The notes under the pieces are model-generated. The model searched no databases and was not told the origin of the DNA. It worked only from the letters and a program-made list of their open reading frames with translations. Below, one piece after another: positions 1-64,000 of a stretch of 64,000 nt of DNA. How positions within the stretch are numbered: the stretch's first letter is position 1; each line of letters opens with the position of its first letter. The stretch comes from Hyphomicrobiales bacterium (lineage in GTDB: Bacteria; Pseudomonadota; Alphaproteobacteria; Rhizobiales; Rhizobiaceae), in NCBI GenBank assembly GCA_900473745.1, contig UCMW01000021.1, positions 62,001 to 126,000 on the forward strand, in the 5' to 3' direction. Both the position numbers and the translations under genes were made by a program.

Positions 1-1144
1 AGGGGGTCGCGGCGTCAGGCTTCACAGCCTCCGCCTCGGCCGCACGAGACAGGTCTTGATCGGCAAGCCGCACTTTCATGTCTTCCGTCATGAACTGCGT
101 GCCGGCCACCACTACGAGATCGCCTGGCTTCAAGCCGGCCGACACCTGGACACCAGTGTCGGAGAATGTGTCGACGGTGACAGGTCGCGCATGGACGGTG
201 GCGTCAGTCCGGTCGACAGTCCAGACCGTCGACTGCTTGGCTGCATCCTGGGTCAGCGCAGAGAGCGGCAGTTCGAAGAAGTCCCTGTCGGACGGGGCAA
301 GTGCTGTCACGCGCGCCGTCATGCCAAGCAGGATCTGCGGGTTGTCCGGAAGTGCGATGCGCACTGCAAAGGTGCGCGATGTGGCATCGGCGCTACCGGC
401 CACTTCCCGGACGGCGCCCTTCAAGGCCAGACCATCCTTCGACCAGAAGCCGACCTCGACCTCTTTGCCGGGCGCAAAGGCAAAGATTTCATTCTCCGGC
501 ACGGCGATGAGTACTTCCTTCTCACCATCAGCAGCAACTGTGACAACGGGGCTGCCGGCAGCGACGACCTGGCCGGCATCGGCGCTGATGGCCGTGACGA
601 TGCCCGTCTTGTCAGCCTTCAGCTCACCATAGGCAACTTGGTTTCGGGCCTGTTCCAGGGACGAGCGCTGGCTGTCCCGGGTCGCGAGCGCCTGATTGTA
701 GGTCAATTGCGCCTGCTCGAGCTGTGCCTTGGTCGTCACCTGCTGCCGATAAAGGGCGTTGGCACGCTTCAGGGCAAAATCTGCCGTCTCCAGCTGACGT
801 TCCGCGGCGGCAAGGCTCGCTTCGGCGCTGCTCATCTGAAGCTCGTAGTCGGTGACGTCGAGACGGGCAAGCACATCGCCCGGCGCCACGCGGTCGCCGA
901 TATCGACAAGGCGCTCGACGATCTTGCCGGCGACCCGGAAGCCGGCTGCGGCTTCGCTGCGGGCCTTGACCGTGCCGGAATACTTCAGCTCCCGGTCCGT
1001 AGAAGGTGCGGAGACCTCGATCACCTTGACGGGACGCAGGACCGGCTCCTGGACGACCTCCGCGCCGCTATCCGAGCAGCCAGCGAGGCCGAGGGTGAGC
1101 AGCAGAGGCAATGCGAACACAGATACGCGATGCTTGGCGGACAT
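1..1144 (-). CDS. RND efflux periplasmic adaptor lipoprotein (3' end outside window)
   Basis: Periplasmic membrane-fusion subunit that links an inner-membrane RND pump to an outer-membrane channel. The frame stays open to the left edge, so the C-terminus is missing; about 381 codons are visible. The start (ATG at 1144) gives MSAKHRVSVFALPLLL followed by the lipobox LAGC, so it should be a lipid-anchored protein. After this comes the RPVKVIEV-type strand typical of HlyD/AcrA adaptors, then a helical hairpin and a lipoyl/barrel-like region. It begins 24 bases after the stop of the tetR gene and is probably co-transcribed with it; the pump gene is expected beyond the left edge. The substrate cannot be told from the sequence. 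Confidence 0.85.
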   Translation of the reverse strand, partial: MSAKHRVSVFALPLLLTLGLAGCSDSGAEVVQEPVLRPVKVIEVSAPSTDRELKYSGTVKARSEAAAGFRVAGKIVERLVDIGDRVAPGDVLARLDVTDYELQMSSAEASLAAAERQLETADFALKRANALYRQQVTTKAQLEQAQLTYNQALATRDSQRSSLEQARNQVAYGELKADKTGIVTAISADAGQVVAAGSPVVTVAADGEKEVLIAVPENEIFAFAPGKEVEVGFWSKDGLALKGAVREVAGSADATSRTFAVRIALPDNPQILLGMTARVTALAPSDRDFFELPLSALTQDAAKQSTVWTVDRTDATVHARPVTVDTFSDTGVQVSAGLKPGDLVVVAGTQFMTEDMKVRLADQDLSRAAEAEAVKPDAATP

Positions 1145-1168
1145 GGTGGTTCCTCCCCGAGCGGGGTT

Positions 1169-1771
1169 TCAGGCCTTGAGGGCGCGGATGGCAAATTCGG
1201 TCAGTTCTTCCGGCTTGGCGCGATTGTCCTTGCCGATACATTGCGCGACCAATTGGGGATGGTGAAGCGGCGAAATCGCAGCACCGAAACAGCGGGCGAC
1301 ATGGACGGGATCGCCTTTGGCGAATTCACCCTTTTCCATGCCGTCGGCAATGATCCGAGCGAGAACCGCCTGCACTTCATCGATATGCTTGTCGATGACG
1401 CCCCAGCTCTGCTCGATCGCCACGACGGCCATTTCATGGACCTTTTTCTCGTCCATCATTGTCGCGACCGTGAATTCGAACTGGGCCATGGCATAGCGCC
1501 GCAGTCGCTCTTCGGCGCTCAACGGCATGGCAGCGAAATCCTCAGCTATCTTCAAGCTCTGTGCCAGAAGGCGTGCGCAGACACCTTCGAGCAGCTCACT
1601 TTTGGAAGCGAAGAAGCGGTAGATGTTCGCAGGCGACATGCCGAGCTCCTTCGCCACGTCGGCGACGGTCGTCTTGCTGTAGCCATAGTGCCGAAACTGA
1701 GCCTCCGCAGCCTCAAGGATGCGGGTGGCCATATCGGTGGTATCATTCGGATGCGGGGCAGCTTGTGTCAT
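1169..1771 (-). CDS. TetR/AcrR-family transcriptional repressor of the efflux operon
   Basis: A 200-residue one-domain regulator. The N-terminal helix-turn-helix lies around residues 18-62, with the family-typical AAEAQFRHYGYSKTTV and MSPANIYRFFASKSEL segments; the rest is the ligand-binding helical domain. It is the first gene of an apparent operon with the RND adaptor, so it is inferred to repress its own transcription and the pump until an effector binds. A long near-perfect palindrome begins only 6 bases upstream of its start codon, which fits autoregulation. An internal ATG at codon 14 is possible but would trim little. The effector is unknown. Confidence 0.9.
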   Translation of the reverse strand: MTQAAPHPNDTTDMATRILEAAEAQFRHYGYSKTTVADVAKELGMSPANIYRFFASKSELLEGVCARLLAQSLKIAEDFAAMPLSAEERLRRYAMAQFEFTVATMMDEKKVHEMAVVAIEQSWGVIDKHIDEVQAVLARIIADGMEKGEFAKGDPVHVARCFGAAISPLHHPQLVAQCIGKDNRAKPEELTEFAIRALKA

Positions 1772-1777
1772 GATGAT

Positions 1778-1813
1778 TTACGACTGACGATTTTTGAATT
1801 TCGTCATTCGTAA
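1778..1813. promoter_or_regulatory. Palindromic operator before the tetR/efflux operon
   Basis: Two 13-base arms, TTACGACTGACGA and TCGTCATTCGTAA, match as an inverted repeat at 12 of 13 positions and are separated by a 10-base AT-rich spacer. The element lies just upstream of the tetR start codon. Its position and symmetry suggest the TetR-binding site, probably covering the promoter. Binding is inferred, not shown. Confidence 0.7.
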
Positions 1814-2007
1814 TGGACAAGACAGCATGAGTCAATATGCAGCAAAGCTACAAAATGATGTTTCGATGCGCTGGGTGCGGCACAGTCGGTCACCAACGAC
1901 GGCAGATTTCGAGCTTCGCTGTCGAGTGAAACCCTCTGGCCGGCAGAGGCTGCATTCCACTAACGGCTACGGAAGTCTGCTTGCGTCCAGGTTTACGGGG
2001 AGCAGGA

Positions 2008-3897
2008 TTACCGGGGCATGCCCTGCGGCCGCAGATGGCGCTTGAGTGCAGCGATGCGGAAGATCGCATTGGGGGCGCCGTAGCCGGCATAGCCGCGCCG
2101 CTGGACAATCTCGAAAAAGAAGCCTTCGCCATAAGTCGGAGAATAGAGCTGGAAGTACTCTCCCGCATCATCCCGGTCGTAGAGGATATTGGCGGCCTTC
2201 ATCCGTTCGACCAAGGCGGGATCCAGCCCGAAACGGGCTTCGATATCGTCGTAGTAGTTGGCCGAGATCGTCAGCGGCTTGAAGCCGTTTCGCGCCAGGG
2301 CGTCGGCGGTTGCGAAGATATCGTCTGTCTCGAAGGCGATATGCTGGATGCCAGAGCCGAAGGTTTCGGCGATGAAGCGCCCGGCGAGCGTGTTGCGATT
2401 TTCCGCACCATTCAGCGTGATGCGCAACCGACCGTCCTCTGTCTCGACCACCTGGCTCCTGACGACGCCGGCGGGATCGATGATGTCCACCATCGGGGTC
2501 TTCCGGGTCGAAAGCTGCGAGGTGTAGAAGAGCAGCCAGGTGAGCATTTCATCGTAGCGCGTCGTCTGGGCCAGATGGTCGATCCGCGTCAGACCGACGG
2601 TCGCATGGCTCTCATTCGCCTCGGACACCGGCTCGAACTCGACGTCCCAGATCTTGGCGAGCACACTCTTTTGGTCGAGGAAATAAACGATCCCTCCCCC
2701 GACCCCGCGAATGGCCGGCACCTGCATCTCGCCCGGGCCGACGACCTGGCGGAAATCTTCCGAGCCAAGCTGAAGCGCCCGGACATGGGCTGCCGCCGCA
2801 TCGTCGACCATCAGGCCGAAGGCATAGGCATTGGCGCCGTGTACGAGATACGACGCATTGGCGAACCCCTTCTCCTCGCGATTGATCACGAGGTTGATGT
2901 CGCCCTGCCGCATCAGGGTCACGGCCTTGGCGCGGTGGCGGGCAACGGTCCTGAAACCGAGGATCTGCAGCAGGGCTTCGAGTTCGCGCCCATCGTCATC
3001 ACCGACGGCGAATTCGACGAAGGCAATGCCGGACACTTCGCTGCGTTCAGGCATGTCCGGAACCGGGATACGCATATCTGGCTCGACGCGCCGGACCTGG
3101 TCCATGAGATAGACCAGCGATCGTCGACCATCCCTCGAGATCGCCTCAGGCGAACCACCACGGAACTGGTCGTTGAAGATCTCCAGTGAAAGATATCCGT
3201 CATAGCCCGTCGCAGCGATGGCCTGCATGAAGGGCGTCACGGCAAGGTCCCCCTCACCCGGCATGTTGCGGAAGTGGCGGGACCAGTAGAGGAGATCCAT
3301 CTCGATCAGAGGTGCATCGGCCAGCTGAACGATGAAGATCCGGTCACCGGGGATCGAGCGGATCGAGTTGACTTCGATCTTGCGCGCCAGCGTGTGAAAG
3401 CTGTCGAGGATGAGGCCGATATTCGCATGATCGGCCCGGCGGACGATTTCCCAGGCGTCGCGATGGTCGTTGATGTGGCGTCCCCAGGCCAGCGCTTCGT
3501 ATCCGACACGCAGGCCGCGTTTCGCTGCCCGCTCGCCAAGTTCGCGAAAATCGGCTGCCGCACGGTCGATGCCGCCGAGCGAAACGGCCGAGGTGTTCGA
3601 GCAGATCAGCATCAGATCCGTGCCGAGTTCGGCCATCAGGTCGAACTTTCGCTCGGCACGGTCGAAATTGCGGCTGCGAAAGGGCTCCGGCATGCCCTCG
3701 AAATCCCGAAAGGGCTGGAAGAGAGAGACGGTCAGCCCGTGATCGCGAACCATCTGGCCGACCTCGGCGGGCGATCGGTCGAAAGCCAGGAAGTCGTTCT
3801 CAAAAATCTCGATACCATCGAAACCGGCACGGGCGATCGCAGAGAGCTTTTCTTCGAATTCGCCGCTGATCGAGACCGTCGCAATTGAGGTTTTCAT
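2008..3897 (-). CDS. quiC: 3-dehydroshikimate dehydratase fused to an HPPD-like domain (QuiC/QsuB type)
   Basis: Converts 3-dehydroshikimate to protocatechuate, the step that commits quinate/shikimate to the beta-ketoadipate route. The N-terminal half (residues 1 to about 275) is a sugar-phosphate isomerase-like TIM barrel; the likely metal ligands E134, D165, Q191 and E239 are present, with H168 nearby. Residues from about 288 to 629 form two vicinal-oxygen-chelate repeats like 4-hydroxyphenylpyruvate dioxygenase, and keep an iron-triad-like set H441, H519, E596. The 629-residue length matches QuiC1/QsuB fusions. It is the last gene of the leftward operon, 31 bases after aroQ. The role of the second domain is uncertain. 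Confidence 0.9.
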   Translation of the reverse strand: MKTSIATVSISGEFEEKLSAIARAGFDGIEIFENDFLAFDRSPAEVGQMVRDHGLTVSLFQPFRDFEGMPEPFRSRNFDRAERKFDLMAELGTDLMLICSNTSAVSLGGIDRAAADFRELGERAAKRGLRVGYEALAWGRHINDHRDAWEIVRRADHANIGLILDSFHTLARKIEVNSIRSIPGDRIFIVQLADAPLIEMDLLYWSRHFRNMPGEGDLAVTPFMQAIAATGYDGYLSLEIFNDQFRGGSPEAISRDGRRSLVYLMDQVRRVEPDMRIPVPDMPERSEVSGIAFVEFAVGDDDGRELEALLQILGFRTVARHRAKAVTLMRQGDINLVINREEKGFANASYLVHGANAYAFGLMVDDAAAAHVRALQLGSEDFRQVVGPGEMQVPAIRGVGGGIVYFLDQKSVLAKIWDVEFEPVSEANESHATVGLTRIDHLAQTTRYDEMLTWLLFYTSQLSTRKTPMVDIIDPAGVVRSQVVETEDGRLRITLNGAENRNTLAGRFIAETFGSGIQHIAFETDDIFATADALARNGFKPLTISANYYDDIEARFGLDPALVERMKAANILYDRDDAGEYFQLYSPTYGEGFFFEIVQRRGYAGYGAPNAIFRIAALKRHLRPQGMPR

Positions 3898-3928
3898 CGC
3901 CGCATCCTCCGTTTCGCCCGCTGGCGCG

Positions 3929-4378
3929 TCACCGTTTGCCTTCCGCGACGAGCAGTTTCAGCGCTCGTACCGCATGGGGGTATCCCGTCGCCCCAAGGCC
4001 CGCCATGACGGCCGTGGCCGTCATCGAGACGAGGGATTTGTGATAGATCTGCTCGCGCCGGTGCACATTGCTGATGTGAAACTCGATGATCGGCCCCTTG
4101 AACATCTTGAGCGCATCGAGGAGCGCCAGCGAGGTGAAGGTGAAGGCGGCCGGATTGATCAGGATCCCGGAGCCCTCGTCGATTGCATCGTGTACGGACT
4201 CGATCAGCATCTCCTCGCTGTTGGTCTGGCGGAAGACGATTGGCCATTCGCCAGCGGCCTCCCGGCACCAGAACTCCACATCCGCCAGCGTATGATGGCC
4301 GTAGATCTCCGGCTCGCGGCGGCCCAGCCTGTTCAGGTTCGGGCCGTTCAGGATGAAGAGTGGCTTGTGATTTGTCAT
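3929..4378 (-). CDS. aroQ: Type II 3-dehydroquinate dehydratase
   Basis: Interconverts 3-dehydroquinate and 3-dehydroshikimate. It is a short 149-residue protein, the normal size for type II enzymes. The start at 4378 yields FILNGPNLNRLGRREPEIYG, carrying the conserved N-terminal loop with R21 and catalytic Y26; later come the INPAAFT and EFHISNVHRRE motifs with the catalytic histidine. An in-frame extension further upstream lies inside the neighbouring permease gene and is not credible. It sits between the TRAP permease and the dehydroshikimate dehydratase, so it probably serves catabolism (the qsuC/quiB role) rather than aromatic amino acid synthesis. Confidence 0.93.
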   Translation of the reverse strand: MTNHKPLFILNGPNLNRLGRREPEIYGHHTLADVEFWCREAAGEWPIVFRQTNSEEMLIESVHDAIDEGSGILINPAAFTFTSLALLDALKMFKGPIIEFHISNVHRREQIYHKSLVSMTATAVMAGLGATGYPHAVRALKLLVAEGKR

Positions 4379-4388
4379 ATGCTCCACC

Positions 4389-5690
4389 TCAACCCTGGTA
4401 GCCGAGAAGACGCGGCAGCCAAAGCACCGTGTCTGGAATGAAGGTGATGATGCCGAGGCACAGCACCATCCAGAGAATGAAGGGCCAGGCATCGCGGACG
4501 ATGTCGCGCAGCGGCGCGCCCGAGATCTTCGCCACGATGAAGAGCAGCAGGCCATATGGTGGCGTCACAAGCCCGAGCATAATGTTGACCACCACGACGA
4601 CACCGAAATGGACGAGATCGATACCGAGTGCCTGAGCCGTCGGGATGAGCACCGGGACGACGATCAGGAGGATGGTCGTTCCCTCGAGGAAGCAGCCGAG
4701 CAGCAGGAGCAAAATGTTGACGAAGATCAGGAAGACGATCGGGGACATTTCCCAGCTCGTCAGGATCGCCTTGATGCTTTCGGGGATGTTTTCGATGGTA
4801 ACGACGTAGTTGAAGACCAAGGCACCGGCGATCAGCATGCCGATGGAGGCCGTGGTCTTGCTGCTTGACAGCAAGGCTCCGTAAAGCGCGTTCCAGGTTA
4901 TACTCCGGTAGATGACCGCCGAGATCAGCAAGGCGTAGGCGGCAGCGAGTGCTGCAGCTTCGGTCGGGGTGGTGACACCCGAGTAGATGCAGCCGAGCAA
5001 CAGGACGGGCATCATGAGGGCCGGAAGCGCCCGCCAGGTGATGCCCGGGATCTCGCGCAGCGGCACCGGCTCTTCGACCGGGAAATTCTGCCGCCGGGCA
5101 GTGATCGCAACCTGCACCATCTGCAGCCCGGCCATCAGCAGGCCCGGGACCATGCCGGCGAGGAAGAGGTAGCCGATCGAGGCATCAGACACGAGCGCGT
5201 AGATCACCATCGGGATCGACGGCGGGATGATCGGTCCGATCACCGAAGTAACGGCGGTCAGCGCTGCCGCAAAGCTCGGTGTGTAGCGGTTTCCGTCCGT
5301 CATCAGCTTCTGCATCATACTGCCGGTTCCAGCAGCATCGGCAATCGCCGAACCGGACATGCCCGCAAAGATGATGCTCTGCACGACATTGACCTGGGCC
5401 AGACCGCCACGGAAGCGGCCAACCAGGACGTTACAGAAGGACAAGAGCCGCTCGGTCATCGAGCCGATATTCATGAGTTCGGCCGCCAGAATGAACAAAG
5501 GCACGGCAAGGATCACATAGTTCGAATACATGCCGTTGAGGAACTGCTCGGCCACGATCCCCATGTCAGCGCCGGATAGCGCGAGATAGAGGATCGATCC
5601 GCAGATCATCGAAAGTCCGATCGGAAGACCGAGAAATGCGAGCGCCGTGATGACGACAATCGAAAGGGAGAAGGGACTGGCCAGATTCAT
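4389..5690 (-). CDS. dctM: TRAP transporter large permease (DctM)
   Basis: A 433-residue inner-membrane protein made almost entirely of hydrophobic helices (about 12 predicted by eye), the ion-coupled translocation subunit of a TRAP uptake system. The segments MSGSAIADAAGTGSMM, GPIIPPSIPMV and VNIMLGLVTPPYGLLLF are typical of DctM. The ATG at 5690 overlaps the stop of dctQ by four bases, which indicates translational coupling; an upstream start would place a charged, non-membrane leader in front. It belongs to the leftward quinate/shikimate operon, so the cargo is inferred to be a hydroaromatic acid. Confidence 0.92.
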   Translation of the reverse strand: MNLASPFSLSIVVITALAFLGLPIGLSMICGSILYLALSGADMGIVAEQFLNGMYSNYVILAVPLFILAAELMNIGSMTERLLSFCNVLVGRFRGGLAQVNVVQSIIFAGMSGSAIADAAGTGSMMQKLMTDGNRYTPSFAAALTAVTSVIGPIIPPSIPMVIYALVSDASIGYLFLAGMVPGLLMAGLQMVQVAITARRQNFPVEEPVPLREIPGITWRALPALMMPVLLLGCIYSGVTTPTEAAALAAAYALLISAVIYRSITWNALYGALLSSSKTTASIGMLIAGALVFNYVVTIENIPESIKAILTSWEMSPIVFLIFVNILLLLLGCFLEGTTILLIVVPVLIPTAQALGIDLVHFGVVVVVNIMLGLVTPPYGLLLFIVAKISGAPLRDIVRDAWPFILWMVLCLGIITFIPDTVLWLPRLLGYQG

Positions 5691-6205
5691 ACGCCGGAAC
5701 TCGCTTTGGTCGGGTCGAAGCCCTCGGGCGCCTTGCCGCGGATCGCGAGCGTACAAAGCCAGAGGTGGCGCACGATCATGGCGATCGCGAAGACGACATA
5801 GATGGAATAGAGAATGTCGAACCGGATCTTGAGGTAAGCCGTGCTCTCGACTTTCATGAAGGTGACGTAGTCGATCACGGCTGGCAGCGACCAGGTGAAG
5901 AGCGCAACAAGACTGGCCGAACCAATGACCTGCATCACGCGGAGCCCGCGCGCCGTCGCCGCTCCCCAGAACAGATCGAAGCGGATCTCATCGGCTTCAC
6001 GCACGACGAAGGCCGAACCGAACAGCACCATCCAGATCCACAGCGCGACGCTCGCCTCATGGGTCCAACCGATCGAGAGATTGAAGAGATAGCGGGAGAA
6101 GATCTGCAGAAGGAAGATCACGAACATCGCGAGCAGCATCATGGCGATCAGGTTTTCCGCCCGATGCCTGAGCCAGCTTCCGATGGGAGCAAATCGATTG
6201 TCCAT
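5687..6205 (-). CDS. dctQ: TRAP transporter small permease (DctQ)
   Basis: A 172-residue protein with four hydrophobic helices and the WTHEASVALWIWMVLFGSA segment common in DctQ subunits. It pairs with DctM to form the membrane part of the TRAP transporter. Its stop overlaps the dctM start (ATGA), and it lies 66 bases after dctP, giving the usual P-Q-M order. No other function is plausible given size and context. Confidence 0.9.
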   Translation of the reverse strand: MDNRFAPIGSWLRHRAENLIAMMLLAMFVIFLLQIFSRYLFNLSIGWTHEASVALWIWMVLFGSAFVVREADEIRFDLFWGAATARGLRVMQVIGSASLVALFTWSLPAVIDYVTFMKVESTAYLKIRFDILYSIYVVFAIAMIVRHLWLCTLAIRGKAPEGFDPTKASSGV

Positions 6206-6271
6206 AGGCCGAGCCTTTCTGATGGGCCGGGAGCCGGAGTGTTCCAGCTCCCGGGTATCAATGGGATGGGC

Positions 6272-7264
6272 TCAGAGTGCGCCGACCTTGTCGAGGATGC
6301 CCTCCGGCCAGGACTTCGCGAGATCAGAAGCCAGATACTTCTCCTGCGCGAACTTGCGGAAGGCCGCGACATCCGGCTCGTAGATATCAAGGCCGGCAGC
6401 CTTGAACTCTTCGACCAGCGTCTTTTCCTGTGCGAGGTGCTGCTCTTCGCTCCACTGCATGGCCTTGTCGGCCGCCGCCTGCACCTTGGCCTGCTGTTCG
6501 GGCGAGAGCGACTTCCAGGTCTCGGCCGAGATGGTGAGAAGGTCGTAGCCAATCAGATGCGAGGTCATGACGATCTGCGACATGACTTCGTAGAACTTCA
6601 TGTTCTTGACGTTGGGCAGCGGATTGTCCTGGCCGTCGATCGCGCCGGTCTGCAGGCCGGTGTAGACTTCGGCATAGGCCATAGGCACCGGGTTGGCGCC
6701 GAGCGCTTCGCCAAGGAACTGCCAGGCATCACCGCCCGGCATGCGCAGCTTCACGCCCGAGAGATCAGCAGGCGTTGCAATCTTCTTGTCGCTCTTCAGG
6801 CCCACCTGGCGGGCGCCGAAATAGGTCGGTCCGAGAATGTAAACGCCAGCCTTTTCCTCGGCCATCTTCTTGAACTCGGCGCCGACGTCGCTTGCGAAGA
6901 AAGCACGCACGTGGGCCGCATCACGGAACAGATAGGCAGAGGTCAGCACCGACCACTCGGGCACCTGCTTGGCGATGTCCTGCGGGGCGATATTGCCCAT
7001 CTGCAGATTGCCGCGCTGGAGCGCGACGAGCTCCGTACCCTGCTTGAACAGGGTACCGCCGAAGAAGGGCTCGACCTTGAAGCCGTCCTTCAGTTCGTCG
7101 GCGAACATCTTGACCATGCCGGCGCGAATGTCCTGCTCGGAGAACACGGCCGAAAGCTTGAGCGTGACCGGCTCCTGGGCAAGCACCGGCATGGACCCGG
7201 CCATCATTGTGCCGAGCGCCACCGAACCTGCCAGAAACATGCGGCGTGAAAATTCCATCATCAT
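6272..7264 (-). CDS. dctP: TRAP transporter substrate-binding protein (DctP)
   Basis: A 330-residue periplasmic binding protein that delivers substrate to DctQM. The N-terminus SRRMFLAGSVALG resembles a twin-arginine signal, with probable cleavage after PVLAQ. The body has family segments such as LQTGAIDGQDNPLPNVK and KLRMPGGDAWQFLGEALGA, including the conserved Arg expected to bind a carboxylate. A strong AGGAGGAAGAC site precedes the first of three consecutive ATG codons. It sits 121 bases after the dehydrogenase gene, separated by a stable RNA hairpin. Quinate, shikimate or dehydroshikimate is inferred as ligand from the neighbouring genes only. Confidence 0.92.
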   Translation of the reverse strand: MMMEFSRRMFLAGSVALGTMMAGSMPVLAQEPVTLKLSAVFSEQDIRAGMVKMFADELKDGFKVEPFFGGTLFKQGTELVALQRGNLQMGNIAPQDIAKQVPEWSVLTSAYLFRDAAHVRAFFASDVGAEFKKMAEEKAGVYILGPTYFGARQVGLKSDKKIATPADLSGVKLRMPGGDAWQFLGEALGANPVPMAYAEVYTGLQTGAIDGQDNPLPNVKNMKFYEVMSQIVMTSHLIGYDLLTISAETWKSLSPEQQAKVQAAADKAMQWSEEQHLAQEKTLVEEFKAAGLDIYEPDVAAFRKFAQEKYLASDLAKSWPEGILDKVGAL

Positions 7265-7318
7265 GTCTTCCTCCTCTTGTCCCTGCCCCTCCTCGGGCTT
7301 CGGGATCTTCTTCTCCCT

Positions 7319-7336
7319 GACCGGCCGAAGCCGGTC
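7319..7336 (-). other. UUCG-tetraloop stem between the dehydrogenase and dctP
   Basis: On the minus strand the RNA would read GACCGGC-UUCG-GCCGGUC: a perfect 7-bp stem closed by the very stable C(UUCG)G tetraloop. No U-run follows directly, so it is not a classic terminator. It lies about 55 bases upstream of dctP in the operon and could stabilise the downstream transcript or block 3' exonuclease decay, raising the binding protein above its neighbours. This role is inference. Confidence 0.6.
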
Positions 7337-7385
7337 GACGAAATACGTTCATGCCAGCGCGAGGGGCCGGCCCAGTCTTATCGCG

Positions 7386-8273
7386 TCACGCAAGCTGCGC
7401 CAGAGCGATCTCGTCGGTGCCGGTAAGCTCCGCGAAATGGGCGAGCATGCGCTGCGCATCCGGCACCAGCCCGGTAAACAGGCCAAAAGCACCGACGGCC
7501 TGAAAGACCGCCATTCCGCCGCCATTGGCCACCCGACAGCCGCGCCGCCGCGCCGCCTGCAACAGGGCGGTCTCCAGCGGGAAATAGACGATTTCCGCGA
7601 CCCAAAGCGGCGGGTTCAAGAGTTCGGCCGGCAGGGGCAACCCCGGATGCTTGTCCATGCCCATGGGCGTCGCATGCACGAGGCCGCTGGCCGATGCCAT
7701 TGCACTTTCGAGATCGCGTGCGGGAACGACGACAGCCTCCGGAAAGAGCTTGGCCATATCGGAGGCGAGTTCTGCGGCGCGCACCGTGTCGATGTCGAAA
7801 ATCGTCAGCGTCCGGGCGCCCATCTGAAGCACGGCGAAGGCTGTCGCGGCGCCGGCACCTCCCGCACCGATCTGGACGACAGAGGAAAGATCGGCATCCG
7901 GTAGCTGCCGGCGCAACCCTTCGGCGAAGCCCGACCAATCCGTGTTGTGCCCGACCCGCTTGCCGTCGCGCAAGACGACGGTGTTGACGGCGCCGAGGCG
8001 CCGCGCATCGTTCGACATCTCGGTCAGGAGGGGTAGCACCCGCTGCTTGCAGGGATAAGTGATGTTGAGCCCGCAGAAGCCACGCGCCTCTGCCTCCAGG
8101 ATCAGCGCTTCAAGGTCGTCGGAGGTCTTCTTGCGCTCATTGAGATCGATGAGTTCATAGGAATAGGCCAGACCGTGGGCACGGCCCTCGCGCATGTGCA
8201 TGGCAGGCGTCAGCGACCGCTGAATGCCAAAGCCGATCAGGCCCGCCCTTGCCTCGTCACGCTGCTGTCTCAT
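7386..8273 (-). CDS. aroE: Quinate/shikimate dehydrogenase, QsuD-like (AroE family)
   Basis: Oxidises shikimate and/or quinate at C3 in the catabolic direction. The 295-residue protein shows the substrate-site S20-x-T22-PAMH, GLNITYP-K76, GAVNTVV and HNTD112 motifs, the VQIGAGGAG Rossmann loop and HATPMGMDKHPG. The sequence ATPMGM-HPG, the IVYFPLETALLQAAR stretch and the Asp-rich end of strand two (IFD160ID) match the NAD-dependent Corynebacterium QsuD group better than biosynthetic AroE, which has an NRT-type NADP loop there. The start at 8273 is preferred because upstream codons are not family-like. It is first in the leftward operon; NAD preference is inferred from D160. Confidence 0.88.
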   Translation of the reverse strand: MRQQRDEARAGLIGFGIQRSLTPAMHMREGRAHGLAYSYELIDLNERKKTSDDLEALILEAEARGFCGLNITYPCKQRVLPLLTEMSNDARRLGAVNTVVLRDGKRVGHNTDWSGFAEGLRRQLPDADLSSVVQIGAGGAGAATAFAVLQMGARTLTIFDIDTVRAAELASDMAKLFPEAVVVPARDLESAMASASGLVHATPMGMDKHPGLPLPAELLNPPLWVAEIVYFPLETALLQAARRRGCRVANGGGMAVFQAVGAFGLFTGLVPDAQRMLAHFAELTGTDEIALAQLA

Positions 8274-8347
8274 GCCTGCTCCCGTCGTCCAAGGCACGAT
8301 GACCACCGTCGTCGTGCGGCCTCCCAACCTGGACACAGCAATAATGT

Positions 8348-8361
8348 ACGAACTAGTTAGT
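8348..8361. promoter_or_regulatory. Operator-like palindrome in the divergent aroE/tetR promoter region
   Basis: ACGAACTAGTTAGT is a 14-base inverted repeat with one mismatched pair around a perfect AACTAGTT core. It lies 75 bases from the dehydrogenase start and about 100 from the tetR start, in the only sizeable spacer of the cluster (8274-8463). The location suggests the site through which the divergent TetR protein controls both directions. Binding is inferred. Confidence 0.55.
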
Positions 8362-8463
8362 GTCAACGCCGTCAAGGCTTGATGCCAAGGTCACGGGGTT
8401 CTATGAACAGGTGGCTGGACGCAGGGATCAAGGGGCGTGCACGCCGACCCGGGATGGAGGAGC

Positions 8464-9111
8464 ATGGCTAAGACGGCGAAAGACACGCGCAGGAATGACC
8501 CTGAACGAACCAGGGAGGACATTCTGGATGTCGCAACGGAAGAGTTTTCCGAATTCGGCCTGTCGGGCGCGCGAGTCGATTCGATCGCCGAAAAGACACG
8601 CACGTCGAAGCGCATGATCTACTACTATTACGGCAGCAAGGAAGGGCTCTACCTTGCTGTCCTCGAGCGGGCTTACCGCAAGATCCGCTCGCTGGAGTCA
8701 GACCTGCAACTCGCAGAATTGCCACCCGAAGAGGCACTGCGGCAGCTGATCGGCACGACCTTCGATCACGACGAGCAGAACCCGGACTTCGTTCGGCTGG
8801 TCAGCATCGAGAACATCCACCATGCGATGCATATGACAAGATCAAACGAGATTGCGGATCTCAACATCTCCGTCATTCGCACCATTCAGGATATCCTTGA
8901 TCGGGGCCTGAAGAGCGGCGTCTTCAAGCGGCAGGCGGACGCGATCGACCTGCATATGCTCATAAGTGCATTCTGCTTTTTCCGGGTGTCGAACAGGTAC
9001 ACTTTCGGGACGATCTTCAAGCGCGATCTCTCCGAGCCTCTTCTCTATGCGCGGCACAAATCGATGATCACGAATGCGGTTCTCGGCTATCTGCGCGCGG
9101 ACTCACCCTGA
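8464..9111 (+). CDS. TetR-family regulator divergent from the quinate/shikimate operon
   Basis: A 215-residue regulator. Residues about 15-65 form the DNA-binding domain (ILDVATEEFSEFGLSGARV, then KRMIYYYYGSKEGLYLAVL), followed by a TetR_C-type ligand domain. The ATG at 8464 is preceded by GGATGGAGGAGC, a far better ribosome site than that of the in-frame ATG at 8437. It is transcribed away from the dehydrogenase/TRAP/dehydratase operon and is the obvious candidate for its substrate-responsive repressor. Catabolic quinate genes are usually described with LysR- or IclR-type regulators, so a TetR protein here is of some note. The ligand is unknown. Confidence 0.9.
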   Translation: MAKTAKDTRRNDPERTREDILDVATEEFSEFGLSGARVDSIAEKTRTSKRMIYYYYGSKEGLYLAVLERAYRKIRSLESDLQLAELPPEEALRQLIGTTFDHDEQNPDFVRLVSIENIHHAMHMTRSNEIADLNISVIRTIQDILDRGLKSGVFKRQADAIDLHMLISAFCFFRVSNRYTFGTIFKRDLSEPLLYARHKSMITNAVLGYLRADSP

Positions 9112-9373
9112 GCCTGTCGCGCATTTCCGCCTCCGGCCTCCCTGTTGCGAAGACTTGTGACGCGACAGACCCACGACGCTGCAAGCCTTCGGAACACGGA
9201 CGATCGTATTGCAACGAGTGGCACCCGCCAGCCTTAGGGCCGCCGAATCAGCCGTGCCGCGCTGGTCGAGGACAGTCTGGGCGAACGTCATCGAGATGCT
9301 CTTGCAGCACGCCGATCGCCAAGTTTGCGGGATTTCTTCCAGTCAAAATCAGGGCTGGCAGCCTGAGGCTTTA

Positions 9374-9449
9374 TGGTGCCCGGAGGCGGATTTGAACCAC
9401 CGACACGCGGATTTTCAATCCGCTGCTCTACCAACTGAGCTATCCGGGC
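9374..9449 (-). tRNA. tRNA-Phe (GAA)
   Basis: The minus strand folds as a complete cloverleaf: acceptor GCCCGGA, D-arm GCTC..GAGC, anticodon loop TTGAAAA (anticodon GAA), T-arm GGTTCAAATCC and an encoded CCA tail. The length is 76 bases with CCA. It lies downstream of yacG in the same direction. Confidence 0.97.
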
Positions 9450-9647
9450 ATCTCGGCTTGTTTGCAAAGCCTGCCGGTCTTTATTTCAAGACCGCCGGGG
9501 CATTTCCCCGGGAGCGAGCGGGGTTATAACATCTTGTTCGGCCATGTCCAGCGCCTTCGGCCACTTTTTTGAAGAAGATGTGAAAATGGCAGAAAGGTGA
9601 GCGAGAACAAAGGGATCACGTGACGGTCAGGAGGTATCAGCCAAGCG

Positions 9648-9860
9648 TCACGCGTAGCCGTCGTCCTCGGCCTTGGATTCGTCGTCGGCCACCGGAATGG
9701 CGTAGGAGCCTTTGAGCCAGCGCGAGAGATCGAGGTTGCGGCAACGGTCGGAACAGAAGGGGTAGTTTTCCCGCGTCGACGGGCGGCGGCATTCCGGGCA
9801 AGGCAGCGCCTTGCGCAGCGGCTCGACCTTGGCGGTCCGCTGTTGGTCTCCTTCCGCCAT
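9648..9860 (-). CDS. yacG: DNA gyrase inhibitor YacG
   Basis: A 70-residue zinc-finger protein that in other bacteria binds GyrB and inhibits gyrase. The four-cysteine site is visible as CPEC followed by CSDRC, then the conserved RNLDLSRWL segment and an acidic tail. The start at 9860 is two bases downstream of the maf stop, so the two are read together. The usual family length is 60-70 residues. Confidence 0.93.
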   Translation of the reverse strand: MAEGDQQRTAKVEPLRKALPCPECRRPSTRENYPFCSDRCRNLDLSRWLKGSYAIPVADDESKAEDDGYA

Positions 9861-9862
9861 GG

Positions 9863-10483
9863 TCAGCCCTCCGTCCAGCCCGTGTGCACGTCGTAGCCCT
9901 CGCCAGAGAGCATCTGCAGCGTCTCGAACAGCGGCAGGCCGACGACATTGGTGTAGGAGCCGACGATCTTCTGAACGAAGCTGCCGGCAATGCCCTGGAT
10001 GGCATAGGCCCCGGCCTTGCCCCGCCATTCGCCCGAGGCCAGGTAGCATTCGATGTCATAGCCGGAAAGGCGCTTGAAGCGGACCTTGGTTTCGACGATC
10101 TTCTGGCGCTGCTTGCCGTCAGGGCCGATCAGGCAGACGCCGGTGAACACCCAATGGCTGCGCCCGGAGAGAAGGTTCAGCGCCGAGGAGGCTTCCTGCA
10201 TGAGCTCGGCCTTGGGCAGGATGCGGCGACCGACGGCGACCACGGTGTCGGCCGCGAGAATGTAGCTATCGCCCCACGTCAGGTCCTTACGCACCTGCAG
10301 ATGGGCCGCCTTCGCCTTGTCTGCCGAAAGGCGGCGGGCAAGGGAGCGCGGGTGTTCGGATTTCTTCGGGGTCTCGTCGAGATCCATCGGCATCAGGCGT
10401 GCGGGCTCTATGCCCGCCTGCTTGAGGAGATCCACGCGGCGCGGCGACCCGGAGGCCAAAATCAGCTTCTGTCTCAATTCCAT
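9863..10483 (-). CDS. maf: Maf-like nucleoside triphosphate pyrophosphatase
   Basis: A 206-residue enzyme expected to hydrolyse non-canonical or methylated nucleoside triphosphates. It opens with the hallmark [18 protein letters not shown] and contains the [25 protein letters not shown] and [13 protein letters not shown] motifs and the [11 protein letters not shown] stretch. The ATG at 10483 has GAGGAGC upstream and starts directly before the first strand; a TTG at 10519 would add 12 unlikely residues. It lies in the conserved infA-maf-yacG order. Confidence 0.93.
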
Positions 10484-10522
10484 CCGAACGCGCTCCTCAA
10501 GCCTCTGGTCAAAGGCCAAGGC

Positions 10523-10741
10523 TTACTTGAAGCGGTAGGTGATACGGCCCTTGGTCAGGTCGTAAGGTGTCATCTCGACCAGAACCTTGTCGCCTGCGAG
10601 AACGCGGATACGGTTCTTGCGCATGCGGCCAGCCGTGTGGGCGATGATTTCGTGTTCGTTTTCGAGCTTTACGCGGAAGGTGGCGTTCGGCAGCAATTCG
10701 GTGACGACGCCGGGGAATTCGAGGACTTCTTCTTTAGCCAT
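10523..10741 (-). CDS. infA: Translation initiation factor IF-1
   Basis: A 72-residue S1/OB-fold protein that binds the ribosomal A site during initiation. The sequence [13 protein letters not shown], then [26 protein letters not shown] and [14 protein letters not shown] is full-length and highly conserved. The 143-base region upstream (10742-10884) presumably carries its promoter. Confidence 0.98.
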
Positions 10742-10884
10742 AGAGCGGTTGTCTTTCCTGGGGTTTTAAAGCGGGGCGCGCGAAGGGCCCCGAAAATGTG
10801 GGCGGAAACTACACAATCGCCCGGCATTTGTGAACCTTGTAGATTCGGCTTTTGGAATTTGTTTCAAGAGGGGCAAAACCGGCG

Positions 10885-11346
10885 CTAATCCGGGGCGAGA
10901 ACCAGCCTGTCACGGATCAGCTTCGTCAGGCGATCCCGGACGTCGCGATAGGCGGAAAGCCGCTGCTCGCGGCTACCGGTCTCGACTGTCGGATCCTGCA
11001 TTGGCCAGTATTCCACCTCGACCGCGGAAGACCGCGTCAATTCGAGTGCTGCATGATGGGCTTCCGGCGTCAGCGTGATCACGAGATCGAAGTAGTCGTC
11101 TTCCATATCCTCCAGCGTCTGGGGCTGGCGGCGGCCGAGCGACAGGCCGATCTCGTCGAGCACGACATCTACGAAAGGATCGCGCTCCCCCTTCTTCACC
11201 CCGGCGGATGCGACCCAGGTGCCAGACGGGAGGGCCTGTCTTGCAATGGCCTCGGCCATGGGGCTGCGAATAACATTCTGGCCGCACATGAACAGGATCG
11301 CGCCGGGCCGCGAGGTGCGGCGGCTGTCGTCTGCGCCCTCGGTCAC
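10885..11346 (-). CDS. Low molecular weight protein phosphatase/arsenate reductase-like protein
   Basis: About 153 residues. The N-terminal P-loop reads FMCGQNVIRSPMAEA, fitting the C-x2-N-x2-R-S signature of low-Mr phosphatases, and a conserved DPT-type aspartate loop (MQDPTVE) occurs in the C-terminal part. It is part of the conserved hisD-UPF0262-phosphatase block. The likely start is GTG at 11346; a TTG at 11364 overlapping the UPF0262 stop would extend it by six codons. Whether the substrate is phosphotyrosine or arsenate cannot be decided here. Confidence 0.85.
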   Translation of the reverse strand: MTEGADDSRRTSRPGAILFMCGQNVIRSPMAEAIARQALPSGTWVASAGVKKGERDPFVDVVLDEIGLSLGRRQPQTLEDMEDDYFDLVITLTPEAHHAALELTRSSAVEVEYWPMQDPTVETGSREQRLSAYRDVRDRLTKLIRDRLVLAPD

Positions 11347-11351
11347 CGGCT

Positions 11352-11825
11352 CTAGCCCCGCCAATAGAGCACGCAGACCAGGGTAAAGAGACGGCGTGCC
11401 GTGTCGAAGTCGATCTTGATCTTGCCCGAGAGCCTGTCCATCAGCGTCTGGGAACCATCGTTGTGAATGCCGCGACGGCCCATGTCGATGGCCTCGATCT
11501 GCGACGGTGTCGAGGAGCGGATCGCCTCGTAATAGCTTTCGCAGATCATGAAGTAGTCCTTGATGATCCGCTGCAAGGGCGTCAGCGACAGGATGTGCAC
11601 GGCGACATCCTCGCCCGCTTCCGTCTTGATCGAGAAGACGAGCTTGCGATCCATCAATGACAGGAAAAGGTGGTAGGGGCCGCCGGGATGGCCGGCGGGT
11701 TCGAACGTATTTTCCTCGATCAGGTCGAAGATGGCGACCGCCCGCTCGTGCTCGACGTCGGGTGTCGAGCGCCCGATGGTCTCGTCCAGCACGACATCTG
11801 AGAGCCGGAAGTCGCCCGCCGCCAT
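11352..11825 (-). CDS. UPF0262 family protein
   Basis: A 157-residue conserved alphaproteobacterial protein of unknown function. Segments such as [31 protein letters not shown] and [17 protein letters not shown] identify the family. It starts three bases after the hisD stop, and its stop overlaps or abuts the phosphatase start, so it is read as part of the same transcript. No catalytic motif is recognisable. Confidence 0.9.
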
Positions 11826-11828
11826 GTG

Positions 11829-13127
11829 CTAGTCCCCGAGATTGAGGCGAATGGCGACGGAGCGGGCATGGGCTTCGAGCCCTTCCGATTTCGCGAGCGC
11901 AATTGCGGCCGGAGCCAGTTGCCGGAGCTGATCAGGGCCAAGCCGCAGGATCGAGGTGCGCTTGACATAGTCCAGCACCCCTAGCCCCGAGGAGAAGCGT
12001 GCGGATCGCGCCGTCGGCAGAACGTGGTTCGAACCGCCGACATAGTCGCCGATCACTTCCGGCGTATGGCGGCCGACGAAGATTGCGCCGGCATTGCGGA
12101 TGCCCGCGATCAAGGGTTCCGGATCGTCGACGGCCAGTTCCAGGTGTTCGGCTGCGATGCGGTTGGCCAGAGGTATCGAATCCTCGAGCTTCTCGACCAT
12201 GATGATCGCGCCGAAATCGCGCCAGCTGGCCGACGCCGTCTCGGCACGCGGCAGGGATATCAGCTGCCGTTCAACGGCCGCTTCCACCGCCTCGCCGAGT
12301 GCGCGATCGTCGGTGATGACAATGGACTGGGCGCCGGGATCATGTTCCGCCTGGGCGAGAAGGTCGGCCGCCAGCCAATCCGGATCATTGTCCTTGTCGG
12401 CAATGATGAGAACTTCGGAGGGACCTGCGATCATGTCGATGCCGACGGTGCCGAAGACCTGACGCTTGGCGGCTGCGACATAGGCATTGCCCGGTCCGAC
12501 GATCTTGGCGACCGGCGCGATTGTCTCCGTGCCATAGGCAAGGGCGGCAACCGCCTGGGCGCCGCCGATGCGGTAGATCTCGGTGACGCCAGCAATGCTG
12601 GCCGCCGCCAGAACCGTCGGGTTGATGGCACCGCCGGTGGCCGGCACGACCATGACGACACGCGGAACGCCTGCCACCTTGGCCGGCAGCGCGTTCATCA
12701 GTACCGAGCTCGGATAACTCGCCGTGCCGCCCGGCACGTAAAGGCCAACGGCGTCGATCGCCGTCCAGCGCGAACCGAGACGAACACCGATCGCGTCTTC
12801 GTAGATGTCATCCTTCGGCATCTGGCGGGCGTGATGGCGCTCGATACGCTCGGCGGCAAGCTTCAGGGCGTCGATCAGTGCAGGCGCCGTGGAGGCGAGT
12901 GCTGCTGCGATCTCTTCATCCGTCACCCGCATGGAGACGATCGAAAAATCCACGCCATCGAACCGTTTGGAATAGTCGGCCAGTGCCGCATCGCCACGCG
13001 CGCGCACATCGTCGATGATCTTGCGCACGACATCGTTGACGTCGTCGGACACTTCACGCTTGGTCGTCAGGAAGGCCGCAAAACGTGCCTCGAAATCCCC
13101 CGATGCCTGATCCAGCCAGATTGCCAC
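11829..13127 (-). CDS. hisD: Histidinol dehydrogenase
   Basis: Catalyses the last two steps of histidine biosynthesis, L-histidinol to L-histidine, using NAD and zinc. The 432-residue protein contains the YVPGGTASYPSSVLMNALPAK-type nucleotide region, the VGPGNAYV loop, MIAGPSEVLIIAD and AEHDPGAQS, which carries the Glu-His pair used in catalysis. The GTG at 13127 (V-AIWLDQASGDF) is chosen because related proteins start at this MAIWLD sequence; ATGs at 13187 and 13151 are possible. It lies downstream of the DUF2948 gene. Confidence 0.94.
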   Translation of the reverse strand: MAIWLDQASGDFEARFAAFLTTKREVSDDVNDVVRKIIDDVRARGDAALADYSKRFDGVDFSIVSMRVTDEEIAAALASTAPALIDALKLAAERIERHHARQMPKDDIYEDAIGVRLGSRWTAIDAVGLYVPGGTASYPSSVLMNALPAKVAGVPRVVMVVPATGGAINPTVLAAASIAGVTEIYRIGGAQAVAALAYGTETIAPVAKIVGPGNAYVAAAKRQVFGTVGIDMIAGPSEVLIIADKDNDPDWLAADLLAQAEHDPGAQSIVITDDRALGEAVEAAVERQLISLPRAETASASWRDFGAIIMVEKLEDSIPLANRIAAEHLELAVDDPEPLIAGIRNAGAIFVGRHTPEVIGDYVGGSNHVLPTARSARFSSGLGVLDYVKRTSILRLGPDQLRQLAPAAIALAKSEGLEAHARSVAIRLNLGD

Positions 13128-13195
13128 GCCCCGTAATTCCCTCTCAAGCATTCCCATTTCGATGACATCGTGAAGCTCCCGCGTCACTTGCCTTT

Positions 13196-13633
13196 TCAGC
13201 CTGCCTCATGCTCCGGACGCGCCGTCGTTTCCCAGGCGCCGCCGGTGTCGGCAAGCTGGGCCTCGATGCATTCCACTTCGAGCGCAACCATGCCACCGCC
13301 GGCCAAAACAAGTTCCACGGTGCCGTCTGGTCCCTCGCCCTTGGGAACATACCGGACCGCGAGCAGGCTCATCACCTCGTCGGCCTTGCTTCGATCAAAT
13401 CCGATCGAGCGCACGCTCTCCACGCGCTTGAAGCCGAGGGCCGCGCGACGGCGCTCGAAGCTCTTTGTGGCCCGCGCCGCCTTTTCCCAGACGAAGCGAT
13501 TGGCCGCGAGTGAAAACACGCCCGAGCGGGCCGAGAAGCTGAGGTCGCCGACCTTGAATACGGCGTCCTGCATATGGGCCGAGATGATCGAGAGATCATC
13601 GGCATCGAGCGCCAGCAGTTTCAAGTCCGTCAT
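13196..13633 (-). CDS. DUF2948 family protein
   Basis: A 145-residue conserved protein without known function. It begins MTDLKLLALDADDLSIISAH and contains FVWEKA and GFKRVESVRSIGFDRSKADEV stretches typical of this alphaproteobacterial family. It lies between murA and hisD in the usual rhizobial order. Confidence 0.88.
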   Translation of the reverse strand: MTDLKLLALDADDLSIISAHMQDAVFKVGDLSFSARSGVFSLAANRFVWEKAARATKSFERRRAALGFKRVESVRSIGFDRSKADEVMSLLAVRYVPKGEGPDGTVELVLAGGGMVALEVECIEAQLADTGGAWETTARPEHEAG

Positions 13634-13713
13634 GTCACCTCACAGTATCGCCTTTCGGCGGTGCCCGTCGAATTTCATGTTTTCGACATAGGTTGCGGCT
13701 TGTCCAGTGGCAA

Positions 13714-13738
13714 CGGGGCAAAAAGACTTTTCGCCCCG
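13714..13738. terminator. Hairpin between murA and the DUF2948 gene
   Basis: CGGGGCAAAAAG and CTTTTCGCCCCG form 12-base arms with one mismatch around a single base. In practice the strong part is the six G:C pairs with an AU-rich inner stem. It lies 33 bases after the murA stop. A proper U-run is missing on either strand, so termination is only a suggestion; an attenuating stem is equally possible. Confidence 0.4.
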
Positions 13739-13771
13739 CATCGCTGCGAAAGAGTGGGACCGAGCCGAGGC

Positions 13772-15064
13772 TCAGTCGCTGATACGCTCGACGATGGCGC
13801 CGCAGCGGGTGAGCTTTTCTTCCAGCCGCTCGAAACCGCGGTCGAGATGGTAGACGCGGCTCACCATGGTTTCACCTTCGGCAGCAAGGCCGGCGATGAC
13901 AAGCGACACCGAGGCGCGCAGGTCGGTCGCCATGACCGGAGCGCCACGCAGGCGGGTTACACCTTCGATGCGGGCGGTTTGGCCCGACAGCGTGATCTTG
14001 GCGCCGAGGCGGGCCAGTTCCTGCACATGCATGAAGCGGTTTTCAAAGATCGTCTCGGTGACATGGGAGACGCCATTGGCACGGGTCATCAGACCCATGA
14101 ACTGCGCCTGCAGGTCTGTCGGGAAGCCCGGGAAAGGTTCGGTCACGATATCGACAGGGCGGATTTGATCGCCATGGCCGATGACACGGATGCCGCCCTC
14201 GACGGCCGAAACTTCGGCACCGGCGCGACGGATTGCTTCAATGGCCGTATCGAGGAGCGTGATGTCGGTGCCCGACAGCGTCACGTCGCCGCCGGCCATG
14301 GCGACGGCCATGGCATAGGTGCCGGTCTCGATGCGATCGGGCAGAACCCGGTGACGGGCACCGGAGAGGCTGGTGACGCCCTCGATCGTGATGGTGGAGG
14401 TGCCGGCGCCTGAAATCTTCGCACCCATGGCGTTCAGGCAGTTGGCGAGATCGACGACCTCAGGCTCACGCGCGGCATTGCCGATCACGGTCGTGCCGCG
14501 GGCGAGCGAGGCTGCCATCAGCATGACGTGCGTTGCACCGACCGAGACCTTCGGGAAAGTGTAGCGGGCGCCGATCAGGCCGCCCTTCGGTGCCTTGGCA
14601 TTGATATAGCCGCCATCGATTTCCATCTCGGCGCCGAGTGCGGTCAGACCCTCGATGAAGAGATCGACCGGACGCGTGCCGATGGCGCAACCACCCGGCA
14701 GCGAGACGCGGGCCTGGCCTTCGCGGGCAAGCAATGGGCCGATGACCCAGAAGCTAGCGCGCATCTTCGAGACCAGCTCGTAAGGTGCGGTGGTGTCAGC
14801 GACGGTGCGGCAGGTGAAATGCACGGTGCGCGAATAGGAACCGTCCTGGTGTTCGCGGCGACCGTTGACGGCGATATCGACGCCGTGATTGCCGAGAATG
14901 CGGATCAGGCCTTCCACGTCTGCCAGATGCGGCACGTTTTCGAGCGTCAGCGTATCGGACGTCAAAAGCGAGGCGATCATCAGGGGAAGCGCTGCGTTCT
15001 TGGCGCCCGAGATCGGGATGATCCCGTTCAACGCATTGCCACCAACAATCCTGATGCGATCCAT
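13772..15064 (-). CDS. murA: UDP-N-acetylglucosamine 1-carboxyvinyltransferase
   Basis: First committed step of peptidoglycan synthesis: transfer of enolpyruvate from PEP to UDP-GlcNAc in the cytosol. The 430-residue protein starts MDRIRIVGG and has [11 protein letters not shown] with the conserved Lys-Asn, the active-site loop [13 protein letters not shown] with its cysteine (fosfomycin target), and [16 protein letters not shown]. Length and motifs are complete. The start at 15064 is standard; upstream in-frame codons do not resemble the family. Confidence 0.97.
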
Positions 15065-15190
15065 GAGAGCCTGCGATACGGGCGAGAAATGCCCGCCTTT
15101 CCTTGAGAACGTGTGAGGGGAAGCCAATCCGGCGAGGCTGGCTCTTTAGACGAAAACTACGGGCGGTTCAATTGAAGCTGCAACGCTCGG

Positions 15191-15505
15191 TTAATCACCG
15201 GGTTTGGACGAATTTGCGGCAGGATCCGCATTGTTCGGCGCAGCCGCACCGCTCTTTCCGCCTTCAACCGCATCAGGCACAGCCAGACGCGCGGCTGGCA
15301 GTCCCACGCCATCCTCGGCCTCGCCGGCGCGCCGTGCCCGAGACTGCTGCTTGCGACGGGCAAGATTTTCACGCAGCTTCACCGCTGCCCGCTCGCGTCG
15401 GCGCGCTTCGGCATCGGAGAGAGCACGTTTTCCACGATCGCCGAGCCGGGCCGCTTCGATCGCGCCGTCTTCCGCTTCGCCCTTGTTTTCCGGGTCATTC
15501 GTCAT
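15191..15505 (-). CDS. Small charged hypothetical protein upstream of murA
   Basis: A 104-residue hydrophilic protein, rich in Arg, Ala and Glu. The central part (about residues 28-62, with RALSDAEARRRERAA and KLRENLARRKQQSRARR) looks helical and strongly basic; the C-terminus is low-complexity Ala/Pro. I do not recognise a domain. It lies 126 bases upstream of murA on the same strand, a position where rhizobia often carry a similar small gene. Nucleic-acid binding would fit the charge but is only a guess. Confidence 0.7.
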   Translation of the reverse strand: MTNDPENKGEAEDGAIEAARLGDRGKRALSDAEARRRERAAVKLRENLARRKQQSRARRAGEAEDGVGLPAARLAVPDAVEGGKSGAAAPNNADPAANSSKPGD

Positions 15506-15660
15506 GACCGGGTGATAACCGATCGGATCAAAATCGCAAAGTCACTTCCGAACCTGTCACAAAACTTGGCCGCCCAAACGCTTTACGGCTTGCGCTGCCC
15601 GAAACTCTATGGCAATAGGCGCCTCGTTCCGGGCAGACCAATACGCGTCGCCCGCCAGAT

Positions 15661-15735
15661 GCTGCTATAGCTCAGGGGTAGAGCACTCCCTTGGTAAGGG
15701 AGAGGCCGAGAGTTCAAATCTCTCTAGCAGCACCA
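15661..15735 (+). tRNA. tRNA-Thr (GGT)
   Basis: A full cloverleaf is visible: acceptor GCTGCTA pairing with TAGCAGC, D-arm GCTC..GAGC, anticodon stem CTCCC/GGGAG around loop TTGGTAA (anticodon GGT), T-loop GTTCAAATC and an encoded CCA. The length is 75 bases. There is no integrase or duplicated 3' end nearby. Confidence 0.97.
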
Positions 15736-15842
15736 TCAATCTCCCAGGCATTTTCTGTCCGTTAGCGCCGTATATCATCACCGCGAAATCGACTGCCGAT
15801 TTCAGCGCGCCGCAGCCTTGTGACGACGTGCTCTGCAAACAC

Positions 15843-16751
15843 TCAAGTCGGGCCGAGTCGCTCTCGTCCCGTCGCCCGGCGCACCACCTCCGCCACCTCC
15901 GTCAACTGTTTGGCGATCGGGCTCGTCTTGCGCCAGATCATGCCGATCGTGCGGGAGGGTTGCGGGTCTCCGAAGCGGGCAATGGAGACGTCGGCGGAGC
16001 GGGTCTCGACCTTCATGGCGATCTCCGGGATCAGTGTGACGCCGATGCCGGCGCCGACCATCTGGACCAAGGTGGAGAGCGAGCTGCCATCGAGGATTTC
16101 GCGCGGGCGCACCGAACCCATGTCGCAGAAGGAAAGGGCCTGCTCGCGGAAACAGTGTCCCTCCTCCAGGAGGAGCAGGCGCATCTCGCGCAGCATTTCC
16201 CTGTTCGGCACCGGCTTGGCAGCATCCTCCTTCGGGCGGACAAGCACGAAATTCTCCTCGAAGAGCGCCGTCTCCGTCATCGATGGTTCCGAGATCGGCA
16301 GGGCCACGATCGCCGTATCGAGGCGCCCTTCGGCCAGTTCCTGCAACAGTTTCGGCGTCACGGTCTCACGGACATGAATGTCGAGATCGGCATTTTCGCG
16401 CGTCAATTCCGAAATCATGACCGGCAGAAGATAGGGCGCGACCGTCGGGATCACCCCGATCCTCAGACGCCCGACCAGCTGTTTGCGGTGAGCGCGGGCG
16501 AGATCGCCCAGTTCATCGACGGAGCGCAGGATGTCCCGTACCCTTAGCAGGAACTCCTCGCCGAAAGCCGACAACCGTACCTGGCGGGCGGCCCGCTCGA
16601 AAAGTTCTGCGCCGAGGCTCTCCTCAAGCTCGCGGATCTGGACCGAGAGCGCCGGCTGGGAGATCGAGCAGTCGTCCGCCGCCCGTCCGAAATGGCCGTG
16701 ACGGGCCAGGGCCTCGAAATAACGGAGCTGCCTCAGGGTGAAATTTATCAT
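15843..16751 (-). CDS. oxyR: LysR-family peroxide sensor OxyR
   Basis: A 302-residue LysR regulator: winged helix at residues 1-60 (LRQLRYFEALARHGHFGRAA), then the periplasmic-binding-like sensor domain. It carries C200 and C209 in EGHCFREQALSFC, with the same spacing and context as the redox pair C199/C208 of E. coli OxyR, so peroxide sensing by disulfide formation is well supported. It is divergent from katG, the classic target, across a 264-base spacer. The start at 16751 directly precedes the helix-turn-helix. Confidence 0.95.
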   Translation of the reverse strand: MINFTLRQLRYFEALARHGHFGRAADDCSISQPALSVQIRELEESLGAELFERAARQVRLSAFGEEFLLRVRDILRSVDELGDLARAHRKQLVGRLRIGVIPTVAPYLLPVMISELTRENADLDIHVRETVTPKLLQELAEGRLDTAIVALPISEPSMTETALFEENFVLVRPKEDAAKPVPNREMLREMRLLLLEEGHCFREQALSFCDMGSVRPREILDGSSLSTLVQMVGAGIGVTLIPEIAMKVETRSADVSIARFGDPQPSRTIGMIWRKTSPIAKQLTEVAEVVRRATGRERLGPT

Positions 16752-19193
<2,442 letters not shown>

Positions 19194-19244
19194 GAGTTCA
19201 GTAGCCGGGGGCTCGTACGCCGGGCCCGTGGATGGGTTAAGGAA

Positions 19245-19275
19245 GCCGGAGATGCAACTGCATCTCCGGCTTTTT
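19245..19275 (+). terminator. Intrinsic terminator of katG
   Basis: A perfect 11-bp stem (GCCGGAGATGC / GCATCTCCGGC) with a four-base loop is followed by TTTTTC. It begins 52 bases after the katG stop. Confidence 0.92.
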
Positions 19276-19332
19276 CGTTGGTCGAACTGACGTAACAACC
19301 ATAGCGCGGCTTGGATGACCGAATTTGCGTCG

Positions 19333-19368
19333 AGAAAACAACACCGCCCCAGCAAGCCGGGGCGGTGT
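19333..19368 (-). terminator. Intrinsic terminator of galE
   Basis: A perfect 10-bp stem (ACACCGCCCC / GGGGCGGTGT) with an eight-base loop. Read on the minus strand it is followed by TGTTTTC. It lies 26 bases after the galE stop and back-to-back with the katG terminator. Confidence 0.8.
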
Positions 19369-19393
19369 CTCTCTGGCGCAACGAACCCTGTGT

Positions 19394-20425
19394 TCAGAAA
19401 CCGCTGGCGAGCCTGCGGCGAAGATCCTTGATATCGGGCATTGCGATTTCCTCGAGGCGGCGCTCCCAGGACAGGGCCGTGTCCACGATGACGCCGAGGT
19501 CGTCATAGCGTGGTACCCAGCCGAGAACCTGCTTGGCGAGCGCCGAGTCCGCCACCACCAGCGATGCGTCACCCGGACGACGCGGCGCGTAGTCGACCTT
19601 GAAATCGACGTTTGTCGCGCGGCGCACCGCCTCGACGATGTCGAGGACCGAGTAGCCCTTGCCATAACCGCAATTGGCAACCAGCGGGCCGCCTCCCTTG
19701 CGCAGGTAGCGAAGCGCCTGCAGGTGGGCATCGACGAGATCGTTGATGTGAATGTAGTCCCGGACACCGGTGCCATCAGGCGTATCGTAGTCCGTACCGT
19801 AGACCGACATGGACGACCGCTTGCCGAGGGCTGCCTCGCAGGCGACCTTGAGGAGATGAGTGGCACCGGCTGCCGAGTTGCCGGCGCGACCCTTCACATC
19901 CGCACCTGCGACGTTGAAGTAGCGCAGTGCGACATAGCAGAGACCATGCGCGCGCGCCGTGTCCCGCAACATCATCTCGCTCATCAACTTCGACTGGCCG
20001 TAGGGCGATTCCGGACGTAGTGGGGCGTCCTCGCGCACAGGCAGCGGCTTGTCCGGCAACCCATAAACCGCGGCTGTCGAGGAGAAGATGACCTTGTCGA
20101 TGCCGGCCTTCACGGCGGCGGACAGGAGACGTCGGGTGTTCTCGGTGTTGTTCTCATAGTAGGTCAGAGGATCGGCGATCGATTCTGGCACCACGATCGA
20201 ACCGGCAAAATGGATGATCGCTTCGATGTCGTTTTCAGCAAAGATCTGCTTGAGGACAGTCGGCTTGGCGATGTCCCCCAGATAAAAACGTGCGCCGGGC
20301 GCCACGGCCCAGCGAAAACCGGTGGACAGCCGGTCGACGACGACGACTTCCTCTCCCGCATCGAGCAAAGCCCAGACCATGTGGCTGCCAATGAAGCCGG
20401 CGCCACCCGTCACCAAGATCGCCAT
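19394..20425 (-). CDS. galE: UDP-glucose 4-epimerase
   Basis: Interconverts UDP-glucose and UDP-galactose, supplying precursors for exopolysaccharide and lipopolysaccharide (called exoB in rhizobia). The 343-residue short-chain dehydrogenase fold has the NAD loop GGAGFIGSH near the N-terminus, the SSTAAVYG strand and the catalytic pair Y142/K146 in SPYGQSK. GVRDYIHINDLVDAH and the C-terminal RRPGDAS stretch are typical of GalE. It appears to be a single-gene unit with its own terminator. Confidence 0.92.
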   Translation of the reverse strand: MAILVTGGAGFIGSHMVWALLDAGEEVVVVDRLSTGFRWAVAPGARFYLGDIAKPTVLKQIFAENDIEAIIHFAGSIVVPESIADPLTYYENNTENTRRLLSAAVKAGIDKVIFSSTAAVYGLPDKPLPVREDAPLRPESPYGQSKLMSEMMLRDTARAHGLCYVALRYFNVAGADVKGRAGNSAAGATHLLKVACEAALGKRSSMSVYGTDYDTPDGTGVRDYIHINDLVDAHLQALRYLRKGGGPLVANCGYGKGYSVLDIVEAVRRATNVDFKVDYAPRRPGDASLVVADSALAKQVLGWVPRYDDLGVIVDTALSWERRLEEIAMPDIKDLRRRLASGF

Positions 20426-20589
20426 GACTTTTCTTCCCGTTGTTCTTGTTACGGGGAGAAAAGCACGAGCTTCTTACGGAGTGCTTATGCTCCGCCGCCA
20501 AGCCACTGAAATAGCTTCGCTAAATGGTTTCATTGTTAAGTGGGAATGAGCCTATTCGTTCAAATTTTAAAGACCCGCCGCGCGCGCTG

Positions 20590-21759
20590 TCAAAGTGCCT
20601 TGATATAGCGACTGAGTCGCTCCGCGGCATCGGCAATGTGGGCGGGGTTGCGCAGGAAGCAGGCGCGCAGGAAGGGCAGTCCGCCTTCGCCGAAAGCCGT
20701 TCCGGGCGCCATGCCGACACCGGTCTTGTCGACGATGTCGAGTGCCGCCTGACGGCTGTCTGTGACGCCGTCGATCTTGAGGAAGGCATAAAGCGCGCCC
20801 TCCGGCTTGAGCGTCTCAACTCGATTGGTGGCAATCAGGGCATCGCAGAGGATGTCACGAGAGGCGGTTGCCCTGGCGATGTTCTCGCGGACGAAATCGT
20901 CACCCTGGTCCAGCGCGACGACGGCTCCGCGCTGCATGAACTGGGCGACGCCGGAGGTGGAGTACTGAATGAGGTTTTCCAATACCTGGCCGAGTTCGGG
21001 AGGCGCTACAATCCAGCCGACACGCCAGCCGGTCATCGACCAGTTCTTTGAGAAGGAATTGGCGAACATGACCTTGTCGCCTTCTTCCATGACGTCGAGG
21101 AAGGACGGAGCGCGCTCGGCGCCGCCATAGTAGTAGAGCGCATAGATCTCGTCGGCGAGGATCCAGACGCCATGGCGTCGGGCGATCTCCAGGATCGCCT
21201 TCAGATCCTCACGGGTCGCCGTCCAGCCCGTGGGGTTGGATGGCGTATTGATGAAGAGTGCCCGGGTCTTCGGTGTGATCGCCTTTTCCAAGCGGTCCAG
21301 ATCCAGGACCCAGCGGCCCTCTGTGAAAGAGAGCGGAACGCAAACAGACGTGGCACCGGCGAGGTCGATGGCTGAGACGATGTTCGGCCAGCAGGGCGAC
21401 AGATAGATCATCTCGTCACCCGGCGAGGTCAGAGCCTGTACGGCGAGTGCAATCGCCTGCATGCCCGACGCCGTGACGTAGAAATGCTCGGCCGGCAGAT
21501 CGACGGCAAAATGGCGCTGGTAGTAATGCGACAGGGCCTGCCGCAGTTCAGGAATTCCGCGCTGCCAGGTGTAGAACGTCTCGCCGCCGAGCAGGGCTTC
21601 GCTCGCAGCGCGATTGATGAAATCGGGCGTCGGCAGATCACCCTCGCCTGCCCACAGCGGCAACAGACCGTCGCGACCCCGCGCGTAGTTGATGATCTCG
21701 ACGATACCGCTTTCCGGTGCGGCGAGAGCGCGGGGGCTGAGGCTGTCCAGCAAGGTCAT
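20590..21759 (-). CDS. Pyridoxal-phosphate aminotransferase, class I/II
   Basis: A 389-residue fold-type I aminotransferase. The cofactor lysine is K238 in NSFSKNWSMTGWRVGW; N175 (NTPSNPTG) and D203 (LADEIYALYY) complete the usual PLP contacts. The N-terminal GEGDLPTPDFI segment and the length fit the aspartate/aromatic aminotransferase superfamily. The substrate cannot be assigned, and neighbours (galE, mscL) give no hint. Confidence 0.9.
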   Translation of the reverse strand: MTLLDSLSPRALAAPESGIVEIINYARGRDGLLPLWAGEGDLPTPDFINRAASEALLGGETFYTWQRGIPELRQALSHYYQRHFAVDLPAEHFYVTASGMQAIALAVQALTSPGDEMIYLSPCWPNIVSAIDLAGATSVCVPLSFTEGRWVLDLDRLEKAITPKTRALFINTPSNPTGWTATREDLKAILEIARRHGVWILADEIYALYYYGGAERAPSFLDVMEEGDKVMFANSFSKNWSMTGWRVGWIVAPPELGQVLENLIQYSTSGVAQFMQRGAVVALDQGDDFVRENIARATASRDILCDALIATNRVETLKPEGALYAFLKIDGVTDSRQAALDIVDKTGVGMAPGTAFGEGGLPFLRACFLRNPAHIADAAERLSRYIKAL

Positions 21760-21857
21760 GGGGTCTTCACTCCTTCGATCAGTGCGCCTTGTCTAGCCGA
21801 TCGTCGGACAAAAATCCCATGATATTCCTTGAGGACAAGATCGATCCTGCTGATGGG

Positions 21858-21884
21858 TTCCCCGCCCGCCACGCAGGCGGGGAA
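21858..21884 (-). terminator. GC-rich hairpin after mscL
   Basis: TTCCCCGCC and GGCGGGGAA form a perfect 9-bp stem with a nine-base loop. It lies just after the mscL stop on the transcribed strand. No U-run follows, so it would be a weak or factor-assisted terminator at best. Confidence 0.4.
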
Positions 21885-21891
21885 GCACGCT

Positions 21892-22317
21892 TCAGCGGGT
21901 CTTGAGCAGGTCGCGAATCTCGGTCAGGAGCTGAATGTCGGCCGGCGGCGGCGCGGCCTCCTCGGCCTTCTGTTCTTCCTTCTCCATCGACTTGCGCAGT
22001 GTGTTTACAGCCTTGACCATCAGGAAGATGATCCAGGCGAGGATCAGAAAGTTGATGGCGACCGTGATGAAATTGCCATAAGCGAAGACCGCGCCCTGCT
22101 CGCGGGCCGCAGCAAGCGAGTTCGCCGTGACGTTGCTGCTCAGCGGCAGGAAGTAGTTGGAGAAGTCGAAGCCACCGAAGACGACCCCGACGATCGGCAT
22201 TACGATGTCCTGCACCAGCGAGTTGACGATCAGGCCGAAAGCCCCGCCGATGATCACGCCGACCGCCAAGTCCATGACGTTGCCGCGCGCGATGAATGTC
22301 TTGAATTCTTGTAGCAT
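21892..22317 (-). CDS. mscL: Large-conductance mechanosensitive channel MscL
   Basis: A 141-residue inner-membrane channel that opens under membrane tension and releases solutes during osmotic downshock. It starts [20 protein letters not shown], the conserved amphipathic helix and pore-lining first helix with its glycine-rich face; a second helix ([19 protein letters not shown]) and a charged C-terminal bundle follow. Length and motifs are complete. Confidence 0.97.
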
Positions 22318-22510
22318 TATCCCCTACTCCTTTGTGGTCCTGACCCGACCGAGCGACCGTCGCCCTCGTTATGGTTAATCAATCTTCACGCTTTCGAAAA
22401 TGGTAAATCGGCACAACCCGTTCTTCAGCTTCGACTAAGGTCAATGGCGCGAGTGATTTCAAAAAGCCGAGACTTGCCCTAAGGTTCCGCCTGTTGTGGA
22501 GGAGGAAAAG

Positions 22511-25500
22511 GTGTTCCCAGGCTGGATCATCGTAGCGTCGGCGCTTGGCTATCTGCTGTTCCTGTTCGCCGTCGCAAGCTACGGTGACCGGAAAACGCGT
22601 GTCCACGGCGTTCCTGCTGGCGGCCGCCCGGTTGTCTACGCGCTCAGCCTCGCGGTTTATTGTACATCTTGGACCTATTTCGGCGGCGTCGGGCTCGGAG
22701 CCCAGCATGGCCTCGAATTCATGGCCATCTATATCGGCCCGATCCTGATGTACACGCTCGGCATGCCGATCCTCCGGCGGATCGTCGAGCTCGCCAAGAC
22801 CGAAAAAATCACCTCCGGCGCCGACTTCGTGGCAGCGCGTTACGGCAAGAACCCGATCGTTGGTATGCTGGTCACGGTGATCTACCTGGTCGGCATCATT
22901 CCCTATATCGCGCTGCAGCTGAAAGCGGTTTCGAGCTCTGTCGCGGCCGTCATGGACCCGACGGCCTATGGCATCGGCACGGGCAATCTCTATTTCATCG
23001 ATTTGCCGCTGATCGTCGCCTTCATGCTCGCCTGTTTCGCCGTGATCTTCGGTACGCGCCACACAGACGCGACCGAGCACCAGGACGGCCTGATCCTCGC
23101 CATTGCGATGGAGTCGGTGGTCAAGCTGGTCGCCTTCTGGACCCTCGGCATATTCGTCATCTGGACGATGTTCGACGGGCCGGCCGACCTCTGGCAGAAG
23201 GCGACCGAGAGCGAGGCCGTCATGGCGGCGCTGACCCATGAGACGCCGGCCAGCCGCTGGATCCTCCTGATCGCGCTCTCGGCGTTTGCCATCATCATGC
23301 TGCCCCGGCAGTTCCACGTCACCGTGGTCGAAAACCGGACACCCCGCGAACTGAAACTCGCCGGCATCCTGATGCCGATCTATTTGATTGCGATCAACAT
23401 CTTCGTGCTGCCGGCCGCCATTGCCGGGATACTCGTTTTCGGTGGCACGGGCGACGCCGACCTGTACGTGCTGTCCCTGCCACTGCAAGCCGAATCGGGT
23501 TTCGTTTCGCTGCTCACCTTCATCGGTGGTTTCTCGGCAGCGACGGCCATGGTCATCGTCGCCTCGGTCGCGCTTGCGATCATGGTGTCGAACGACATGG
23601 TTCTGCCGATCTTCCTGCGGCACAAGCTCTTAGGGCGACCGAGCCAGCGCGAGGACTTCGCCAAGACGCTCCTGCACATCCGTCGCACCGCAATCTTCGG
23701 CGTCCTGCTGCTCGGTTATGTCTATTTTCGCTCTGCCGACAACACGACCGGGCTCGCCAAGATCGGCCTACTCTCCTTCACGGCCATCGCCCAGATCGCG
23801 CCGGCCATGTTCGGTGGGCTTATCTGGCGGCGGGCCAATGCAAGGGGTGCCATTGCGGGCCTGACGACTGGTTTCCTCGTCTGGGCCTATCTGCTGTTTC
23901 TGCCCAGTCTCGGGTCCGGGGACCACTCCTGGATCGCGTCGGCCGTTCTCGGCTTCCTTTTGCCCGGGCTCTCAATGTTCGAGCCGCAATATGCGGATCC
24001 GCTCGTCAACGCGACGATCTTCAGCCTTCTGGTCAATACGCTCGCCTTCGTGATTGGCTCGCTCAGCCGCAATCCGCGCCCGGTGGAGCGCATTCAGTCG
24101 GCGATCTTCATCAAGCGGCAGCCACGTTCCAACTTTGCGACGCGTGGCTGGAAAACAAGCGTCGCCGTCGGCGATCTTAAGGCCGCGATCGCCCGCTATC
24201 TCGGAAACGAGCGCATGGAGCGCTCCTTCCGATCCTACGAGCAAACGGTCGGACGCAAGCTTGCGGATGACAGCCCGGCGGACATGGCCTTCATCCATTT
24301 TTCCGAACAACTGCTCGGCAGCGCCATCGGCTCGTCGTCAGCTCGCCTCGTGCTGTCGCTGATCCTGCAGAAAGCCGAGGACCCGTCCGCCGATACCGTC
24401 TGGCTGCTCGACCAGGCCTCGGAAGCGCTGCAGTACAATCAGGACATGATGCAGACGGCGCTCGCCCAGATGGAGCAGGGCATCGCCGTCTTCGACGCGT
24501 CCGATCGCCTGACGATCTGGAATCGTCGCTTCCGCACACTGCTCGACCTGCCCGAGCATGTCGGTCAGGTCGGGTTTCCGCTGCTCGACATGATCACGAT
24601 GCTCGCGCAACGGGGCGACGTGCCATCCGGCGACATGCAGGCCGTGATCCGCAGCTTTCACCAGTTCGACAGCCCGTTCCAGATGGTGCTGGGCGGCGGC
24701 ATGCAAATCATCGAGGTTCGCTGCAACCTGATGCCAGACAAGGGGCTCGTCGCGACCTTCAGCGACATCACCGCCCGCGTGGAAGCCGATCAGGCGCTGA
24801 AACAGGCGAACGAAACGCTGGAGCAGCGCGTCAGCGAGCGCACGGCCGAACTCACTCGGGTGAACCACGCGCTTGCCGAGGCGCGGGCTGCGGCCGACGA
24901 GGCCAATATCGGCAAGACCCGTTTCTTCGCTGCGGCAGGCCACGACATCCTTCAGCCGCTCAATGCGGCCCGCCTCTACTCCTCCTCTCTGGTCGAACGG
25001 CTGGGTGAATCGGAAAATAGCGCGCTGGTCGAGAACATCGACTCGGCCCTGGAATCGGTCGAGAGCATTCTCGGCGCCGTGCTCGATATCTCGCGCCTCG
25101 ATACGGGTGCGATGAAGCCACGTTTTTCCAGCGTGCCCCTCAGCGGCTTGTTGCAGCGAATCGAGACCGATTTCGCACCAATGGCCCGCGAAAAGAACCT
25201 GAAGCTCGTGATCATGCCGACGACACTCTCGGTGCGCTCCGACCCGACGCTGCTGCGCCGCCTGGTACAGAACCTCGTCTCCAATGCGATCAAGTATACG
25301 CCCTCTGGTCGCGTCATCGTCGGCGCCCGGCGCCAGGGCGACAAGGTGGTGATCCAGGTCACCGATTCCGGCATCGGTATTCCGCCGTCGAAATTTCGTA
25401 CCGTCTTCAAGGAGTTTGCGCGTCTCGAGGAGGGCATGCGCACGGCATCCGGCCTCGGGCTCGGCCTTTCGATCGTCGACCGCATCGCCAAGGTTCTCCA

Positions 25501-26020
25501 GCATCCGGTCGAACTCTCGTCGCAGCCGGGCAAGGGCACGACCTTCAAGGTCGTGATGCCGCTCGACATCGCCAAGCCGGCGACGAAGGGAGTCGTAGCG
25601 CTCGATGGTGGCGGCCGCACGACGCCCTCTCTTCAGGGCTTCCGGGTTTTGTGCATCGACAACGAGCCGAAGATCCTCGAGGGCATGCATCTCCTGATTT
25701 CCGGCTGGGGCTGTAAGGTGGAATGCGCGGGCTCCATCGCCGAGATGGACGAGGTGCTAAAAACCGAACAGCCGCCGCCGGATCTCGTCATCGCGGACTA
25801 TCACCTCGACGACGGGAGTGGCATCGGCGCGATCCTTAGACTTCGGGCGCTGACCAATTCCGATGTGCCGGCCCTGTTGGTGACCGCCGACCGCTCGGCC
25901 GAGGTTCGTGCCGAGGCCGAACGCCATTCGATCACGCTACAGCACAAGCCCGTGCGGCCGGCAGCGCTGCGCGCTTTCATGACACAGGTCTCGTCGCAGC
26001 GCAGGGCTGCTGCGGAATAA
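22511..26020 (+). CDS. Hybrid sensor kinase with sodium/solute-symporter-like N-terminal domain
   Basis: About 1169 residues. Residues 1 to about 530 form a 12-13 helix SSS-family transporter-like domain (YCTSWTYFGGVGLGAQHGLEF, GADFVAARYGK). Then follow a PAS-like domain with a short coiled coil, a histidine kinase (phospho-acceptor H811 in AAAGHDILQPLN, ATP motifs NLVSNAIKYT and GLGLGLSI) and a C-terminal receiver with D1096 (VIADYHLDDG). The layout resembles CbrA-type sensors. The GTG at 22511 is preferred over the one at 22496 because GGAGGAGGAAAAG stands right before it. The signal, and whether the transporter part still moves solute, are unknown; no partner regulator is adjacent. Confidence 0.9.
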   Translation: MFPGWIIVASALGYLLFLFAVASYGDRKTRVHGVPAGGRPVVYALSLAVYCTSWTYFGGVGLGAQHGLEFMAIYIGPILMYTLGMPILRRIVELAKTEKITSGADFVAARYGKNPIVGMLVTVIYLVGIIPYIALQLKAVSSSVAAVMDPTAYGIGTGNLYFIDLPLIVAFMLACFAVIFGTRHTDATEHQDGLILAIAMESVVKLVAFWTLGIFVIWTMFDGPADLWQKATESEAVMAALTHETPASRWILLIALSAFAIIMLPRQFHVTVVENRTPRELKLAGILMPIYLIAINIFVLPAAIAGILVFGGTGDADLYVLSLPLQAESGFVSLLTFIGGFSAATAMVIVASVALAIMVSNDMVLPIFLRHKLLGRPSQREDFAKTLLHIRRTAIFGVLLLGYVYFRSADNTTGLAKIGLLSFTAIAQIAPAMFGGLIWRRANARGAIAGLTTGFLVWAYLLFLPSLGSGDHSWIASAVLGFLLPGLSMFEPQYADPLVNATIFSLLVNTLAFVIGSLSRNPRPVERIQSAIFIKRQPRSNFATRGWKTSVAVGDLKAAIARYLGNERMERSFRSYEQTVGRKLADDSPADMAFIHFSEQLLGSAIGSSSARLVLSLILQKAEDPSADTVWLLDQASEALQYNQDMMQTALAQMEQGIAVFDASDRLTIWNRRFRTLLDLPEHVGQVGFPLLDMITMLAQRGDVPSGDMQAVIRSFHQFDSPFQMVLGGGMQIIEVRCNLMPDKGLVATFSDITARVEADQALKQANETLEQRVSERTAELTRVNHALAEARAAADEANIGKTRFFAAAGHDILQPLNAARLYSSSLVERLGESENSALVENIDSALESVESILGAVLDISRLDTGAMKPRFSSVPLSGLLQRIETDFAPMAREKNLKLVIMPTTLSVRSDPTLLRRLVQNLVSNAIKYTPSGRVIVGARRQGDKVVIQVTDSGIGIPPSKFRTVFKEFARLEEGMRTASGLGLGLSIVDRIAKVLQHPVELSSQPGKGTTFKVVMPLDIAKPATKGVVALDGGGRTTPSLQGFRVLCIDNEPKILEGMHLLISGWGCKVECAGSIAEMDEVLKTEQPPPDLVIADYHLDDGSGIGAILRLRALTNSDVPALLVTADRSAEVRAEAERHSITLQHKPVRPAALRAFMTQVSSQRRAAAE

Positions 26021-26144
26021 CGGTCTTGCGACGGCGCTGGGGCTTTCTACCACTTCATTCGTTCGCCTTCCGGCCAATAGCGAGACGGGGCAAAGCGCTC
26101 TATGGTGCAGCCGACCGACGAAGCAGGGAGGGCTTGCGAAGGGC

Positions 26145-26885
26145 ATGAAGATCGCGATCCTGTCGGATATCCATGGCAATCGCCAGGCCTTTGAGACTGT
26201 GCTGGCGGAAACTGTTCGGCAAGGAGCAGATCGTCTCGTAATCCTTGGCGACATCGTCGGCTATGGTGGCGATCCACGATGGTGCGTCGACAAATGCATG
26301 GAGTTGATGGAGGCCGGGGCGATCATCGTGCGCGGCAATCACGATCAGGCGATCAGCGACCCTTCCTACTCGATGAGTTCGTCGGCCGGGATCGCGCTCG
26401 ACTGGACCCGGATCGAGTTGGAGCCGAAGCATCGCAGTTTCCTGTCGAAACTGCCTCTTTCGGTGACCGACGAGGATCGGCTTTACGTGCACGCCGACGG
26501 TTCTGCTCCCTCGCGTTTCTCCTATGTGACGGACAGTGCTTCGGCGCAGGCGCATTTTCGGGGCTGCGAAGCGCGGCTCACCTTCTGCGGCCATGTGCAT
26601 AGCCCGGCGCTCTACGGCCAGGGAATCGGCGACAAGATCACCAAGTTCATTCCGACCTCCGATATCGGCATTCCCGTCGGTCCTCCGCGACGCTGGCTTG
26701 CCGTTATCGGCTCGGTCGGCCAGCCCCGTGACGGCAACCCGGCAGCGGCATGGGCGCTGTACGACACGCAGTCCTGCGAACTGTCCTTCCGCTGGACCGC
26801 CTATGACATCGATGGTGCGGCTTCCGCCATCCGCGCCGCTTCGCTGCCGGAGGGCCTCGCCCAACGGCTTTACCGGGGACGCTGA
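26145..26885 (+). CDS. Metallophosphoesterase family protein
   Basis: A 246-residue calcineurin-like phosphoesterase. All metal-binding motifs are visible: SD8IH10GN, LGD36IVGYGGDP, RGN65H66DQA and FCGHVHSP. The YGGDP and CVDKCM features are close to small YfcE/serine-phosphatase-like members. It ends 22 bases before a Ser/Thr kinase gene on the same strand, so it could act as the opposing protein phosphatase; this is inference from position only. Confidence 0.88.
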   Translation: MKIAILSDIHGNRQAFETVLAETVRQGADRLVILGDIVGYGGDPRWCVDKCMELMEAGAIIVRGNHDQAISDPSYSMSSSAGIALDWTRIELEPKHRSFLSKLPLSVTDEDRLYVHADGSAPSRFSYVTDSASAQAHFRGCEARLTFCGHVHSPALYGQGIGDKITKFIPTSDIGIPVGPPRRWLAVIGSVGQPRDGNPAAAWALYDTQSCELSFRWTAYDIDGAASAIRAASLPEGLAQRLYRGR

Positions 26886-26907
26886 CAAGCACAAAGAGGG
26901 GGCGGGC

Positions 26908-28368
26908 ATGGCAAGAACCTGGATCGAGGAAGGCGATGTCGTCGACGGCTTCAAGCTCGGCACACTCGCGCATACCGGTGGCATGGCCAAGCTCTTCGAG
27001 GTGACACATCCCGATCATGCCGGGCCACTGCTGATGAAGGTGCCGCGGATTGGTTCAGGAACCGATCCAGCGACGATCGTCGGTTTCGAGATGGAGCTCA
27101 TGATCCTGCCCCGGATCAGCGGACCGCATGTGCCGCGTTTCGTGGCGCGCGGTGATTTCTCCAAGCAGCCCTACATCGTCGTGGAACGCTTGCCGGGCAA
27201 ATCGCTCTATCCTTTGCTCGATCGCCTGCCCTGCCCGCAGCCGGAAGTCATCGACATCGCAGCCAAGATCGCCACTGCGCTTGCCGACCTGCACAGGCAG
27301 AAGGTCGTGCACCTCGACATCAAGCCGTCGAATGTTCTGTTCCGCGAGACCGGCGAGGCCGTGCTCGTCGATTATGGTCTGGCCCGTCATCTCGAACTGC
27401 CCGACCTGATGGACGAGGAATTCCATCTCCCCTACGGCACAGCGCCTTATATGGCGCCGGAACAGATCCTCGGAGTTCGCTCGGATTTCCGCTCCGATCT
27501 CTTCGCGCTCGGGGTGCTGATATATTTCTTCTCGACCGGCCGGCGGCCTTTCGGCGACCCGCAGCGGATGAACGGCTTGAAAAAGCGGCTCTGGTGGGAC
27601 CCGCCACCGCCGCGCGAGCTCAATCCGATGGTGTCCAAGGCCTGTCAGGAAATCATCCTGCGTTGCCTGGAAGTGGACCCCGCCCGCCGCTACCAGTCGG
27701 CCGGACAATTGGCGCTGGACCTTGCCGATCTTTACCAGGTGCGGCTGACTGCCCGGGCGGAGAAGACGAGCCGTGATCCCTGGCGCAAGGTGGTGAAGCG
27801 AATGCTGAACCCCGACCCGATCGAACTGATCAAACCGAGGGGGGCGGCTGCGATTCTCGCCTCAGCGCCGATCGTGATGGTGGCGATTGATCTCAATGCC
27901 GCGAGCCAGGAACTGGCTGAGGCGCTTCGCGAGACGGCCCGGCGCATCATCAAGAACACGCCCAATGCGCGCATTGCCTGCGTCAACGTCATGAAGATCG
28001 CGCGTATCGCACTCGATGACGACCTGGACTCCGAGGGTAACAGCAAACATGTTCTACGGCTCGCCGCCCTCAAGCAATGGTCCGCACCGCTGGGCGCCGA
28101 AGAAGGCGATATCACCTACCACGTGCTGGAGGCCGTCTCGCCGGCCCAGGCGATCCTGACGTTTGCGCGGGACAACAATGTCGACCACGTGGTGATGGGT
28201 GCTCGCCCCAACTCCACCTTGCGATCCCTGACCGGCAGCGTTTCAGGAGAGGTCGCGGCCTCGGCTCCCTGTTCCGTGACTGTCGTTCGTGTGCGGGGCG
28301 CGACGTCGCTGGCACCCGTCTGGTCGGCGAGCGAAGAGGCGGAGGCAGAGCCTGTTGGCCACGCCTGA
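26908..28368 (+). CDS. Ser/Thr protein kinase fused to a universal stress protein domain
   Basis: A 486-residue soluble protein. Kinase domain at about residues 12-280: a glycine loop HTGGMAKLF, K44 as the likely ATP lysine, the catalytic loop HLD137IKPSN, D155-Y-G in place of DFG, and GTAPYMAPEQ for the activation segment. Residues about 320-462 form a UspA-like domain (PIVMVAIDLNAASQELAEAL ... VDHVVMGARPNSTLRSLTGS ... APCSVTVVRV), which in this family binds ATP/AMP. The start at 26908 follows GAGGGGGCGGGC; longer in-frame starts lie inside the phosphoesterase gene. No membrane helix is seen. The targets are unknown. Confidence 0.92.
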   Translation: MARTWIEEGDVVDGFKLGTLAHTGGMAKLFEVTHPDHAGPLLMKVPRIGSGTDPATIVGFEMELMILPRISGPHVPRFVARGDFSKQPYIVVERLPGKSLYPLLDRLPCPQPEVIDIAAKIATALADLHRQKVVHLDIKPSNVLFRETGEAVLVDYGLARHLELPDLMDEEFHLPYGTAPYMAPEQILGVRSDFRSDLFALGVLIYFFSTGRRPFGDPQRMNGLKKRLWWDPPPPRELNPMVSKACQEIILRCLEVDPARRYQSAGQLALDLADLYQVRLTARAEKTSRDPWRKVVKRMLNPDPIELIKPRGAAAILASAPIVMVAIDLNAASQELAEALRETARRIIKNTPNARIACVNVMKIARIALDDDLDSEGNSKHVLRLAALKQWSAPLGAEEGDITYHVLEAVSPAQAILTFARDNNVDHVVMGARPNSTLRSLTGSVSGEVAASAPCSVTVVRVRGATSLAPVWSASEEAEAEPVGHA

Positions 28369-28389
28369 TGCTCGATTGCGCGCCGTCGG

Positions 28390-30105
28390 TCAGAGCCTCA
28401 GCGACCAGATCGTCGCATTGCTCACGACACCGGGCTCGGCGATCAGCCTGAGCGCACGGACCGGCTCGAAACCCGCAATACGCTTGGTGCCGGCGATGCG
28501 GCCACCATCGGCAAAGATTTCCAGCGAGCCGTAATCGAGGAAGACCCGCAAGCGGCGGACGCCGGCGGCCCTTGCGATGTAACGCGGCCCCGGCGGCTCG
28601 TCCGGCCGGTCAAGATAACCATGCAGGATCTCCAGTCCTTCGGCGTGCTGGGCAATCGCCAGCCGGATTTCGGGATGATCGAATTCCAGCCGGAAAGCCC
28701 CACCGGCCTCCGAAAGCTCGAAGGCGATCTCGGCGGCGCCATTGGGTAGACCGACCGTTTGACCGCTCGAGAGGCGCGTTCGGTCGAGCATACGGGCGCG
28801 CAGGCTTTCCGCAGCACCGATCGGGGGCGTCAGCAGCGTATCACCCTCCACAGCCAGAGTGCGCGGCAGGGTCATGGCCGAGGGAAAATCAATGCTGGGC
28901 CCGGTATCGGCCCAATTGCCGAGCCAGCCGATACCTACAGGCGTCCCACCATCGACAAAGGCCTGGAAGGCGTAATTGTCGGTGCCGAAGTCCAGTTCCC
29001 GCCCGAAGGACTTCGCGAAGCTTCGACCATCGAACCAGCCGATATCGATCATGGTCAGGTTGCGCCGGCCCGTTTCCTTGTCCTCGCCATTCATCAGGCC
29101 GTAGATAAGCGCCCAGCGAGTTGCGGGGTCGCGATGGTCGCCATCGACCGGTAGAAGGCAGGGACATTCGAGCGCCGAGGTTTCAAAGCGGGTCTCGGTG
29201 TAGAGTTTGCCGACATAGGCCCAGTCACCGGCCGCCGTGTTGTCCTCCGTCTCATAGAGCAGGATGACGCCACCCTCCGCACTCTGGCTGCCGAGCAGCA
29301 TCTTCCAGAGGCCGTCGGGTCCCCGGAAGACATACGGGTCACGGAAATCGAAGGTCAGGCCCTCGCCGTTGGGACGTCGCGGCAGAAAGACCTCCGCCGC
29401 GCCAGCGCTGAAGAGGTCCGTCGAGATCGCCGTCAGCTGGATTTCCTGTTCCGGCGTGCGATCAGCAATCTTTTCGGTGAAGAAGACCCTGATGCCCGGA
29501 CCATCGGTGCGGGCGACGGCCGAGCCGGAGAAGGCGCCACCGCGCTTGTCGGGCCTCACCGTCAGTTCCTCTGAAGGAAAGAGGAAGACCGGCAGGTGGC
29601 GCCAGCGCAGGTAATCCGAAGATACGGCATGGCCCCAATGCATGTTGTTCCAGATGCGACCGTGGGAGTAATGCTGGTAGAAGAGATGCGGCCTTCCACC
29701 GAAGCGTCCAAAGCCATTCGGGTCGTTCATCCAGCCGAAGGGTGGGCGAAAATGGTACCCGTCGGGCAGGTCCGGCGGCTCATTCGCTGGGTTCGTGTGG
29801 ATCACGGTTATGCCGGTCTCCAACACGTCTGATGGTGTGAACCAATAGGCCACCGAAAGTGATGTTGCCGCCATGTCATAGGCGAGCGTCACGGTGCCGC
29901 CGCCGAAGACCTGATAGATGCGGAAGGAATTCTCCTCAGAATTGACCGCCTGGACTTCCCCGAACTTGCCGTTGACGCTGTAGAAGGAGACAGCTCCCGG
30001 TTCATCCGGTGTCACCGCCTTCAGCCATAGATGTAGAACGGCATTGACGGGCAGGTCGACGTCTATGGCCCTGTGGCCGTCCGGTATGCCGTTGGCGATC
30101 CTCAT
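28390..30105 (-). CDS. Glycoside hydrolase family 32 protein (beta-fructosidase)
   Basis: Cleaves beta-fructofuranosyl bonds (sucrose, levan or inulin type). The nucleophile D128 lies in the family hallmark GWMNDPNGFG; FRDPYVFRG and the acid/base ECPCLLP motif follow, then a C-terminal beta-sandwich. About 110 residues precede the hallmark, an N-terminal extension that looks like a small beta domain. There is no signal peptide, so the enzyme is probably cytosolic. The ATG at 30105 is favoured for spacing from AAAGGGAG; 30111 is possible. It is convergent with the kinase gene, and no sugar transporter is adjacent. Confidence 0.9.
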   Translation of the reverse strand: MRIANGIPDGHRAIDVDLPVNAVLHLWLKAVTPDEPGAVSFYSVNGKFGEVQAVNSEENSFRIYQVFGGGTVTLAYDMAATSLSVAYWFTPSDVLETGITVIHTNPANEPPDLPDGYHFRPPFGWMNDPNGFGRFGGRPHLFYQHYSHGRIWNNMHWGHAVSSDYLRWRHLPVFLFPSEELTVRPDKRGGAFSGSAVARTDGPGIRVFFTEKIADRTPEQEIQLTAISTDLFSAGAAEVFLPRRPNGEGLTFDFRDPYVFRGPDGLWKMLLGSQSAEGGVILLYETEDNTAAGDWAYVGKLYTETRFETSALECPCLLPVDGDHRDPATRWALIYGLMNGEDKETGRRNLTMIDIGWFDGRSFAKSFGRELDFGTDNYAFQAFVDGGTPVGIGWLGNWADTGPSIDFPSAMTLPRTLAVEGDTLLTPPIGAAESLRARMLDRTRLSSGQTVGLPNGAAEIAFELSEAGGAFRLEFDHPEIRLAIAQHAEGLEILHGYLDRPDEPPGPRYIARAAGVRRLRVFLDYGSLEIFADGGRIAGTKRIAGFEPVRALRLIAEPGVVSNATIWSLRL

Positions 30106-30261
30106 GCGCATCTCCCTTTGTCCTGTCGCCAGCGTTCAACGGGAGGAGACGCGGGCCTGTTCCAATCATAGTTGTCACAGAGGCTTCAGAAAACCGTCAC
30201 GGCGGCTTCACTCGAAGCACCTATTGCGGCCGGAACGACATTGAAGATCGGAGCCCTGCTC

Positions 30262-31293
30262 ATGCGTCTCGCCGTTCTCGCCCTCGGCCTGCTTCTCTCC
30301 CTCGTCACCGGGGCAGCAAGCCTTGCACCCCTCCCCCCGTCGAACCGTGCGGCCCTCATTCACGACCGTCTGACCCAGGCCAATCTCAATCGCGATCATG
30401 TCATGGTCGTGGCCCATCGGGCAGGGTGGAAAAAGGATGGTATCACCGTTCGCGCCGAAAATTCCTTTGCCGCGATCGATCATGCGGCGTCGATAGGCGT
30501 CGAAATGGTCGAGCTCGACGTACGCCGCTCGAAGGACGGCGTATTGGTCATCATGCATGACGAGACGCTGGACCGCACGACGACGTGTCGCGGCAAAGTG
30601 GCGGACTATACACTCGCGGACCTGCGTTCTTGTCGGTTGATTGTCGAAGGCCAGCGGGTACTGACCGACGAGCATGTCTTCACGCTGGAAGAGGCCATGC
30701 TGCATGCCCGCGGCCGGATCCTCATCAATATCGACAACAAGCTTGAGCCCGAGGCGCTGGTCGAAATCGCCGATCTTGCCCGCAGCCTCGGCATGCCAGA
30801 GGGCGTATTGCTGAAGCTCGCGGTATGGAATGCCGAGAGACTGCAGCTTGCGCGTGACATCCGCCGTGCCATCGGCCCCGATATCGCCTTCATGCCGATC
30901 CTCGCCGACGACGCGGTGACCGAACCGGCCTTCATCGACCGCACGCAGTCGGCGCTCGGAGCACCTGCGGCGGAACTCGTGCACTGGTATCGGGATGCAT
31001 CGAAACCCGTCACTATGGATGGCGGTCCGCTGTTGTCGCCGCTCGCACGCGCGGCCGCCATCCGCAATGATGCACATCTGTGGATCAATACCTATCCGAT
31101 CACCGACCGCCCGGAGGGCATGGTGGCCGGCGGTCGCGGCGATTATCTCGCGCTCTCGACCGGTCGTCCAGAGGATGTCTGGGGCTTCTTCGTCGATCGT
31201 GGCGTGACAATCATTCAAACGGACGAGCCCGAGGCGGTGATATCATGGCTCGACAGACAAGGACTGCGCCGGTCTTATGCGCTGACGAACTGA
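30262..31293 (+). CDS. Secreted glycerophosphodiester phosphodiesterase-family protein
   Basis: About 343 residues with an N-terminal hydrophobic signal (MRLAVLALGLLLSLVTGAAS), so periplasmic. The GDPD fold motifs are present: VVAHRAGWKK, the RAENSFAAIDHAASIGVEMVE-type metal site (E and D), MHDETLDRTT and a C-terminal TDEPEAVISWL. The family hydrolyses glycerophosphodiesters, but members with this secreted layout have varied substrates. It ends before a symmetric terminator. Confidence 0.88.
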   Translation: MRLAVLALGLLLSLVTGAASLAPLPPSNRAALIHDRLTQANLNRDHVMVVAHRAGWKKDGITVRAENSFAAIDHAASIGVEMVELDVRRSKDGVLVIMHDETLDRTTTCRGKVADYTLADLRSCRLIVEGQRVLTDEHVFTLEEAMLHARGRILINIDNKLEPEALVEIADLARSLGMPEGVLLKLAVWNAERLQLARDIRRAIGPDIAFMPILADDAVTEPAFIDRTQSALGAPAAELVHWYRDASKPVTMDGGPLLSPLARAAAIRNDAHLWINTYPITDRPEGMVAGGRGDYLALSTGRPEDVWGFFVDRGVTIIQTDEPEAVISWLDRQGLRRSYALTN

Positions 31294-31316
31294 AGATCCC
31301 GACAGACCCGAAACGG

Positions 31317-31342
31317 AAAAGGCGGCCCGAAGCCGCCTTTTC
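31317..31342. terminator. Bidirectional terminator between the phosphodiesterase and fadJ genes
   Basis: AAAAGGCGGC-CCGAA-GCCGCCTTTT is a perfect symmetric stem-loop with A-run and T-run on the two sides. It lies between two convergent genes and should stop transcription from both. Confidence 0.85.
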
Positions 31343-31363
31343 TCTCCATGTCAGCAGTTTGCC

Positions 31364-33577
31364 TCAAGCCGCCTTGGCGGCTTCACCGTAGGGGTCAAAC
31401 CGTCCGTAAAAGGTTTCGCCCTTGGCAGCCATATCCTTGAGGAGCGGCGTCGGGGTGAAATGAGGGCCGTAATCCTTGGCGAGACGTTCGCAGAGCTCCA
31501 CGAAATTCTTCACGCCCATGCCGTCGATATAGGACAGCGCACCCCCGGTATACGGCGCAAAGCCGAAGCCGAGGATGGAGCCGACATCGGCTTCGCGCGG
31601 GTCGGTTACGATACCTTCCTCGACGGTGCGGGCGGCTTCCAGCGCGATGGTGACGAGGAAGCGTTCCTGCAGCGTCTTGACGTTGACGTCATCCGGCTTC
31701 TGCTGCGGATAGAAATCCTTCAGCCCCGGCCAGACATGCTTCTTGGCGGGCTTTGCCGGATAGTCGTAAAAGCCCTTGCCGTTCTTGCGGCCGAAGCGCT
31801 CTTCCTTCTCGACCATGCGGGCGACCAGCTCCATATGGCGCGGGTCGACGGCCTTTTCGCCAAGGTCGGCCACGGTCGCCTTGAGGATCTTGTAGGAGAG
31901 GTCGATCGCCACTTCGTCGTTAAGGGCGAGCGGGCCGACCGGCATGCCGGCGAATTTCGCGGCATTTTCGATCATAACCGGCGGCACACCTTCGATGAGC
32001 ATGTTGTAGCTCTCGGCCATGTAGCGCAGGACGCAGCGGTTGACGAAGAAGCCACGCGTGTCGTTCACCACAATCGGGGTCTTCTTGATCGCGGCGACGT
32101 AATCGAGGGCGACGGCCAGGGCCTTGTCGCCGGTTTCCTTGCCAAGGATGACTTCGGTCAGCATCATCTTCTCGACCGGCGAGAAGAAGTGGATGCCGAT
32201 GAAATCGACCGGGCGCTTGGAGTTTCCGGCGAGACCCGTGATCGGTAGCGTCGAGGTGTTGGAGGCGAAGATCGCACCTTCCGGCAGCACGGCCTCGACC
32301 TTTTCGATGACAGCCTTCTTGACATCACGGTCTTCGAAGACGGCTTCGATGACAAGATCGGCATCGGCGAGCGTGCCGTAGTCGTCAGAGGGCGTGATCA
32401 GGGAGAGTAGCTTGTCGCCCTCGTCCTTGGTGAGCTTGCCCTTGCCGACGGCGCCGGCAACGAGGCCTTCCGAATGGGTTTTGCCCTTCCCGGCGGCTTC
32501 CATGTCACGGTCGATCAGCACGACATTGATCCCGGCTGCAGCTGTCACATAGGCGATCGAGGCACCCATGAAGCCGGCGCCCACAACGCCGACCTTCTTG
32601 ATCTCCGACTTCGGCTGACCAGCGGGGCGACGGGCACCCTTGTTCAGCTCCTGCATCGATACAAAGAGCGAGCGGATCATCGAGAAAGCCTCGGTGGTCT
32701 GCAGGATCTCGGTGAAGTAGCGCTGCTCGATCTTCAGGCCCGTATCGAAGGGCACCTGAAGGCCTTCATAGACGCATTTCAGGATGGCAAGTGCTGCCGG
32801 ATAATTGCCGGCGGTTTCGCGGCGCAGGATGGCGGAAGCCGCTGGCCAGAGCTGGGCTGCCGCCGGGGTCCAGATGCCACCGCCGGGAACCTTGAAGCCC
32901 TTTTCATCCCAGGGGGCAACCGGCTTCAGACCGTCCTTGATCATCTGCTTGGCGGCGTTGATCAGTTCGCCGGGCTCGACCACCTGGTGCACGAGGTTCA
33001 TAGCCTTGGCGCGGGCGGCCGACAGCGTCTGACCCGTGGTCATCATCTGCAGGGCGTCCTGCGTGTTGGCAAGGCGGGCGACGCGCTGCGTGCCACCGGC
33101 GCCTGGGAAGATGCCGACCTTGACTTCCGGCAGTCCGATCTTGACCGATTTGGCGTTCGACGCCACGCGGCCATGGCAGGCGAGCGACAGCTCGGTCGCG
33201 CCACCCATGCAGGTACCGTTGATCGCCGAGACCCAGGGCTTGCCGTTGGTCTCGATCTTGCGCCACAGCCAGGTCATGCGACCGACGGCATCGAAGATCT
33301 TCTGCATGGCAGAGGCCGGATCCTTGATCCGCTCGGCGGCAATCGTCTCGAACATGCCCTTGATCATGGTGAGATCGGCGCCGCCGGAGAAGGACGACTT
33401 GCCGGAGGTGAAGACCACGCCCTTGATGTCGGCGTCTGCAACGGTCTGCTCAAGGATCTTCTCGATTTCGTCCATGACTTCGACGGTGAAGACGTTCATC
33501 GACTTGTCGGGCATGTCCCAAGTGACGAGGGCAATGCCGTCTGCGTCTGTCTCGATGGTGAAGTTCTTGTAGGTCAT
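31364..33577 (-). CDS. fadJ: Fatty-acid oxidation alpha subunit (enoyl-CoA hydratase/3-hydroxyacyl-CoA dehydrogenase, FadJ type)
   Basis: A 737-residue multifunctional enzyme of beta-oxidation. Residues 1 to about 190 are the crotonase domain (SGKSSFSGGADL, oxyanion GTCMGGATELSLACHGRV, EVKVGIFPGAGGTQRV); residues from about 327 on form the 3-hydroxyacyl-CoA dehydrogenase, with VGVVGAGFMGASIAYV as NAD loop, NTSTLPITGLA and HFFSPVEKM carrying the catalytic His. It is the last gene of a leftward thiolase/acyl-CoA dehydrogenase run, separated from thiolase by a repeat element. A ribosome site AGAGGAATCCCAAC precedes the ATG. Confidence 0.92.
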   Translation of the reverse strand: MTYKNFTIETDADGIALVTWDMPDKSMNVFTVEVMDEIEKILEQTVADADIKGVVFTSGKSSFSGGADLTMIKGMFETIAAERIKDPASAMQKIFDAVGRMTWLWRKIETNGKPWVSAINGTCMGGATELSLACHGRVASNAKSVKIGLPEVKVGIFPGAGGTQRVARLANTQDALQMMTTGQTLSAARAKAMNLVHQVVEPGELINAAKQMIKDGLKPVAPWDEKGFKVPGGGIWTPAAAQLWPAASAILRRETAGNYPAALAILKCVYEGLQVPFDTGLKIEQRYFTEILQTTEAFSMIRSLFVSMQELNKGARRPAGQPKSEIKKVGVVGAGFMGASIAYVTAAAGINVVLIDRDMEAAGKGKTHSEGLVAGAVGKGKLTKDEGDKLLSLITPSDDYGTLADADLVIEAVFEDRDVKKAVIEKVEAVLPEGAIFASNTSTLPITGLAGNSKRPVDFIGIHFFSPVEKMMLTEVILGKETGDKALAVALDYVAAIKKTPIVVNDTRGFFVNRCVLRYMAESYNMLIEGVPPVMIENAAKFAGMPVGPLALNDEVAIDLSYKILKATVADLGEKAVDPRHMELVARMVEKEERFGRKNGKGFYDYPAKPAKKHVWPGLKDFYPQQKPDDVNVKTLQERFLVTIALEAARTVEEGIVTDPREADVGSILGFGFAPYTGGALSYIDGMGVKNFVELCERLAKDYGPHFTPTPLLKDMAAKGETFYGRFDPYGEAAKAA

Positions 33578-33619
33578 GTTGGGATTCCTCTTCCCTGAAA
33601 TTCGATGTTGCGAAGAGCA

Positions 33620-33744
33620 TCCCCCTCACCCGGCCTCCGCTTCGCTCGGCCACCCTCTCCCCAAGGGGAGAGGAGGATTGGCCAGCGCTGCGGCGACTTT
33701 CTTCTCCCCAGCGGGGAGTAGGTGCCGGCAGGCGGATGAGGGGG
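33620..33744. repeat. Rhizobial-type intergenic palindromic repeat, copy A
   Basis: Contains CCCCCTCACCCGGCC, a GCTTCGC loop region, CTCTCCCCAAGGGGAGAG and CTTCTCCCCAGCGGGGAG, ending GATGAGGGGG. These are the same building blocks as copy B (35006-35121), in different order. It fills nearly all of the fadJ-thiolase spacer. It resembles RIME-like mosaic elements of rhizobia and can form strong hairpins. Confidence 0.75.
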
Positions 33745-33753
33745 CCTACCCCA

Positions 33754-34962
33754 TCAAACGCGCTCGATTACCGTTGCCGTGCCCATGCCCGCACCAATGC
33801 AGAGCGTGACCAGCGCGGTGTTCAGATCGCGGCGTTCCAGTTCGTCGAGCACTGTGCCGAGGATCATCGCGCCGGTGGCACCGAGCGGATGGCCCATGGC
33901 GATCGCGCCGCCGGCGACGTTCATCTTCGAATGGTCGACGTTGAAATGCTGCATGAAGCGCAGGACGACGGCGGCGAAGGCTTCGTTCAGCTCGAACAGG
34001 TCGAAGTCGGAGATCTTCATGCCGGTGCGCTTCAGGAGCTTTTCCGTCACGTCAACAGGGCCGGTCAGCATGAGCGCCGGGTCGGAGCCGATATTGGTGA
34101 AGGCGCGGATGCGGGCGCGGGGCTTGAGGCCCATGCTTTCACCGCCGGCTTTGGAGCCGACGAGAACGGCAGCAGCGCCGTCAACGATGCCGGAGGAATT
34201 GCCGGCATGGTGGATGTAGTTGATGCGCTCGATTTCCGGATGGGCCTGGATGGCGACGGCTTCGAAGCCGCCCATTTCCCCGGGCATCTGGAAGGAGGGG
34301 TTGAGGCTTGCCAGCGACTGCATGTCGGTGCCGGGGCGCATGTGTTCGTCCCGGTCCAGAATGACGAGGCCGTTGCCATCCTTCACCGGGATGACGGACT
34401 TGGCGAAGTTGCCGGCAGCCCAGGAGGCGGCGGAGCGCTTCTGACTTTCGACGGCATAGGCGTCGACGTCGTCGCGGGTGAAGCCATATTTTGTGGCGAT
34501 CAGATCGGCCGAGACGCCCTGCGGCATGAAATAGCCGGGGAAGTTGACCGAGGGGTCCATGTACCAGGCACCGCCCGACATGCCCATGCCGACGCGAGAC
34601 ATACTCTCGACACCACCGGCGATGACGATGTCGTCGGAGCCGGCCGTGACCTTGCCAGCGGCAAGGTTAATGGCGTCGAGGCCCGAAGCGCAGAAGCGCG
34701 AAATCTGGATGCCAGGAGCGGCGAAATCATAGCCTGCCTCGAAGGCTGCGGCCTTCGGGATGACGGCGCCGGCTTCCATCACCGGGTCGACGCAGCCGAA
34801 GATGATGTCATCGACGGTCGCGGTATCGAGGCCATTGCGGTCGCGGAGCGCCTCCAGCGTCTTGGCGGCCAGACGGGGGGTCGGCACTTCGTGCAGCGAT
34901 CCGTCCTTCTTGCCGCGCCCGCGGGGCGTGCGCACGTGGTCGTAAATGAAGACTTCAGTCAT
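33754..34962 (-). CDS. fadA: Acetyl-CoA C-acyltransferase (thiolase)
   Basis: A 402-residue thiolase that performs the last beta-oxidation step, cleaving 3-ketoacyl-CoA. The nucleophile C91 lies in QISRFCASGLDAINLA; GGAIAMGHPLGATGA provides the histidine; the second cysteine is in TLCIGAGMGTA. The start at 34962 gives MTEVFIYDHVRTPRGR, the common form. Gene neighbours (acyl-CoA dehydrogenase upstream, FadJ downstream) support the degradative role over biosynthesis. Confidence 0.93.
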   Translation of the reverse strand: MTEVFIYDHVRTPRGRGKKDGSLHEVPTPRLAAKTLEALRDRNGLDTATVDDIIFGCVDPVMEAGAVIPKAAAFEAGYDFAAPGIQISRFCASGLDAINLAAGKVTAGSDDIVIAGGVESMSRVGMGMSGGAWYMDPSVNFPGYFMPQGVSADLIATKYGFTRDDVDAYAVESQKRSAASWAAGNFAKSVIPVKDGNGLVILDRDEHMRPGTDMQSLASLNPSFQMPGEMGGFEAVAIQAHPEIERINYIHHAGNSSGIVDGAAAVLVGSKAGGESMGLKPRARIRAFTNIGSDPALMLTGPVDVTEKLLKRTGMKISDFDLFELNEAFAAVVLRFMQHFNVDHSKMNVAGGAIAMGHPLGATGAMILGTVLDELERRDLNTALVTLCIGAGMGTATVIERV

Positions 34963-35005
34963 CGTCTCTCTCCCTTGGGCGCACGGGGCGCCGGAATTCT
35001 TTCCC

Positions 35006-35121
35006 TCTTCTCCCCAGCGGGGAGAAGTGCCGAGCAAATGCGAGGCGATGAGGGGGCCGATTGCGCAAGCACCCCCTCATCCGGCCCTTCGGGCCACCTT
35101 CTCCCCGCCGGGGAGAAGGGG
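35006..35121. repeat. Rhizobial-type intergenic palindromic repeat, copy B
   Basis: Begins CTTCTCCCCAGCGGGGAGAAG, continues with GCGATGAGGGGG and, after a short spacer, CCCCCTCATCCGGCCCTTCGG, and ends CTTCTCCCCGCCGGGGAGAAGG. The two halves are themselves inverted repeats. It is related to copy A, 1.3 kb away, and fills the spacer between the acyl-CoA dehydrogenase and thiolase genes. Confidence 0.8.
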
Positions 35122-35125
35122 AAGA

Positions 35126-36919
35126 TCAAAACGCTTCGGCGGCCATTTCCATCAGGCTGTCGGCGCCGGTTTCGATGCGGGCCTTGCGCAATGCCGTCTC
35201 CGGCATGACCTTTTCCATGTAGAAACGGCCGGTCAACAGCTTGTTCTTGTAGTAGTCGGCATCGCCAGATCCTGCCGCCAGATTGTCGTTGGCGGCCTTG
35301 GCCATCTTCGCCCACATGTAGCCGAGCACGACGAGACCGAAGAGATGCATGTAGTCGGTCGAACCGGCGCCAGCATTGTCGGGCTTAGCCATGGCGTTCT
35401 GCATGAACCACATGGTCGCGGCCTGCAGGTCGTTCAGACCCTTCTTCAGGCTCTTGGTATAGGCCGAGAGGTTTTCGTCCGAACGGTTCTCCTCGCAGAA
35501 ATCACCGATCTCCTTGAACAGCGCCATGACGGCGCGGCCACCGTTGAGGCCGAGCTTGCGGCCGACGAGGTCGAGGGCCTGGATGCCGTTAGCGCCTTCG
35601 TAGATCATCGCGATGCGGGCATCGCGGACATACTGGCTCATGCCCCATTCTTCGATATAGCCGTGGCCGCCATAGACCTGCTGAGCCATGACCGCATGGT
35701 CGAAGCCCTTGTCGGTCAGGACGCCCTTGAGGATCGGCGTCATCAGGCCGAGCACGTCGTCGGACAGCTGCTTTTCAGCCGCATCGTCCGAACGGTGGGC
35801 GATGTCGGACTTCAATGCCGTCCAGAGCAGGAAGGCACGACCGGCTTCGTTGAAGGACTTGATGGTGAGAAGCGTGCGGCGGATGTCCGGATGCACGATG
35901 ATCGGGTCAGCCTTCTTTTCCGGCGCCTTGACGCCCGACAGAGACCGGCCCTGGATGCGCTCGCGGGCATAGTTGGCAGCGTTCTGATAGGCGATTTCGG
36001 AGATCGACAGACCCTGCAGGCCAACGCCGAGGCGGGCCTCGTTCATCATGACGAACATGGCCGCCAGGCCCTTGTTTTCGGCGCCAATCAGATAACCGGT
36101 CGCCTCGTCATAGTTCATCACGCAGGTGGCGTTGCCGTGGATGCCCATCTTGTGCTCGATGGCGCCGCAGGTGACGGTGTTGCGGGCGCCGACCGAGCCG
36201 TCGTCGCCGACCATGAACTTAGGCACGATGAAGAGCGAGATGCCCTTGGTGCCCTCGGGCGCACCTTCGATACGGGCCAGCACCAGGTGGATGATGTTGT
36301 CCGACATGTCGTGTTCGCCGGCCGAGATGAAGATCTTCTGGCCGGAAATCTTGTAGGAGCCGTCGCCGTTCGGGACAGCCTTGGTTCGCAAGAGGCCGAG
36401 GTCGGTGCCGCAATGGGGCTCGGTCAGGTTCATCGTGCCCGTCCAGACACCCTCGACCATGTTCGGCAGATATTTCTGCTTCTGCTCGTCTGTGCCGTGA
36501 ACGAGGATCGCGGCAATCGCGCCCTGGGTCAGGCCCGGATACATCATCAGCGCCATGTTGGCCGAAGACATGTATTCCCCGACGGCGGTGTGCAGCGTGT
36601 AGGGCAGGCCCTGGCCGCCGTATTCGGCAGGCACTGCGAGGCCCAACCAGCCCCCCTGACAGTAGGCGTCATAAGCTTGCTTGAAGCCCTTCGGCGTCTT
36701 GACCGAGCCGTCATCCGTGCGAACGCAGCCTTCCTGGTCGCCGGAAAGGTTGAGCGGGAAAAGCTGCTCTTCCGCGAGCTTCGCCGCCTCGCCGACGATC
36801 GCCTCGATCATGTCGGGGGTCGCGTCTTCAAAGCCCGGCAGGTTGTTGTACCGCTCGAGACCAAGGACGTCGTTGAGAATGAAAAGCGTGTCGTTTACGG
36901 GGGCCTTGTAGACAGGCAT
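35126..36919 (-). CDS. Acyl-CoA dehydrogenase with C-terminal extension
   Basis: A 597-residue FAD enzyme for the first beta-oxidation step. The family signature is visible as [16 protein letters not shown] and [26 protein letters not shown]/CoA contacts lie in [20 protein letters not shown] and [15 protein letters not shown]. Residues after about 470 form the extra helical domain of long FadE-like members (AidB/ACAD-C group). It is first of the three-gene oxidation run; a 22-bp palindrome lies upstream of its start. Chain-length preference is unknown. Confidence 0.92.
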
Positions 36920-37316
36920 CGGTCATCTTCCTCCAAAGACTTCGGTTCCGACGGGATCGGACTGTTCTGGCTTATACAAATAATTGACGTGCGCGTAAAC
37001 GTCAAAATTTTCGATCGCGGCATTTCCGCCCGCTCGCCCGCTTCACACCTTCCCTTTCGCCAAACTTCCAGATGCCGCTTGCGCGGGGCAGGAGAGTGGC
37101 TTCGCCAATGGGTGCTTCTTCATGATTTTCAGCACATGATTAACGGCTTGTTTACCATGTTTCATGAATGGTTGCGTTTGAAAGCTGGTGATCCATTCGT
37201 GATTCAGACGTCGCCTGCGTGCTGCAACGCAAAGTGCCTCGATCGAAGCGAAGATGGACCGCCCGGACGCATTCGGACGGCATGACCCGCCCGGCATCAT
37301 CGAAGCGAGCAGAACC
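36920..37316. other. Intergenic region between the acyl-CoA dehydrogenase and PodJ-like genes
   Basis: A 397-base divergent spacer with no convincing gene. Near the left end it has an AT-rich promoter-like stretch (CTTATACAAATAATTGAC) and a 22-bp palindrome. The right half has several AT-rich patches (CATGATTAACGG, TTTACCATG) that could drive the podJ-like gene. If that gene started at the ATG at 37254 the spacer would shrink by 63 bases. Confidence 0.6.
36984..37005. promoter_or_regulatory. Operator-like palindrome upstream of the beta-oxidation genes
   Basis: TTGACGT and ACGTCAA are perfect 7-base arms with an eight-base GCGCGTAA spacer. It lies 65 bases upstream of the acyl-CoA dehydrogenase start, overlapping a promoter-like TATACAAATAATT stretch. 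The TTGACGT...ACGTCAA form resembles sites described for MerR/LiuR-type regulators of acyl-CoA degradation. No such regulator gene is in this window, so the assignment is tentative. Confidence 0.55.
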
Positions 37317-40300
37317 ATGAACGGATCGCGATCTGAGACGCAAAGGCCCGGCAGCCCATCCTCCCTGGATGCGTTGAGTCGCACCATCGAGGGGCTCGAG
37401 GCGCGCATCGAAGGGCTGATCGGGCAGCAGGCTGCCCGCAGCCGCGGGGCGGACGAACCGGTGTCGCGCGCCCTTCCCGGCCGCCGCGCCGACGACGCGC
37501 TGCGCAGCGAACGCGATCAGCGCCCTGATCCCCTGGCCGAAATTCGCCAGCGCCAACGCGCACTCGAAGAAAGCCGCAGCCGCGGCGGCGAACGTAGCCT
37601 CTACAGCCGCAGTGAAGAGCAGGCTCCGCGCGCGCCACTGCGCCAGCCTCTGCCACCGCTTTCCGATCCGCAGCCGACCTATCAACCGCGCCCTGCTGTC
37701 GCTACAGCACCGCCCGGTCGCGAGATCGCCGAGGCGCTAAGCGGCCTGCGCCAGGAACTGAAGCAGGACATTGCCGAAAGCCTGTCGCGCGAGATCTCCG
37801 GCCTGCGCAACGAAATGCGCTCCCTCCGCACGCTGGCCGAAGAGAACCGTCCGCAGGATGACATGCGCCATGACATCGCCCGGCTTGCCGAAAGCCTCCA
37901 GCGGCTCGAAGGCGTCAAGGCACCCGGCACGGACGGATTGCGCGAGGACTTCAACGAGCTGCGCTCGCTGATGGACGGCCTTGCGCGCGAGGATTCCGTG
38001 CGCCGCATGGAACGTCGCTGGGACGATGTCGAAGTGCGCTTAGACGGGCTGGACACCGGCGCCATGCGTGACGAAATCATCCGCATCGCCGACCGGCTCG
38101 ACGATATCAAGTCCCAGCTCGGTGGCATGGGCGACACGCGCGCCATCCGTGCTCTCGAAGAAAAGCTTATCACGGTCGCGGCAGCACTCGAACATATCGG
38201 CGCCCATATCGACCCGAACGAGCGCATGGTCATGGAGCACTTCTCCTCGCTCGACATGCGCCTCGACGAAATCACCCGGGCAATCGCTGCCGGCAGCCGC
38301 AACAGCGGCCCGGGCAACGACCCGGCCACCTTCCACCGTCTGGAAGAGCGGCTCTCCGGCCTTGCCCGCCAGATTGAGGGGATTTCGGAGCAGCGCGCGC
38401 CGCAGCACGACGCCTCGCTCGAAATGGCGGAACGGCTCGAGTTGCTCACCGCCCGGATCGAACAGCTTTCGTCCGAACAGGGTGCCGCGCGCCTGGAAGA
38501 GCGGCTCGACCAGATGTCCTACATGCTGGAACGGGCGCAGAAGCCGGTGCCGGCCCCGGAACTCACCGGCTACCTCGCCGACATCTCGCGCAAGATCGAC
38601 GCGCTGGATGGCGGGGCCGGCAACGACCGCCTTGCGGACCGCCTGGAATTCCTTGCCCAGCGGATCGAGGAACTGGACGCATCTGCACCAGTCGCAGTGA
38701 TCGACGACAGCGCGCTTCGCAATCTCGAGGACCGGCTGAATGCCGTCGTCGACCGGCTGGAGGAAACGAGCTCATCTGGCCCGGTCAGCGAAGGCGCCAG
38801 CCTCAAAGGGCTGGAAGACCAGATCGCTCATCTCTCCGCCCTGATCAGCCAGCCCTCGCCACAGGACCCCGAGGTCGCAGGCCGCATCTCGGCCCTTGAA
38901 GACTATGTCGCGACCAGCGACGAATACATCATCGAAGCTGCCCGCCAGGCAGCCGAGACGGTCATGGCCAACTTCGCGCATCGTTTCCCCGCGGGCAGCC
39001 AGGCAGCATCGGCGGACATTTCCGCCCTGACCGCCCTTTCCGAGCATCTGAGGCAGCTCGAAGACCATACGCGCCATTCCGAGGAGCGCACTCACCGCAC
39101 CTTCGAAGCGCTGCACGACACGCTGGTCCAGATCGCCGGACGGCTGGATGAACTGCATCATCTGGGCCAGCCTCAGGACGCGGCTCCGCTCTTTGCCCAG
39201 GCTCCGATCACCCCGACGCATGCTGCACGCCCGACCGAAAATGCTGCGCCCTTGGCACCCCAAGCGCCGCGCATGGTCGCCGAGCCTGTAGCGGAAGCCG
39301 TGCATCCGATCGATCAGGAACTGCTCGCCGCAGCCGATGATTTCGCCCAGACCATGACTGCACTGCCGGTCATCGATGCGGCACGCGAGAAGAAGGCGAC
39401 CAAGCCGAGCCTGCTCGCCGGCCTCGGCAAGAAGCTGATGCCGGGCAAGAAGTCCGCGAAGGCGCCTGTCGAAGCTCGGCAGATTGTCGATCCCGCCCCG
39501 TCGATCGATCCCGTCGATGTGCTGCCGCCCGACGACGCGAATGAATTGCTTGAGCCAGGCTCTGGTGCACCGGATGTGCGCAAGATCCTGGAACGCGTAC
39601 GTGCCAGCCAGCAGGCCGTAAAATCAAGCAGCTCCGCCGAGGACAGTGGCGACCGGACCGATTACATCGCCGCGGCGCGCCGTGCCGCCCAGGCTGCGGC
39701 CATGGAAATGGACCGGGCCCAGAAATCCACGCCCTCTGCCAGCAAGGCGATGTCCGACGTCAAGGCCAAGTCGAAATCGGCCGGCCCCTCGCTCTTTGCC
39801 CGCTATCGTCGTCCGATCCTGATGGCAGTCGGCGCCATCCTGCTTGCCGCCATGGCCATGCCGCTGGTCAACACCCTGACCAAGAGCGAGGCGCCTCCCG
39901 TTGTCGAGGACATCGCTCCAGACGAGACCAGCGAGATCGCGCCCATCGAGCAGCCGGCGGACACGGCGCAGGCGACGACGCCGATCGCTGCCGAACCCGA
40001 AGCACCGGTCGTCGAAACGGCCCGCAGCGACGCTCCTGAGGATATCCAAGAGGACGTTGCTGCCGCGCCGTCAGTGGCAACGCCGGATGTTGCCCCTGCT
40101 GCTCCGGTCCAGGCCAGTGGCGTCGCCCCGGTCAACGCCCTGATGGCCCCTGTGTCGACCACGCCGGCCCAGAGCCTGGAAGCGCCTGCTCCCGCGGCTG
40201 TCGCCGAAACGCTTGCGCCGGTGCAACCGCAGACAGCAGAAGCGTCCAAGGTCGTGGTCGCCGAAGAGGTTGCGGCTCAGGCTCCCACTGCCGATATCGT

Positions 40301-41150
40301 CGTGCCCGCGGACATTACCCCGCCCTCGCTCTCCATCGCCGCCAAGAACGGCGATCCCCTGGCGCTGTTTGAAATCGGCGCGCGCTACACCGAAGGTCGC
40401 GGCGTGAAGAATGACTTCGCCGAAGCGGCCAAGTGGTATCGTCTCGCGGCCGACAAGGGGCTCGCACTTGCCCAGTATCGCCTCGCCAACTTCCTCGAAA
40501 AGGGAACGGGCGTCGCGCCAAATATCGACGAAGCCAAGCGCTACTATGAATTGGCTGCCAATGCCGGCAATGCCAGCGCCATGCACAATCTCGCCGTCAT
40601 CTACGCCTCCGGCAAGGATGGCGCGCAGGATTATGCCAAGGCCGTGGAATGGTTCACAAAGGCCGCCGACTACGGCGTCTCCGACAGCCAGTTCAACCTC
40701 GCGATCCTGAGTGCACGCGGCAATGGGACGTCACAGGATCTCGTCACGTCCTACAAGTGGTTCGCGATCGCTGCCAAGGGCGGCGACACCGATGCCGCCC
40801 AGAAGCGCGACGAAGTGGCCAATGCGCTCAAGCCAGACCAGCTGGAGCGCGCCCGCGCCGAGGTCGATCTCTGGAAGGCCAAAGAACTGAACCCCGACGC
40901 CAATTCGGCCAACACGCCGGATGAATGGGCGGGCAAGGGCCTGAAGACGGCCAGCGTCGACATGAAGAAGGCGATCCGCAACATACAGGCGATCCTGAAC
41001 AAGAATGGTTTCGATGCCGGCACGCCAGACGGTGTGATGGGTGCCAAGACGGTCTCGGCGATCAAGGCGTTCCAGACCTCGATCGGCGAGCAGCCGACCG
41101 GTCAGGTGACGGACAAGCTGGTGACGGAGTTGCTTGAGCGCAACAAATGA
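37317..41150 (+). CDS. podJ: PodJ-like polar localisation protein with Sel1 repeats and peptidoglycan-binding domain
   Basis: About 1277 residues. Residues 1 to about 620 are a long Arg/Glu/Leu-rich coiled-coil region (repeated RLEERLSGLARQIEGI-type stretches). A low-complexity Pro/Ala linker surrounds one transmembrane segment near residues 829-855 (PILMAVGAILLAAMAMPLV). The periplasmic part holds about four Sel1 repeats (ALFEIGARYTEGRGVKNDF, AQYRLANFLEKGTGV) and a C-terminal peptidoglycan-binding domain (QAILNKNGFDAGTPDGVMG). This is the architecture of PodJ-type polar organisers, which place polar machinery during alphaproteobacterial growth. The start at 37317 (MNGSRSETQ) is likely; 37254 is possible. 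Confidence 0.88.
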   Translation: MNGSRSETQRPGSPSSLDALSRTIEGLEARIEGLIGQQAARSRGADEPVSRALPGRRADDALRSERDQRPDPLAEIRQRQRALEESRSRGGERSLYSRSEEQAPRAPLRQPLPPLSDPQPTYQPRPAVATAPPGREIAEALSGLRQELKQDIAESLSREISGLRNEMRSLRTLAEENRPQDDMRHDIARLAESLQRLEGVKAPGTDGLREDFNELRSLMDGLAREDSVRRMERRWDDVEVRLDGLDTGAMRDEIIRIADRLDDIKSQLGGMGDTRAIRALEEKLITVAAALEHIGAHIDPNERMVMEHFSSLDMRLDEITRAIAAGSRNSGPGNDPATFHRLEERLSGLARQIEGISEQRAPQHDASLEMAERLELLTARIEQLSSEQGAARLEERLDQMSYMLERAQKPVPAPELTGYLADISRKIDALDGGAGNDRLADRLEFLAQRIEELDASAPVAVIDDSALRNLEDRLNAVVDRLEETSSSGPVSEGASLKGLEDQIAHLSALISQPSPQDPEVAGRISALEDYVATSDEYIIEAARQAAETVMANFAHRFPAGSQAASADISALTALSEHLRQLEDHTRHSEERTHRTFEALHDTLVQIAGRLDELHHLGQPQDAAPLFAQAPITPTHAARPTENAAPLAPQAPRMVAEPVAEAVHPIDQELLAAADDFAQTMTALPVIDAAREKKATKPSLLAGLGKKLMPGKKSAKAPVEARQIVDPAPSIDPVDVLPPDDANELLEPGSGAPDVRKILERVRASQQAVKSSSSAEDSGDRTDYIAAARRAAQAAAMEMDRAQKSTPSASKAMSDVKAKSKSAGPSLFARYRRPILMAVGAILLAAMAMPLVNTLTKSEAPPVVEDIAPDETSEIAPIEQPADTAQATTPIAAEPEAPVVETARSDAPEDIQEDVAAAPSVATPDVAPAAPVQASGVAPVNALMAPVSTTPAQSLEAPAPAAVAETLAPVQPQTAEASKVVVAEEVAAQAPTADIVVPADITPPSLSIAAKNGDPLALFEIGARYTEGRGVKNDFAEAAKWYRLAADKGLALAQYRLANFLEKGTGVAPNIDEAKRYYELAANAGNASAMHNLAVIYASGKDGAQDYAKAVEWFTKAADYGVSDSQFNLAILSARGNGTSQDLVTSYKWFAIAAKGGDTDAAQKRDEVANALKPDQLERARAEVDLWKAKELNPDANSANTPDEWAGKGLKTASVDMKKAIRNIQAILNKNGFDAGTPDGVMGAKTVSAIKAFQTSIGEQPTGQVTDKLVTELLERNK

Positions 41151-41354
41151 TGCGACTGCCATAAAAGACCGCGCATGAGGGTCTATGAGGGGCTCTTGAA
41201 TTGACTTGGCAGCCTCTGAGGCGCAAGAAAGAATTCGAATGGTAACAAGTGCGATCAAGGACTTGCGACCGACCAGCATGAGAGTCAGCAAGGGCTCATA
41301 GGCCCGAAAGCGACCGCGCCGGAGAGCGCGGATTCCTGCATTTGAGGTCCTGAC

Positions 41355-42272
41355 GTGACGATCTATCTGCCGATCGCCGAGTTGTCGGTCAACGTGTTCA
41401 TCATCCTCGGCATGGGCGCGGCTGTCGGCTTCCTATCGGGCATGTTCGGCGTGGGTGGCGGCTTCCTGATTACCCCGCTCCTGATCTTCTACAATATTCC
41501 GCCCGTCGTTGCCGTTGCGACCGGTGCAAACCAGGTCGTTGCCTCCTCCGTTTCAGGGGCAATCTCGCATTTTCGGCGCGGGACGGTCGATCTGAAACTC
41601 GGCACGATCCTGCTTTTAGGCGGCCTCGTGGGAGCGACGATCGGCGTCTTTATCTTCTCGCTGCTGAGACGTCTCGGCCAGCTCGACCTCATCATCTCGC
41701 TGCTCTACGTCGTCTTCCTCGGCACGGTCGGCGGCCTGATGCTGGCGGAAAGCCTGCGCGCACTTAGACGCGCCGCGCGCAACGAAGCTGCCCCCCTGAA
41801 GCGCCCCGGTCAGCACAACTGGGTGCATCGCCTGCCCTTCAAGATGCGCTTCAAGAAGTCGAAGATCTATCTCAGCGTCATCCCGATCCTGGCGCTCGGC
41901 TTCGGCATCGGCATCCTGACCTCGATCATGGGTGTCGGCGGCGGCTTCATCATGGTGCCGGCGATGATCTATCTGCTCAGGATCCCGACCAATGTCGTCG
42001 TCGGCACGTCGCTGTTCCAGATCATCTTCACCACCGCCTACACCACGATCGTCCAGGCGGCGACCAACTATTCCGTTGATATCGTGCTCGCCTTCGTTCT
42101 CATGGTGGCCGGCGTCATCGGTGCACAGTATGGCGTCAGGGTCGGACAGAAGCTGCGCGGCGAACAGTTGCGCGCGCTCCTGGGTCTGCTCGTTCTCGCC
42201 GTCGGTGTGCGCCTTGCGATCGAGCTGGTCGTGACACCCGACGACTTCTACTCGCTGGCCATCGGAGGCTGA
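41355..42272 (+). CDS. TauE/SafE-family sulfite exporter-like permease
   Basis: A 305-residue inner-membrane protein with about eight helices. The duplicated glycine-rich motifs FLSGMFGVGGGFLITPLLIF and ILTSIMGVGGGFIMVPAMIY mark the two halves of the TauE fold, which moves sulfite, sulfonates or other organic anions. It starts at GTG after GAGGTCC. The stop is followed one base later by the start of a TIGR02186 gene, so the two are translated as a pair. Confidence 0.9.
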   Translation: MTIYLPIAELSVNVFIILGMGAAVGFLSGMFGVGGGFLITPLLIFYNIPPVVAVATGANQVVASSVSGAISHFRRGTVDLKLGTILLLGGLVGATIGVFIFSLLRRLGQLDLIISLLYVVFLGTVGGLMLAESLRALRRAARNEAAPLKRPGQHNWVHRLPFKMRFKKSKIYLSVIPILALGFGIGILTSIMGVGGGFIMVPAMIYLLRIPTNVVVGTSLFQIIFTTAYTTIVQAATNYSVDIVLAFVLMVAGVIGAQYGVRVGQKLRGEQLRALLGLLVLAVGVRLAIELVVTPDDFYSLAIGG

Positions 42273-42273
42273 C

Positions 42274-43077
42274 GTGAGCACGCGCCTCTTCGCCCTCGGA
42301 CTGATCTCCCTGATTTCGTGGTCGGCCCCGGCCTCGGCTCAGGATCCGCTGACCTCGCAGCTCGTCGAAACCGAAGGCCTGGATATCGGTACATCGACAA
42401 GCGAAATCGCCATCACGTCCGATTTCTCCGGAGCGGACCTCACCATCTTCGGTGCGCTGACCAATACCGACCAGCTGCTGCTTGCGATTGGGCAATATGA
42501 TGTCGTGGTGACGCTCGAAGGTCCGCGTGACTGGACCACCGTGCGGCGGAAGGAGCGTCTCTTCGGCATTTGGGTCAACCGCACCTCGCTGACTTTCGAA
42601 CAGATGCCGATCTCCTACTCGCTCGCCAGCACGCGACCGGTCGAGGAAATCGCGGCCGACGACGTGTTGACGTCGCTCGGCATCGGCATCGACCACCTGG
42701 CGCTGACGCCCACGGGCTTCATCAGCAATGCCGCCAATCTCGGTGAATTTCGCGATGCCTTCCGCCGGCTGAAGCAGACAGGCGGCCTCTACCAGCGCGA
42801 CACGGGCGGCGTTCGCTTCGTCTCGTCCAGCCTTTTCAAGGCGACTCTCCGCCTACCCGCGAACATCCCGAACGGCGTGCACATGGTGCATGCCTATCTT
42901 TTCAAGTCGGGCGAATTCATCGCGGAAAAAGAGCTGCCGTTGCGCGTGATCAAGACCGGTCTCGAAGAAGCCATCACCGAAGCTGCCCACGAGCAGCCGC
43001 TGGCCTATGGCGCATTTGCCGTCGTGCTGGCGCTGATCACCGGCTGGGCCGCAAGCCTGATCTTCCGCAAGGATTGA
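42274..43077 (+). CDS. TIGR02186 family membrane-anchored protein
   Basis: A 267-residue protein with a cleavable signal (LISLISWSAPASAQ), a beta-rich periplasmic body and one C-terminal helix (AFAVVLALITGWAASLIF). It begins one base after the TauE-like stop with GTG. The family is known almost only from this pairing with TauE-like permeases, so a role as accessory to the transporter is inferred; its exact function is unknown. Confidence 0.87.
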   Translation: MSTRLFALGLISLISWSAPASAQDPLTSQLVETEGLDIGTSTSEIAITSDFSGADLTIFGALTNTDQLLLAIGQYDVVVTLEGPRDWTTVRRKERLFGIWVNRTSLTFEQMPISYSLASTRPVEEIAADDVLTSLGIGIDHLALTPTGFISNAANLGEFRDAFRRLKQTGGLYQRDTGGVRFVSSSLFKATLRLPANIPNGVHMVHAYLFKSGEFIAEKELPLRVIKTGLEEAITEAAHEQPLAYGAFAVVLALITGWAASLIFRKD

Positions 43078-43080
43078 TTG

Positions 43081-43806
43081 TCAGCCGAGCAGATTGCCGT
43101 AACGCACCGAATAGATCCGGTCGCGGCCCAGAAGATGCGCGATCAGGTCGGTGCGGGCGAAGAGGCCGGTGAAGGCCTTGTGGCGCAGGTCGAGGCCGCC
43201 GGTAGTGACGCCGAAGGACGGCATGACCATGCGCAGGCCGTCGGTCGCAAAACAGGGGCGGCGGACGGATTTCTCGCGGCGACGAACGGTGGCGGACGGG
43301 TGGAGATGGCCTGCCACTTCACCTTTGCCATGGGCGAGCGAAGGTTCGTGGCGGAAGGTCAGGCCGGCGAGTGAAAATTTGTCCATCGACTGACCGGGCA
43401 GAGCCGTCGTGCCGTCGGGATCGTGATTTCCGTTGATCCAGACTAAGTCGCGTCCACCGGCAAGTCCGAAGATCATCTCGCGAAACACCGTCGGCATCAG
43501 GGCCGAGCCGACACGGTCGTGGAAATTGTCGCCGAGGCTGACAATGGTCGCCGGCTGGTAGCGATTGACGACGCTCTCCAGCAAACGAAGCGTTGCAAGC
43601 GTATCATAGGGTGGCAGCAATTGCCCGCGACGGGCAAAGGCCGCACCTTTTTCGAGGTGCAGGTCGGAGACCACGAGCGTCCGATGATCCGGCAGATACA
43701 TGGCGCCGGTGAGATCACAGACGGCAGCCACGCCCGAGAGGGCGATCTCGGTTGTCGTCTCCACTGTCTCGATCGGCGCCAGGCGCCTCGCCATCATTCC
43801 CGTCAT
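43081..43806 (-). CDS. pdeM: Ligase-associated DNA damage response endonuclease PdeM
   Basis: A 241-residue calcineurin-fold nuclease. Metal motifs are present: VVSD48LH50LEKG, SLGDNFHDR, WINGNHDPD and GEVAGHLHPS. The family is defined by linkage to an Lhr-type helicase, as here: its gene starts 47 bases after the helicase stop, same strand. A DNA repair role follows from family knowledge. Start codons at 43806 and 43794 are both possible. Confidence 0.9.
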   Translation of the reverse strand: MTGMMARRLAPIETVETTTEIALSGVAAVCDLTGAMYLPDHRTLVVSDLHLEKGAAFARRGQLLPPYDTLATLRLLESVVNRYQPATIVSLGDNFHDRVGSALMPTVFREMIFGLAGGRDLVWINGNHDPDGTTALPGQSMDKFSLAGLTFRHEPSLAHGKGEVAGHLHPSATVRRREKSVRRPCFATDGLRMVMPSFGVTTGGLDLRHKAFTGLFARTDLIAHLLGRDRIYSVRYGNLLG

Positions 43807-43853
43807 TCGCTCATTCCGCAGGATCAGGCCTTGTCATAGCCGCTCCGCCTGAT

Positions 43854-46373
43854 TCACGCCATGGCTTCGGCGATCAGATCGTCCGCCGCCATCGACAGTA
43901 CATGTTCCTGGGCCTCGCCTGCCACAGGCTCCTTGCCGATCTCCAACATCACAGGAACGGCTAGCGGCGAGATCTGGGTGAGGCGCTTGTGCAGGATATG
44001 GCCCTTGATTCGCTCCAGCATATCGGCAAGCCGGGCAATGTCCAAAAGTCCGGCGGCGGCATCCTGTCGCGTTGCCTGCATCAGAATATGGTCCGGTTCG
44101 TGGCTGCGCAGCACGTCGTAGATCAGATCGGAGGAGACCGTCACCTGACGGCCGGATTTCTCCTTGCCCGGATGACGCTGCTCGATCAGGCCGGCGATGA
44201 CGGCACAGTTGCGGAAGGTGCGCTTCAGCATGAAGCTCTCGTCCAGCCAGGTTTCGAGATCGTCGCCCAGCATATCCTGATCGAAGAGGTCTGCGAGGCT
44301 GAGGGCTTCTCGTGTGATCAGCGAGCCCATGTCCTCCAAGGCCCAGATCGCGAGTGCATAGTCTGTCGCCACGAAGCCCAGCGGCTTGGCCCGCATGCGC
44401 TCCAGCCGGCGCGTGAGCAGCATACCGAGCGTCTGATGGGCGAGCCGGCCTTCAAAGGCGTAGATCACCATGTAGAAGCGCTCGCCGCGCGGGAAGGTCT
44501 CGATCAGCAGATCGCCGCGCTTCGGCAGAACCGACTTCTCCGCCTGCAGTGCCAGCCAGTCGCGCACCTGGTCGGGCAGGCCCGTGCGGCGGGCGGGATC
44601 ATCCAGCATCGCGCGCACCTGTTCCGCGAGATAGGTCGAGAGCGGGAACTTGCCACCGGCATAAGCCGGGATCTTCGGATCCATCGAGAAAGCGCTGGAG
44701 ACCAGGCATTCGTTGTCCCGGATGCCCTCGAAGCGCAGCACCTTGCCTGAGAAAAGGAAAGTATCGCCCTGGGTCAATTGCTCGAAGAAGTACTCCTCGA
44801 CCTTGCCAAGCGTCATACCGCCGCGGCCGATGGAGCCCAGATGGTTGCGCTTGACCAGTCGGACATTGAGCATCGGCATTTCGACGATGGTGCCGAGATT
44901 GAGACGATACTGCTGAGCGACCTGCGGGTTGGAGACGCGCCATAATCCGTCCTTCCGGCGGCGGATGCGGGCGTAGCGTTCATAGGTGCGAAGCGCATAG
45001 CCGCCGGTTGCGACGAAATCGACGATGCGGGCAAACGTTTCACGCGGAAGGGTGGCATAGGGGAGCGCCGTCGTCACCTCGCGGAAAAGCTCCTCTTCAT
45101 CGAAGGCGTCGGCGCAAGCCATGCCGAGCACATGCTGGGCCAGCACGTCGAGAGAGCCTTCGCCAACCGGCGGCGTATCCTGCGCGCCGATATAGTTGGC
45201 ATCCAGTGCCGCCTGGCACTCCATCACCTCGAAACGGTTGGCCGGCACGAGGATCGCACGCGAGGGCTCGTCCATGCGGTGGTTGGCGCGGCCGATACGC
45301 TGGGCGAGACGCGATGCGCCCTTTGGTGCGCCGACATGGATGACGAGATCGACGTCGCCCCAGTCGATGCCGAGATCAAGCGTTGAGGTGGCGACGACCG
45401 CACGAAGGCGGTTCTCAGCCATGGCAGCCTCCACCTTGCGGCGCTGAGAGACGTCAAGCGAGCCATGATGCAGCGCAATCGGCAGGTTGTCGTCATTGAC
45501 GGTCCAGAGCTCCTGGAAGAGCATTTCGGCCTGGGAGCGCGTGTTGACGAAAAGCAGCGTCGTCTGAAAATCCTTGAGGACCTTGTAGACCTCGGGAATG
45601 GCGTAGTGCGCCTTGTGCCCGGACCAGGGAATGCGCTCATCGGTCTGAAGAATGGTGATGTTGGGTCTAGCACCACCTTCGACGGTGATCAGCCCGGCTG
45701 CCGCCTCGCCGTCTTCCGGCTGCGCGACCAGCCAGCGGCGCAGATCCATAGGCTGAGCGACCGTAGCCGAGAGGCCGATGGTCTTCAGACCAGGAGCGAG
45801 TTTCCTCAGGCGCGTGAGACCAAGCGACAGCAGATGGCCGCGCTTCGAGGTCACCAGCGAATGCAGCTCGTCGAAGATGACGTAGCGCAGGTCCTTGAAG
45901 AAGCGCTCCGCGTCCGAGTGGGAGATGAGCAATGCGACCTGTTCGGGCGTCGTCAGAAGGATATCAGGCGGATTGGTCTTCTGACGCTGACGCTTGTGAG
46001 CCGGCGTGTCGCCGGTGCGGTTCTCAATGGTGATCGAAAGCCCCATTTCGGTGACGGGCTTCATCAGATTGCGCTCGATATCGACAGCGAGCGCCTTGAG
46101 CGGCGAGATGTAGAGCGTGTGGATGCCGGTAAAGGCCTCGCCTGGTTTTTTTCGTCCGCGCTCGGTGAGTTCCGTCAGCGAAGGCAGAAAACCGGCGAGC
46201 GTCTTGCCGGCACCGGTCGGGGCGATCAGCAACAGGCTTTCGCCGCCAGTCTCGCCGGATCTGGCCCGGGCCAAAAGTTCCAGCTGGTGGTCACGCGGCT
46301 GCCAGCCCTTTTCGCCGAACCAGCGGAGGAAGGGGGCAGGTAGTAGGGCAAGGGCGGAATCAGCTGTCGTCAC
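43854..46373 (-). CDS. lhr: Ligase-associated Lhr-like DEXH-box helicase
   Basis: An 839-residue superfamily 2 helicase. Motif I is APTGAGKT (51-58), motif II DELH (FDELHSLVTSKRG), motif III SATVAQP; the second RecA domain has FVNTRSQAEML, STLDLGIDWGDVDLVIHVG and QRIGRANHR. The C-terminal half carries the winged-helix and Lhr-core domains. Together with PdeM it belongs to the ligase-associated DNA damage response group; the ATP-dependent ligase and exonuclease found with it elsewhere are not in this window. Confidence 0.92.
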   Translation of the reverse strand: MTTADSALALLPAPFLRWFGEKGWQPRDHQLELLARARSGETGGESLLLIAPTGAGKTLAGFLPSLTELTERGRKKPGEAFTGIHTLYISPLKALAVDIERNLMKPVTEMGLSITIENRTGDTPAHKRQRQKTNPPDILLTTPEQVALLISHSDAERFFKDLRYVIFDELHSLVTSKRGHLLSLGLTRLRKLAPGLKTIGLSATVAQPMDLRRWLVAQPEDGEAAAGLITVEGGARPNITILQTDERIPWSGHKAHYAIPEVYKVLKDFQTTLLFVNTRSQAEMLFQELWTVNDDNLPIALHHGSLDVSQRRKVEAAMAENRLRAVVATSTLDLGIDWGDVDLVIHVGAPKGASRLAQRIGRANHRMDEPSRAILVPANRFEVMECQAALDANYIGAQDTPPVGEGSLDVLAQHVLGMACADAFDEEELFREVTTALPYATLPRETFARIVDFVATGGYALRTYERYARIRRRKDGLWRVSNPQVAQQYRLNLGTIVEMPMLNVRLVKRNHLGSIGRGGMTLGKVEEYFFEQLTQGDTFLFSGKVLRFEGIRDNECLVSSAFSMDPKIPAYAGGKFPLSTYLAEQVRAMLDDPARRTGLPDQVRDWLALQAEKSVLPKRGDLLIETFPRGERFYMVIYAFEGRLAHQTLGMLLTRRLERMRAKPLGFVATDYALAIWALEDMGSLITREALSLADLFDQDMLGDDLETWLDESFMLKRTFRNCAVIAGLIEQRHPGKEKSGRQVTVSSDLIYDVLRSHEPDHILMQATRQDAAAGLLDIARLADMLERIKGHILHKRLTQISPLAVPVMLEIGKEPVAGEAQEHVLSMAADDLIAEAMA

Positions 46374-46421
46374 TGCCCCAAGGTAGTGGACGGGTGGGGA
46401 AAGAGAAGGGGCGAAAAGGCC

Positions 46422-47060
46422 TCAACGCAACGCGATGTACCGATCCGAGCGGTGGTTGATCGCGAGGAAGAGGTTCAGCACCACCGCGCCGATCACCGAG
46501 TAGAGCACCACGGAGGGGCTGACAACGGCGAAGGCGAGCGCCATGACACAGAGGTCGAAGGCGAGCTGGACAAGGCCGGCGCGAATGCCGAAGCGGTCCT
46601 GGATGTAGACGGCGAGGATACCGAGGCCGCCGAGGCTGGCGCGGTGGCGATAGAGCGCGAGCAGGCCGAAGCCGAGCAGCAGGCCACCGAGGATCGCCGC
46701 CCAGATCGGCGCGATGCTCTGGATGACAAGAAAGCGGCTCTCGATTTCGACGATGAAGGAGGTCAGGCCGACGGCGGCGAAGGTCTTGATGGTGAAATCC
46801 AGACCGACGCGGCGGAGCGACAGGATATAGAAGGGCATGTTGAGCAGGAAGAAGAGCAGACCGAAACTCCAGCCGCTCCAGTAGTGCAGGACGAAGGCCA
46901 AGCCCGCCATCCCGCCTGTGAGCAGTCCGACTTGAGCAAGAAAATAGAGGCCAAGTGCCGCGATCAAGCTGCCGGCGACGAGGCCCTGCAGATCTTCCGC
47001 CGGTGTGTGGCGGGTCGGGTTCGAATTCCAGATTCCCAGCATGCTCGTCAACTGCGCCAT
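46422..47060 (-). CDS. YitT family membrane protein
   Basis: A 212-residue integral membrane protein of five to six helices, with the family motif VGLLTGGMAGLAFVLHYWSG and the GGLGILAVYIQDRFGIRAG stretch near the second half. The start at 47060 avoids a long non-hydrophobic leader running into the upstream gene. Function unknown; transport is often assumed. A perfect 10-bp palindrome lies 67 bases upstream. Confidence 0.87.
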   Translation of the reverse strand: MAQLTSMLGIWNSNPTRHTPAEDLQGLVAGSLIAALGLYFLAQVGLLTGGMAGLAFVLHYWSGWSFGLLFFLLNMPFYILSLRRVGLDFTIKTFAAVGLTSFIVEIESRFLVIQSIAPIWAAILGGLLLGFGLLALYRHRASLGGLGILAVYIQDRFGIRAGLVQLAFDLCVMALAFAVVSPSVVLYSVIGAVVLNLFLAINHRSDRYIALR

Positions 47061-47126
47061 GTCACGTCTCCAGCAAGTGATCCCCGAGCCCAAATGGTAC
47101 CCGAGATCCCCTGGAAAACAAGGATG

Positions 47127-47149
47127 ATAGGTCAGCAAAGCTGACCTAT
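47127..47149. promoter_or_regulatory. Perfect 10-bp inverted repeat upstream of yitT
   Basis: ATAGGTCAGC-AAA-GCTGACCTAT has two perfect 10-base arms with a three-base spacer. It sits between the methyltransferase stop (47176) and the YitT start (47060). It may be an operator for the YitT gene or a hairpin ending the methyltransferase transcript; no U-run follows directly, which favours an operator. Confidence 0.6.
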
Positions 47150-47175
47150 GAAGCAATTCGCAAGAAAGCTGCTTG

Positions 47176-48114
47176 TCAGGCCGTCCGGCTCGCAAGAAAC
47201 AGAATGCCAAAGACCGGTTTTCCGCCATCCATGCGAATGGTGGTGCGGGTCAGATCCAGGACATCGAAGCCGTTTTCGGCAAGACGCTGCCGGACATACT
47301 GTTCCGTGTGGGCGTAACGCAGACTTGGCGCCAGCAGGAAACCATCTCCCTCGCCCGCGTCTTCGACCGAGAATGCGAAGAGTGCACCAAGCTTTGCAAG
47401 CCGTGCCGCCAGCGCAAAAGCATTGGCGAGATCGCCGAGATACATCAGCACGTCGGCAGCGGAGACGAGATCGGCACGGGCTTCGGCTAGGCCGTGTCCG
47501 AAGAGGCCTGAGCCTGCCGGATCAAGCGAGAGATCGGCCTTTGCTAGCAGATCGTAGAGACCCTTCTCCTCGGCCTTGGCCAGCATGTTGACCGAGAGAT
47601 CGAAGCCCTCCAAGTGAGCGACTCGATCGCGGATCTCGGCGCCGAAGAGACCTGTGCCGCAGCCGAGATCGATCGCGACTTCGAACCGCCTGTCGTCATT
47701 GTCAGCAACCAGCCGGGCGAGCTTGGCCGGGACAGTATAATCGAGCCGCTCGACGAGAGCTGTATCGAAGCGATCGGCATAGTCGTTGAAGAGCGCCTCG
47801 ACATAACGGGAGGGTGGCTGATCCGGGACCTCTTCAGCGCCGAGAAGTGCTAGTTTCAACCGCGCTCCGAAGATATCCTCCGGGTCGAGTTCCAGCGCAC
47901 GTCGCAAGGCGGAAACGGCCTTCGACGGCAGGTCCGCCTTCTCGGCGTAGTCTGCCAGCCGAACCAGGCCCGCCGGCCAGTCAGGCACCAGTTCCAGCGC
48001 CTGCTCCATCAATTCCACGGCTGCCTCATGTTCGCCATTCTCGGCAAGCATGCGGGCATAATCAGCGCGGCGGTCAGCGATCACGTCGCCGGAGGAGAAC
48101 TGGGTGGGCTGCAT
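47176..48114 (-). CDS. TPR-containing class I methyltransferase
   Basis: A 312-residue soluble protein. Residues about 15-95 contain two tetratricopeptide-like repeats (YARMLAENGEHEAAVELMEQ, AVSALRRALELDPED). The SAM-binding domain has VAIDLGCGTGLFGAEI and the FDLSVNMLAKAEEKGLYD post-I acidic strand. Starts at 48114 (MQPTQFSSGD) with GAGGAT upstream. The substrate, small molecule or protein, is unknown; the layout is common in rhizobia. Confidence 0.88.
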   Translation of the reverse strand: MQPTQFSSGDVIADRRADYARMLAENGEHEAAVELMEQALELVPDWPAGLVRLADYAEKADLPSKAVSALRRALELDPEDIFGARLKLALLGAEEVPDQPPSRYVEALFNDYADRFDTALVERLDYTVPAKLARLVADNDDRRFEVAIDLGCGTGLFGAEIRDRVAHLEGFDLSVNMLAKAEEKGLYDLLAKADLSLDPAGSGLFGHGLAEARADLVSAADVLMYLGDLANAFALAARLAKLGALFAFSVEDAGEGDGFLLAPSLRYAHTEQYVRQRLAENGFDVLDLTRTTIRMDGGKPVFGILFLASRTA

Positions 48115-48266
48115 CGAAGAGATCCTCACGCCTTCCAGCATGAAGACGGCGCGCGGTCTTGACCGATCGCCGGAAAAAACTCAAGTCCTATCGCAAGCCC
48201 CTGCTTCGTCGGCTTGCAGGGCGGGCGGGCCGCGCCCATATCAGCGGATGACAACAGGAGATATGC

Positions 48267-48533
48267 ATGGCTGATGGCATCAATCGATTTCTCGGCGACA
48301 CCCCGGGCCGTACGCTCGTCAAGCTGATCGTCGTCTCGCTCATCGTTGGTTTCGTGATGTCAATCTTCGGACTGGATCCCATGGATCTGCTCGAGGGCAT
48401 CCGGTATTTCATCCTCGATCTCTGGTATACGGGCTTCGACGCACTCGGACGCGTCGGGCAATATCTGCTAATCGGCGCAACGATCGTCATTCCGGCCTTC
48501 ATCCTGTTGCGCCTCTTTGCCTCGCGGAACTGA
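48267..48533 (+). CDS. DUF6460 small membrane protein
   Basis: An 88-residue protein with two hydrophobic segments (LIVVSLIVGFVMSIFGL and YLLIGATIVIPAFILLRLF) after a short RFLGDTPGRTLVK leader. A GACAACAGGAGAT ribosome site precedes the ATG. It is similar to short alphaproteobacterial membrane proteins labelled DUF6460; no function is known. The CAP-domain gene starts seven bases after its stop. Confidence 0.8.
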   Translation: MADGINRFLGDTPGRTLVKLIVVSLIVGFVMSIFGLDPMDLLEGIRYFILDLWYTGFDALGRVGQYLLIGATIVIPAFILLRLFASRN

Positions 48534-48540
48534 CAAGCCC

Positions 48541-49038
48541 ATGGCCGATCTTGCCTTGCCCCGCCGCCGGCTGATCCTGATCTCGGCAGGCCTCCTGACG
48601 GCAGCGATTGCCGGCTGCCGCTCGACCGACATCCTCAATCCCGATGACGGCTCGTCGCGGGCCGAGACCACGGACGCGTTGCCTATGGTCAACCGGCTCC
48701 GCCAATCGCGTGGCCTGTCGTCGCTTTCGCACAGCCGACCGGCGGAGGTCGCCGCGATCGCGCAGGCGAAACGCATGGCACGGGCTGGCGAGATGTCGCA
48801 TCTGATCGGCTTCGACGACAGTTTCGGCGCCCGCATGAAGGGCCATGATGTGCCCTTGCCGGCGGCCGAAAACATCGCAGCCGGCCAGGACACGGTCGAA
48901 CGCGCCGTGCAAGCCTGGATCGACTCGAAGCGGCATCTCGACAACATGCTCGGCAGCTTCAACGGCCTCGGGGTCGCGGTCGCCTGGGATTCCGCTTCCG
49001 GCAACCGGCCCTACTGGGCCATGGTGCTCTCGGCCTGA
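48541..49038 (+). CDS. CAP-domain (SCP-like) lipoprotein
   Basis: A 165-residue secreted protein. The leader PRRRLILISAGLLTAAIAGC ends in a lipobox, so it should be lipid-anchored. The body matches the small bacterial CAP/SCP fold: MVNRLRQSRGLSSLSHS, AQAKRMARAGEMSH, AAENIAAGQDT and WIDSKRHLDNML. The start at 48541 is used rather than 48517, which would add eight residues overlapping the previous gene. The role of bacterial CAP proteins is poorly defined. Confidence 0.86.
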   Translation: MADLALPRRRLILISAGLLTAAIAGCRSTDILNPDDGSSRAETTDALPMVNRLRQSRGLSSLSHSRPAEVAAIAQAKRMARAGEMSHLIGFDDSFGARMKGHDVPLPAAENIAAGQDTVERAVQAWIDSKRHLDNMLGSFNGLGVAVAWDSASGNRPYWAMVLSA

Positions 49039-49074
49039 GTGATTCTCCTGCTCCGGTCCCGTCCGGAGCTTCCC

Positions 49075-50421
49075 ATGCACAGCCCATCTTCTCCCGCCGC
49101 CCGTCCCATCGAGGTCAGCCACCGTTCCGTGCTCGCGATCGCGGTGCCGATGACGCTCGGTTTCGTCACGACGCCGCTACTCGGCCTTACCGATACCGCC
49201 GTCGTCGGGCGCAGTGGCGATGCAGCCCAACTGGCGGGGCTCGCGATTGCAGCAGCCCTCTTTGATCTGCTCTTCGCCAGTCTCAATTTTCTCCGGGCCT
49301 CCACCACGGCACTTGTCGCGCAGGCTCAGGGACGCGGGGAGACGCTCGAGCTCTTCGCCGTCTTCTGGCGATCCATCCTACTGTCGCTCGGCTTCGGCCT
49401 GTTGATCCTCGTCGCATCTCCCGCCATTGTCGGCTTCGGACCGCCGCTGATGGGCGCAGACGGCGGCGTGCAGGCTGCGGCTGCGACCTATATCGGTATC
49501 CGTATTCTCGCAGCACCCGTGACGCTGTCGAACTTCACCCTGCTCGGCTTCGTGCTCGGCCGCGGGCTTGGTTCCGTCGGCCTTGCCCTGCAGATCCTGC
49601 TCAACGGCGTCAACATCGCCATGTCGATCCTGCTCGGCATCACCTTCGGCTACGGCATTGCCGGCGTTGCCTGGGGGACCGTGCTCGGCGAAGTCGTTGC
49701 CATGGTTGCGGGCTTCGCCTTCGTCTTCTGGCGCTACGGGCGTGCGGCTGTCCCGCAGTTCTCGATGGTGACCGATCGCCCGAAGCTGATGGCACTCTTT
49801 CGGCTCAACCGCGATATCCTCATCCGTACATTCTCGCTGATCACGGCCTTTACCGTGATGACCCGGATCGGCGCCGGCTTCGGCGCGGTGACACTCGCTG
49901 CCAATGCCGTTTTGATGAACTTCTTCATGATTGCGAGTTTCTATCTCGACGGTATGGCGACGGCCGCCGAACAGATTACCGGCGAGACGATCGGGGCACG
50001 GCAGCGGTCGGCCTTCGAGCGCGCTGTCAAGCTAACGGGACTGTGGTCGCTGGGTCTCGCCATTGTCAGCGTCGCCTTCTTCCTGGTCTTCGGGAATGCA
50101 ATCATCGGCTTCATCACCACGGCCGGCGACGTGCGCAGCTCAGCCGAGACCTATCTCGTCTACGCCGCACTGACGGCGCTCACCGGAGCGCTCGCCTTTC
50201 ATATGGACGGCGTCTTCATCGGTGCAACCTGGTCGTCGGAGATGCGCAACATGATGCTCGTGGCGCTGGCAGGTTATCTCGCCAGCGTTGCCGTCCTCGT
50301 GCCGCTGTTTTCCAATCACGGGCTCTGGATCGCTCTCAACGTCTTCCTCGGACTGCGCGGCCTGCTTCTTCTCCTGAGACTGAAGCCGAAGACCGATCAG
50401 ACCTTCACCGACAACCAGTGA
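49075..50421 (+). CDS. MATE-family efflux transporter
   Basis: A 448-residue inner-membrane antiporter with about 12 helices. The paired MATE features are visible: IAVPMTLGFVTTPLLGLTDTAVVG in the first helix, then RASTTALVAQAQGRGE and, in the second half, DGMATAAEQITGETIGARQ. Such proteins export drugs or metabolites using Na+ or H+ gradients. The ATG at 49075 has CCGGAGCTTCC upstream. Its end overlaps the end of convergent pyrD by 25 bases. Confidence 0.92.
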   Translation: MHSPSSPAARPIEVSHRSVLAIAVPMTLGFVTTPLLGLTDTAVVGRSGDAAQLAGLAIAAALFDLLFASLNFLRASTTALVAQAQGRGETLELFAVFWRSILLSLGFGLLILVASPAIVGFGPPLMGADGGVQAAAATYIGIRILAAPVTLSNFTLLGFVLGRGLGSVGLALQILLNGVNIAMSILLGITFGYGIAGVAWGTVLGEVVAMVAGFAFVFWRYGRAAVPQFSMVTDRPKLMALFRLNRDILIRTFSLITAFTVMTRIGAGFGAVTLAANAVLMNFFMIASFYLDGMATAAEQITGETIGARQRSAFERAVKLTGLWSLGLAIVSVAFFLVFGNAIIGFITTAGDVRSSAETYLVYAALTALTGALAFHMDGVFIGATWSSEMRNMMLVALAGYLASVAVLVPLFSNHGLWIALNVFLGLRGLLLLLRLKPKTDQTFTDNQ

Positions 50422-51485
50422 TCGAGCCTTGTGTCGCGTAGCTCTCGAATATTGCCGACGGCTTCGCGATCGAGCAGGTGCGACAGGCCCTTCACGATTC
50501 GCCCCGGCAGGCCCGGCCCTTCGTAGACCATGCAGGAATAGAGCTGCACGAGATCGGCACCGGCGCGGATCTTCTCCAGCGCTGTTTCCGCCGAGGAGAC
50601 ACCACCGACGCCAATGATCGGAAGATCGGGTCCGACGCGCTTGCGCATCCGGGCGAGCACGGCGGTCGACTTGTCGAAGAGCGGGGCGCCGGACAGGCCT
50701 CCTGCCTCGCCCGCCAGCGCCGCATCGGTGAGCCCCTCGCGCGACAGCGTGGTGTTCGAGACGATCAACCCGTCGAGATCATGGGCGGCTGCGACCTCGG
50801 CGATGTCGTCCATGCCTTCTTCCGTAAGGTCAGGCGCGATCTTCAGGAAGACCGGCAGTCGCTTGCCGGCGCGCAGGCCCTCTTCCGAGCGAGCGGCGAG
50901 CACGGCGGAGAGAAGCGCATCGAGGCTCTCCTTGGCCTGCAAGTCGCGCAGGCCGGGCGTGTTGGGCGAGGAAATGTTGGCGGTGAAATAGGTCGCGACC
51001 GAATAGAAGCGGCGGATGCCGGCGACGTAGTCGGCGATGCGGTCCGTCGCATCCTTGTTGGCACCGATGTTGACCCCGACAATGCCCGGGCGTTGGCGAC
51101 GGGCAGTCAGCCGGGAAAGGGCTGCGGCATGACCCTCGTTGTTGAAGCCCAGCCGGTTGATGACGGCATTGTCGCGCTCCAGACGGAAGATGCGTGGCTT
51201 CGGGTTGCCGGTCTGTGGTTTGGGCGTCAGCGTTCCGACCTCGGCGAACCCGAAGCCGAGCGATAGAAGCGCATCCGGCACTTCGGCGTTCTTGTCGTAA
51301 CCGGCGGCCATGCCGAGCGGGTTCGGGAAGCGGATGCCGGCAACCGTCTGGGCGAGACGCGGATCCGCGGAGGCCCTGCAGGCTGGCACGAGGCCGGTCT
51401 TCAGCGCGGCGATCGAAATGCCGTGGGCGGTTTCGGCATCGAAGAGGAAGAGTCCGCGGCGGCCGAGCGAAAAGAGATCGGTCAT
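50397..51485 (-). CDS. pyrD: Dihydroorotate dehydrogenase (quinone), class 2
   Basis: Oxidises dihydroorotate to orotate in pyrimidine synthesis, passing electrons to ubiquinone at the inner membrane. The 362-residue protein has the class 2 N-terminal helix (LFLFDAETAHGISIAALK), NPLGMAAGYDKNAEVPDALL, NRLGFNNEG, NISSPNTPGLRDLQ with the catalytic Ser region, and IIGVGGVSSAETALEKIRAGAD for FMN binding. Its start overlaps the stop of the DUF952 gene by one base (TGATG), indicating coupling. Confidence 0.96.
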   Translation of the reverse strand: MTDLFSLGRRGLFLFDAETAHGISIAALKTGLVPACRASADPRLAQTVAGIRFPNPLGMAAGYDKNAEVPDALLSLGFGFAEVGTLTPKPQTGNPKPRIFRLERDNAVINRLGFNNEGHAAALSRLTARRQRPGIVGVNIGANKDATDRIADYVAGIRRFYSVATYFTANISSPNTPGLRDLQAKESLDALLSAVLAARSEEGLRAGKRLPVFLKIAPDLTEEGMDDIAEVAAAHDLDGLIVSNTTLSREGLTDAALAGEAGGLSGAPLFDKSTAVLARMRKRVGPDLPIIGVGGVSSAETALEKIRAGADLVQLYSCMVYEGPGLPGRIVKGLSHLLDREAVGNIRELRDTRLDHWLSVKV

Positions 51486-51841
51486 CAGCGCGTCTCCTCG
51501 CCTATCGGCGGAAAGACATGAAGCCCATCGTCTCCGAGCGGCAGGGGTTTTTCCCAGATCACGGCATCGAGCGGCAGGTCGGCATAGAGATGAGGGAAGA
51601 GATCACCGCCGCGGGAGGGCTCCCATTTCAGCGCTTGACCGAAGACCGTGGCGTCAACTGCGACCAGAAGGAGATCGGCCTCACCAGCAAAATGCAGTCT
51701 CGCAGTCTCGACCGCCTGAGTGGCCGTGGAGAAATGGATGTATCCGTCCTTGAGATCGATCGGGGCACCCTTGAAAAGGCCGGCCGCCCGGGCCTGCTGC
51801 CATAATTCTCTCGGCACGATCTTGTATATGGTCTTGTCCAA
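51485..51841 (-). CDS. DUF952 domain protein
   Basis: A 118-residue small soluble protein: TIYKIVPRELWQQARAAGLF, KDGYIHFSTATQAVETARLH and PHLYADLPLDAVIWEKPLPL are the conserved DUF952 stretches. The function is unknown; the fold is thought to be ADP-ribosyltransferase-like. It is translationally coupled to pyrD. Confidence 0.9.
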   Translation of the reverse strand: MDKTIYKIVPRELWQQARAAGLFKGAPIDLKDGYIHFSTATQAVETARLHFAGEADLLLVAVDATVFGQALKWEPSRGGDLFPHLYADLPLDAVIWEKPLPLGDDGLHVFPPIGEETR

Positions 51842-51939
51842 GGTCCGGTCTCTCCCAGATCATGAGGGTCGAGGCGGGTTTGCCGCAAACGCGCGCAAAT
51901 GTCCACGCCCGACGAGACGGACGACACGAGGAGGCACAG

Positions 51940-52380
51940 ATGGCGATCCGGAAAATCAAGACGACAGCCCTGGCGGTCGCGGTTCTCTCGCTCGGGAATC
52001 CGGTCGCAGAGGCGCAGCAGCCCCGTCCGGACCGTTACAGCCTGGAAAGGTCCGAGAGCGGTTTTGTCAGGCTCGACCGTCAGACGGGTGCCGTTACCCT
52101 CTGCACCGAGGCAGAGGGAACGCTGACCTGCCGGATGGCGGCCGATGAACGGGCGGCCTATGACGAAGATCTCGCGCGGCTCGAAAAGCGGATGGAAGCG
52201 CTGGAAAAGCAGATCGCCGGCGGGACTGCGGCCAAGAGCGGCGATTCGCCTAGCGACGCGGAAATCGACCGCTCGATCGGGATCATGGAACGCTTCATGC
52301 GCGCCTTCTTCAGCCTCGTGCAGGAGTTCCAGGGCGAGGAACAGCGAACAGAACCAGGGACAATTCCCGACCGGACCTGA
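51940..52380 (+). CDS. Secreted hypothetical protein with coiled coil
   Basis: A 146-residue protein. The leader IKTTALAVAVLSLGNPVAEA looks like a cleavable signal peptide, so the protein is probably periplasmic. The middle has YSLERSESGFVRLDRQTG and a Cys pair (LCTEAEGTLTCRM); residues about 70-95 form a short Glu/Lys/Arg coiled coil. A strong GAGGAGGCACAG site precedes the ATG at 51940, better than the in-frame ATG at 51862. I recognise no family. Confidence 0.75.
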   Translation: MAIRKIKTTALAVAVLSLGNPVAEAQQPRPDRYSLERSESGFVRLDRQTGAVTLCTEAEGTLTCRMAADERAAYDEDLARLEKRMEALEKQIAGGTAAKSGDSPSDAEIDRSIGIMERFMRAFFSLVQEFQGEEQRTEPGTIPDRT

Positions 52381-52501
52381 CGTTCGTCAAGTCCAACCCT
52401 CTCATTCGCTGCGCGACCATTGTCTAGTGCCTCGGCAGGCGCTAAAAGGACTGCACGCATGCGTGCGCAATATGACATCGCTCTTGGGAGGGGGCTTTGA
52501 C

Positions 52502-53148
52502 ATGGCTGAATCCACTTTCATCATCGCAGACGACCATCCGCTGTTCCGTGGCGCCCTGCGTCAGGCCGTGAGCGGCATCGATGGCATGCAGACGATCATC
52601 GAGGCCGGCGATTTCGAGGCCGCGCGCAAGGCCGCAGCGAACCATCCAGATGCCGACCTTATGCTACTCGACCTCGCCATGCCCGGTGTCTCCGGTTTTC
52701 GGGGCTCATGGCGTTGCGGGCCGAATTCGCCAGCCTCCCGCTGGTGATCGTGTCGGCGACAGACGACCCCGTCACCGTCCGCCGTGCGCTCGAACTCGGT
52801 GCCTCCGGCTTCATCTCGAAATCCGCCGGCATCGACGAAATCCGGGCTGGCATCCAGTCGGTGCTCGAAGGTGACATCGCCACCCCCTCGAGCTACCAGG
52901 GCGGCCAGGAAACCGATCCCGACGTTGCCGACCTCATCAATCGCCTTCGCACGCTCACGCCGCAGCAGAGCCGCGTTCTCGGCATGCTCGGCGAGGGCCT
53001 GCTCAACAAGCAGATCGCCTATGAACTCGGCGTGTCGGAAGCGACAATCAAGGCGCATGTCTCCGCCATTCTCCTGAAGCTCAAGGTCGACAGCCGCACG
53101 CAGGCCGTCATCCAGCTGGGCAAGATCAACATGGCCATGGTCGCCTGA
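52502..53148 (+). pseudogene. LuxR/NarL-type response regulator interrupted by a one-base frameshift
   Basis: The first frame (from 52502, after GGGAGGGGGC) encodes a receiver domain start, MAESTFIIADDHPLFRGALR, up to LLDLAMPGVSGF with the acceptor Asp. After the run TTTT at 52696-52699 the reading shifts: the second frame continues LMALRAEFASLPLVIVSATDD, GFISKSAGI and a complete LuxR-type helix-turn-helix (LTPQQSRVLGMLGEGLLNKQ, SEATIKAHVSAILLKL) to the stop at 53148. One extra T would restore VSGFSGLMALRAEF. Either the gene is broken or the base is a sequencing error; both halves are otherwise well conserved. Confidence 0.85.
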
Positions 53149-53274
53149 TCACCGATCGAGGGATCGCGAGAGGATTTTATTCCTTTTCGACTTTACTAAG
53201 CCTGCGCCCTCGGCTATTGTTTTGCCGTGGCCGGACCGGGGATCAATGCGTTCCGGCGCTGAAGAGGCGCGAAC

Positions 53275-53943
53275 ATGCTTTCCCATGACAGCATATGGAC
53301 CGCGATCGATCGGCTGGCGGAGCAGCATTCGCTGACGCCGTCTGGTCTTGCGCGCCGGGCTGGTCTCGACCCCACCTCCTTCAACAAATCCAAGCGCGTC
53401 GGCGCCGACGGGCGCATGCGCTGGCCCTCGACCGAATCCATCGCCAAGGTGCTGGAAGCAACCGGCGCCAGTCTCGACCAGTTCATGCGCCATGTTTCGC
53501 CCGACGGCTTTCGCGGCAGCCCCCTGCCCCAAGGGAATTTTCCGCCGCAGGCAAGCTCGATCCCCCTGCTCGGCATGGCCCAAGCCGGTGCAGGTGGTTT
53601 CTTCGACGATGGCGGTTTTCCCGCCGGCCAAGGCTGGGATCTGGTCGAGTTTCCGGCAGCACCGGGCCGCAACAACGGCGTCTACGCGCTTGAGGTCCAG
53701 GGCGAGAGCATGAAACCGCTCTACCGGGATGGCGACATCCTGATTGTCGAACCCGGCGCCCAGGTGCGACGCGGCGACCGCGTTGTGGTGAAGACCCGCG
53801 AAGGCGAGGTCATGGCGAAAATCCTCGCCCGCCAGAGCGCCAAGTCGGTCGAGTTGCAGTCGCTCAACCCCGACCATCCGCCGCGGATGCTCGAGATGAG
53901 CGATGTGGAATGGGTCGCGCGCATCATCTGGGCGAGCCAGTAG
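53275..53943 (+). CDS. LexA-like transcriptional regulator, S24 peptidase family
   Basis: A 222-residue protein. Residues about 1-75 are a helix-turn-helix (SLTPSGLARRAGLDPTSFNKSKR). The C-terminal S24 domain has the catalytic dyad S145 (VQGESMKPLYRDGD) and K182 (VMAKILA), and a possible self-cleavage site at A104-G105 (MAQAGAGG). This design suggests a repressor inactivated by autocleavage, as with LexA or phage repressors. It is followed 12 bases later by an SNase-like gene. No phage genes surround it. Its operator is unknown. Confidence 0.9.
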   Translation: MLSHDSIWTAIDRLAEQHSLTPSGLARRAGLDPTSFNKSKRVGADGRMRWPSTESIAKVLEATGASLDQFMRHVSPDGFRGSPLPQGNFPPQASSIPLLGMAQAGAGGFFDDGGFPAGQGWDLVEFPAAPGRNNGVYALEVQGESMKPLYRDGDILIVEPGAQVRRGDRVVVKTREGEVMAKILARQSAKSVELQSLNPDHPPRMLEMSDVEWVARIIWASQ

Positions 53944-53955
53944 GAAAACGCACCT

Positions 53956-54669
53956 ATGCGACGCATCGGAACCTTCATAGCAGGCGGAATCGGGCTTCTT
54001 CTCTGGGCCTATCTCGTCGTGCAGGCCGGTGAAAGTTTCCGCGAGGACCCTGTCGACTACAATATCGAGGACCTCGACGTACCGGATCCATCTGAGCTCG
54101 ACCTGCCGGAGGTCGGCTTATCCGTCGACGAGGCGATCGAGCCACCGCCGCAGACAGAGGTGCGGCGCCAGGTCCGTGCTATCGAGCCCGATGCCTTCGG
54201 CTCCCCGGCCTTCACCGATACCGGGGATCTGGAACGCCTCGAAGCCCGCGCACCGCTCTCCGAGGCCGTGCAGAGTGAAAGGCCGAAGGTGGTCCTCCTC
54301 CATCGACCGCTCAGTCTTTCAGCCGGCGTCGTCGCCTTCGGCGGCGAACAGCGCCTGCGGCTTGCGGATATCGTTGAAACCCCGGCGGAGCGCGCCTGCG
54401 TCGCAAGTGACGGCACGTCCTGGCCCTGTGGCGCCATGGCACGCACGCAACAACGCCTCTTCCTACGCAACAGGTCGATTGCCTGCGAGACGAGTGCAAC
54501 GGCCTGGGAGGGCGAGATCCGGACACGCTGCTGGGTCGGGGTCCAGGACGTCTCGTCCTGGCTTGCGAAATACGGATGGGCGGAGGCGGAACCGGGTTCG
54601 GCCCTTGTCGCCCTGACGGAAGAAGCCCGCCTCGCCAGACGCGGGCTTTTTGGTGACCCCGTGCGCTGA
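53956..54669 (+). CDS. Thermonuclease-like (SNase fold) membrane-anchored protein
   Basis: A 237-residue protein with an N-terminal transmembrane/signal helix (FIAGGIGLLLWAYLVVQAG), an acidic Pro-rich linker (31-66) and a C-terminal SNase-like region (EQRLRLADIVETPAERAC, then ARTQQRLFLRN and SWLAKYGWAEAEP). The usual catalytic set RL..DxPE is altered here (RLADIVETPAE) and the second arginine position is unclear, so nuclease activity may be lost. It follows the S24 regulator by 12 bases and is probably co-transcribed with it. Confidence 0.78.
   Translation: MRRIGTFIAGGIGLLLWAYLVVQAGESFREDPVDYNIEDLDVPDPSELDLPEVGLSVDEAIEPPPQTEVRRQVRAIEPDAFGSPAFTDTGDLERLEARAPLSEAVQSERPKVVLLHRPLSLSAGVVAFGGEQRLRLADIVETPAERACVASDGTSWPCGAMARTQQRLFLRNRSIACETSATAWEGEIRTRCWVGVQDVSSWLAKYGWAEAEPGSALVALTEEARLARRGLFGDPVR
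54623..54651 (+). terminator. Intrinsic terminator inside the 3' end of the SNase-like gene
   Basis: AAGCCCGC and GCGGGCTT form an 8-bp stem with a ten-base loop, followed by further T residues (TTTTT in all). It overlaps the last codons of the SNase-like gene (which ends at 54669), so termination would occur at or just before the stop codon. Confidence 0.65.
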
Positions 54670-54773
54670 GCCGTAAGCCGCTTGCCAGACTGGCGCGGCG
54701 GCCCATGGTCATCCCTTGAAACGCTCCGCTGCGCCTCCTACTCTCTGGCCATCGCAACTGGAAAGCATCTTAC

Positions 54774-55187
54774 ATGAACAAGCCCGTATCTCCGGAAGAG
54801 GCCCTGATCTTCGTCATGGTCATGGCTTCGGCCGTCGACAATGCCATGGCCGAAAAGGAACTCATCCGTATCGGCCAGCTGATCGACATCCTACCGGTCT
54901 TCGACAATTTCGAAAAGGAACGGCTGATCGAGGTTTCGCAACGCTGCGCCAGTCTGCTTTCGGGGCCTGAAGGCCTCGACATCGTGCTCGAGACCATTCG
55001 CGACGCCTTGCCGGAATGGCTGCATGAGACGGCCTATGCGCTCGCCGTCGAGATCGCGGCCGTCGACCTCACGGTCCGGGCAGAGGAAGTGCGACTGCTG
55101 CAGCTTCTGCGTGATCGGTTCGGACTCGACAAGCTCATCTGTGCCGCGATCGAGCGCAGCGCGTCTGCCCGCTACCGGCGGATCTGA
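54774..55187 (+). CDS. TerB-family (tellurite resistance-like) protein
   Basis: A 137-residue all-helical soluble protein: VSPEEALIFVMVMASAVDNAM, EKELIRIGQLIDILPVF and TAYALAVEIAAVDLTVRAEE are typical of the TerB fold with its acidic metal-site residues. Stand-alone TerB proteins like this are common and of unknown function; other ter genes are absent, so tellurite resistance should not be assumed. It is separated from the upstream gene by a terminator. Confidence 0.86.
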   Translation: MNKPVSPEEALIFVMVMASAVDNAMAEKELIRIGQLIDILPVFDNFEKERLIEVSQRCASLLSGPEGLDIVLETIRDALPEWLHETAYALAVEIAAVDLTVRAEEVRLLQLLRDRFGLDKLICAAIERSASARYRRI

Positions 55188-55193
55188 TCCCGC

Positions 55194-56078
55194 TCAGAAA
55201 AGGCCGGTCGGGAAGTACCGCAGATAGATTTCCTCGAGCCGGCCGTCTTTCGAGAGCGCACCCAGCGCGCTTTCTAGCGCTGCGGTGAGCGCTCCGTCCT
55301 GACCGCCGAGCATGATCGTCATGCCTTCGCCCAGGTGACGTTCCGACAGGAAGGGTCCATCGAGAAAACGGCAGCAGCCGGCGGCTTCCGGGCTCATCAT
55401 CCAGAATGACAATTGCAAGGCGTCGGCGAAGACGGCCGAAACCTGCTTCTCCTTCAAAGCCCGCATCGCTGCATCGCGATCCTCAAAGGCGACACGTTCG
55501 ATGTTGGGGAAGAAGCTCTCCAGCATAGCGGCATGGGCCGTCTCCTTGACGACCCCCACCTTGCGACCGAACAGCCCTTCGGCATCCTGTCGCGTCAGGA
55601 CTTCGTCGCTGCGCATCAGGAAGCGTGCCGGCAGCAGGAGATAGGGACGCGTGAAGTTGAAGCGCTCGCGCAGTGCCGGCGTCACCGCCACACCCGCCAT
55701 GACTGCTTCTCCCTGTCCGGCTTCCAATGCTGCTGCCAGCTGACCGTAGGGCAACGCCTGGATCTGGCAGCGCGACTGCAGTCCCAATTCTTCGCACAGT
55801 GCCCGGGCGAGATCGACATGGAAGCCCGAGAGCTTGCCGCTCTGGTCGGTGAAATTGAAAGGCGGAAAATCCGTCGTCGTGAGGAAGCGCAGGCGCAGCG
55901 CGCCACTGACATCGGGCCGCACGAGGCGTTCGCGTGCATCGAACAACACCGGAAGCTCCGTCTGCTGGCTCCAGGCCGATGGCGCAGCGAGTCCGAAAAA
56001 CATCAGAAGCGTTGCGAGGGACCTCCACAACCCCATCAAATCTAGGGATGTAACTTTTGCGCGCATCTCTATCATCAT
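55194..56078 (-). CDS. Periplasmic family 3 solute-binding protein
   Basis: A 294-residue protein with a signal peptide (SLATLLMFFGLAAPSAWSQ). The SBP_bac_3 fold is clear: LRFLTTTDFPPFNFTDQSGK, SGFHVDLARALCEELG, PALRERFNFTRPYLLLPAR and VGVVKETAHAAMLE. It normally binds amino acids or small organic acids. No ABC permease is adjacent, so its partner is elsewhere or it acts alone. It is convergent with terB and divergent from the glycosyltransferase gene, with 128 bases between the starts. Confidence 0.87.
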   Translation of the reverse strand: MMIEMRAKVTSLDLMGLWRSLATLLMFFGLAAPSAWSQQTELPVLFDARERLVRPDVSGALRLRFLTTTDFPPFNFTDQSGKLSGFHVDLARALCEELGLQSRCQIQALPYGQLAAALEAGQGEAVMAGVAVTPALRERFNFTRPYLLLPARFLMRSDEVLTRQDAEGLFGRKVGVVKETAHAAMLESFFPNIERVAFEDRDAAMRALKEKQVSAVFADALQLSFWMMSPEAAGCCRFLDGPFLSERHLGEGMTIMLGGQDGALTAALESALGALSKDGRLEEIYLRYFPTGLF

Positions 56079-56206
56079 CTTCAGGGGTCAAGTCGGGGCG
56101 TCGTTCTGACCGGATGACGTGTAGCAGCTTGGTGTGGACTAGGGAATACGGCCCGCGGATCGTTGCCGCGCGCCAGGGGCAAACGGGACAAGATAGGCGG
56201 AGCGTC

Positions 56207-58129
56207 ATGGGCGCTCCGGGAATATCCTGTTTTCTGCAGCTGAAGGCTGAAGCACGACGGCTGCATGTGCTCGGCATTTCCAAACCCCTGATCGCCAAGA
56301 TGGCCCAGCGGGCGGCAAACAACGGAACGACGGTTGAAGCGGAGCTTCTGGCGAGCGGTGCCATCGACGAAGATGCCTATTTCGCCGGATTAGCGCGCAT
56401 GTATGGCCTGCCATTCCTTGCCGAGATAGACCCTGCGCTTCTCGTGGACCACATCCAGAGCGACACGCAACTTGTCGAGCCGCGCATGCTGCGGCTGCAT
56501 CATGCCGACAGACCTCCTGTTATGGCCGTCGCTGCCCACATCCTGCATATGGAGGGTCTGGCGAAACGCTTCGGGCGCAATGGCAACAGCGCCGGAGGCC
56601 TGGTCGTCACGACGCCGACGGCGATCCGGCGTGCCATATGGAAGGTTGGCGAGAACCGTCGTGTCGACCGGGCCGTGCGCGGCCTGTTCGACCATCTGCA
56701 GCCACTGTCCGCGCGTCTGGTGGTGACGGGCGATCAGGGCTTCTTCGCCGGCGCCAGCCTCTGCCTGATCAGCCTGCTTTTGATCTATGCCCCGATGCTT
56801 GCCGTCGTGCTCGCTCACATGATGCTGTCCTTCTTCCACACGGCAGCACTCTTCCTTCGGATCGCCGCCGTCTCTCACGGACGACACCATGCGCGTCTCC
56901 GGCCGGAAATCTCCTTCGAACCGGCCGTCGAGGCGCTGCCGATCTATACGGTGATGGTCGCGCTCTACCGCGAGGCTGCCGTCGTGCCGCAACTGATCGC
57001 CGCTCTCGATGCGCTCGACTGGCCCCGCAGTCTTCTCGACGTGAAGCTCGTCTGCGAGGCGGATGACCACGCGACCCTGGCGGCCATCCGGCAGACGCGC
57101 CCCGGCCCGCATATCGAGGTGGTCGAGGTACCGGCCATGGCCCCGCGCACCAAGCCGAAGGCACTGACCTATGCACTGGCCGGGGCGCGCGGGGAATTCC
57201 TGACGATCTACGACGCCGAAGACCGGCCACATCCGCAGCAGCTCCGTGAGGCCTATCATGCCTTTCGGCTCGGCCCGCCCGACCTTGCCTGCCTGCAGTC
57301 GCCCCTGGTGGTCGACAATGCCGGCGAGAGCTGGATCAGCGCGATTTTTGCGCTCGAATATTCCGCGCTTTTCCGCAGACTTTTGCCGGCGCTGGGTTTC
57401 TATCGCCTGCCCTTGCCGCTCGGCGGCACGTCGAACCATTTCAAGACTGCCCTGCTGAAGGCTAGCGGCGGCTGGGATCCCTATAACGTGACCGAGGATG
57501 CCGATCTCGGCATGCGGCTCTGTCGCATGGGCTATCGTGCTTCGACGCTGACGCTTCCGACCTATGAGGACGCGCCGACCGATTTTGCCGTCTGGCTCGC
57601 GCAGCGCACCCGCTGGTACAAGGGCTGGCTGCAGACATGGCTGGTGCTGATGCGCCATCCCTTGCGCACGGCGCGCGAAATGGGGCCATTCTCCTTCTTC
57701 GTCTTCCAGCTTCTGGTCGGTGGCATGCTGGTCGCAGCACTCAGCCATCCCGGTTTGCTGGTCTTCATCACGCTCTCGGTGCTGTCGCTGATGCAGATCC
57801 CGGCGCCGCAGCCGAACGTCTTCACGACGATGATGCTCGCCATGGATATTTTCAACATCCTCGGCAGCTATGCCGTCTTCTTCGTTCTGGGTGCCACCCC
57901 GATGACCGACCGGGAGAAGAAGGGCATGGGATGGAAATGGGCGATGATCCCCGTCTACTGGATGGCCGTGTCGCTCGCGGCCTGGAAGGCGGTGATCGAG
58001 CTCAGGCTCAAGCCCTTCCACTGGAACAAGACGCCACACCAGCCGCGCCGCAGCACATCCCTGTCGCTCGGGGCGGTTCAGGCGAACCAGGCGGTTCCTG
58101 CCGTCACGTCCTCGTCCGAGAGATTGTGA
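56207..58129 (+). CDS. Membrane glycosyltransferase family 2 protein with N-terminal MshEN-like domain
   Basis: A 640-residue inner-membrane enzyme. The N-terminal part (LLASGAIDEDAYFAGLARMY) resembles the GSPII_E/MshEN nucleotide-binding domain; then two helices; then a GT2 catalytic domain with YTVMVALYREAAVVPQLI, the acidic site TIYDAEDRPHPQQL, TEDADLGMRLCRMGY and QRTRWYKGW (the QxxRW processivity motif); then four more helices. Such proteins build beta-linked polysaccharide. The start at 56207 has GGCGGAGCGTC upstream. Its last 52 bases overlap the convergent VOC/hydrolase gene. The polymer made is unknown. Confidence 0.88.
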   Translation: MGAPGISCFLQLKAEARRLHVLGISKPLIAKMAQRAANNGTTVEAELLASGAIDEDAYFAGLARMYGLPFLAEIDPALLVDHIQSDTQLVEPRMLRLHHADRPPVMAVAAHILHMEGLAKRFGRNGNSAGGLVVTTPTAIRRAIWKVGENRRVDRAVRGLFDHLQPLSARLVVTGDQGFFAGASLCLISLLLIYAPMLAVVLAHMMLSFFHTAALFLRIAAVSHGRHHARLRPEISFEPAVEALPIYTVMVALYREAAVVPQLIAALDALDWPRSLLDVKLVCEADDHATLAAIRQTRPGPHIEVVEVPAMAPRTKPKALTYALAGARGEFLTIYDAEDRPHPQQLREAYHAFRLGPPDLACLQSPLVVDNAGESWISAIFALEYSALFRRLLPALGFYRLPLPLGGTSNHFKTALLKASGGWDPYNVTEDADLGMRLCRMGYRASTLTLPTYEDAPTDFAVWLAQRTRWYKGWLQTWLVLMRHPLRTAREMGPFSFFVFQLLVGGMLVAALSHPGLLVFITLSVLSLMQIPAPQPNVFTTMMLAMDIFNILGSYAVFFVLGATPMTDREKKGMGWKWAMIPVYWMAVSLAAWKAVIELRLKPFHWNKTPHQPRRSTSLSLGAVQANQAVPAVTSSSERL

Positions 58130-59622
58130 TCGCCTGCCACGCGCGTCAGGGTGATCTCGGCGCCGCGGTCTCGCAATTGCTCGACGAGGATCTCGCCCTC
58201 GCCGGCCGCGGGATCGTCCGATCCGACAATGACCCTGACATGCGTGCCCGAAAGATCGGTTTCGGGCGGATCGCTCAACACCGGCACCGGCCTCAGCAAC
58301 AAGACTTCGCGGACGAGACCCGGATGCAGCATGATCGCGGCTGCGAGAAAGTTCGCGCCGTTGGAATAGCCGGCGAAGCGCAGGCGCGCATCGGCGAGGC
58401 CATAGGCCTGCCGCGCATCTTCGACGAAGGCGGCGAAGGCCACGGCCTCCGCGACAATGTCCTTCTGGTCGAAGTCGCGCGGGCCGAAGCGACGAAAGAA
58501 GCGGGCCACGCCTTCCTCCGTGGCGCGGCCGCGGAGGCTGAGTAGCGTCGACGACGGCGCGATCTTTCGCCCGAAGGGCAAGAGGCTCGCTTCGTTACCA
58601 CCCGTTCCATGCAGCAGGACGAGGGCCGTTCCATCGGGTGCCTCGGGCTCGTGGATACGATGCACGAAGGGCAGGTCGCGATAGACGGTGCGCGGCTCGC
58701 CCGGAAGCCCGAATTGCGGCAGCATCGGCACGATGTCTTCCGGCCGCAGATGAAAATGCTCGGGGATGAAGAGCCGGCTGCCGAGGCTTTCAGGCGGCTC
58801 ATCGAGCGCAAAGCCCGGGCCATCGGAGGCGAGTTCGATCAGGCCACCGGCAGGCTCGCGGACATAGAGCGAATAGAAGTATTTGCGGTCATGCATGTTG
58901 ATCGTGTCATCGCCGCCAGACCTGAGCTCGGCCGCCTGCGCTTCGACAGCGGCCCGATCGGGCAAGCGCAGCGCGACGTGATCGATGGCCCCGGTGCCGG
59001 GTGCGGCCGGCCAGAAGCCGCTCGCATCGCGCACATCGACGACCTGACCGCTGGCGGAATCCAGGCGTGTGATCGTACCTTCCGTCGCCGCCGCCTCGAA
59101 GCCGGCATGGCGGACGAGAAAGTCGGCGGTCTGCGCCGGCTTCTCCGACAACAGCGTCGCGCCCCTGAGGCAGGTGATCGCGTCCTTCGCCTCGATACCA
59201 CGCACGGACCATACGGCACCGGGCTCCACCTCCCTCGTGCCGACCAGCTTGACGATAATGCCGTCAGGGTCGGCCAGCCTCAGCACCGGCTCATCGAATT
59301 CGGTCGCTGGACCTGTCGCCGTCACGCCGAACTGCAGGGCGCGGGTCAGCCAGAAGCCGATCGCCTCCGGATGAATGACAAAGGCGATCTCGCTCGCCGC
59401 GCCATGGCCGACGCGGCCGCGGGAGCCATCTTCCCAGGCGAGGAAGGTGACCAGCGAGCCGGGACTTGCGACGGCATCGCCGTAAAACAAGTGGAGCTGG
59501 GCTGCGTCTTCGAAACCACCGGTGCGTTTGACCAGACGTAGGCCGAGAAAGCCGCAATAGAAATCGACGTTTGCCTGGATCTTGCGGGTGATCGCCGTGA
59601 TGTGGTGCAGGCCGCTGGTCAT
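58078..59622 (-). CDS. Fused ring-cleaving-dioxygenase-like (VOC) and carboxylesterase protein
   Basis: A 514-residue two-part protein. Residues 1 to about 275 are two VOC repeats with metal ligands H7, H215 and E263, like MhqO-type glyoxalase/dioxygenase proteins. Residues about 325-514 form an alpha/beta hydrolase: LLHGTGGNE, nucleophile S420 (FAGYSNGAN), D470 (VGSDDPAAG) and H499 (AGDHNLSD), like MhqD/phospholipase-carboxylesterase. In Bacillus these are separate quinone-resistance proteins; here they are one chain. It is divergent from an FMN reductase with 54 bases between the starts. Detoxification of quinones or electrophiles is inferred. Confidence 0.88.
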   Translation of the reverse strand: MTSGLHHITAITRKIQANVDFYCGFLGLRLVKRTGGFEDAAQLHLFYGDAVASPGSLVTFLAWEDGSRGRVGHGAASEIAFVIHPEAIGFWLTRALQFGVTATGPATEFDEPVLRLADPDGIIVKLVGTREVEPGAVWSVRGIEAKDAITCLRGATLLSEKPAQTADFLVRHAGFEAAATEGTITRLDSASGQVVDVRDASGFWPAAPGTGAIDHVALRLPDRAAVEAQAAELRSGGDDTINMHDRKYFYSLYVREPAGGLIELASDGPGFALDEPPESLGSRLFIPEHFHLRPEDIVPMLPQFGLPGEPRTVYRDLPFVHRIHEPEAPDGTALVLLHGTGGNEASLLPFGRKIAPSSTLLSLRGRATEEGVARFFRRFGPRDFDQKDIVAEAVAFAAFVEDARQAYGLADARLRFAGYSNGANFLAAAIMLHPGLVREVLLLRPVPVLSDPPETDLSGTHVRVIVGSDDPAAGEGEILVEQLRDRGAEITLTRVAGDHNLSDEDVTAGTAWFA

Positions 59623-59676
59623 GCTCGTCTCCCTGTTCTACCCTCCCTTACAACAAATCGAGACAAGGAAAAGATC

Positions 59677-60228
59677 ATGGTGGCATTGCTCGGCATTTCG
59701 GGAAGCCTTCGCAAGGGCTCGCTCAACACGGCGCTGCTGAAGGCCGCGACAGACATGAAGACCGAGGAGTACACGCTGGAGGCTGCAGGCATCCACGGCA
59801 TCCCACTCTATGACGGAGACCTCGAAGAAGCCGAGGGCATTCCGGCCGCCGTCACGGCCCTGAAGGAGAAGATCATTGCCGCCGACGGCGTGATCCTGTT
59901 CACGCCCGAATACAACAACGGCATTCCAGGCCCCTTCAAGAACGCGATCGACTGGCTGTCACGCCCCTCCTCCGACATGGCCAAGGTCTTCGGCAACAAG
60001 CCCTTCGCCCTTGTCGGCGCCTCGCCGGGCAATTTCGGCACACTGCTCAGCCAGAATGCCTGGCTCTCGGTGCTGCACACGCTCGGCTGCCGGACATTTT
60101 CAGAGAAGCGGCTGATGGTGTCGCGGGCGCATACGCTGTTCGACGGCGAGGGCAAACTGACGGACGAGGCGACGGCCAAGCGGCTTGGCGATATGCTGGA
60201 AGCGTTTGCAAAGTTTGCGGGACAATAA
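59677..60228 (+). CDS. NADPH-dependent FMN reductase / quinone reductase
   Basis: A 183-residue flavodoxin-like oxidoreductase: LLGISGSLRKGSLNTALLKA binds FMN phosphate, TPEYNNGIPGPFKNAIDWLS binds the flavin ring. The family reduces FMN, azo dyes, chromate or quinones with NAD(P)H. The ATG at 59677 has AAGGAAAAGATC upstream; the first in-frame ATG is inside the divergent gene. Its position beside the VOC/hydrolase fusion suggests a role in quinone reduction. Confidence 0.9.
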   Translation: MVALLGISGSLRKGSLNTALLKAATDMKTEEYTLEAAGIHGIPLYDGDLEEAEGIPAAVTALKEKIIAADGVILFTPEYNNGIPGPFKNAIDWLSRPSSDMAKVFGNKPFALVGASPGNFGTLLSQNAWLSVLHTLGCRTFSEKRLMVSRAHTLFDGEGKLTDEATAKRLGDMLEAFAKFAGQ

Positions 60229-60238
60229 GGAGGAAAGC

Positions 60239-60312
60239 TGGAGCGGGTGAAGGGAATCGAACCCTCGTATTCAGCTTGGGAAGCTGCTGCTCTACCATTG
60301 AGCTACACCCGC
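60239..60312 (-). tRNA. tRNA-Gly (CCC)
   Basis: The minus strand gives GCGGGTG/CACCCGC acceptor, D-arm GCTC..GAGC, loop TTCCCAA (anticodon CCC), T-arm GAGGG..CCCTT and an encoded CCA; 74 bases. The outer anticodon-stem pair is a G:A mismatch, the other four pair normally. Confidence 0.95.
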
Positions 60313-60382
60313 GACGGGGAGAGGAATCCAACAGTTCGCTGCCGGTGTCAAGCGCCGGCGGCTGACCTTGGCGAGGCCCAGA

Positions 60383-61483
60383 TCACTCCGGCAGGCGGAA
60401 GTGCTTCGACAGCTTCAGGCCCTGCGCCTGATAGTTGGAGCCCAGCCCCGTGCCGTAGAGGCCCTCCGGGCGCTCCTGCATGTGCTCATAGACCAGGCGG
60501 CCGATGACCTGGCCGTGTTCGAGGATGAAGGGCACCTCGTGGCTGCGGACTTCGAGCACGGCGCGACTGCCCGAGCCGCCGGCCGGCGCGTGGCCGAAAC
60601 CCGGATCGAAGAAGCCGGCATAGTGCACGCGGAATTCGCCGACCAGTGGGTCGTAGGGCGTCATTTCGGCGGCATAGAGCGGCGGTACATGCACGGCCTC
60701 GTTCGAGACGAGGATGTAGAATTCGTCCGGATCGAGGATCAGTTCGTCGCGGCCGCGGCTATAGAGCGGCTCCCAGAAATCCAGAACCTCATGGGCGCCC
60801 TTGAGGTCGACGTCGATGACCGAGGTGTGGTGCTTGCCGCGATAGCCGATCAGGCCTTGCGGACCCGACCCCTTCAGATCGATCGACAGTGCAATGCCGC
60901 CGCCCGAGACGTTCGGCATGTCGCTGGCGACCAGGGTCTCGGCCTTGTGCAGATCGAAGAGTTCGGCCTCGCCGAGCAGGGCATGGCCGGTGCGGAAGCG
61001 AATCTGCGACAGGCGCGAGCCACGGCGCACGATGATCGGGAAGGTGCGCGGGGAAATTTCGAGATAAAGCTGGCCCTTGTAGCCGGCCGGCACCTTGTCG
61101 AATTCCTGGGCGTAGTCGACCATCACGCGGGTGAAGATGTCGAGGCGGCCGGTCGAGCTCTTCGGATTGGCGGAAGCCGAGATTTCGGCCGGCAGGTCGA
61201 GGCTTTCCATCAAGGGCACGATGTAGACGCAGCCGGTTTCGAGCACGGCCCCGTTTTCGAGATCGATCTCGTGCAGGGTCAGCCGCTCCAGCTTTTCGGC
61301 TACGGTGTGACCCCTGCCCGGCATGAAGCTCGCGCGCACCCGGATCGCCTTGCCGCCCAGTCGCAAGTCGAGGCTCGCCGGCTGGATTTGGTCCTTGTCG
61401 AGCATGACCTCGCTCTTCAGCTGGCCGCCACCGAACAAGGCGCCGATCGCGCGATCGGACAAAATCCCGGGTTTCAAGGTCAT
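60383..61483 (-). CDS. dcd: 2'-deoxycytidine 5'-triphosphate deaminase (long, two-domain type)
   Basis: Makes dUTP from dCTP for thymidylate synthesis. At 366 residues it is almost twice the usual Dcd length (about 190), with two dUTPase/Dcd-like halves: DKDQIQPASLDLRLG and SANPKSSTGRLDIFTRVM in the first, and DPLVGEFRVHYAGFFDPGFG with a VLEVRSHEVPFILEHGQVI stretch in the second. This long form is common in alphaproteobacteria. The start at 61483 gives MTLKPGILSDRAI. It is divergent from the riboswitch-controlled metZ gene. Confidence 0.92.
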   Translation of the reverse strand: MTLKPGILSDRAIGALFGGGQLKSEVMLDKDQIQPASLDLRLGGKAIRVRASFMPGRGHTVAEKLERLTLHEIDLENGAVLETGCVYIVPLMESLDLPAEISASANPKSSTGRLDIFTRVMVDYAQEFDKVPAGYKGQLYLEISPRTFPIIVRRGSRLSQIRFRTGHALLGEAELFDLHKAETLVASDMPNVSGGGIALSIDLKGSGPQGLIGYRGKHHTSVIDVDLKGAHEVLDFWEPLYSRGRDELILDPDEFYILVSNEAVHVPPLYAAEMTPYDPLVGEFRVHYAGFFDPGFGHAPAGGSGSRAVLEVRSHEVPFILEHGQVIGRLVYEHMQERPEGLYGTGLGSNYQAQGLKLSKHFRLPE

Positions 61484-61562
61484 GATCTCAATCCTGTTTG
61501 GGCTCGACAAAACCAAAGCCCACCAATTGACGCAAGGCCTGCGAAGGCGTATGGCAGCCTTA

Positions 61563-61616
61563 TCCCGTGGTGATTTGGCCGGTCGGCTTGCAGCCACGTT
61601 AAACAACTAGCTAAAT
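61563..61616 (+). ncRNA. SAM-II riboswitch upstream of metZ
   Basis: The sequence CGTGG-TGATTTGG...GGCTTGCAG-CCACG-TTAAACAA.TAGCTAAA matches the SAM-II (metA/metZ-type) consensus. The P1 stem CGTGG/CCACG (61566-61570 with 61594-61598), the conserved TGATTT and CTTGCA blocks and the GCTAAA pseudoknot strand are all present. It senses S-adenosylmethionine and should switch off metZ. It lies 65 bases upstream of the metZ ATG. Confidence 0.93.
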
Positions 61617-61661
61617 AGGCCGGGTTTACGAAACCGGTCCGTTCACGCGACCGGTTTTTTT
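61617..61661 (+). terminator. Terminator/antiterminator expression platform of the metZ riboswitch
   Basis: AAACCGGTC and GACCGGTTT form a perfect 9-bp stem with a nine-base loop and a further T-run, a strong intrinsic terminator. The upstream GGCCGGGTTT can pair with the same AAACCGGTCC strand through a short ACG loop, a competing antiterminator. It lies directly after the SAM-II aptamer and ends about 20 bases before the metZ start. Confidence 0.85.
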
Positions 61662-61680
61662 GTGTTCGAAAGGCACGTGC

Positions 61681-62859
61681 ATGAGCAAGAACTGGCGCCC
61701 GGCCACCACCCTCGTCCATGGCGGCACGCTGCGCTCTCCCTACGGCGAGACGTCAGAAGCGATCTTCCTCACCCAGGGCTTCGTCTATGAAAGCTCGGAA
61801 GCGGCAGAAGCCCGCTTCAAGGGTGAGAACGAAGGCTATATCTACGCCCGTTATGGCAGCCCGACCAATGACATGTTCGAAAAACGCATGTGCATGATGG
61901 AAGGCGCTGAGGATGCGCGTGCCATGGCGTCGGGCATGGCTGCCGTTGCCGCTGCAGTGCTCTGCCAGGTCAAGGCCGGCGACCATATCGTCGCTGCCCG
62001 CGCGCTGTTCGGCTCCTGCCGCTATGTCGTCGAGACGCTCGCTCCTCGCTACGGCGTGGAATGCACGCTGGTCGACGGTCGCGATCTCGCCAATTGGGAA
62101 GCCGCGATCCGCCCGAACACCAAGGTGATGTTCCTCGAAAGCCCGACCAACCCGACGCTCGAGGTGATCGACGTCGCAGGCGTCGCCAAGCTCGCCGACC
62201 AGATCGGCGCCAAGCTGATCGTCGACAATGTGTTTGCGACCCCGCTCTTCCAGAAGCCGCTGGAACTCGGCGCGCATGTCGTCGTCTATTCCGCGACCAA
62301 GCATATCGACGGCCAGGGCCGCTGCCTCGGCGGCGTCGTCTTGTCGTCGAAGGAATGGATCGACGAGAACCTGCACGACTATTTCCGCCATACCGGCCCT
62401 GCCATGTCGCCGTTCAATGCCTGGACATTGCTCAAGGGCGTCGAGACATTGCCGCTGCGCGTCAAGCAGCAGACGGCAAGTGCGGCGGCGATTGCCGATT
62501 TCCTCGCGGAACAGGGTGCTGTGGCGAAGGTGATCTATCCCGGACGCAAGGACCATCCGCAGGCCGACATCATCGCCAAGCAGATGACCGGCGGCTCGAC
62601 GCTCGTGTGCTTCGAGCTCAAGGGTGGCAAGGAAGCGGCCTTCAAGCTGCAGAATGCGCTCGAGATCATCAAGATCTCTAACAATCTCGGCGACGCCAAG
62701 AGCCTGATCACCCACCCGGCAACCACGACCCACAAGAACCTCACCGACGAGGCGCGGGCCGAACTCGGGATTTCGGGCGGCACCGTGCGCCTGTCCTGCG
62801 GGATCGAGGACACGCAGGACCTGATCGAGGACTTCGAAAAGGCGTTCAAGGGCATCTAA
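61681..62859 (+). CDS. metZ: O-succinylhomoserine sulfhydrylase
   Basis: A 392-residue PLP enzyme making homocysteine from O-succinyl-homoserine (or O-acetyl-) and sulfide, in methionine synthesis. PLP lysine K207 lies in [30 protein letters not shown] and [15 protein letters not shown] are the Cys/Met-metabolism family motifs. The start at 61681 is preceded by CGAAAGGCACGTGC. The SAM-II riboswitch upstream supports the methionine role and indicates feedback control by SAM. Confidence 0.95.
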
Positions 62860-63052
62860 GCCGGCGCTCTGGCGCTTCGGCATACAAAAAATATCAGTCG
62901 CGGGTGGCGTCGCGACTGGAACCCTGCCCTTGACGCGACGGACTGCGTTGTTATCCCTTCAAAGCACCGTGACGTTCCACGGCGGATCTTGTTGCCGCCA
63001 CAAAGAACGCCATGTCTATGGGAATGACGGCAAGCTTTCGCAGGGTCCACGC

Positions 63053-63445
63053 ATGTATCGCGCACTGACACGGGACATAGAGGTTCTCGTTGAACCTTAC
63101 TATCTCGAGGAACAGTCTGACCCGGACGACAGCCGCTACGTCTGGGGCTACCGGATCGTGATATCCAATCACTCGGCGAAAGCTGTCCGCCTCACCTCTC
63201 GATACTGGCATATCACCGATCAGAACGGTCAGGTGGACGAAGTGAGCGGCCCGGGCGTCGTCGGCGAACAGCCACGCCTCGATCCCGGTGACACCTACGA
63301 ATACTCCTCCGGTTGCCCGCTCGATACGCCCTCCGGCATGATGTACGGCACCTATCGCATGGAGACCGACGACGGCGAGGCCTTCGATGTCGAGATCCCC
63401 GCCTTCTCGCTGGACAGCCCGGGCATGGTGCGAACCCTCAATTGA
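63053..63445 (+). CDS. apaG: ApaG domain protein
   Basis: A 130-residue beta-sandwich protein. [40 protein letters not shown] and the glycine-rich [20 protein letters not shown] are conserved. ApaG is linked to divalent-cation tolerance in some bacteria; the exact role is open. The start at 63053 is family-like; an earlier in-frame ATG would add 41 residues unlike ApaG. Confidence 0.94.
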
Positions 63446-63525
63446 CGATTGGCAGTTGAGTTGGCCGGCGGCTGCCGCTATCTGGGAAGCTTGATCAGCA
63501 CCGTCAGCCAAAGGTCCCGCCCGGC

Positions 63526-64000
63526 ATGAGCATTACATATCTCGTCACCCACAGTGGCGGCTTTCATGCCGACGAACTGCTATCCTCCGTAATCCTCACG
63601 CGACTTTTTCCCGATGCCACGATCGTGCGCAGCCGGGCATCCGAGTGGATAACACCCGGTGCAGACCGCATTATATACGATGTGGGGGGCGCCTATGATG
63701 CGGACGCGCGGATCTTCGACCACCATCAGCGCGGCGCGCCGCTCCGTGATGATGGTCAGCCCTACAGCTCGTTCGGCCTCGTCTGGAAACATTACGGGCG
63801 CGACTATCTTGCCTCCATCGGCGTACCGTCCGGCCATGTTGAGGCAATCCACCAGGGCTTCGACACAAAGTTTGTGCTGCCAGTCGACCTTCTCGACAAT
63901 GGGGCTCTCAGCCCAGCCACCGCCGGCCCGCTCGCGGATCTGACCCTGCCGAGCCTGCTCGAAACGCTGAAGCCCGTCTTCGACGACAGGGCGCCGGGCT
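63526..64000 (+). CDS. MYG1-family metal-dependent hydrolase (partial)
   Basis: The visible 158 residues are the N-terminal part of a MYG1 (UPF0160) protein: YLVTHSGGFHADELLSSVIL has the metal-site H9, H14 and D16, and IFDHHQRGAP carries the DHH-type motif. The family is related to DHH phosphoesterases and may act as an exoribonuclease. The gene runs off the right edge, so the C-terminal part is not seen. Confidence 0.9.
   Translation, partial: MSITYLVTHSGGFHADELLSSVILTRLFPDATIVRSRASEWITPGADRIIYDVGGAYDADARIFDHHQRGAPLRDDGQPYSSFGLVWKHYGRDYLASIGVPSGHVEAIHQGFDTKFVLPVDLLDNGALSPATAGPLADLTLPSLLETLKPVFDDRAPG

Follow-up and report, generated by a model that had tools for sequence, protein, structure and literature searches.

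A TRAP transporter operon with a divergent TetR gene and an altered type II dehydroquinase, probably for quinate or a close hydroaromatic acid, in a Rhizobiaceae bacterium

The window, i.e. the whole stretch of 64,000 nucleotides that was analysed, contains a cluster of seven genes (Table 1), all of them open frames with zero internal stops. SDH, dctP, dctQ, dctM, DHQ and quiC form one minus-strand run (8273 to 2008), and the TetR gene is divergent. Pfam gathering scores are exceeded for DctP (PF03480), DctQ (PF04290) and DctM (PF06808), whose domains are encoded side by side and constitute a TRAP transporter, and likewise for Shikimate_dh_N, PF01220, AP_endonuc_2 with Glyoxalase_5, and TetR_N with TetR_C_29. 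The cluster described in the first-pass annotation, with enzymes and dctPQM on one strand and a divergent regulator, is thus real, and its assignment of a dehydrogenase, a type II dehydroquinase and a dehydroshikimate dehydratase fusion is supported. The 'short spacers or overlaps' reported there apply to dctQ/dctM (4 nt overlap), dctM–DHQ (10 nt) and DHQ–quiC (31 nt), but not to SDH–dctP (121 nt) or dctP–dctQ (66 nt).

Table 1. Genes and candidate regulatory site of the cluster, in window coordinates.
Feature	Position	Strand	Family or sequence
TetR-family regulator, 215 aa	8464..9111	+	PF00440 (TetR_N) + PF17938 (TetR_C_29); divergent
Candidate TetR operator	8346..8361	-	ACTAACTAGTTCGTAC within TTGACACTAACTAGTTCGTACATTATT (8340-8366)
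SDH, shikimate/quinate dehydrogenase, AroE-like, 295 aa	7386..8273	-	NF009201 (PRK12549); best solved relative 3jyo
dctP, TRAP solute-binding protein, 330 aa	6272..7264	-	PF03480; nearest solved 4pf6
dctQ, TRAP small permease	5687..6205	-	PF04290
dctM, TRAP large permease	4389..5690	-	PF06808; TIGR00786 404.4 bits vs cut-off 268.45
DHQ, type II dehydroquinase-like enzyme, Phe81 + Tyr112	3929..4378	-	PF01220
quiC, 3-dehydroshikimate dehydratase-like + HPPD-like domain fusion, 629 aa	2008..3897	-	PF01261 + PF14696

SDH scores 442.3 bits against its shikimate dehydrogenase subfamily (cut-off 235), and 3jyo is named a quinate/shikimate dehydrogenase; it falls below the NAD quinate/shikimate dehydrogenase equivalog NF010631 (271.3 versus 515 bits). 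QuiC, a fusion of a TIM barrel and an HPPD-like domain, matches 5hmq, which we take to be QuiC1, across residues 1–620 (E 8.6e-179) and lies below the NCBIfam equivalog NF042435 (670.6 versus 1200 bits); no second QuiC match was found in the same genome at E 1e-5. The genes pcaD, pcaC, pcaH and pcaG are present in this genome on a different contig, and the earlier description of the island as 'self-contained' is too strong. The cluster is probably an operon under TetR repression that serves to import and use quinate or a closely similar hydroaromatic acid. The full enzyme set within one operon and the pca genes in the genome were counted for this reading, and the missed QuiC and SDH equivalog cut-offs against it. 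Dehydroquinase is required for quinate catabolism and dispensable for that of shikimate; this, too, was counted for quinate.

Conservation was judged from the loci of the best 80 of 549 named DctP relatives, with flanks of up to 9 kb, some ended by the contig. DHQ follows dctM in 78 of these 80 loci, which come from many genera; one of the two exceptions has a contig end after dctM, and the other a DHQ fragment only. In a survey across the taxonomic order, 25 of 28 DHQ matches (at least 60% identity) adjoin a DctP match. Because DHQ follows dctM so regularly, the dctPQM–DHQ cluster is a recurrent alphaproteobacterial unit and not a product of chance. TRAP import of a hydroaromatic acid, as proposed in the first-pass annotation, is upheld as the best inference; the same 78 loci were counted for quinate. 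An SDH-like gene lies within the fetched flank in 70 loci (four of the matches only 36–38% identical), TetR in 64 and QuiC in 58. The four distant SDH matches, and the 22 flanks without QuiC and ten without SDH, some of which are contig ends, were counted against the quinate reading, and the PcaH-type genes in the flank of 13 of the 80 relatives (11 of them Mesorhizobium) for it.

The smallest conserved unit is dctPQM–DHQ; some loci (L204–L206) have it with a GntR gene, and SDH and QuiC are absent from their flanks. In Alloyangia, an annotated membrane PQQ dehydrogenase of the glucose/quinate/shikimate family is encoded directly upstream of dctP, and in Paracoccus alcaliphilus one is annotated about 6 kb from the unit; these genes, too, were counted for quinate. 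No SDH match was found in two Rhodobacterales plasmid loci that have an annotated PQQ dehydrogenase nearby. Such loci are what would be expected if PQQ quinate dehydrogenases, the cell's own or those of other bacteria, produced 3-dehydroquinate (or 3-dehydroshikimate) on the outer side of the inner membrane and the TRAP transporter then brought it in; DHQ would take the imported acid directly, and SDH would be used for shikimate. This course is nevertheless unlikely, as the window operon begins with SDH, a QuiA-like match occurs in only 2 of the 80 named loci and is weak (23–24% identity), and the S. meliloti counterpart binds quinate itself (PMC3454389).

DctP is 41% identical to 4pf6. Its structure model (mean pLDDT 74; residues 196–236 below 50) served only for listing fold neighbours; in fold and sequence the protein is closest to 4pf6 and sialic acid-binding proteins. 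The ligand of 4pf6 is presumably a keto-deoxy sugar acid. DctP relatives in the 42–50% identity range, which by eye takes in the sequences closest to 4pf6, often show linkage to a DHDPS-family gene and not to DHQ, a point counted against quinate, and several sister TRAP loci have a DHDPS-family gene in place of DHQ. An unrelated cargo, e.g. a sugar acid or keto-deoxy acid, with accidental placement of the transporter in the operon, would fit these affinities; it is very improbable in view of the constancy of DHQ after dctM, and DctP type and DHQ type change together across loci.

The S. meliloti TRAP protein SMb20036 binds D-quinate with a Kd of 5.9 nM, and its gene is induced 8.7-fold by quinate (PMC3454389). 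TRAP uptake of quinate, taken in the first-pass annotation to be less described, is thus already in print. Orthology of the two binding proteins is ruled out at 27% identity over 340 columns; the ligand is therefore not transferable by orthology, and this distance was counted against quinate. Homologues of SMb20036 above 55% identity occur in 2 of 150 genomes searched, G085 (68%, at a TetR–SDH locus) and G023 (58%). Since a 43% homologue is encoded on contig C31 of the window's own genome, a second TRAP transporter of this type, with the same ligand, may be present. The available parts of PMC10041152, PMC12542648 and PMC4960864 hold nothing bearing on TetR or on DctPQM.

DHQ combines PF01220 with equivalents of Arg19, Tyr24, Asp88 and His101, which identifies it as type II. 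It is below the aroQ equivalog TIGR01088 (145.1 versus 169.85 bits) and passes the subfamilies NF003806 (176.5 versus 171) and NF003807 (167.5 versus 130). With positions assigned by motif, Phe81 replaces His81 and Tyr112 replaces Arg112. In known enzymes this pair hydrogen-bonds the C5 hydroxyl of 3-dehydroquinate (PMC6011038). Loss of the pair, together with the missed aroQ cut-off, was counted against quinate. Phe81/Tyr112 is found in 111 of 112 distinct sequences sampled from the clade, the sample having been drawn by likeness to the window DHQ or DctP and leaning towards this clade; the lone exception (L269) has Phe/Arg and lies near a TctA-like gene. All 142 sequences with either Phe/Tyr or His/Arg keep the equivalents of Arg19, Tyr24, Asn75, Asp88, Glu99, His101 and Arg108 without exception, and the intermediate pairs Thr/Arg, Ser/Arg and Phe/His also occur. 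In a survey of the phylum, 12 of 398 genomes gave a DHQ match at E 1e-44, some with Phe81 and some with His81. None of the 38 dehydroquinases in the accessible part of PMC4314829 is, judged by name, from Rhizobiales or Rhodobacterales. What is new here, as read from sequence, is a dehydroquinase clade in which the predicted C5-hydroxyl pair is replaced and the catalytic residues are retained; this apparent remodelling and the pca genes elsewhere in the genome are what is added to the first-pass annotation.

The clade accompanies importers, either the window-type TRAP clade or ABC operons with an SBP_bac_3 gene (L268, L270, L271), which rules out its confinement to window-type TRAP. Both this association and the intermediates agree with the idea that what is taken up is a C5-modified quinate (a 5-O-acyl ester such as chlorogenate, a 5-O-glycoside or a C5 epimer), the enzyme having shed His81 and Arg112 to fit the change and a QuiC-type elimination expelling the C5 substituent. 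The invariance of the catalytic residues and the role of the lost pair point the same way. Tyr112 could still bind a hydroxyl, however, and the chemistry is our own proposal; the leaning of the sample counts against the idea as well, and we give it a small probability. SDH is moreover alike in loci with an ordinary DHQ or none, in a comparison that covered SDH and not QuiC. Between 104 window-type loci, set by a nearby DHQ at least 60% identical and not by DHQ residues, and 25 others, only one aligned SDH column is under the threshold of 0.3, with an overlap of 0.26. No shift in SDH specificity paralleling the DHQ change was found, the pocket motifs being common to both groups, and this was counted for quinate.

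In its more general form, the proposal would make the Phe81/Tyr112 enzyme an importer-coupled dehydroquinase for C5-altered hydroaromatic acids, e.g. 5-O-acylquinates such as chlorogenate; this is decidedly improbable. TRAP or ABC importers would take up the whole derivative, oxidation at C3 and dehydration by the remodelled enzyme would follow, and QuiC-type elimination would yield protocatechuate and the free acid with no esterase. A search of open-licence papers, with chlorogenate not among the terms, found no esterase-free route for C5-substituted quinates. Quinate, shikimate and their esters are plentiful plant acids. If the enzyme takes C5-modified quinates, it would offer bacteria a route to plant acyl-quinates and provide a new tool for protocatechuate production; if it accepts plain 3-dehydroquinate, two substrate-holding residues of known enzymes would be dispensable.

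A palindrome in the divergent promoter region (Table 1) is kept with at most two mismatches in all 33 sampled loci, that of S. meliloti among them, whose TetR shows 60% identity or more; shuffled controls never fell below four mismatches. This conservation, counted for the quinate reading, supports the earlier suggestion of TetR control, with binding predicted only. The site is the sole exact match in its own genome, where two-mismatch matches are no commoner than in the control and give no sign of further regulon sites. It shares bases with a TTGACA element that precedes SDH. A sigma-70 consensus scan of 7200–9400 found no promoter, none at SDH, and TTGACA is missing from the S. meliloti version; both points were counted against.

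The genes with their families, the conserved gene order and palindrome, and the pca genes are established; in the quinate model, ligand, inducer, repression, promoter and direction of flux are all inferred. With no inducer, TetR would occupy the palindrome overlapping TTGACA; the acid or an early product would free it and allow expression. In the periplasm the acid would be bound by DctP and then carried inward by DctQM; SDH would oxidise it to 3-dehydroquinate, DHQ dehydrate this to 3-dehydroshikimate, and QuiC aromatise the latter to protocatechuate, which the pca genes would pass to the beta-ketoadipate pathway. With one palindrome, one binding protein and one odd enzyme, this widespread alphaproteobacterial system is amenable to testing.

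The qsu route of Corynebacterium glutamicum and the qui route of Pseudomonas putida comprise the same three reactions and have an MFS carrier and LysR/IclR-type control; the window operon differs in its TRAP carrier, TetR control and DHQ of the Phe81/Tyr112 clade. Like canonical AroQ, the window DHQ has PF01220 and keeps the catalytic Arg, Tyr, Asn, Asp, His and Arg, whereas the two C5-hydroxyl contacts have become Phe and Tyr. Same-genus loci such as L175 and L177 have related TetR (50–54%), SDH and QuiC, but by eye ABC importer genes instead of TRAP, and their DHQ, where present, retains His81 and Arg112. A further close system, S. meliloti SMb20034–SMb20037, has a divergent TetR (72% identical to the window's), an SDH (66%), TRAP importer genes between them and an upstream palindrome with one mismatch. 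That a closely related TetR and SDH adjoin a TRAP transporter that binds quinate and is induced by it (PMC3454389) was counted for quinate. That transporter is non-orthologous (DctM 36% identical) and its genes run, by eye, QMP and not PQM; the 30 kb stretch searched there has no DHQ or quiC match, whereas the window has both. The window transporter belongs to a different TRAP clade from the S. meliloti quinate transporter, and the ligand found there does not by itself fix its own.

The cluster in the window is best read as an operon under TetR control that imports quinate, or a closely related acid, through a TRAP transporter and converts it to protocatechuate; the operon itself is real and widely conserved. 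The gene families named in the first-pass annotation are borne out, and all seven genes are open frames: a TetR gene and, in transcriptional order, genes for shikimate/quinate dehydrogenase (SDH), the TRAP transporter DctPQM (dctP, dctQ, dctM), type II dehydroquinase (DHQ) and a 3-dehydroshikimate dehydratase-like fusion (quiC). The short spacers or overlaps also described there hold for dctQ and dctM, which overlap by 4 nt, and do not hold for the gaps between SDH and dctP (121 nt) and between dctP and dctQ (66 nt). Nor is the island self-contained, as had been proposed; pcaD, pcaC, pcaH and pcaG, the protocatechuate genes, lie on contig C16, each above its own NCBIfam equivalog cut-off, and the cluster therefore feeds a pathway encoded elsewhere. 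The genome holds no second QuiC match at E 1e-5, and its second dehydroquinase (contig C28) retains His81 and Arg112. Downstream of quiC and in the same direction lie a further TetR gene (TetR_C_27), immediately adjacent, and an RND efflux adaptor gene (TIGR01730) that runs off the window start. Both the window and its nearest relative (L184) have a tRNA-Phe adjoining the cluster. A scan of nine further loci, including two of the TRAP–DHDPS type, in which a DHDPS-family gene stands in place of DHQ, found no tRNA-Phe; the location of the cluster may have changed.

Features of the cluster and its borders (window coordinates)
Feature	Position	Strand	Remark
RND efflux adaptor gene	2-1144	minus	
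Second TetR gene	1169-1771	minus	
SDH, dctP, dctQ, dctM, DHQ, quiC	8273 to 2008	minus	
TTGACACTAACTAGTTCGTACATTATT	8340-8366	minus	TetR–SDH intergenic region
Palindrome ACTAACTAGTTCGTAC	8346-8361		candidate operator, within TTGACACTAACTAGTTCGTACATTATT
TetR gene	8464-9111		divergent from operon
tRNA-Phe	9374-9449		borders cluster

An alignment scan of DctP against named genomes gave 549 relatives, the nearest in Rhizobiaceae (e.g. Peteryoungia ipomoeae and Rhizobium sp.). The best 80 were retained (66–98% identity; each flank exceeds 8 kb in 66 of them). The gene order that the first-pass annotation had suggested looking for in relatives recurs: DHQ is the gene immediately after dctM in 78 of these best 80. 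All DHQ sequences taken from the loci have at least 120 residues; in L248 the contig stops 1 base past dctM, and in L215 the DHQ position holds only a 24-residue piece. With no identity floor applied, the flanks of the same 80 loci contain SDH in 70, TetR in 64, QuiC in 58, GntR in 31 and a PcaH-type protein in 13. The genera include Peteryoungia, Rhizobium, Neorhizobium, Sinorhizobium, Mesorhizobium, Devosia, Aminobacter and Microvirga; plasmid-borne loci also occur in Chelatococcus, Haematobacter, Paracoccus, Loktanella and Alloyangia. Seven loci (L031, L033, L067, L070, L074, L075 and L093) carry an inserted pair of genes, one SMP-30/gluconolactonase-like and the other a second DctP-like gene; the pair may encode an enzyme that opens lactones and a binding protein dedicated to it.

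The window DHQ has Phe at position 81 and Tyr at 112, where four solved enzymes (three near-identical) align with His and Arg; M. tuberculosis numbers, assigned by motif, equal window numbering from position 75 on. According to PMC6011038, His81 and Arg112 bind the substrate's C5 hydroxyl, Asp88 from the adjacent subunit binds the C4 hydroxyl, and Asn75 with neighbouring residues binds the carboxylate and the C1 hydroxyl; the residues replaced are thus the C5 contacts. That paper also proposes that Arg112 contributes to lowering the catalytic tyrosine's pKa, so enzymes that lack this arginine may be less active. Arg21, Tyr26, Asn75, Asp88, Glu99, His101 and Arg108 (window numbering) are invariant in 142 of 142 Phe/Tyr and His/Arg enzymes. 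The 154 DHQ rows, which include the window and its own AroQ and represent some genomes twice, comprise 134 Phe/Tyr, 16 His/Arg, 2 Phe/His, 1 Thr/Arg and 1 Ser/Arg. Distinct sequences number 147, of which 31 are His/Arg and 111 Phe/Tyr; the 111 group in one clade (support 0.956) whose only other member is Phe/Arg. Just outside it lie the DHQs of L099, L100, L092 and L095, with Thr/Arg, Ser/Arg and Phe/His pairs, as if loss of His81 had come first and that of Arg112 later.

At the level of sequence, DHQ residue type goes with DctP type. The best 80 of the 549 loci, with DctP at least 60% identical throughout, comprise 78 Phe/Tyr and 2 without intact DHQ. In a second locus set, from further genome surveys (DctP row available for 78 of 80), DctPs of at least 60% identity accompany 43 Phe/Tyr and 2 Phe/His; those of 56–60%, 1 Thr/Arg and 1 Ser/Arg; those of 45–56%, 7 His/Arg, 1 Phe/Tyr and 22 loci without DHQ; and below 45%, 1 without DHQ. 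Plasmid records (14 loci) add 11 Phe/Tyr (DctP identity is 59.9% in one of these), 1 His/Arg and 2 without DHQ. In a tree of 150 DctPs, the Phe/Tyr-linked sequences, the outlier L104 aside, fall in a clade of 114 (support 0.988). This clade includes the DctPs of the two Phe/His loci, of the Thr/Arg and Ser/Arg loci, and of the two among the best 80 that have no intact DHQ; support falls to 0.289 once L104 is added. Three non-TRAP loci (L268, L270, L271) have a Phe/Tyr DHQ after an SBP_bac_3 gene; an ABC ATPase is Pfam-confirmed in L268, and their remaining ABC genes were recognised by eye. L268 and L270 have aldo/keto reductase and TIM-barrel genes beside this DHQ, and no quiC match within the stretch. 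Phe81 (position 81 only) also occurs in two further genomes, L291 and L293, whose short flanks hold no cluster genes.

A quinate with a C5 substituent as the true substrate, although we consider this improbable, would also be consistent with the way an importer and an enzyme with a change at a single substrate position have stayed together across many genera. Going by its known reaction, QuiC would remove the C5 oxygen, so a 5-O-substituted acid would still yield protocatechuate and a 5-deoxy acid would not. A comparison of SDH between 104 loci of window type and 25 others revealed no change to match that in DHQ; a single column fell under threshold and the pocket motifs are common to both, which favours plain quinate as pathway substrate.

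The candidate operator was compared across 70 TetR–SDH intergenic stretches using ACKAACTAGTTMGTAC, a pattern derived from the compared sequences themselves; many loci are close kin, so the events are not independent. Where TetR is at least 60% identical (33 loci, the window and S. meliloti included), all 33 lie within two mismatches (25 match exactly, 3 differ at one position and 5 at two), and base-shuffled copies never reach fewer than four. Below 60% (37 loci), 29 lie within one mismatch and the other 8 at three to six; shuffled copies never reach fewer than three. Well-separated carriers are S. meliloti, Neorhizobium, Agrobacterium and Nitratireductor, and the exact site occurs once in the window's own genome. 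Because it overlaps a TTGACA, TetR would be predicted to repress the operon through this site. The S. meliloti site lacks TTGACA, and a simple sigma-70 scan called no promoter at the window operator/SDH upstream region.

Other transporters accompany the same genes. TetR (50–54%), SDH and QuiC occur together in ten other genomes (nine same-genus, one same-family), seven of which have DHQ (L172, L175, L177–L181); ABC-transporter genes, recognised by eye only, adjoin them in all five of these loci inspected. Seven same-genus genomes (L133, L164–L169) instead have, after TetR-SDH-QuiC, another TRAP system whose DctP is 42–44% identical to that of the window, with a DHDPS-family gene and without DHQ.

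The first-pass annotation had suggested that TRAP uptake together with TetR control would be a less described version of the pathway. According to PMC3454389, the S. meliloti TRAP binding protein SMb20036 binds D-quinate with a Kd of 5.9 nM; its affinity for shikimate is much lower, near 0.1 mM, and in the authors' view even this may reflect quinate contamination. The paper also cites, from an earlier study, 8.7-fold induction of the gene by quinate. Import of quinate by a TRAP system is therefore not new, being known with a different TRAP protein. What is added here is a specific TRAP clade, a candidate operator and the clade of Phe81/Tyr112 dehydroquinases, none of which turned up among the open-licence papers listed in literature searches. 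A homologue of SMb20036 (68–69%) lies at the same kind of locus in another surveyed genome, G085 (TetR 62%, SDH 62%). In the pSymB record, the S. meliloti locus resembles that of the window in TetR (72%) and SDH (66%), but DctP and DctM are only 27% and 36% identical; closely related regulators and dehydrogenases are thus paired with two different TRAP transporters.
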